Positions 1 to 24,602 of a DNA stretch of 24,602 bases are shown here, one piece after another (position 1 is the first letter of the stretch; each line of letters starts with the position of its first letter). A model generated the notes under the pieces. It had not been told where the DNA came from, searched no databases, and worked only from the letters and a program-made list of their open reading frames with translations. A program made the position numbers and the translations under genes. The stretch spans positions 1 through 24,602 of IMG/VR virus record IMGVR_UViG_3300047497_000015, one strand, 5' to 3'. This DNA comes from a virus.

Positions 1-338
1 TCGAAAAGGAATTCGCGCCCCACGCCTTCAAGGCACGGCGAATTGAAGAGCTGAGGCGCGCCATCCGCGCTCGGTACGACGATCTCTCCGCCTTCGAACA
101 GTTCGAAGCTAAGGGCAAACGGTTCACCGTTCTGCTGGGACCGCGCGGCGCGGAACGGCGCGTGAACAAGTTCCGCCTCCTGAAGGCGATCGGCTCGAAG
201 GCCTTCGCCGCCGTCGCTTCGGTGACCCTCAAAGCGCTGGAAACCGGCGTCTCTCCGGAGATCGCCGCCACCGTGATCGACACGGATCGCACCGGCGCCC
301 GCACTCTCAAAATTTTCGAGCTGGGCAAAGCCAGCTAA
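1..338 (+). CDS. Partial hypothetical phage protein (C-terminal end)
   Basis: An open frame enters from the left edge and stops with TAA at 336-338. The first complete codon is at base 3 and about 111 residues are visible. The visible part is rich in Arg, Lys and Ala. It has a charged helical stretch at the start and a predicted helical region near the end, finishing in FELGKAS. I do not recognise a family. It ends 9 bases before the GTG of the capsid protease fusion, and an AAGGA overlapping its stop codon serves that next gene, so it belongs to the same operon. In comparable phages this slot, just before the prohead protease, holds portal-proximal or head morphogenesis genes. That is positional inference only. 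Confidence 0.75.
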   Translation, partial: EKEFAPHAFKARRIEELRRAIRARYDDLSAFEQFEAKGKRFTVLLGPRGAERRVNKFRLLKAIGSKAFAAVASVTLKALETGVSPEIAATVIDTDRTGARTLKIFELGKAS

Positions 339-347
339 GGACAAAAC

Positions 348-2240
348 GTGGAAAAGAAACCACCGACACAACTCGAACTACTCGCGGCGGACATCACGCC
401 GGCGTCCTCGGCCGACAAGGAAAACCGGACTGCCACCATGCGCTTCTACACCGGCGCAAGCGTGCAGCGAACGGACTACTGTTCGGGCGAAAAATACAAT
501 CTCGCGTTCTCAATGGACCCCGCGCATGTGGACCTGTCCCGCCTCAACGGCGGCGCGCCACTGCTGAACGCCCATCAGAGCTACGACATTGGCGACCAGC
601 TCGGCGTGGTCACCAAAGCGTGGATCGAAAACGGCGTCGGTATGGCCGACGTCCGCTTCAGCCAGCGCGACGGTGTGACCGATGTCTGGAACGACGTGGC
701 CGCAGGCATCGTGCGCAACGTCAGCATGGGCGCGGTGATCCGCAAGCTTCAGGACGTTACCCCTGACGACGAGACGGAAATGAAAAGTTATCTCGCCGTG
801 GACTGGCAACCGATGGAGATTTCCCTCGTGCCGATTCCGGCGGATGGAGCGGCGGGCTTCCTCTCTCACCAGGAAGTCCTGCCCAATGCAGGCAAACGGG
901 CAACATCAGCCCCTCAGGAGACAAATATGGAAAAAGACAACGCGGTCGATGTGGCTCGTTTGACAAACGAGGCCATCACGGCCGAACGGCTTCGCGTAAG
1001 CGAAATCCGAACCGCGGTTCGCACCGCACAACTGGACGAATCCCTCGCCGATCAACTGGTCGACTCCGGTACCACCGCCGATGAGGCGCGCCGTCAGGTA
1101 CTCGCCAAACTGGCCGAGCGTACCGCCGTCAACCCCACGCGCAGCAACGCCGAAGTGACTCGCGACCAGGCCGACACGCGCTTCGCGGCCGTCACTGCCG
1201 CGATGCTCCACCGGCACAACCCGGCGCAGTACAAGCTGGATGACGCAAGCCGTCAGTACCGCTCGATGTCCCTCATGGAAATCGCCGTGGAAATGCTCTC
1301 TTCGCAGGGCAAGAACGTCCGCGGGCTTCCGAAGATGGAAATCGCACAGCTCGCCTTCGCCGGCGCGGGGACCACGGATTACCCGTCGATTCTCGCCAAC
1401 GTTGCGAACAAGACCCTCCGCTCCGCCTATCAGGCCGCGCCGCAGACGTTCAAACCGTTCTGCCGGATGTCATCGGCAACCGACTTCAAGCCGGTGAACC
1501 GCACCCAGTTGGGTGACGCGCCCACGCTGGAACTGGTGGACGAATCCGGCGAGTTCAAGTACGGCTTCATTCCGGACGGGAAAGAAACCTACGCGCTCGG
1601 CACCTACGGCAAAATCATCGCCGTCAGCCGTCAGGCCATCATCAATGACGACCTGAACGCCTTCACGCGCATCCCCGAACTTCAGGGCCGCGCGGCCGCG
1701 CGCCTCGAATCGAACCTCGTGTGGGGCATCATCACCGGCAACCCGAACATGGCGGACGGCAACGCGCTCTTCAGCTCTCCGCACGCCAATCTGGCAGGCG
1801 CGGGAACCATGATCTCCGTCGCATCCCTGGGTACAGCGCGCGCCGCCATGCGTCAGCAGACCGGCCTCGGCTCAACCGAGATTCTGGACCTGATGCCGAA
1901 GTTCCTGATCGTTCCCACGGCGCTCGAAACCATCGCGCAGCAGTACGTGAACCAGACCAACGTCGTCTACACGAAGGCGTCGGATTTCAACCCGTTCGCC
2001 GGCGCGCTGCAGGTTGTTGCCGAACCCCGTCTCGACACGAACAGCGCTCTGTCCTGGTATCTGGCCTGCGGTCCGGATCAGATCGACACGATTGAGTACG
2101 CATATCTGACCGGCCAGGAAGGCGTCTATCTCGAAACCCGCCTGGGCTTCGAAGTGGACGGCATGGAACTGAAGGCGCGCCTCGACTTCGCCGCCAAAGC
2201 GATCGACTTCCGCGGCTTCTACAAGAACCCCGGCGCCTAA
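348..2240 (+). CDS. Prohead protease / major capsid protein fusion
   Basis: This 630-residue protein probably combines head maturation protease, scaffold and major capsid subunit. Residues 1-190 look like an S78/U35-type prohead protease. Candidate catalytic residues are His76 (in LLNAHQSYDIG), Ser126 (in IVRNVSMGAV) and an acidic site around Glu157 in the typical EISLVPIPAD stretch. Residues 194-284 are charged and helical, as expected of a scaffold (delta) region. Residues 285-630 resemble the Mu gpT-like major head subunit family, including TYGKIIAVSRQAIINDDL and the downstream RAAARLE segment. The start is GTG with AAGGA just upstream. An in-frame ATG at 927 (residue 194) has its own Shine-Dalgarno AGGAG at 916-920, so a separate 437-residue scaffold-capsid product is plausible. 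Fusions of this kind are known in phage annotation; the family assignment is by recognition of motifs. Confidence 0.9.
   Translation: MEKKPPTQLELLAADITPASSADKENRTATMRFYTGASVQRTDYCSGEKYNLAFSMDPAHVDLSRLNGGAPLLNAHQSYDIGDQLGVVTKAWIENGVGMADVRFSQRDGVTDVWNDVAAGIVRNVSMGAVIRKLQDVTPDDETEMKSYLAVDWQPMEISLVPIPADGAAGFLSHQEVLPNAGKRATSAPQETNMEKDNAVDVARLTNEAITAERLRVSEIRTAVRTAQLDESLADQLVDSGTTADEARRQVLAKLAERTAVNPTRSNAEVTRDQADTRFAAVTAAMLHRHNPAQYKLDDASRQYRSMSLMEIAVEMLSSQGKNVRGLPKMEIAQLAFAGAGTTDYPSILANVANKTLRSAYQAAPQTFKPFCRMSSATDFKPVNRTQLGDAPTLELVDESGEFKYGFIPDGKETYALGTYGKIIAVSRQAIINDDLNAFTRIPELQGRAAARLESNLVWGIITGNPNMADGNALFSSPHANLAGAGTMISVASLGTARAAMRQQTGLGSTEILDLMPKFLIVPTALETIAQQYVNQTNVVYTKASDFNPFAGALQVVAEPRLDTNSALSWYLACGPDQIDTIEYAYLTGQEGVYLETRLGFEVDGMELKARLDFAAKAIDFRGFYKNPGA
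916..929 (+). promoter_or_regulatory. Internal ribosome binding site and in-frame ATG within the protease-capsid gene
   Basis: AGGAG at 916-920 lies six bases before an ATG at 927-929 in the same frame as the long gene. It is a better start signal than the GTG at 348. It falls exactly at the boundary between the protease-like region and the helical scaffold-like region. Translation from here would give a scaffold plus capsid protein without the protease. This would let the phage make capsid subunit in excess of protease. Confidence 0.65.
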
Positions 2241-2280
2241 TCCGCGCCCTTCAATCCAAGAACAAGGAAAACAGAAAACT

Positions 2281-2616
2281 ATGACGAATTTCGTTCAAAA
2301 GGGCGACAGCATTCAGCTTGTCGCCCCGTATGCCGTCGCCTCCGGCGGCGGCGCTCTCGTGGGCAGCATCTTCGGTGTCGCGACCAACGCGGTAGCCAAC
2401 GGCGCGACGGGCGACTTCCTCACCGAAGGCGTCTTCGACCTCACCAAATCGGCGACGGTAACTCCCGCGCAGGGCGGATTGGCCTACTGGGACAACACCG
2501 CCATGAGCGTGACGACCGTGAACACCGGTAACAAGCTGATCGGGACTTTCACCCGCGCGGCTCTCGCAGGCGATGCGACTACCCGCGTTCGCCTCAACGG
2601 CGCTTTCATCAGCTAA
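2281..2616 (+). CDS. Capsid decoration (cement) protein, DUF2190-like
   Basis: This 111-residue protein matches the DUF2190 pattern. The N-terminus is NFVQKGDSIQLVAPYAV, followed by a Gly-rich GGGALVGSIFGVA, then EGVFDLTKSATV, a central AYWDN and a C-terminal TRVRLNGAF. Proteins of this family coat and stabilise the capsid exterior and are usually encoded next to the major capsid gene, as here. It begins 40 bases after the capsid stop codon, with AAGGA upstream of the ATG. The length is normal for the family. There are no membrane segments or signal peptide. I am confident of the family; the decoration role is family knowledge. Confidence 0.88.
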   Translation: MTNFVQKGDSIQLVAPYAVASGGGALVGSIFGVATNAVANGATGDFLTEGVFDLTKSATVTPAQGGLAYWDNTAMSVTTVNTGNKLIGTFTRAALAGDATTRVRLNGAFIS

Positions 2617-2627
2617 GGCACAGACGA

Positions 2628-2939
2628 ATGAACTGGGCCGCACTGGCCGACCTCGCCCTCACGCAAAGCGTGGGGGCGTTCGGTCAGGCCATCACCTACC
2701 AACTCGCACCGCAGGCACCCGTCTCGGCTTCGGTCGTTCTCGGCCAAACGGTGCAGAAGGAAGACGCCTCACCCGGCCGCTACGCGCGCATCTTCGTGCG
2801 CCTGGCCGACTTCCCGAACGGATTCGTGCGCGGCGCCGTCGTCACGTTCCAGGGTTCCGGCGTGGAGTACTCCGTCTTCGAAGTGGACGTCGACGGCAAT
2901 GGCGGCGCATACGCCACCCTGCGAAACAACGATGCCTAA
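2628..2939 (+). CDS. Head-tail joining protein (probable)
   Basis: This is a 103-residue protein between the decoration protein and the tail completion candidate. The N-terminus is helical (MNWAALADLALTQSVGAFG), followed by short beta segments (QAITYQLAP, RIFVRLADFP, GAVVTFQGSGVEYSVFEVDVDG). This resembles the small head-tail joining (neck) proteins of lambda-like phages that cap the portal after packaging. The next gene starts inside its last codons (ATG at 2932, stop ending 2939), an overlap typical of coupled translation. The function comes from position plus overall fold pattern rather than a diagnostic motif. It could instead be another small neck or stopper protein. Confidence 0.72.
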   Translation: MNWAALADLALTQSVGAFGQAITYQLAPQAPVSASVVLGQTVQKEDASPGRYARIFVRLADFPNGFVRGAVVTFQGSGVEYSVFEVDVDGNGGAYATLRNNDA

Positions 2940-3384
2940 AGCCGTCAAAATATGGTTCAAAAAGCAGGTGCGCATTGACCACCTCACCATTCCCCAGCGC
3001 TCGATGCTCGACATCGGCACGGTGGGCCTGGCCGGGGTGAAGAACCGCGTCACCAGTTCGCTGGGACCGGACGATGCGGCGGCCAAGCCCCTGAACAAGA
3101 AATACGCGATTCAGAAAACGAAGCTCGGCCTCGGCAACCGGCGCAATCTCAGCTTCACCGGCAACATGCTCCGGAACCTCAGCATCCGAACCGTGTCCGA
3201 CAACAAGGCCGTCGCCGGACTCACCGGCCGGAAACAGCGAATCGCCGCGCGCGCCAACCAGGCGAAGCAGCCGTGGCTCGTCTTCTCGCCCCGCAACCGC
3301 GCCGCCGTGGTCGAAGCAACCCGCCGCGTGATATCGACCCTTTCGAAAACGTGGACCAAATCCACCACCAACACAGGAAATTAA
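2932..3384 (+). CDS. Tail completion-like protein (Mu gpG / P2 gpS type, tentative)
   Basis: I take the start at ATG 2932 (MPKAVKIWFKKQV), overlapping the previous gene by 8 bases, rather than the earlier in-frame codon at 2899, which lies deep in that gene. The product is 150 residues and very basic. The segment LSFTGNMLRNLSIR, followed by a basic helix and then KQPWLVFSPRN, recalls the LTGxLxxSI ... RPFLG pattern of phage virion morphogenesis/tail completion proteins. These act at the head-proximal end of the tail. The match is partial, and HK97 gp10-like neck proteins are an alternative. The operon position between joining and terminator proteins fits either. Confidence 0.68.
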   Translation: MPKAVKIWFKKQVRIDHLTIPQRSMLDIGTVGLAGVKNRVTSSLGPDDAAAKPLNKKYAIQKTKLGLGNRRNLSFTGNMLRNLSIRTVSDNKAVAGLTGRKQRIAARANQAKQPWLVFSPRNRAAVVEATRRVISTLSKTWTKSTTNTGN

Positions 3385-3390
3385 GACGCC

Positions 3391-3861
3391 ATGGTCGACC
3401 CCTCCGAAATCGCGAACAATCTCGTCTCGCTCCTGCAGGACATTCCCGATCTCGTAGCCGAACTGGACGGGGACCCCGGCCGGATCTCCGCCTACCTCGA
3501 TTCCTACCCGCGGCAGTCGAATCTGCAGCTGGCCATCCATGAAATGCCCTCACCCGGCGTTCTGGTGGCGTGGCAGTCAACCGGGCCGGGGAATTTCGGC
3601 GGGATGACCGTCTGGGCGCACCGCTTCACGATCTATCTGCGATCGGCGAACGTCATGCCGGGTTCCCCCGGCAACTATTTCAGCTATTTCCGGCTCCTCA
3701 CCCGAGGCGTTCCGGTGAGCGTGGGTATCCCGCTCATGCAGGTCAACGTGCATCCGAGCTGCGACCCGATGGACATCCCGTCCATCGCCCGCAACAACGA
3801 CGCCGAAGGCCTGGACTACTTCGAGGTTGCGGTTTCGTTCACGGAAATCGGCGACGAATAA
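3391..3861 (+). CDS. Tail terminator-like protein (positional)
   Basis: This is a 156-residue protein starting 6 bases after the previous stop, with ATG at 3391 and only a weak ribosome site. It has an N-terminal helix (EIANNLVSLLQDIPDLVAEL), then beta strands with conserved-looking hydrophobics such as FTIYLRSANVMPG, and a C-terminal YFEVAVSFTEIGDE. An alpha-beta protein of about 150 residues immediately before the tail tube gene is where tail terminators (lambda gpU-like) sit. No motif proves it. The role in stopping tail polymerisation and joining the tail to the head is inferred from gene order. Confidence 0.72.
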   Translation: MVDPSEIANNLVSLLQDIPDLVAELDGDPGRISAYLDSYPRQSNLQLAIHEMPSPGVLVAWQSTGPGNFGGMTVWAHRFTIYLRSANVMPGSPGNYFSYFRLLTRGVPVSVGIPLMQVNVHPSCDPMDIPSIARNNDAEGLDYFEVAVSFTEIGDE

Positions 3862-3882
3862 AACAGAAAACGAGGAAACATT

Positions 3883-4896
3883 ATGGCAAGAATTCAGGAA
3901 TTACTGGTCGCCCTCGGGGCGGGCAAGCAAACGAACATTTCGACGGCGAACACCGCCATGCAATCTATGCGTTTCAGCAAGCTGAACGCGCAGATCACCA
4001 ACCCGAAGCTGGTCACCGAAAACGACGCTCCGGAAATCGGCAAGGGAAACGAGTTCATCGAGAACGTCTATAAATCCCACTGGGAAGTCGGCACCACCAT
4101 GGAGAAATACCTCTCCAGTGAGTTCGCAGCCTGGGCCTTCGCCTACGCGCTGGGCAAAGTGGCCGTGACGGGCAGCGCGGCGCCGTACACCTACACCATC
4201 ACCCCGCTGAACACCTCCACGGACGGGCTCGAACTGCCCTACTTCAGCGTGCTGGAACAGATTCGCCCCGGCTCCGGCGTCGTCATCGATCGCCAGCACG
4301 TCGGTTGCGCGCTGAAGATGCTGAAAATGTCGATCGGCTCGGGACCCGGCCGCGCGAACTCGAAGCTCTCCGCGGATATCGTCGGTTCCGGCCTTCTGGT
4401 GGACCCCAGCGGCCTCACCATGCCCGCGCCGATCACCGAACACCTTCTCCCGGCGTCGAGCCTGACCTTCTCCTGCAATGGCACCGATTACGTAACCAGC
4501 AAGAACCTCGTTTCGCTCGAACTCGGATGGGACAACGCATTCCTCAATACCGGCTTCTTCCCCGGCTCCGGCTCTCAGGCCGGCGCCCAGGTACAGGGCC
4601 GTATCGAGGTGGGCGCCCGCGTCCCGAGCTTCAGTTTCATCGCCCGTTACAACAACGGATCCTCGGAACTGGCAAAGCTCGAATCCCTGACGACGGCCAC
4701 ATGCACGCTCAGCCTGACGGCGGACGCGAACAACAGCCTCACCATCACCTGGCAAAAAATGGGCTTCGAAATGGTGGAGATCGGCGACACGGACGGCATC
4801 GTCACAGTTGCGGTGACCTGTTCGCCTCAGTACGACCTCACCAACGGCATCGTTTCCGTCGTTGTGGTGACGCCTGTAGCGGGCATCTGTCAGTAG
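3883..4896 (+). CDS. Major tail tube protein
   Basis: The protein has 337 residues and a good ribosome site (GAGGAAA) before ATG 3883. It is rich in beta-strand patterns, Gly, Ser and Thr, and has no signal peptide or membrane segment. Features seen are an N-terminal helix, a middle SSEFAAWAFAYALGK helix, PYTYTITPL, and near the C-terminus NNSLTITWQKMGFEMVEIGD. The Ig-like beta composition, its size and its place between terminator and tail assembly chaperone fit the tail tube subunit of siphophages, which stacks as hexameric rings around the tape measure. At 337 residues it is larger than lambda gpV and may carry an extra surface domain. The assignment is by position and composition. Confidence 0.8.
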   Translation: MARIQELLVALGAGKQTNISTANTAMQSMRFSKLNAQITNPKLVTENDAPEIGKGNEFIENVYKSHWEVGTTMEKYLSSEFAAWAFAYALGKVAVTGSAAPYTYTITPLNTSTDGLELPYFSVLEQIRPGSGVVIDRQHVGCALKMLKMSIGSGPGRANSKLSADIVGSGLLVDPSGLTMPAPITEHLLPASSLTFSCNGTDYVTSKNLVSLELGWDNAFLNTGFFPGSGSQAGAQVQGRIEVGARVPSFSFIARYNNGSSELAKLESLTTATCTLSLTADANNSLTITWQKMGFEMVEIGDTDGIVTVAVTCSPQYDLTNGIVSVVVVTPVAGICQ

Positions 4897-4923
4897 TAGC
4901 GGAAACGGGAGGAAGAAGAGGAC

Positions 4924-5544
4924 ATGGAAAACACGCAAGTTTTTGATATCGCGCGCCCCGTCGAGCTGCAGCTGCGCTCGGCCGAAGGACTGAAGACGGT
5001 GAAGGTTCGCTTTCCTTCCGATGAGGAATGGACCCAGCGGCAACGCCGCCGCAAGGTCATCATCAAGCAGCTCGGCCGCGGGGCCAGCGAAACCACCATC
5101 CCGGCCGGTGAGAAGGTCGACGAGGACCTGCTGAAGAAAATCCGCACGGACGAAGGTCCGGAGCTGGACGCCTTCGAGGCTCAGAAGATCGTCGAAGAAC
5201 TCAGCTCGGCCGACGTGGACGACGTGGAACCGGCGTCCGAAGGTTTCCGTGTTTCGCTCCGGGTTCCCGGCGGCGTCACGGCGATCGTGGCGTCGATCCC
5301 CTCCGCGAAGGACGTTTTCGACTACCGCCGCAGCTTCGCGCGCATCGTCGACATGCCCTTCGGCAAACAGGAACTCACGGTCAACCTGAACGCGGCCTCC
5401 ACCCTGTTCGAGAAGATCGTGAAAGGCACCGAAGGCTATGCGGGCGGCAAAGTCCCCATCGTTCACCAGACCGTCGCGGTGAAAGCCGTGCTCGAAGCGC
5501 TGGACGCGGGCCTCCACAGCGAGGACAAACCCGAAAGTTTTTAG
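4924..5544 (+). CDS. Tail assembly chaperone, short (unshifted) form
   Basis: This 206-residue protein follows the tail tube gene with an excellent ribosome site (GGAGGAAGAAGAGGAC) before ATG 4924. It is strongly acidic and lysine-rich, with long charged helices (residues 35-100) and no membrane segment. Siphophages encode tail assembly chaperones (lambda gpG/gpGT) here, between tube and tape measure, where they bind the tape measure during assembly. The stop codon TAG at 5542-5544 follows a run of five T (5538-5542). The -1 frame is open straight through to 5957, as expected of the G/GT arrangement. The chaperone identity is inferred from position and the frameshift layout. Confidence 0.75.
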   Translation: MENTQVFDIARPVELQLRSAEGLKTVKVRFPSDEEWTQRQRRRKVIIKQLGRGASETTIPAGEKVDEDLLKKIRTDEGPELDAFEAQKIVEELSSADVDDVEPASEGFRVSLRVPGGVTAIVASIPSAKDVFDYRRSFARIVDMPFGKQELTVNLNAASTLFEKIVKGTEGYAGGKVPIVHQTVAVKAVLEALDAGLHSEDKPESF

Positions 5545-5960
5545 ATAGCGGCGAATGGCCGGAAAAACCATCGCTGAGAGCGCTGGTCTACTGGTCATTC
5601 CGCCGCGGGGAACTTTGTTCCGGGGAGCGCGAATGTCCGGAGGCCGTCGAAGTGGGCTGCCTCGACTGCGGATATGAGTGGACCCCGGACGATATCGATA
5701 GTCCCGGCGCCTGCCCTTCGTGCGCCGCGCGGCGCTACCAGCGGCGGAGGTGTCCGGCCTGCCCGCTCCTGAAGATCGACGGGTGCGAAGGGACCCAGGC
5801 CGGCCAGCTCCTGCAGCGCGCCGTCGACCTGAAATGCGCGCTCAAGGCCGGGGTGGAGATCGGCCTCGAGGAGATCCCCGAGGATGAGTTCCGCGCCCTG
5901 CTGATCGTGGAGCAAGAGCGGGAGCGGTACGAGGCGGAATCGACGAAGAACCAGAGGTGA
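5541..5960 (+). CDS. Frameshift extension of the tail chaperone, or separate zinc-ribbon protein
   Basis: The -1 frame relative to the chaperone is open from upstream of 5541 to the TGA at 5958-5960, adding 139 residues (345 in total if fused). The entry is protein-like (SLRALVYWSFRRGELC). It is followed by paired cysteines CxxC-x14-CxxC (5658-5723) typical of a zinc ribbon, then another CPAC pair and a single Cys, and an acidic C-terminal helix. A possible independent start is GTG 5652, with GGAGG at 5639-5643, giving 102 residues. Both routes may operate. If shifted, tRNA-Phe in the P site would re-pair from TTT (5539-5541) to TTT (5538-5540) just before the stop. The metal-binding role is inferred from cysteine spacing. 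Confidence 0.68.
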   Translation, partial: LDSGEWPEKPSLRALVYWSFRRGELCSGERECPEAVEVGCLDCGYEWTPDDIDSPGACPSCAARRYQRRRCPACPLLKIDGCEGTQAGQLLQRAVDLKCALKAGVEIGLEEIPEDEFRALLIVEQERERYEAESTKNQR

Positions 5961-5963
5961 AAT

Positions 5964-6878
5964 GTGACAGACCCCCGCAGTCGCCGCTTCTTCCGGGTTG
6001 TGGAGCAGCCGAAACACATGCGCAAGACCTGCAATGTGTGCAAGACGCTGAAGTACCTGCCTGAATTCCGCTTCGATCAGGAACGGCGCGCCTATAACAA
6101 AACCTGCAAACAGTGCTGCGGGGTTGCCATAAGAAAACGAATGGAGAAAAAAGGCGTGAATATCCTGAAAGTCCCCGTAATTGCGTTGGCGCTGTTCGTG
6201 ACCCTCCACGCTCAGCAGTTTGAGGTTGCCGCGGTGCATCCGAACACCAGCGGAAGCCAAAACCTTTCGATCATGGCGCAACCCGGCGGAAGGCTGGTGG
6301 CTGAGAACGTCACGCTGCAGGTGCTGATCCGCGCGGCCTACAAAGTCAGCACGCTGCAGATATTCGGCGGGCCTTCCTGGCTCACGTCGGATCGCTTCAA
6401 CGTGACCGCAAAGACCGAGGCCGACTCCGGCGCGAAGACCGTGGGGGATATGGCGCCCATGATCCAAAGCCTGATCGAAGACCGCTTCAGCCTGAAAGCG
6501 CATCGGGACACCAGGGAACTGTTCGTGAACGCCCTGACGGCGGGAAAGAAGGGCCTGAAGATCGTCCCATCGGATGAAGGGGACGGCAAGCTCACCATGA
6601 CCCGTCGAAGGCTCGACGGCAACCGGGTGACCATGGACCAAATCGCGAAGGCGCTGTCCGATGTCACCGGCTCGCTGGTGGTGGATCAGTCCGGCTTCGA
6701 CGGCTATCTGGACATCCACATTCTCTGGCAGCCGGACACCGAAACCCCGAAAGAAGACAGCCCACCGCCCCTGTTCGACGTCCTGCTGGATCAGTTCGGC
6801 CTGGTGGTGAAAGCGAAACGCGCGCCGGTTCCCGTCGTGGTCATAGACAGCGTTGAGAAGCTTCGCGGCGAGAGCTGA
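5964..6878 (+). CDS. Zinc-ribbon segment joined in frame to a TIGR03435-like secreted protein
   Basis: The long frame gives 304 residues from GTG 5964, which has AGAGG six bases upstream. Residues 20-53 form a zinc ribbon, with Cys23/Cys26 and Cys48/Cys51 and the F-x5-R-x4-K-T-C spacing seen in endonuclease VII/HNH-associated ribbons. From residue 65 it becomes a different protein. MNILKVPVIALALFVTLHAQ is a classic signal peptide and QFEVAAVHPN is the hallmark opening of the TIGR03435 family, with the GGRLVAENVTLQVLIRAAY and GPSWLTSDRFNVTAK segments following. A second start, GTG 6156 with purine-rich sequence ahead, would produce the secreted 240-residue form. The function of TIGR03435 proteins is unknown. 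The 3' end overlaps the opposing BRCT gene by 38 bases. Confidence 0.8.
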   Translation: MTDPRSRRFFRVVEQPKHMRKTCNVCKTLKYLPEFRFDQERRAYNKTCKQCCGVAIRKRMEKKGVNILKVPVIALALFVTLHAQQFEVAAVHPNTSGSQNLSIMAQPGGRLVAENVTLQVLIRAAYKVSTLQIFGGPSWLTSDRFNVTAKTEADSGAKTVGDMAPMIQSLIEDRFSLKAHRDTRELFVNALTAGKKGLKIVPSDEGDGKLTMTRRRLDGNRVTMDQIAKALSDVTGSLVVDQSGFDGYLDIHILWQPDTETPKEDSPPPLFDVLLDQFGLVVKAKRAPVPVVVIDSVEKLRGES

Positions 6879-7176
6879 GTATGGCCAGTTCTTCAGCCCA
6901 ATGGCGTTCGCTTACGATTCCGATTGGATGCCGCTTCGCCAAGTCCGCCCCCTTCTGAATCCTGTCTCCCCAGTCAGAAGCAAGCCAGTCCGGGCCGGTT
7001 TGGGTCCCGATCACAAGGTAATCTATTCGAGGCGTGACTTTGGAGGTGCACCGGCCTCCCCGTGCGTTTATCAAAGCCTCGCACTGTTTGCGCGTGCCAC
7101 GCGCGAAGTTCCCAGCGAGTACGAAAAGACTGCCGACGAATACAATCGGCGGCGGCGGATCAGTCAGAAAGTCCAT
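6841..7176 (-). CDS. Small BRCT-domain protein
   Basis: On the minus strand, starting at ATG 7176 (MDFLTDPPPPIVFVGSLFVL), this gives 111 residues. An upstream in-frame start at 7305 would run into the neighbouring gene and is less likely. Nearly the whole protein is one BRCT domain. It has FVGSLFVLAGNFARGTRKQC (beta1 and alpha1), INARGGRC, then PRIDYLVIGTQ (the beta3 DYLV motif), a conserved DW(x)SDWGDRIQKGADL stretch, and PIGIVSERHWAEEL with the conserved Trp. BRCT domains bind DNA ends or phosphoproteins and occur in NAD-dependent ligase and RFC, but also as free-standing bacterial proteins. It lies 13 bases downstream of the zinc-ribbon membrane gene, as a two-gene minus-strand unit facing the phage late operon. 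Confidence 0.82.
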   Translation of the reverse strand: MDFLTDPPPPIVFVGSLFVLAGNFARGTRKQCEALINARGGRCTSKVTPRIDYLVIGTQTGPDWLASDWGDRIQKGADLAKRHPIGIVSERHWAEELAILSSRREASQRCL

Positions 7177-7189
7177 GAGGTTTCCCGGC

Positions 7190-7699
7190 TTACTTAGCCA
7201 ACAGCTCCGCGTAGAATTCGCGTTCCTTCTGAAGGCCGTCGATTGTAAGTCTCTGAAGTCGCTCCTCAGGGATGCGCGGGGCAACGGTGGATATGTCGGC
7301 GTCAACCTCTGCTATCCGCTTCCGAGCAAGGGCGCGGATGCGTGGTGGGGAAAGATGACTAACTTGATCTTCCGCCGCGTTCCAGCGGGCGACGGACCTT
7401 TGGGACATCGTTCTCATGTAAGCGACCTGAACCGGGTCCCCGTTCTCAACGAATCCGTTCACCGGTTTGTCGGGATTCGACCCGCTTCGACCGAACAGCA
7501 CCAACACCCCGAAGAAAAGGACGGCGATCGCGAAGGCAATCCCGAATCCTGAAGACTTCGCCGAAGCTCCGCACTTCCCGCAGAACTTGTTACCCGGCGG
7601 GTTGAAGGCGCGGCATTTACGGCACCACGTTCCTGTTGGCTCCGCCGGCGCGCTCACCGGCGGCGGCTCACTCTCATACGGCTGCGGAAGGCTACGCAT
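7190..7699 (-). CDS. Zinc-ribbon membrane protein of unknown function
   Basis: This 169-residue protein is on the minus strand, start ATG 7699, with a weak ribosome site. A proline-rich N-terminus is followed by a zinc ribbon (WCRKC at about 26-30 and FCGKCG at about 40-45). Then comes one strong membrane segment (FGIAFAIAVLFFGVLVLF, about residues 52-69) and a C-terminal charged helical domain ending in KEREFYAELLAK. The zinc-ribbon plus single-helix arrangement is common in bacterial proteins of unknown role. The N-terminal ribbon is probably cytoplasmic; topology is inferred. It is upstream of and probably co-transcribed with the BRCT gene. It is divergent from the tape measure gene, whose start is 66 bases away. 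Confidence 0.78.
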   Translation of the reverse strand: MRSLPQPYESEPPPVSAPAEPTGTWCRKCRAFNPPGNKFCGKCGASAKSSGFGIAFAIAVLFFGVLVLFGRSGSNPDKPVNGFVENGDPVQVAYMRTMSQRSVARWNAAEDQVSHLSPPRIRALARKRIAEVDADISTVAPRIPEERLQRLTIDGLQKEREFYAELLAK

Positions 7700-7764
7700 T
7701 TACCAAAACTTCGATCCCTGACCAGATAGTGGCCGGGAAGCGGAAAACTCTCACCGAAAATTCA

Positions 7765-10700
7765 ATGGCTTCCGAAAATACCCTCCAACTTGTAATCCAG
7801 GCCGACACCGGCGGGGCGAACAAGAACGTCGATCAGTTCAACCGCGGCCTCTCCAACATCGAGAAGACCGCCTCGCAGAGCGCGGCAGGCGCCGCCAAGG
7901 GAATCGACTCAATCACGGCAAGCATGTTGAAGGGAGTGGTCGCCGGCAACCTCCTGACGGACGCCATTCGGACGGCGGTTACCTGGGCGAAGGAATGGAC
8001 GGTCGGGGCCACGGAATACGCCGCCCACACAGAGAAAATCGGCCTCTCCATGGAGGCACTGGCGAAGGCTCACAACATCAGCACCAATGCGGCGAAGGCC
8101 GCAGTTGTGACCATCAAGCAGGTAGGCTTCGGCACTCAGGACGCCGTACACGCCGTCGACCGCCTCGTCATCGCCAACATCAGCCTGGAGAAAGCGCAAG
8201 GCCTCGCGAAGCTCGCCAAAGACGCCGCGGCTATCGAGAACATCACCCCCGGCGAAGCGCTGGAGAAGCTGCTGCTGGCCGTCGAGTCCGGGGCATCGCG
8301 CGGCCTTCGGTCGATGGGCCTGTTTCTCGACCTGAACAAGCTGGTGGAACGCCAGGAGAAGCTCACCGGCCGCACACTCAGCGAAACCGAAATCATCAAC
8401 CTTCGCCTGAACGCCGTGATGAAAGAAGGCGCGAAAGTTCAGGGCGCGGCGGCTGCAGGCGCGGGGACGGCCGAAGCGCAGTTTGCCGCACTGAGGCGCG
8501 AGACTGACGACCTTAAGGACGCCATCGGGAAAGACTTCCAGGACCAGTTCAAGGCCGTTGCCGGTTACCTCCGCGAAGTCATTGCCCTGGCGAAGAAGAA
8601 CAAAGACGCCTTCGTACTGCTGGGCGAAGCCGCGATTGCTTTGTCGGCCGCATTCGTCGCTGCCAACCTTGCGTTGAAGCTGGGAGCGATCGGCGGGGCC
8701 ATCGGGCGGATGCTTCCCCTGATCGCCGTATTCCGGAACGCAATCTTCGGCCTCATGAACGGCCTCACCGGCGCGCTCGTGGGGCTTGAAACGGCTGTTG
8801 CCGGGTTGCTCAGTGCCATTCCCCCGGTATTGGCCGGACTGGCAGTTTTCACCGGCTTGAATTACCTTTTCGGCGATAGGAAGCCGATCGACCAGTCTGC
8901 CGAGGCCATGAAGAAGCTGAACAATCAGCTTAAACAGACTCCGTCCTGGTGGATCGAACGCGGCTTCACGCCGCCCAAGGGTAAGCTCGACGGACTGCTG
9001 GACTTTGCAAAGACGGCAAAGCCGGCCGCGCCGCCCCCGAAGAAGGAACTGACTGACGACCAGATAGACGCCATCGTCGCCGCGCGCCGCGCTCAGAACG
9101 AGGCGAAGAAGAACGCCGATGAGGACCTCCTCGCCGCGCGTGCGCAGGTCGACAGCGCGTTGCATGAGGCAGCGAGGGCTCGGCTCGAAGATTCGATGCG
9201 AGTCATCGAATCCACGAAGGACCAGGCCGAAGCCCAAAAAGCCTACGCCGCCGTCGTGAAGGACACTCAGGCGGAGTTCGCCGCCGGCGCGGCCAAAATC
9301 TTCGAAGAAGAGAAGAAGCGCATCAACGACCTTTCGACGGTGCGCAATGAGAAGACGGGCGCCGTCTCCCACATTCAGCTCGCTCCGGAAACGCTGGCTG
9401 CCGAATACCGTGCCACGAACGAGAAGCTGCTCGCGTTCCAGCTTCAGTTTGAAGCCGAGAAGGCCACCCGAGAACAGGCCATGGTCAAAGCCGCGGATAA
9501 CCGCGCGAAGGAAGCCATAGAGCAAATCGCCGCGCATTTCCGCGAAATTGACGACCTTACCGGAGATCTCGCTGGCCTCGGCCTGCAGGCGAATAAAGAC
9601 GGCATCGAACAGCGCAAGAGCATGGAACTGGCACGGCTCTCGGAAGTGGATGCCTACACCGTTCAGGACAAAATCGCCCTGGAACGGCGGAAGACTGACA
9701 TCGAAGTTGCCGCGCTCCGCGCCCGCACTGCCATCGAGCTGCAGGAGATCGACCTCCGCACCGAGAAGGAAGTCGGCGCCGCCATCGAGGCCGGGAAAGA
9801 CAAGGAAGTCCAGGACCTGATTCGCGCCAAAGGCAAAGCGGAAAAGGACGCCCTCCAGAACGCCACCGGCAGTGAAATCGACCTCGCGGCCGTCAAACAG
9901 GCGGCGGAGGCGAAGAAGCTGGTGGAAGACCAGTACCGAAGCATCTTCGACACGCTCAAACAGGAAGCCGGAGGCGTATTCGACGCGCTGCTGCATAAGT
10001 CCACCAGCGTGTGGCAGGCGATCGGCAACACGTTCAAGAGCGCCATGCTCACGGCCATCAAAGAAGTGGTTTCGTCCCGTGTGGCGGCGATGCTCACAGA
10101 ACTGGTGACCGGGCAGAAAGTAGGCTTCGCGCGGAACGGTAACGGTGTCCTGGGCGGAGTGCTCGGGACGGTTCCCGTGTTCGCCGGCGCGGCCGGGATC
10201 GCAAGCGCGGCCGGCGCAACGGGCGGCGGAGCTTCCGTCCCGTCGATCGCCGCGGCCGCGGGTTTACCCGGCATTCTCGGGGCGGCCGGAATTCCCGGCC
10301 TCGGGCCCGGAGGAACGCCTCCGTTTCTCCCTTCCTCCGGAGGCGGCGCATTGGGTTCTGGCGGCGGAGTCGGGGGTGGCGCTGCAGCTGCCGGGGGCGG
10401 CAACCCGCTCGGTTCCGTGATCTCCGGCGCGGCCAGTTCGGGCGGCGGCTTCGGCAGCATCTTCACGAAGGCGGGTTTCTCGAAATCGTTGGCGAATCTG
10501 AAGTCCTTCGTCGGCCTCGATAAGGTTGTGGCCGGGTCCGGCCTCGGGGGCCAGCTCCACGCAATCGGCCACTCCAACGCCGCCGCGCTCGCCGGCGGAG
10601 TGCTCGGTCTTGACGGCCTGAAGCGGGGCGGATATCTCGGCATGGCCGAAGACACCGCCGGCGGCGCGCTCCTGGGCTACAAGTTCGGCGGCGGACCACT

Positions 10701-11271
10701 GGGCGCGGCGATCGGCGCCGGGATCGGCGCGGCCGCGGGCGCGATTCGCCTGATTTGGGAAGCTCCGGTCGCCGAAGCGAAACGCCTGGTCAAACAGATT
10801 TACGGCGTAAACATCGATACGAAGATGGCTCAGCAAATCGTCGACCTTGCCAAGCAAAAGTATTCCGGCCATGTGTCGATCGCCGTGCGCGACCCGGACA
10901 TCCGCAAAATGCTGGAGCTTTACGCCGCCGGTACCGGGCAGAAGGTCCCCATCTCCGCCGCAAGTCCGCACGCCGGGTCCCTGGTGGAACAGAACGGCAG
11001 CCTGTACCAGGCGTCGACCTACCTCTACGGCCAGGCCTACAACTACCAAAGCAACCTCCCCACGATCGGCGGCGGCGCTGCAGGGCAATGGCCTTCAGGT
11101 CCGATGTCCCTGCAGATCAATGTCGGCGGGCAGGGCGCGGGCCAGTTCGTGGCGGGCCAGGTGGTGACCCCGGACTTCGTGCAAGCGCAATGGAACGCGG
11201 CGAACAGCGCATCGAACGGCCGCACCCAGAATTCGGCCATGATGCAGCAGCCGGGATTGGTCATAGCCTGA
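7765..11271 (+). CDS. Tail tape measure protein
   Basis: I place the start at ATG 7765 (MASENTLQLVIQADTGGANK), giving 1168 residues. An earlier in-frame codon at 7636 lies inside the opposing gene and adds an atypical N-terminus. The order is an N-terminal region with a TMP-type helical repeat (Ala-rich, residues 1-270), then hydrophobic segments at about 280-370 (AAIALSAAFVAANLALKLGA and others). A long Glu/Lys/Ala coiled-coil region follows (about 435-730), then a Gly/Pro/Ala-rich stretch (about 793-900) and a C-terminal domain with KRLVKQIYGVNID. Tape measures set tail length and pass through the membrane during DNA entry. Size, helical content and position after the chaperone make this call firm. 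The stop overlaps the next ATG (TGATG at 11269-11273). Confidence 0.93.
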   Translation: MASENTLQLVIQADTGGANKNVDQFNRGLSNIEKTASQSAAGAAKGIDSITASMLKGVVAGNLLTDAIRTAVTWAKEWTVGATEYAAHTEKIGLSMEALAKAHNISTNAAKAAVVTIKQVGFGTQDAVHAVDRLVIANISLEKAQGLAKLAKDAAAIENITPGEALEKLLLAVESGASRGLRSMGLFLDLNKLVERQEKLTGRTLSETEIINLRLNAVMKEGAKVQGAAAAGAGTAEAQFAALRRETDDLKDAIGKDFQDQFKAVAGYLREVIALAKKNKDAFVLLGEAAIALSAAFVAANLALKLGAIGGAIGRMLPLIAVFRNAIFGLMNGLTGALVGLETAVAGLLSAIPPVLAGLAVFTGLNYLFGDRKPIDQSAEAMKKLNNQLKQTPSWWIERGFTPPKGKLDGLLDFAKTAKPAAPPPKKELTDDQIDAIVAARRAQNEAKKNADEDLLAARAQVDSALHEAARARLEDSMRVIESTKDQAEAQKAYAAVVKDTQAEFAAGAAKIFEEEKKRINDLSTVRNEKTGAVSHIQLAPETLAAEYRATNEKLLAFQLQFEAEKATREQAMVKAADNRAKEAIEQIAAHFREIDDLTGDLAGLGLQANKDGIEQRKSMELARLSEVDAYTVQDKIALERRKTDIEVAALRARTAIELQEIDLRTEKEVGAAIEAGKDKEVQDLIRAKGKAEKDALQNATGSEIDLAAVKQAAEAKKLVEDQYRSIFDTLKQEAGGVFDALLHKSTSVWQAIGNTFKSAMLTAIKEVVSSRVAAMLTELVTGQKVGFARNGNGVLGGVLGTVPVFAGAAGIASAAGATGGGASVPSIAAAAGLPGILGAAGIPGLGPGGTPPFLPSSGGGALGSGGGVGGGAAAAGGGNPLGSVISGAASSGGGFGSIFTKAGFSKSLANLKSFVGLDKVVAGSGLGGQLHAIGHSNAAALAGGVLGLDGLKRGGYLGMAEDTAGGALLGYKFGGGPLGAAIGAGIGAAAGAIRLIWEAPVAEAKRLVKQIYGVNIDTKMAQQIVDLAKQKYSGHVSIAVRDPDIRKMLELYAAGTGQKVPISAASPHAGSLVEQNGSLYQASTYLYGQAYNYQSNLPTIGGGAAGQWPSGPMSLQINVGGQGAGQFVAGQVVTPDFVQAQWNAANSASNGRTQNSAMMQQPGLVIA

Positions 11272-11663
11272 TGCCGGGGAACGTTGCCAACGCCTCACCT
11301 TCCGGTGTGATGCCGTGGAACCTTTGCACGGCTTTCGAAGAAACGCGGACCTACCCGTTGCTGGAAACCAAGTATCACGACGGCACTTCGGAGCTGGGCC
11401 AACTTGGCCAAACTTCCCGCCGATCGTGGAAGCTTTCTCAGCGGCTCACCGCGTCCGCCCTGGCGGGCCTGAAGACCTTCTTCGAAGCTCAGCAGGGCGG
11501 CATGACGCCGTTCCTGTTCTACAACGTTTTCGAAGGGACTTACGACCCCAGCGGCGATAGCCTGACGGGCCGGTACACCGTCGTTTTCCGCGGGAACTGG
11601 CAGCAGACGACGGAAATGCAGCGGTCCACCATTCCCCAGCTCGATCTCATTGAGGTAGCCTGA
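11271..11663 (+). CDS. Small distal tail / minor tail protein
   Basis: The start ATG at 11271 shares a base with the tape measure stop (TGATG), suggesting coupled translation; the longer upstream frame is a shadow of the tape measure gene. The product is 130 residues. The pattern SRRSWKLSQRLTASALAGLK, a helix, GGMTPFLFYNVFEG and then RYTVVFRGNWQQT resembles DUF2460-like or lambda gpM-like minor tail proteins. Those form the ring at the tail tip between tube and hub. The similarity is visible in the order 'helix, Gly-Gly-x-x-PF-F, beta hairpin' rather than in a signature motif. A Dit-like role is inferred. Confidence 0.75.
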   Translation: MPGNVANASPSGVMPWNLCTAFEETRTYPLLETKYHDGTSELGQLGQTSRRSWKLSQRLTASALAGLKTFFEAQQGGMTPFLFYNVFEGTYDPSGDSLTGRYTVVFRGNWQQTTEMQRSTIPQLDLIEVA

Positions 11664-11688
11664 AGCAAGTCGTAGTCTCTGAGGCTGA

Positions 11689-11913
11689 ATGGAAATCACG
11701 CTGGAAACCGTAAAGGAATCAATGCGCCAGATCAGCGCGGAGCAGTATGGCCGCGATCTCGATCTCTTCCTTAGCGATAGCTGGCACTTTCACCGGATTC
11801 TGCGCAATGGGGGCCACTTGGTTGTGATCGGTGACACCGCCTTCGCGGTCGATGTACCAAAAATAAGCCTCTCGCCGATACCGCAGGAGTTTCCTTGGCG
11901 AAGGCGCATTTGA
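11689..11913 (+). CDS. Small hypothetical protein
   Basis: This 74-residue ORF starts at ATG 11689 with GAGG five bases upstream, 25 bases after the previous stop. A helical N-terminus (LETVKESMRQISAEQYGRDLDLFLS) is followed by a beta-type segment (NGGHLVVIGDTAFAVD) and a basic end. It contains no known motif. The good ribosome site and co-directional position support it as real. It is one of three small ORFs in a gap that in many siphophages holds the lambda gpL/K/I-like tail tip genes, but it does not resemble those. Confidence 0.6.
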   Translation: MEITLETVKESMRQISAEQYGRDLDLFLSDSWHFHRILRNGGHLVVIGDTAFAVDVPKISLSPIPQEFPWRRRI

Positions 11914-12099
11914 GAACCTCGGCACGGGTAATATGACCTAGCGGGCCTGGTGCTCCGTTTAGCCGATTGAATCTTAGACTTTCGGCGGCGGGCGCGGCCT
12001 GGTTCGTATCCTGGCTCTTTCCAGGGACTGGGAGCGGCGCGCGCGGGTTACGCCGTGCATCCGCGCGCGCTTCAAAACCCCCAGGTGGGAAAATTGGGA
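11914..12099 (+). other. Gap with no convincing gene
   Basis: This 186-base stretch between two small ORFs shows no good coding frame. The frame at 11967 starts on TTG and runs as a shadow into the next gene's region. No terminator hairpin with a T run and no clear promoter was seen. Confidence 0.4.
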
Positions 12100-12294
12100 A
12101 TGGCTTTCGCGCGAAAGACTGTCCCACGTCCGAAGCCCGCGCCGGTGAAACTCCTGACGGCGGCGGAGCTGCTGGACCGCATGGAACGGCTCGACTTCGA
12201 AGCCCTCAGCAGTTTGCACGTTCACACCGCCGATTCGCGCGGCGATGACGCGTACCTGGTACTCGCGTCCGAATGGTTCGCGAAAAAAGTCTGA
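12100..12294 (+). CDS. Small hypothetical protein
   Basis: This 64-residue ORF begins at ATG 12100 (MAFARKTVPRPKPAPVKLL); an earlier GTG at 12055 is possible. The N-terminus is basic and proline-rich. It is followed by an amphipathic helix (AAELLDRMERLDFEALSSLH) and an alpha-beta end, DDAYLVLASEWFAKKV. The ribosome site is weak (AGGTGG about 11 bases upstream). No family is recognised. The amino acid balance is protein-like and the other frames are not. It could be a small accessory protein embedded in the late operon. Confidence 0.5.
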   Translation: MAFARKTVPRPKPAPVKLLTAAELLDRMERLDFEALSSLHVHTADSRGDDAYLVLASEWFAKKV

Positions 12295-12374
12295 GAACTT
12301 TCCCCCGCGCGGCCACTATCTGCCTTCACCGGTTTCGCCCCGCCGCGGGCGAACTCGGGCAAGCGCGCTGCGCA

Positions 12375-12650
12375 ATGGAAAACAACTCAATCGAACTCTT
12401 GCCGGGAGACCTCATCCGTATCGACGGGGCCATGCTGGCGTTGGTTGAGGAAGTGACCACCGCGGCCAAACTGAAAGCCCAACTCCCGATCAGCGACGAA
12501 CTCATCGAGCGCATCCGCGCCACCCCGGCGGAAGCCGTTGCCGTCGTTCTTCTCATCACCGATTGCGGACCAGTCGCCGCGCTCCTCATCCGCACCGCCG
12601 GGAAATGGCTCACTCCGGACGGTCACCCTTTGCGAATCTCAGTTCTGTAA
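12375..12650 (+). CDS. Small hypothetical protein
   Basis: I chose ATG 12375 (MENNSIELLPGDLIRIDGAM), giving 91 residues; the open frame extends further upstream but with an improbable sequence. LPGDLIRIDGAMLALVEEV looks like a small beta-barrel opening. It is followed by a helix (ISDELIERIRATPAEA) and hydrophobic VVLLITDCGPVAALLIRTAG, which may be buried strands or a membrane helix. It has no strong ribosome site and ends 6 bases before the next ATG, suggesting coupled translation. I do not recognise a family. A tail tip assembly role is possible from position alone. Confidence 0.6.
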   Translation: MENNSIELLPGDLIRIDGAMLALVEEVTTAAKLKAQLPISDELIERIRATPAEAVAVVLLITDCGPVAALLIRTAGKWLTPDGHPLRISVL

Positions 12651-12656
12651 ACCCCT

Positions 12657-15600
12657 ATGTCGGACACCATCGGACGCATCACCGTACCGGCCATCTCGGA
12701 CAGCGGCCTCACCTTCCCGCTCGTCAGCGACTTCGCCTACAGCCTTTCTCAGGAGCGGCCTGTTGTCGTTCACCAGTTCGGCACGCTGGACGCGAAGATC
12801 GAACAGCGGTTTCAGGTGGGCGTTGGGCCGCGCACATTCGGCTTCAAACGCGCGCGGCTGAGCTTCGCCGATCGGAACAGGCTGGTCGCATTCTGGGAAG
12901 GCCTGCAGGGGCCGTGGCAGTCGTTTACCTACAACGCACCGAATGCCGATCAGACGACATCGGCGGTGAAGGTCCGATTCGCCAACGTACCGCTTTCGCT
13001 CCAATACCTGCAGAACGGCTGCCAGGCCGGCATTACCTTCGTTGAGGTTCCGGACCCCACAACGGCGCCGTCTTACTCCGTCACGCACACGGCGCAGCGC
13101 TTTCCGCCCTCGGCCATGCAATCGGCCTTGCTCGGGCAGGTTCAGCAGATCATCCCGTTAGTCCAAATCCGGGTGCGCGAAAGCGCGGTACCGGACATCT
13201 TCCTCAGTGATCGCCGGTGCACGATCGGGGGCCAGCTCTACCAGCCGCGGCTCATCGGGATGGGAGAACCCGGCGGCGACGTCCTCATGTCCCAGGACAT
13301 CAGCGGCAAGGCCGACAACGTTCAGTTCACCTTCGGCAACGCGGACCGGGTCATGACCCAGCTCGCGAATGACACCGACCTGAAGTTCGCTTCGATTTCC
13401 CTGCTGCTGTTCCACGTCAATTCCGGCACGCTCCTGCAGCTTTGGAAGGGCTTCGTCCAAAGCTTCACCTCGGACGGTTCGGCCAGCTTCCCGGTGAAGT
13501 GTTCGGACGGCCTGTTCCAGCTCATGCAGCAGTACCCGAACCGCACCATCAGCCGGACCTGCTGGAAGACTTTCAACGACGGCGTGAACTGCCCTTATTC
13601 GACCTACGGAAGCGGCGGCTCGGCCACGTCTTGCGATTACTATTACGACTCCGCCAACGGGTGCGAGGCGCACGGTATGACGCGGTTCTTCGGGGGCCAT
13701 CCGTCAGTCCCTCAAAGCGTCTACATCAAGGACAATTCGAGTGGCTTTCTGGGCTTCGACCGCAACTCCGTAACGGCCACGTCGATCGTAAGCGACACCA
13801 TGTGGGGGCAGGCGTTGCCGGACATCTGGTGCAACCAGGGCTCCTCCGCAGTGAAGGCTTTCATGGCGAATGCGATCATCGCCGCCGTCCGTGACAACGG
13901 GGATTACTTCGACGTGCTCGGCATCCTGGGCTCCGGGCCGATCGGGCATTTCACCATCGAAGGAAACTACGCCGGTGAGTTCGTCACGAACGCGGATGGC
14001 TTCACGTATCTGGTGGCACCGATGGCCGATGGCTTCCCGGCGCAAGGTCTGAAGATCGCCAGCAACGGCACGTCGACCAAGAGCAACAGCGCGCTCGGTC
14101 TTCGCCAGGTCTGGGGCAATGATCCGATTCCCTCCGGAGACCAGAGCTACGAACAGTTCGGCCTCGCGAACATCGTGGGCGCGGTTCCTCCTCCGCTTCC
14201 GTTCGCCGCCGGCACGGCGTTCTGTGAGCTGCTGTATCCGAAGGCCTCCGGCATCAACCCCACGGCGCCGGAGTCGCATTCGCTCACGGTTCCCATCGCG
14301 CAAGGCCTCAGCGGCCGCGTGTGGGCTTCGGACGGCTCCGCCACATGGGTGGGAGGACTCATCAACCCTGTCTGGGTGGCGATCAACTCCTGGCTTCGCG
14401 CGATCGGTATGACGCCGCGGCCGGGTGACACGTCGGACCAGATCGCCGCCCAGCTCGCGACGTTCTCACTTCCGGATGCCGTGGCGGCCGCCGCAATCTG
14501 CGACACAGTCGTAACCCCGTTGCTGGGAACCGGGACGGAGCTGCAATTTCAGTTTCAGGGCATCGTCGGGACACAGAAGCCTTTCCGCGACTGGCTGGTC
14601 GAAATCCTTGCGTGCGCCCTCTGCTATTTCACCTTCGAATTCGGAACCCTGAAGATCGGCATCCGGATCAATGCCAGCGCGGTCGATTCCTACACGCTCG
14701 GCAATATGATCTATCAGAGCCTCCGGCTGGAACCGACTGAAGCGGCCTTCGAAAAGCTCACCATCAGCTACGCCGACGTCGCCTACCAGTACCAGGCGAA
14801 CACCGCCGAATATCAGGACAAAACGCACGCCGAATACTACGGCCGCGGCGGATCTCCTCTGAGCGCTCAGCAGCACGTCGTCGGCTGCAGCACGCTCTCG
14901 CAAGGCCTCCGCCTGGCGGCAACCAGGGTGCGCGAAGAAATCGGCGGAGTGAACGCGGCCGAATGGCGCTGCGCACGGATGGCGAACTGGTCCACGTCGT
15001 TGCTGGGTCTTTCGAACGAAGTGGGCCAGGTGGTGTCGATCACGCACCCCGATGTCCCCGGCCTCCGCGGAACGTGCAATATCGCGGCCGGCGTCATCAC
15101 CTGGGTTTCGGGCGATGCCTTCGACCCTTCGATGCAGAACCACGATGTGCTGATCGCCGGGGTTCAATACGAAGTAACCACCATCAACACGGACGGAAGC
15201 GGGAACATCACCAGCATCGGCTGCGACACCGCGCCGCCGAACGCCACCGGCGCATCGTTCCGCATCATCACGGGCGATTACCGGATCCAGTCCTGGCAGC
15301 TTTGCCGAGACTGGTCCGTGCGGATCGCCGCGAAGACGGTGACGCCTTCGATGTACGACCTCGATGTCGGACCGAAGCCCTTCGACGTGAACCCCACGCC
15401 GTTGCCGTCGATTTGGTACCCGATCCCCTTCGCGCCCATGTGGGCGCCGGATCAGGTTCAGGCACCGTCGAACGATCCGCTGTTTCCGTCTGAATGGAAC
15501 TTCGACGCGAATCAGGTTTACACCGCGCTCTCCGACACCGGCCTGCTGGTGAAGCTCGCCATCACCGGCAAGCTTCCGGTGAATGAGTTCATTCCGAACT

Positions 15601-17018
15601 GTTCCGCGCCGGCGATCGGCGGCATCACGCAAAACACCACCGGCGGCAGCATCCCCGGCGGCGACACCTACCGCGTGACCATTTGCGCCTTCGACGCGAC
15701 GGGCAAGTCCAGTCCGCCGGCGCGCATCGAGCTGGTGGTGGTGGCCACCGGGACAAATACGAACCAGATCGACCTCACCGGCATCACCTGGCCTGCCATC
15801 ACCGGCCTTGCCACGTATGGGGTGTTCGTCTCGAATCACGACGATCTCATCTGTTACCAGCAGGGCGGGGCATTGACGGCCACCGGCGGCGGGACAACCT
15901 ACACACCGGGCTCCCTCACCATCAACGGACCTTTCGCGCGCTCCACCTGGGCGTTGCCTTCGCCTTACGTCTCGAAAGTGCGGGTGCGCGCGAAGCAAAT
16001 CGTTCACTCAGGCATCGCGGGAGTGCTGGTCGACGCGATGCCTTCGAGCACCACGATTGTCTGCGGCGAACTGGTCGATACCGTTGCAACCTTCAGCCCT
16101 GTGGGCCGCATCGTGTCCGTGATCGGGCGGCAAGGCGCGTCGACGCCGTGGTGGAGCGGCATCATTTCCGCCTTCGACCCGGCCACCGGCACGGTGACCT
16201 TCGACCGCGTGGCGAACGTGATCCCCGGCGACGTGATCGTCATCAGGAATCAGGCCGACGCCGCCAACACTTCGAACCAGACGCAAATCACCGATTCGGG
16301 CTATCAGAACAGCACGAACGCCTATGGCGGGTTGACCGCCGGCGTTGAAGTTGGGAACCTTCTCCGGGTCATCTCCGGCACGGGCCGCGGCAATATCCGG
16401 AAGATCACCGGCAACACGGCAACAACCCTGACGTGGGATCTCCCGCTGCTGCTGGATACGACCTCCGTCTGGATCGTCGAAGCCCCGACGTGGGATTACG
16501 CGGCCGACGCGAGCGCGATCGACAACGCGGACCCCACGAAGGCCGTCACCCTGACCGTTCCCGCTTCGAACTTCGTGAATGAGTCCATCCTCATAGCCGG
16601 GTTCACGGTGGACATCAACGGCAACGAATCGCCGGACGGTGACAACCCCATCCGCGAAGACTGGATTTACGGAGCGGTGGGCCAGGTGAAGTCGCTGGTT
16701 ATCCCGGCAGCCGGGACGCTCGGAATCCAAAGCGATGCGGCCGGTTCCCTGCAGCTCAATTCGCCTTTCACCGCGGCAAGCGTGAAAGCCGTGGTGAAAC
16801 AGGCACCCACGGGTGCCGCGCTGGTGCTCTCACTCTATGCCGGATCCACCCTGTGGATGACGCTTACAATTGCGGACGGCGCTTATTCCGTGACGGCTAC
16901 CGATGCGCAGATACAGGCCGCAACGCCGCTTCCCGCGAACACGAATATCCGGCTCTCCATCACCGCCGTGGGAACGACGTTCCCCGGCGCGGACCTGACG
17001 GTGTTCGTCTATGCCTGA
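12657..17018 (+). CDS. Tail hub / tip protein with lambda gpL-like four-cysteine motif
   Basis: The protein has 1453 residues. The N-terminal ~110 residues (SFTYNAPN and flanks) resemble DUF2460/Dit-like ring proteins. Residues about 130-360 resemble lambda gpL/DUF2163-type hub domains. They contain Cys302, Cys312, Cys326 and Cys336 followed by HGMTRFFGGHP, the same order as the four cysteines that hold a 4Fe-4S cluster in lambda gpL. Residues about 560-930 look like a gpJ/phage-tail_3-like hub core (PFRDWLVEILACALCYFTFE, TRVREEIGGVNAAEW). Beyond about 980 are fibronectin-like and other beta domains (PGGDTYRVTICAFDATGK). The C-terminus overlaps the next gene by 8 bases. One polypeptide thus seems to replace several lambda tail tip genes. 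Domain limits are approximate. Confidence 0.85.
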   Translation: MSDTIGRITVPAISDSGLTFPLVSDFAYSLSQERPVVVHQFGTLDAKIEQRFQVGVGPRTFGFKRARLSFADRNRLVAFWEGLQGPWQSFTYNAPNADQTTSAVKVRFANVPLSLQYLQNGCQAGITFVEVPDPTTAPSYSVTHTAQRFPPSAMQSALLGQVQQIIPLVQIRVRESAVPDIFLSDRRCTIGGQLYQPRLIGMGEPGGDVLMSQDISGKADNVQFTFGNADRVMTQLANDTDLKFASISLLLFHVNSGTLLQLWKGFVQSFTSDGSASFPVKCSDGLFQLMQQYPNRTISRTCWKTFNDGVNCPYSTYGSGGSATSCDYYYDSANGCEAHGMTRFFGGHPSVPQSVYIKDNSSGFLGFDRNSVTATSIVSDTMWGQALPDIWCNQGSSAVKAFMANAIIAAVRDNGDYFDVLGILGSGPIGHFTIEGNYAGEFVTNADGFTYLVAPMADGFPAQGLKIASNGTSTKSNSALGLRQVWGNDPIPSGDQSYEQFGLANIVGAVPPPLPFAAGTAFCELLYPKASGINPTAPESHSLTVPIAQGLSGRVWASDGSATWVGGLINPVWVAINSWLRAIGMTPRPGDTSDQIAAQLATFSLPDAVAAAAICDTVVTPLLGTGTELQFQFQGIVGTQKPFRDWLVEILACALCYFTFEFGTLKIGIRINASAVDSYTLGNMIYQSLRLEPTEAAFEKLTISYADVAYQYQANTAEYQDKTHAEYYGRGGSPLSAQQHVVGCSTLSQGLRLAATRVREEIGGVNAAEWRCARMANWSTSLLGLSNEVGQVVSITHPDVPGLRGTCNIAAGVITWVSGDAFDPSMQNHDVLIAGVQYEVTTINTDGSGNITSIGCDTAPPNATGASFRIITGDYRIQSWQLCRDWSVRIAAKTVTPSMYDLDVGPKPFDVNPTPLPSIWYPIPFAPMWAPDQVQAPSNDPLFPSEWNFDANQVYTALSDTGLLVKLAITGKLPVNEFIPNCSAPAIGGITQNTTGGSIPGGDTYRVTICAFDATGKSSPPARIELVVVATGTNTNQIDLTGITWPAITGLATYGVFVSNHDDLICYQQGGALTATGGGTTYTPGSLTINGPFARSTWALPSPYVSKVRVRAKQIVHSGIAGVLVDAMPSSTTIVCGELVDTVATFSPVGRIVSVIGRQGASTPWWSGIISAFDPATGTVTFDRVANVIPGDVIVIRNQADAANTSNQTQITDSGYQNSTNAYGGLTAGVEVGNLLRVISGTGRGNIRKITGNTATTLTWDLPLLLDTTSVWIVEAPTWDYAADASAIDNADPTKAVTLTVPASNFVNESILIAGFTVDINGNESPDGDNPIREDWIYGAVGQVKSLVIPAAGTLGIQSDAAGSLQLNSPFTAASVKAVVKQAPTGAALVLSLYAGSTLWMTLTIADGAYSVTATDAQIQAATPLPANTNIRLSITAVGTTFPGADLTVFVYA

Positions 17019-20013
17019 CCAGATTTACAAGCTGCAGCCGCATCGCACGATGCACCTGCAGGGCTTCGATGCGTTCGGCGCGGCCGCGTCTTTGTGGGGC
17101 GCGTCGGACACCGGCTTTTCGCTCTCCGGAGTGTGGCGGGATCAGGCGGATTTCGCGGTACTGGTTCTGTGGCTTGCCGACGATCCGTTCGGCCACCCGC
17201 GGTTCTCATATCTGCCGGACACGAACTTCACCGGGTTGCGGCTCGATTTCGATATTGAGTTCACCGGCATTCAGGCCTTTGAGTCGAAGAAGTTCCCGTG
17301 GGTCGATTGGCCGTACCTGAACTGCCTGAAGACGGATGGAACGACAGTTCAGACGCGCCTGTCCACACTGTCTACAACCGCCTCAGGGCGCACCGGCGCT
17401 TCGGGAACCTTCACCGTGACGCCGGGAACCGGCGCGGGCCGGGTGACGCTTTGGTATCAGAACCGCGCCTTCGACTACTCCACGAATCCAACCGTGAGTC
17501 AGTCGATTTTCTGGAGCGGAATCCCGACTGACGTGCATTCGGTGACCGTGGGCGGCGTGACGTATCCATGCACCGAGGGATCGCTGGGCAGTTCGGATAT
17601 CGCCTCGAACATCGCCGGGCAGATCACGGCATCGAATCCCTATTGCACCGCCGTGAACGCCGCGAACGTGGTTGTTGTTTCGCTTCGCGCCGGCGTCACC
17701 GGGCCGATCGTCGTCTCCAGTTCGGACGGCTCGGGCCCCGGAACGCTCACCAACGTTTCGGCGGCGTCGATCGCCGCGGCCATCAACGCAACGGACTGGA
17801 TAGCGAATGGTCCCGTGGTGCTCTCCGCGGCGGCAAGCGGGAACGATCTCACCATCACCGCCGAACCCGGCGCGGACGGCAACATGGTCACCTGGTACGC
17901 GCAGGCCACCGGCGGGTGCTCAGTGTCGCCGGCGTCCGTGCAACTCTCCGGGGGATCGAGCGATAGCGTCCTGTGGCATGTGACCGTCGATTTCTCCGCG
18001 TTGTATCTGACGGACGCGCAGAATATTCAGAAACTCTGGATCACCTTCGCCGCGCCGCTTTCGAACGGCGCCGCCTTCGCTTCGAACGAGTTCAATGTGA
18101 CGGTCACGAACTGGACCGTGGCGGATACGGCCGGCACGCGCGCGCTCCACGTCGCGGGGCCGGGAAGCGTGCGCATTCAGGACTCCGACCACTGGGTTGT
18201 GCAGGCCGGTTACTGGGAGTGGGCGCCGGCGGACGGCTTCGCGTTCTGGTCTCAAGGCAGGGCGATCCGCTCAGCCTACAGCGCGTATGAGACGCGAACC
18301 CTGACCATCGAAACCCATTGCCAATCGACGCACGATATCTACATCGGCACGCGGCTGGACGCCAACTGCGGGATTGTCGAGTTCACCCTCGACGGCGCCA
18401 CCACCTTCACGGTCGATTGCTATGGGGCCACCGTGAACGTGCGCCGCAAGATTTTCTCCTGCGTGGCGGCCGGGAAGCACTCCGTCGTGATATCGTTCAC
18501 CGGCGGAATCAACTCCCACAGCTCCGGCTGGTACTTCTATTACGACTTCCTCGAGTGCGCCGTGACGACGGTGAACGTTCCCGACGCTCCAGAGACGCGC
18601 ACCGACGTGGGCGTGGCCACCGACTTCGACACCGACAACACGTACAAGCTCTCGCCGCAGCGGCTCATCTGGAACATTCAGAAGCTCGGCCTCGTGGGCG
18701 AAATCGATCATTACGTCGGGGTGTTCTGGTGGAACCAGCGGGTCCGCGGCGGGACGTTCAGCATCCCCAGCGCGACCGTGACGTTCGGCGGGAGCTGGGC
18801 GGCGGGCGACGTTGTCTGGCTCTACATCGGAACCACGTCCATCGGGAAGAGCGTCTTCGCGGCCGACACTTCGGCCAGCATCGCGGCGCACTTCGCGTAT
18901 TTCATCAACGCCACGCTTGTGGGCGTCTGGGCGGAGGCCGCCGGCAACGTCCTCACCATCACCACACGGTCAACGGGTGCGATTTGGCTGTACAACCTGA
19001 CGTACAGTACGACGTCGACGGGCGGCACGATCTCGCAAAGCGGCAATATCAACGCCGGCGCGTCCGAGGGCGACTGGAATGTGGATCCGACCGTGACACC
19101 GCCCCTGAACCGCGCCTGCCGGGACTGGCATTCGGACTACTTCGCGGCGCTCCACACCGCCGGAATTGGCGCCGTGGTGTCGTTCTCGCAGGAGTTGGTG
19201 AACCCGCCGGACGACCCGCCGACAGCGGTCTGGGTTCAGCGCTTCCCCAACGGGGACCCGGTTACGACGGCCACCGGCTTCGGCATCCTGAACTCTTCCC
19301 AGTGCGCGTTCGGGACGCCGATGCAGACGTACATGCAAGGCGTTTACAGCGCGATGGCCACTTTGATGAGTGGTGCTGGGCTCGCCGTCCGGCTGCAGCT
19401 GGGGGAGATCCTTTGGTGGTTCCAGGCGAACGGCTCGGGGATGGCTTTCCACGATGCCGACACGCAGGCGGCGGCGATGGCAGTTTTACCCGGGGGCCGC
19501 GCACTGGCGACGTTCTCCGGACCGAACTCCGACCCATCGATCAACAGCTATGAGGACGCGAACTTTCTTCGGGCGCGCCTGAAGTCCTATTGCGATGCGG
19601 TGCGCTCCGCCGTTCCCGGCGCATCGTGGGAGCTGCTGTGGCCGATGGACGTGAACGATCCGGACACCTGTCAGCTCCTCCGCTACATCAACCTGCCCAC
19701 GGAATGGCAGACGCGCGCCGGGTCCGGCTTCGACACCTTCGTGATGGAAGGCTTTCAATATCCGGGCATCGATCACAATCTGGACAAGGCGAAGCGATGC
19801 GCCGAATATGCCTACGCTGAGCTGAGCTGGGACACCGCGCATTGCCGGTACCTGATGGGCCTTTACTACTCCGGGTGGCCGTGGCAGCGGGAGTTTCTGG
19901 CCACGCGCTCCACCGCTCTCCCGCTCGTCAAGACGTGGGCTTACGACCATTTCTGCCTGTTCGGCTGGACCCTGCCCTTGCCGAAGCCCCGTTCCCCGAT
20001 TCAAGTTTTCTGA
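17011..20013 (+). CDS. Large tail protein with beta repeats and possible TIM-barrel hydrolase domain
   Basis: This 1000-residue protein has its ATG overlapping the previous gene's end. Residues 1-110 are an aromatic-rich beta domain. Three related beta modules carry a 'strand-DTxASIAAxINA-strand-GNxLTITA' pattern, at about residues 170-237, 250-297 and 583-667. Residues about 330-535 look like a carbohydrate-binding-type beta sandwich (VVQAGYWEWAPADGFAFWSQ). From about 545 onward, sequences such as GEIDHYVGVFWW, IGAVVSFSQEL, LQLGEILWWF (Glu799), WELLWPMDVND and FVMEGFQY (Glu913) suggest a TIM-barrel glycosidase with two candidate catalytic glutamates. The third beta module is inserted within the barrel. 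It may be a receptor-binding or surface-degrading tail protein. The enzyme call is inference. Confidence 0.8.
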   Translation: MPDQIYKLQPHRTMHLQGFDAFGAAASLWGASDTGFSLSGVWRDQADFAVLVLWLADDPFGHPRFSYLPDTNFTGLRLDFDIEFTGIQAFESKKFPWVDWPYLNCLKTDGTTVQTRLSTLSTTASGRTGASGTFTVTPGTGAGRVTLWYQNRAFDYSTNPTVSQSIFWSGIPTDVHSVTVGGVTYPCTEGSLGSSDIASNIAGQITASNPYCTAVNAANVVVVSLRAGVTGPIVVSSSDGSGPGTLTNVSAASIAAAINATDWIANGPVVLSAAASGNDLTITAEPGADGNMVTWYAQATGGCSVSPASVQLSGGSSDSVLWHVTVDFSALYLTDAQNIQKLWITFAAPLSNGAAFASNEFNVTVTNWTVADTAGTRALHVAGPGSVRIQDSDHWVVQAGYWEWAPADGFAFWSQGRAIRSAYSAYETRTLTIETHCQSTHDIYIGTRLDANCGIVEFTLDGATTFTVDCYGATVNVRRKIFSCVAAGKHSVVISFTGGINSHSSGWYFYYDFLECAVTTVNVPDAPETRTDVGVATDFDTDNTYKLSPQRLIWNIQKLGLVGEIDHYVGVFWWNQRVRGGTFSIPSATVTFGGSWAAGDVVWLYIGTTSIGKSVFAADTSASIAAHFAYFINATLVGVWAEAAGNVLTITTRSTGAIWLYNLTYSTTSTGGTISQSGNINAGASEGDWNVDPTVTPPLNRACRDWHSDYFAALHTAGIGAVVSFSQELVNPPDDPPTAVWVQRFPNGDPVTTATGFGILNSSQCAFGTPMQTYMQGVYSAMATLMSGAGLAVRLQLGEILWWFQANGSGMAFHDADTQAAAMAVLPGGRALATFSGPNSDPSINSYEDANFLRARLKSYCDAVRSAVPGASWELLWPMDVNDPDTCQLLRYINLPTEWQTRAGSGFDTFVMEGFQYPGIDHNLDKAKRCAEYAYAELSWDTAHCRYLMGLYYSGWPWQREFLATRSTALPLVKTWAYDHFCLFGWTLPLPKPRSPIQVF

Positions 20014-20024
20014 CCGAGGTAACC

Positions 20025-20216
20025 ATGGAACAGATTCGACGCAGTTGGCGGACAACCGCCTGCGGCCTCGTGAGCGCGTTCTGCGCCTTCGTGCAGTTTT
20101 CTCCGGAGCTGCACTGGCCTCCCGTCGTTATGGCGATCGCGAAGTTCGCCGTCGTCGGAGGCCTCGCCGGTTTGGGCATCGTTGCCCGAGACCACGGCGG
20201 CACTGACCGCCGGTAA
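20025..20216 (+). CDS. Small membrane protein, holin-like
   Basis: ATG 20025 has a clear ribosome site GAGGT (20016-20020), giving 63 residues. The sequence begins MEQIRRSWRTTACGLVSAFC and contains one or two hydrophobic stretches (TACGLVSAFCAFVQF and VVMAIAKFAVVGGLAGLGIVA). It ends in a charged RDHGGTDRR tail. The K/R-SW-x-TT-x-G start and the GLGxxxARD end are typical of small phage membrane proteins often annotated as holins. The longer upstream frame is a shadow of the tail gene. No endolysin is seen nearby, so the lysis role remains a guess. Confidence 0.72.
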   Translation: MEQIRRSWRTTACGLVSAFCAFVQFSPELHWPPVVMAIAKFAVVGGLAGLGIVARDHGGTDRR

Positions 20217-20260
20217 CGCTTTTACCGATTCAACCGGAAGAGAGAGGTGGTGATACAGCA

Positions 20261-20422
20261 ATGAAAAACTTTTGGATTCAGTTCGCCGTTTCGTCGGCAG
20301 TGGAAGCCGCGGAAGCGGCTCTTCTGAGTTCGGGGCTTTCCGCTCCGCAAAAGACGGCTCTGCAGAACCTGGTGAACGCCGGGGGCCAGGTGGCGTCCGC
20401 GTTCGGCTCGACCGCAGCGTAA
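20261..20422 (+). CDS. Small 53-residue phage protein
   Basis: A strong ribosome site (AGAGAGGTGG, 20241-20250) precedes ATG 20261. The product starts MKNFWIQFAVSSAVEAAEAA and continues with an alanine-rich helix containing LSAPQKTALQNLVNAGGQVASAF. It is one or two amphipathic helices with no clear membrane span. Short proteins of this type are frequent beside phage lysis genes. The role is unknown. It is the last gene before a hairpin terminator. Confidence 0.7.
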   Translation: MKNFWIQFAVSSAVEAAEAALLSSGLSAPQKTALQNLVNAGGQVASAFGSTAA

Positions 20423-20434
20423 GCGAAGCATAAC

Positions 20435-20462
20435 GGCCTCGGCCTTCGGGCCGGGGCCTTTC
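20435..20462 (+). terminator. Rho-independent terminator with UUCG loop
   Basis: The arms GGCCTCGGCC (20435-20444) and GGCCGGGGCC (20449-20458) pair over ten bases with one G-T wobble. They close a TTCG loop, which forms a very stable C(UUCG)G tetraloop. Only three T follow, so termination may be partial and allow some reading into the fibre-like gene at 20483. Confidence 0.75.
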
Positions 20463-20482
20463 AGCCTTAATAGGAAAACAGA

Positions 20483-21283
20483 ATGAAAGCCGGAAAAATT
20501 ATCGGGGCGCTGCTGGCGTCCTTCGCGTGCGCGTCGATCGCGCTGGCCGGGACCACAATCTCGGACACCATCAAAATCTTCGACGGTACTGCCTTTTCGG
20601 GAAGTGTCTCGATTACCGGACCCGCCATGACGAACCAGGCGGGCCAGGCGATCGCGCGGGGGACCAACACCTACACCGTCACCGCCGGCGCGTTCTCCGT
20701 GACGCTGGAACCGAACGACACGGCGACACCGGCGAATACGTCCTACGTGGTCCGGTACTTCCCGGCGTCGGGGCAGGGGTGGCAGGAAATCTGGTTCGTA
20801 CCCACCAGCTCATCGGCGCTTCATCTGGCGGATGTCCGGCTCACCACTTCGGCGACTCCGGGCATGTTCATTCAGCCGATGCAGATCGGGGCGGGCGGCG
20901 CGACGAATGGCCAATTTTTGACGTGGAACGCGACGGCCATGCACTGGGCTCCTTCGAATGGGCCTTCGTTGCCGGTGAGTCTTTCTCAGATTGCGGGGAG
21001 CGGGGCGCAGGACGGGCAGATGCTTCGGTGGAACGCTACGGCTATGCAGTGGGTTCCGGTCACGATGGCGGATCAGGTGACCCCGGCCGGAACGGTTGAC
21101 GGGACAAACGCGACCTTCACTTTGACGGCAGCACCGAATCCCGCGGCAGGTCTGGTCCTGTTCCGGAACGGGATGGCGATGAAAAACGGCTTCGACTACA
21201 CGCTTTCGGGCGCCACGATTACGTGGCTTCCAGGAGCGATCCCCGAACCGGGCGATACGCTTTTGGCCTGGTATCGGTACTGA
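20483..21283 (+). CDS. Fibre-like protein with signal peptide
   Basis: This is a 266-residue protein. Residues 1-22 (MKAGKIIGALLASFACASIALA) are a convincing Sec signal peptide with an ALA-G cleavage site. The rest resembles phage tail appendages. It has a beta-rich region, two related repeats at about residues 139-153 and 173-187 (GQFLTWNATAMHWAP and GQMLRWNATAMQWVP), and a C-terminal module beginning DGTNATFTLTAAPNPAAGLV. The end has NGxxxxxGxDYTLSGATITW ... GDTLLAWYRY, which is common in tail proteins. Phage tail proteins are not usually exported, so this is odd. It may be a host-surface or lysogenic-conversion protein built from fibre modules. It lies between two hairpins. Confidence 0.82.
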   Translation: MKAGKIIGALLASFACASIALAGTTISDTIKIFDGTAFSGSVSITGPAMTNQAGQAIARGTNTYTVTAGAFSVTLEPNDTATPANTSYVVRYFPASGQGWQEIWFVPTSSSALHLADVRLTTSATPGMFIQPMQIGAGGATNGQFLTWNATAMHWAPSNGPSLPVSLSQIAGSGAQDGQMLRWNATAMQWVPVTMADQVTPAGTVDGTNATFTLTAAPNPAAGLVLFRNGMAMKNGFDYTLSGATITWLPGAIPEPGDTLLAWYRY

Positions 21284-21317
21284 TTCCAGGGCCGATTCTT
21301 AAAGAAAGGCGAACATC

Positions 21318-21374
21318 CGGCGAATGAAAGTCACTATACGGCATGACTTTCATTCGCCGTTTATTCGCTTTTTG
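21318..21374 (+). terminator. Long hairpin terminator after the fibre-like gene
   Basis: A perfect 16-base inverted repeat lies at 21318-21333 and 21344-21359 with a 10-base loop. It is followed by T-rich sequence (TTTATTCGCTTTTT). It starts about 35 bases after the gene's stop and separates the late genes from the toxin-antitoxin unit. The unusually long perfect stem could also serve as a protein-binding site. Confidence 0.7.
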
Positions 21375-21485
21375 CTCGTTTTCCGCTCCAGGGTGGCATA
21401 CTTTCGTGCTCTCCGCCCCGGAAGTCGGGGTTAAGGGAAGATTACGACACCGGGCGGCTCAGACGCAAGTTCCGATGCGGGACGC

Positions 21486-21514
21486 TTGACGTATCACGAA
21501 AATGAATATACAAT
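21486..21514 (+). promoter_or_regulatory. Promoter of the BrnT/BrnA operon
   Basis: TTGACG (21486-21491) and TACAAT (21509-21514) are separated by exactly 17 bases, a near-consensus sigma-70 promoter. The ATG at 21523 is only nine bases beyond the -10 element, so the transcript would be leaderless or nearly so. BrnA antitoxins usually repress their own promoter, so an operator is expected here. I see no clean palindrome. Confidence 0.7.
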
Positions 21515-21522
21515 AGTGACAT

Positions 21523-21819
21523 ATGGAGATGAGATTCACATGGGACCCCGCAAAGGCTGAGAAGAACCTTCGGCTCCATGGAATTTCGTTCGAGACGGCG
21601 AAGGAAATCTTCAGCGATCCGAACCACGTCACCCGCGAAAACTACTATATCGAAGATCAGGGCGAACAGCGTTACGGCATCATCGGGATGACGTTCGACC
21701 TGGTGCTGCTGCTGGCCGTGTACGTGGATCGCTCCGAACCCGACGCCGAGATCATCCATATCATCTCCGCACGAAAGGCCGACAACTATGAGCGTAGAGC
21801 ATACGAAGACCAGTTCTAA
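21523..21819 (+). CDS. brnT: BrnT family toxin
   Basis: This 98-residue protein matches the BrnT family, ribosome-independent RNases of type II toxin-antitoxin systems. It has MRFTWDPAKAEKNLRLHGIS at the start, SFETAKEIFSDP, an EDQGEQRYGIIGMT strand region, and the C-terminal IIHIISARKADNYERRAYE signature. The start may be ATG 21523 or ATG 21529 (MRFTWDP); the family usually begins with the shorter form. No ribosome site fits, consistent with a leaderless message. The end overlaps the antitoxin start by 32 bases, the normal brnT-brnA arrangement. In a prophage it may stabilise the element or act in defence. The fold and activity are family knowledge. Confidence 0.92.
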   Translation: MEMRFTWDPAKAEKNLRLHGISFETAKEIFSDPNHVTRENYYIEDQGEQRYGIIGMTFDLVLLLAVYVDRSEPDAEIIHIISARKADNYERRAYEDQF

Positions 21820-22093
21820 ACGGCTGAAGATCAGCGACGCAACCCGGAAGGCCTATGCCGATCGGGACAAGAGCCTCGACAGCAAAGACCCCGACTCCCC
21901 GACGATGCCTCCCGAGTTCTGGGAGGGCGCGGAAATCGGCAAGTACTACCGCCCCGTGAAAACCCAGATTTCGTTCCGGATCGATAACGAAATTCTCGAC
22001 TGGCTGAAGGCGAAAGGCGAGGGCCATCTCACCCGGATCAACGAAATTCTGCGGGAGCGGATGGCGGCGGAACTGGGGCCACAACAGCGTTGA
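21788..22093 (+). CDS. brnA: BrnA family antitoxin
   Basis: This 101-residue protein overlaps brnT by 32 bases. The N-terminal half is charged and probably the toxin-binding part, including PDSPTMPPEFWEGAE, which resembles the DxPxLxxExW segment common in BrnA. The C-terminal half (VKTQISFRIDNEILDWLKAK, then GHLTRINEILRERM) is a ribbon-helix-helix DNA-binding domain with the family's RINxxLR motif. It should neutralise BrnT and repress the shared promoter. Order, overlap and lengths are normal for the family, so the pair looks intact. Confidence 0.92.
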   Translation: MSVEHTKTSSKRLKISDATRKAYADRDKSLDSKDPDSPTMPPEFWEGAEIGKYYRPVKTQISFRIDNEILDWLKAKGEGHLTRINEILRERMAAELGPQQR

Positions 22094-22129
22094 CTCTGCC
22101 GGAACAGAACGGTATCCTGGACCAACCCT

Positions 22130-22306
22130 ATGCTGATCGACTTTGAAGACCGCACCGAAGAAGGCCAGGAAATGCTTCTCGCGTACCTCGACGGCCGCAA
22201 ATGGAAACCGGCGCGCCGGCGCTTTTCGGGCGATGCCGTTCTGGCGGTACTGGCCGGTGTCCAGTTGGCAGCCATGGCGATCCTCAGCATAGCCGCGCAC
22301 GTCTAA
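22130..22306 (+). CDS. Small single-span membrane-type protein
   Basis: This 58-residue ORF starts at ATG 22130, 36 bases after brnA. The N-terminal half is acidic then basic (EDRTEEGQEM, GRKWKPARRRF). The C-terminal half is a single hydrophobic helix (DAVLAVLAGVQLAAMAILSI). Positive residues before the helix suggest the N-terminus faces the cytoplasm. The ribosome site is weak. No family is recognised. It could be co-transcribed with brnTA and ends before the strong terminator at 22386. Confidence 0.5.
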   Translation: MLIDFEDRTEEGQEMLLAYLDGRKWKPARRRFSGDAVLAVLAGVQLAAMAILSIAAHV

Positions 22307-22385
22307 CCTCTGACCTTTCGCCGGTGACCGGGCGATGATACGGTCAAGCGTTTGGTTTGAGTGGCAATTTGGTGCTTCTCCTTTC

Positions 22386-22418
22386 AGGACCCTCTTCGCA
22401 TGGGAGGGTCCTTTTTTA
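22386..22418 (+). terminator. Strong rho-independent terminator
   Basis: AGGACCCTC (22386-22394) pairs perfectly with GAGGGTCCT (22404-22412), and the hairpin is followed immediately by a T run (22412-22417). It closes the brnTA unit and isolates the integrase gene from it. Confidence 0.88.
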
Positions 22419-22553
22419 TTGGTGATTACGTTGACTTATCGCTCTCGCGAAATGTCTGTAAGTTGTTGATTCCCCGTAGCTCAAAGCATTTGAATTGGTG
22501 GAAATAACCATTTTCACCAATAGCCTTTAATCCCCCATTTCAGGAAAATCACG
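22419..22553 (+). promoter_or_regulatory. Integrase upstream region with a 12-base inverted repeat
   Basis: This AT-richer 135-base region has an inverted repeat at 22494-22505 and 22510-22521 (arms of 12 bases, one mismatch, 4-base spacer). TTGACT at 22431-22436 could be a -35 element, but no good -10 is at the right distance. AGGA at 22541-22544 is the integrase ribosome site. The repeat could be an operator or part of an attachment site. Neither is shown. Confidence 0.5.
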
Positions 22554-23225
22554 ATGTCCCTCGATCTCTCCGGCCTTTCCCAGGCCGAAACGGACGCTTT
22601 GCGCGCCCTTCTCGGCAAACTGAACCCCAACGGCGAAGGGGAAGCGAAGCCCGCTGCAAAGAAGCCGCGGCGCAAATCCTCGGACAAGATCCTGTATATG
22701 ACCGAGGAGGAAATCACCCGGCTCTTCGCCGTCATCAAAAGCCCGCGGGACTATGCCATGTTCCGGGTTGCTTACCACCGCGGCCTCCGGGCCAGCGAGC
22801 TGGGGAAGCTGCAGGTGTCGGACTACCGGGCGAAAGAAGAACGGTTGCAGGTCCGGCGGCTTAAGGGAAGCCGATCAGGCGAGTTCCACCTGACGAACAA
22901 GGAAATGAAGGCGCTCCGGAGCTGGCTCAAAATCCGGGGTGACAAACCGGGTCCGCTGTTTCCGTCCCGCCGCGGGAAGGGAATCAGCCAGCAGATGCTC
23001 GACGTCCTCATGAAGCGGTACGGCGACCGCGCGGGAATCCCGGCCGAGAAACGCCACATGCATTCGCTGAAGCACAGTTGCGGGACGCATCTTCTCGCCC
23101 GCGGTCTGAACATCGAAGATGTACGTGACCATCTGGGACACGTAAATATTCAGAACACCCTCATCTACGCTCAGATCACGAACGTCCGGCGCGAGGAACG
23201 CGACCGCCGGCTTCGGGACTGGTAG
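22554..23225 (+). CDS. Short tyrosine recombinase / integrase
   Basis: This 223-residue protein consists mostly of a catalytic tyrosine recombinase domain. Visible active-site residues are Arg79 (HRGLRASELGKL), Lys104 (RRLKGSRSGEFHL), His170 (MHSLKHSCGTHLL), His196 (LGHVNIQNT) and Tyr205 (LIYAQI). The position normally occupied by the second catalytic arginine is Lys173. The first 45 residues are short, with a basic AAKKPRRKSS linker, so the usual SAM-like core-binding domain is missing. The ribosome site AGGA fits the ATG at 22554. It probably catalyses integration/excision or site inversion for this element. Its last 50 bases overlap the opposing ribbon-helix-helix gene. Confidence 0.9.
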   Translation: MSLDLSGLSQAETDALRALLGKLNPNGEGEAKPAAKKPRRKSSDKILYMTEEEITRLFAVIKSPRDYAMFRVAYHRGLRASELGKLQVSDYRAKEERLQVRRLKGSRSGEFHLTNKEMKALRSWLKIRGDKPGPLFPSRRGKGISQQMLDVLMKRYGDRAGIPAEKRHMHSLKHSCGTHLLARGLNIEDVRDHLGHVNIQNTLIYAQITNVRREERDRRLRDW

Positions 23226-23469
23226 CGCCTACCTCCTTCAAAAGGCAATCGTGCAGCAGCGCTTTCACCAGCGTCTGCCACGGGACGCCGCGCGCGGCCG
23301 CGAGCTGCTGGGCGCGCTCGATGTCCGTCACCGGCAAGCGGATCGACACGTTCCGCGTGGGGACGGCGCCCCTTACTCCCTCCTTCACCAGACGGTCAGC
23401 CACCGCCGGGTGCTCCACAAACCACTTCTCCGATTTACCATTACTACCCGACAGGGATTTCTTCGCCAT
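23176..23469 (-). CDS. Ribbon-helix-helix (CopG-type) protein, antitoxin-like
   Basis: On the minus strand I choose ATG 23469 (MAKKSLSGSNGKSEKWFVEH), giving 97 residues; the longer upstream frame runs through the promoter and into the divergent gene. Residues about 38-80 (TRNVSIRLPVTDIERAQQLA, then ARGVPWQTLVKALLHDCL) are a clear ribbon-helix-helix domain of the kind found in CopG/BrnA-like antitoxins of type II toxin-antitoxin systems. No matching toxin is adjacent, since its downstream neighbour is the integrase on the other strand. It could be an orphan antitoxin or a repressor controlling the divergent gene at 23522. The C-terminal tail overlaps the integrase's end. Confidence 0.8.
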   Translation of the reverse strand: MAKKSLSGSNGKSEKWFVEHPAVADRLVKEGVRGAVPTRNVSIRLPVTDIERAQQLAAARGVPWQTLVKALLHDCLLKEVGATSPEAGGRVPRAGRS

Positions 23470-23475
23470 TTTTTG

Positions 23476-23514
23476 AGTATATACGTTTGTGTGACGCGCG
23501 AGTGCATATATACT
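23476..23514. promoter_or_regulatory. Divergent AT-rich promoter region with inverted repeat
   Basis: AGTATATA (23476-23483) and TATATACT (23507-23514) are mirror arms. Each arm contains a perfect -10 element (TATACT), one per strand, pointing outward. Each -10 lies only 6-7 bases from the start codon on its side (minus ATG at 23469, plus ATG at 23522). Clear -35 elements are not seen. The symmetry suggests one regulator, perhaps the ribbon-helix-helix protein, covers both promoters. Confidence 0.6.
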
Positions 23515-23521
23515 GGTGTAT

Positions 23522-24055
23522 ATGCGGGAACGATTGGTGACGCTTCCTCGAAGCTCAACCCGCAACTGCCCGCAAGCTTTTGCGAAGCTGTTGTCGCGCG
23601 TGGAAGTACGCGCCGGCCGTGGAGTGTTCCACGGCACCTTGATGCGGCCTGGCTCCGTGGTGGAAGAATCGAAACTGAGGCCTTCGCCCGAATACCCGCG
23701 CGTTCCGGTTCTTCTGGAATGCGCCGGCGTTTTCGGAGGGCGGGGGCATCACCGGGGTGAATGCTTGTGGGTTCTGTGGCGGCTCGACGGCGCAAGCTGG
23801 GATGAGCTGGGACGCGCGAAGGCCGAAGACTGGCGGTGGCAGGAAGTCCTGCAGCCGTTGGCGAGCGCGGCCGTGGACGCCGAACGGCCGGCACCTGTTC
23901 CCGTCGATATCTCGGGGATTTGCGACCGAGTACTCGCGTTCGTCGACGCGGAGCTGAGGCCGCTTCAGGAGTGCGATCGCATCCGTGCCCTGTCCACCAT
24001 GGAACACGATCTTTGCGCCTTGTGGAATGCGATCCACAGAAGCGCCGCCGCTTAA
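23522..24055 (+). CDS. Hypothetical protein divergent from the ribbon-helix-helix gene
   Basis: This 177-residue protein starts at ATG 23522; a GTG at 23516 is also in frame. There is no ribosome site, and a -10-like TATACT ends seven bases upstream, so it would be translated from a leaderless message. It has a basic N-terminus (MRERLVTLPRSSTRNCPQAF). The middle segment contains VPVLLECAGVFGG and CLWVLWRLDGASWDELGRAK. The C-terminal half is helical and acidic (RVLAFVDAELRPLQECDRIR). There is no known motif, signal peptide or membrane helix. I do not recognise it. Its shared control region suggests regulation by the ribbon-helix-helix protein. Confidence 0.65.
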   Translation: MRERLVTLPRSSTRNCPQAFAKLLSRVEVRAGRGVFHGTLMRPGSVVEESKLRPSPEYPRVPVLLECAGVFGGRGHHRGECLWVLWRLDGASWDELGRAKAEDWRWQEVLQPLASAAVDAERPAPVPVDISGICDRVLAFVDAELRPLQECDRIRALSTMEHDLCALWNAIHRSAAA

Positions 24056-24069
24056 CTTAACCGGGGTGC

Positions 24070-24602
24070 GTGGAACTGGGGACGGCAGTCTCGGAGTTTC
24101 TTGCCGAGCTGGTCCGCCGGAACAGTTCGGCCAGTACGCTTCGGTCTTACACGGCGGATTACCGGGAGTTCGTGGAAGCGATGCCGGCGGGCGCCCAGGT
24201 GGCGGACATCGATGTCCACCGGACTCGCGCCTGGCTGAGCGGCCTGATGGATCGGGAACTGAGCAAGCACACGATGCGGAACAAGCTGGGCGCGGTTCGC
24301 TCGATGTTCGACTATCTGGTCCGGACGCGGGTGATTCCGTTCAACCCGGCGCGGCGGGTGAAGACGCCGAAGGATGAGCCACCGCTGCCGCGCGTGCTTC
24401 CCGAGGCCGACGTTCACACGCTGCTGAATGGCGCGCTCGATGGCGACGTGGAGCGGCGGTACCGGGCGCGGGATGCGGCGGTTATAGAAGCCGCGGCAAA
24501 CGGCTTCATCGTGTCCGAGAGTGGAGTGGCAAACGATTGCCGTTTCGGCTTTGAGCGCGCCTTTGACCATGCCGTCGACGCGGCCTTGCCGAAGCCGCAT
24601 CA
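24070..24602 (+). CDS. Partial second tyrosine recombinase (XerC-like N-terminal part), possibly broken
   Basis: An open frame from GTG 24070 runs off the right edge. An in-frame stop at 24058-24060 excludes earlier starts. Residues 1-100 form a typical SAM-like core-binding domain of XerC/D-type recombinases (AVSEFLAELVRRNSSASTLR, SYTADYREF, NKLGAVRSMFDYLVRTRVIP, FNPARRVKTPK). It continues with LPRVLPEADVHTLLNG and RYRARDAAVIE, the normal entry to the catalytic domain. After about base 24489 the expected 'LLYATGLRxSEL' does not follow. The remaining frame (AAANGFIVSESGVANDCRF) is unlike any recombinase. The gene therefore seems interrupted or joined to unrelated DNA at that point. Confidence 0.78.
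   Translation, partial: MELGTAVSEFLAELVRRNSSASTLRSYTADYREFVEAMPAGAQVADIDVHRTRAWLSGLMDRELSKHTMRNKLGAVRSMFDYLVRTRVIPFNPARRVKTPKDEPPLPRVLPEADVHTLLNGALDGDVERRYRARDAAVIEAAANGFIVSESGVANDCRFGFERAFDHAVDAALPKPH
24478..24602 (-). pseudogene. Possible fragment of a DUF6283-like gene
   Basis: The minus strand from the right edge to about 24478 encodes LRQGRVDGMVKGALKAETAI, then VCHSTLGHDEAVCRGFYNR. The CH-x-T-L ... CRGF spacing with upstream GRV-x-x-MV resembles, from memory, the end of small DUF6283-type cysteine proteins. The frame then continues into antisense of the recombinase, so if real it is cut off close to 24485. The identification is tentative. Confidence 0.35.

Follow-up and report, generated by a model that had tools for sequence, protein, structure and literature searches.

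The HK97 gp15 gene is a moron that mediates superinfection exclusion (Cumby et al. 2012, as cited in PMC10884400). It lies between the frameshifted chaperone genes gp13/14 and the tape-measure gene gp16, the same position as that of the interval described here. A second late-operon moron, Tab of phage JBD26, is expressed from the prophage and blocks competing phages (PMC10884400), but is located between terminase genes. Prophage defence hotspots, known from a different phage lineage, provide a further parallel, as these consist of a fixed slot with swappable cargo of unrelated genes, defence genes among them. How morons enter phage genomes has been called mysterious (PMC4378225).

We have analysed a 24,602-base virus record (the window) in which genes of unusual type are found between the tail-assembly chaperone and the tape measure. 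Like gp15, these are probably accessory genes; gp15, however, is a plus-strand gene with a single 62-aa product, whereas the window carries minus-strand genes of other families. The HK97 gene is also a single case, while the lineage examined here has an open-ended set of occupants, and hence our results extend this one example to a recurrent slot. In contrast to the prophage defence hotspots, this slot is inside a tail operon; its cargo includes many toxin-antitoxins, and most cargo genes lie antisense to the late operon. No paper on this slot in this lineage was found in a literature search of partial coverage.

The interval between chaperone and tape measure

Two plus-strand genes form the left flank of the interval: o4924 (4924-5544), the G-type part of the chaperone, which is conserved in more than 70 relatives, and o5652 (5652-5960), the T-type extension and last structural gene before the interval, whose frame is open from 5112. 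This second frame remains open where the first one terminates, and a putative -1 slippery site, GTTTTTA (5537-5543, plus strand), was recognised by eye where the G-type gene ends; by inspection, relatives have CCCAAAC or AAATTTY at this position, just before the stop. The two genes look like a G/GT-type frameshift pair. As o4924 has no match among the PHROG families, the identification as a chaperone rests on position and the frameshift. The right flank is the tape-measure gene (7765-11271, plus strand), which has an ATG at 7765 and homologous starts in relatives.

Relatives were gathered with o4924 as the hook, and the gap between chaperone and tape measure was measured in 71 distinct relatives. 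Gap sizes were bimodal. The start of the tape measure overlapped the chaperone stop in 40 of the 71 (gap of -23 to -11 nt), for example ATGGCCGATAA, and in the other 31 the two genes were 266 to 3757 nt apart, with differing cargo. The interval in the window (5961-7764, no strand assigned) spans 1804 nt and is absent from those 40 relatives. Inserts of more than 250 nt were present at this position in 31/71 relatives versus 6/217 at three neighbouring structural junctions that had good sampling (Fisher p=3e-16). The junction from dec to o2899 was excluded from this control for having two length classes: 13 of 29 relatives are about 250 nt longer here, a uniform second class that perhaps reflects a small extra gene. 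At the junction from MCP to dec, length variation was seen in 0/29.

Comparisons of close relatives point in the same direction. L008, a sister phage, has 96% identity to the window as far as position 5967, and similarity resumes at 7715; between these points L008 has 354 nt of unrelated DNA with an apparently truncated minus-strand gene encoding a signal peptide. In L052, the insert (7943-8653) is bracketed by direct repeats, 87 nt long, of the tape-measure 5' end, and the site is empty in the closest relatives of this phage, L066 and L073. The insertion in L052 is a recent one, and with L066 and L073 this phage provides a recent before-and-after pair for studying the entry of morons into phage genomes. 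L026 has a similar repeat, 29 nt long. As judged from these comparisons, the interval is a swappable cargo slot, filled by related soil phages with different genes. The flanks are conserved and the cargo is variable and unrelated, as in prophage defence hotspots, and the insertions separate two genes that are direct neighbours in related phages, as is characteristic of morons. The slot is also a ready-made discovery site, with a short, readily recognisable junction into which cargo has been inserted in nearly half of the relatives examined.

Cargo carried by relatives

Occupants of the slot were identified by family searches and as long open reading frames; a codon-usage score trained on the structural genes missed the majority of the cargo, probably owing to its different codon use. 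Many of the minus-strand occupants resemble toxin-antitoxin genes. HicAB-type genes were detected by family search in L088, L089 and L108 and by sequence similarity in L097 and L099; the family searches also returned a HigBA-like pair (L083), a PIN gene with an AF2212-like antitoxin (VapBC-like; L027) and a PIN gene (L019). The remaining family-supported genes on this strand encode DUF4926 (L011, and L091 by similarity), an M48 peptidase (L020), a UvrD helicase (L022), the PADLOC candidate PDC-S02 (L026; E=2e-83), an AAA/nSTAND ATPase (L059), an ankyrin protein (L052) and, below the Pfam cut-off, a DnaJ-type zinc protein (L084). On the plus strand are RmrA, a PADLOC-listed defence protein (L040, 8735-9853; PADLOC E=5.6e-69), a restriction-like REase-ARP (L069) and a TIR-TPR protein of 1132 aa (L094, 8055-11453). 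Five further minus-strand genes had no Pfam match above cut-off: 202 aa in L024 (5071-5679), 211 aa in L057 (6867-7502), 286 aa in L010 (9089-9949), 295 aa in L013 (8950-9837) and 356 aa in L009 (8981-10051).

Family-supported cargo was on the minus strand in 16 relatives and on the plus strand in 3 (two-sided binomial p=0.004), a count in which some occupants are homologous and not all are independent. The earlier note had been surprised by minus-strand genes among plus-strand structural genes; antisense orientation is a habit of the slot. Some of the occupants (ankyrin, TIGR03435, M48 peptidase) are not defence genes. Nevertheless, the cargo includes genes assigned by similarity to recognised defence systems (PDC-S02, RmrA, TIR-TPR and toxin-antitoxins), and it is often of a toxin-antitoxin or candidate defence type. 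The unnamed occupants, namely the gene pair of the window and the genes of L024, L057, L010, L013 and L009, form a ranked list of candidate new anti-phage systems, and the five genes from relatives are candidate defence or toxin genes of novel type.

The slot genes of the window

Two or more cassettes occupy the slot of the window: on the plus strand a TIGR03435 gene, and on the minus strand a pair encoding a zinc-ribbon membrane protein and a BRCT protein. Both genes of the pair described in the earlier note were confirmed between the chaperone and the tape measure, with the flanks as it had claimed: the zinc-ribbon gene runs from 7699 to 7190 and the BRCT gene (6841-7176) follows 13 nt downstream. 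Rival plus-strand frames at 7034-7552 and 6853-7197 produced zero family matches. GC3 is 0.60 in the BRCT gene and 0.68 in the zinc-ribbon gene, whereas the large structural genes measured have 0.78-0.83; the pair is unlike its neighbours in base composition. A consensus scan of the slot genes found no sigma-70-like promoter, but this consensus may not be that of the host, and no terminator-like site around these genes rose above chance level.

The third cargo gene had been overlooked in the earlier note. It encodes a TIGR03435/DUF3738 secreted protein (6156-6878, plus strand; E=2.7e-50), has a GTG start with GGAG upstream and overlaps the BRCT gene tail to tail by 38 nt. An endonuclease-VII-like zinc-finger N-terminus of about 60 aa (5964-6155, plus strand; phrog_2255, E=3.5e-5) is in frame with this gene and may be what is left of an endonuclease once present in the slot. 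TIGR03435 is a mainly acidobacterial family, and its presence would fit soil Acidobacteria as the host; a search of a named-phage collection for TIGR03435 returned no match.

The BRCT gene encodes a protein of 111 aa, with a likely start at ATG 7176 and not at TTG 7305 because homology starts at 7176. The domain call is sound. The protein scores 28.5 bits against PF00533 (cut-off, 21.3; E=1.8e-6), and an AlphaFold2 model built from a 25-sequence alignment (pLDDT 90.2, pTM 0.81) predicts a BRCT fold, with the BRCT domains of LigA (E 2.6e-5) and RFC1 (E 5.1e-5) as the nearest PDB folds in Foldseek. The suggestion of an NAD-ligase-like BRCT is borne out for the fold, which is predicted to be of LigA/RFC1 type, but does not extend to a ligase. 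Alignment to NAD-dependent DNA ligase is limited to the BRCT stretch (model positions 585-634 of 652); the adenylation, OB and HhH domains are absent, as are clamp-loader domains, and the Thr of the TG motif is replaced by Ala.

The closest family is phrog_3989 (E=1.3e-20 against the profile; 34-47% identity to members), of which the window protein represents the BRCT half. A scan of viral contigs with the single protein found no relatives; a family alignment was needed and yielded 80 viral loci. In 83 of the 83 relatives examined (the 80 loci and three annotated phages), the BRCT domain is preceded by an N-terminal domain, about 95 residues long in phrog_3989 and termed helical by inspection alone, that is missing from the window protein, which begins at the linker. 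A TerB-like identity for this domain, proposed from its sequence pattern, gained no support from Pfam and PDB profile searches. Most family motifs are retained in the window protein, but A21 replaces the nearly invariant Thr of the TG motif; in RFC1, the matching Thr contacts the 5' phosphate. The C-terminal 13-residue tail is non-homologous and is read antisense to the TIGR03435 gene. The Thr loss and the antisense tail suggest that cassettes of separate origin have been joined here.

The zinc-ribbon gene (7190-7699, minus strand) precedes the BRCT gene by 13 nt and encodes 169 aa with a putative zinc ribbon, a single membrane helix and a C-terminus that is helical in a low-confidence model. 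The earlier description of a zinc ribbon with a membrane helix is upheld by a CxxC-x10-CxxC motif with all four cysteines and by one strong helix at residues 52-70 (mean Kyte-Doolittle, 2.69), but Pfam scores are below cut-off (DZR, 21.4 versus 27.3 bits; Zn_Ribbon_1, 17.6 versus 25 bits). The single-sequence model (pLDDT 68, pTM 0.37) was too weak for a fold search. The helical C-terminus was considered as the missing phrog_3989 N-domain and rejected (hhalign probability, 0.5%). No relatives were detected in a single-protein scan of viral contigs, no match in phage and plasmid searches, and short zinc-ribbon matches only in a scan of a bacterial genome collection; a weak match in L107 looks like chance. 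In the collections searched, the protein is apparently an orphan with no homologue beyond the zinc ribbon, subject to the use of short exact peptides or single-sequence tblastn in these searches, by which distant copies could be missed.

Explanations for the gene pair

That the BRCT and zinc-ribbon genes form a moron cassette, as the earlier note had proposed, is well supported by comparative sequence evidence: in a near-identical sister and across a total of 71 relatives, the slot is optional and its cargo mostly minus-strand. The cassette is an uncharacterised occupant of this slot, and its genes are probably carried as passengers to the benefit of the infected cell and not as parts for building the phage. 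Our preferred explanation, which we consider likely, is that the minus-strand pair is slot cargo that would be transcribed from the prophage, against a silent late operon, and would serve the fitness of the lysogen, most likely by resisting superinfection. An anti-phage role for the cassette is plausible.

It is less clear that the two genes act together. They may instead be two unrelated single-gene morons that are adjacent by chance, a version of the preferred explanation and compatible with it, to which we give rather less than an even chance. The exact pair was absent from viral contigs, phages, plasmids and the slots of relatives, so that a search for the same pair in other genomes produced no second copy, and neither protein matched PADLOC models at E up to 0.01. 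The idea of a defence pair advanced in the earlier note has, to this extent, not been borne out in the collections searched. The lack of any relative for the zinc-ribbon/helix protein and the third slot gene, which shows that cassettes accumulate, also favour independent arrival. Against this are the shared strand and tight spacing of the genes, and the finding that some BRCT-family loci (L149, L176, L182 and L144) have a closely adjacent predicted membrane gene, though the proteins are unlike the zinc-ribbon protein of the window.

A second explanation is that the pair is cargo debris, consisting of bacterial gene fragments in an active insertion site, with the BRCT gene as the broken form of a helical-domain-BRCT gene. 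The absence of the N-terminal domain that all of the viral relatives examined possess, the loss of the conserved Thr, the antisense tail and the seemingly truncated minus-strand gene in the slot of the sister phage are as expected from decay. Both frames, however, are unbroken and have the operon-like spacing of 13 nt, and the BRCT protein has a high-confidence fold prediction and retains most family motifs. We regard debris as unlikely, but lacking both the N-domain and the Thr of the TG motif, the BRCT protein could be either a decaying or a repurposed fragment. A role for the genes in the phage's own biology, for example in the virion as minor proteins, in assembly or in late-gene regulation, would fit their location inside the tail operon but is highly improbable, as the slot is empty in 40/71 relatives and holds unrelated genes in others, and the genes are oriented against the late operon.

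If the preferred explanation of slot cargo is correct and the two proteins do cooperate, a speculative working model can be suggested. The membrane protein would hold its zinc ribbon on the cytoplasmic side of the membrane, and the BRCT protein might sense DNA ends, as the BRCT domains of LigA and RFC1 do, near the sites where competing phages inject linear DNA. A membrane zinc ribbon with a lone DNA-end-recognising BRCT would then be a new type of two-gene prophage immunity module, sensing or seizing the injected linear DNA of competitors and carried in the cargo slot of a widespread soil phage lineage. We consider this specific proposal to be a long shot.

The genomic setting of the BRCT family is informative about expression. 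Among 54 distinct phrog_3989-type loci with sufficient upstream sequence, 41 are preceded on the same strand, at a distance of up to 1.6 kb, by a CI/S24/XRE repressor homologue. The family is usually part of the prophage immunity region, an indirect argument for expression in the lysogen. These proteins combine the helical N-domain with BRCT next to a CI repressor, whereas the copy in the window is the BRCT half only and lies in the tail operon. The phage is temperate, as indicated by a tyrosine integrase gene (22554-23225, plus strand; PF00589, E=4.2e-33) and a BrnT/BrnA toxin-antitoxin pair near the right end. The BrnT toxin and BrnA antitoxin genes (21523-22093, plus strand), just before the integrase, constitute a second accessory module of this phage.
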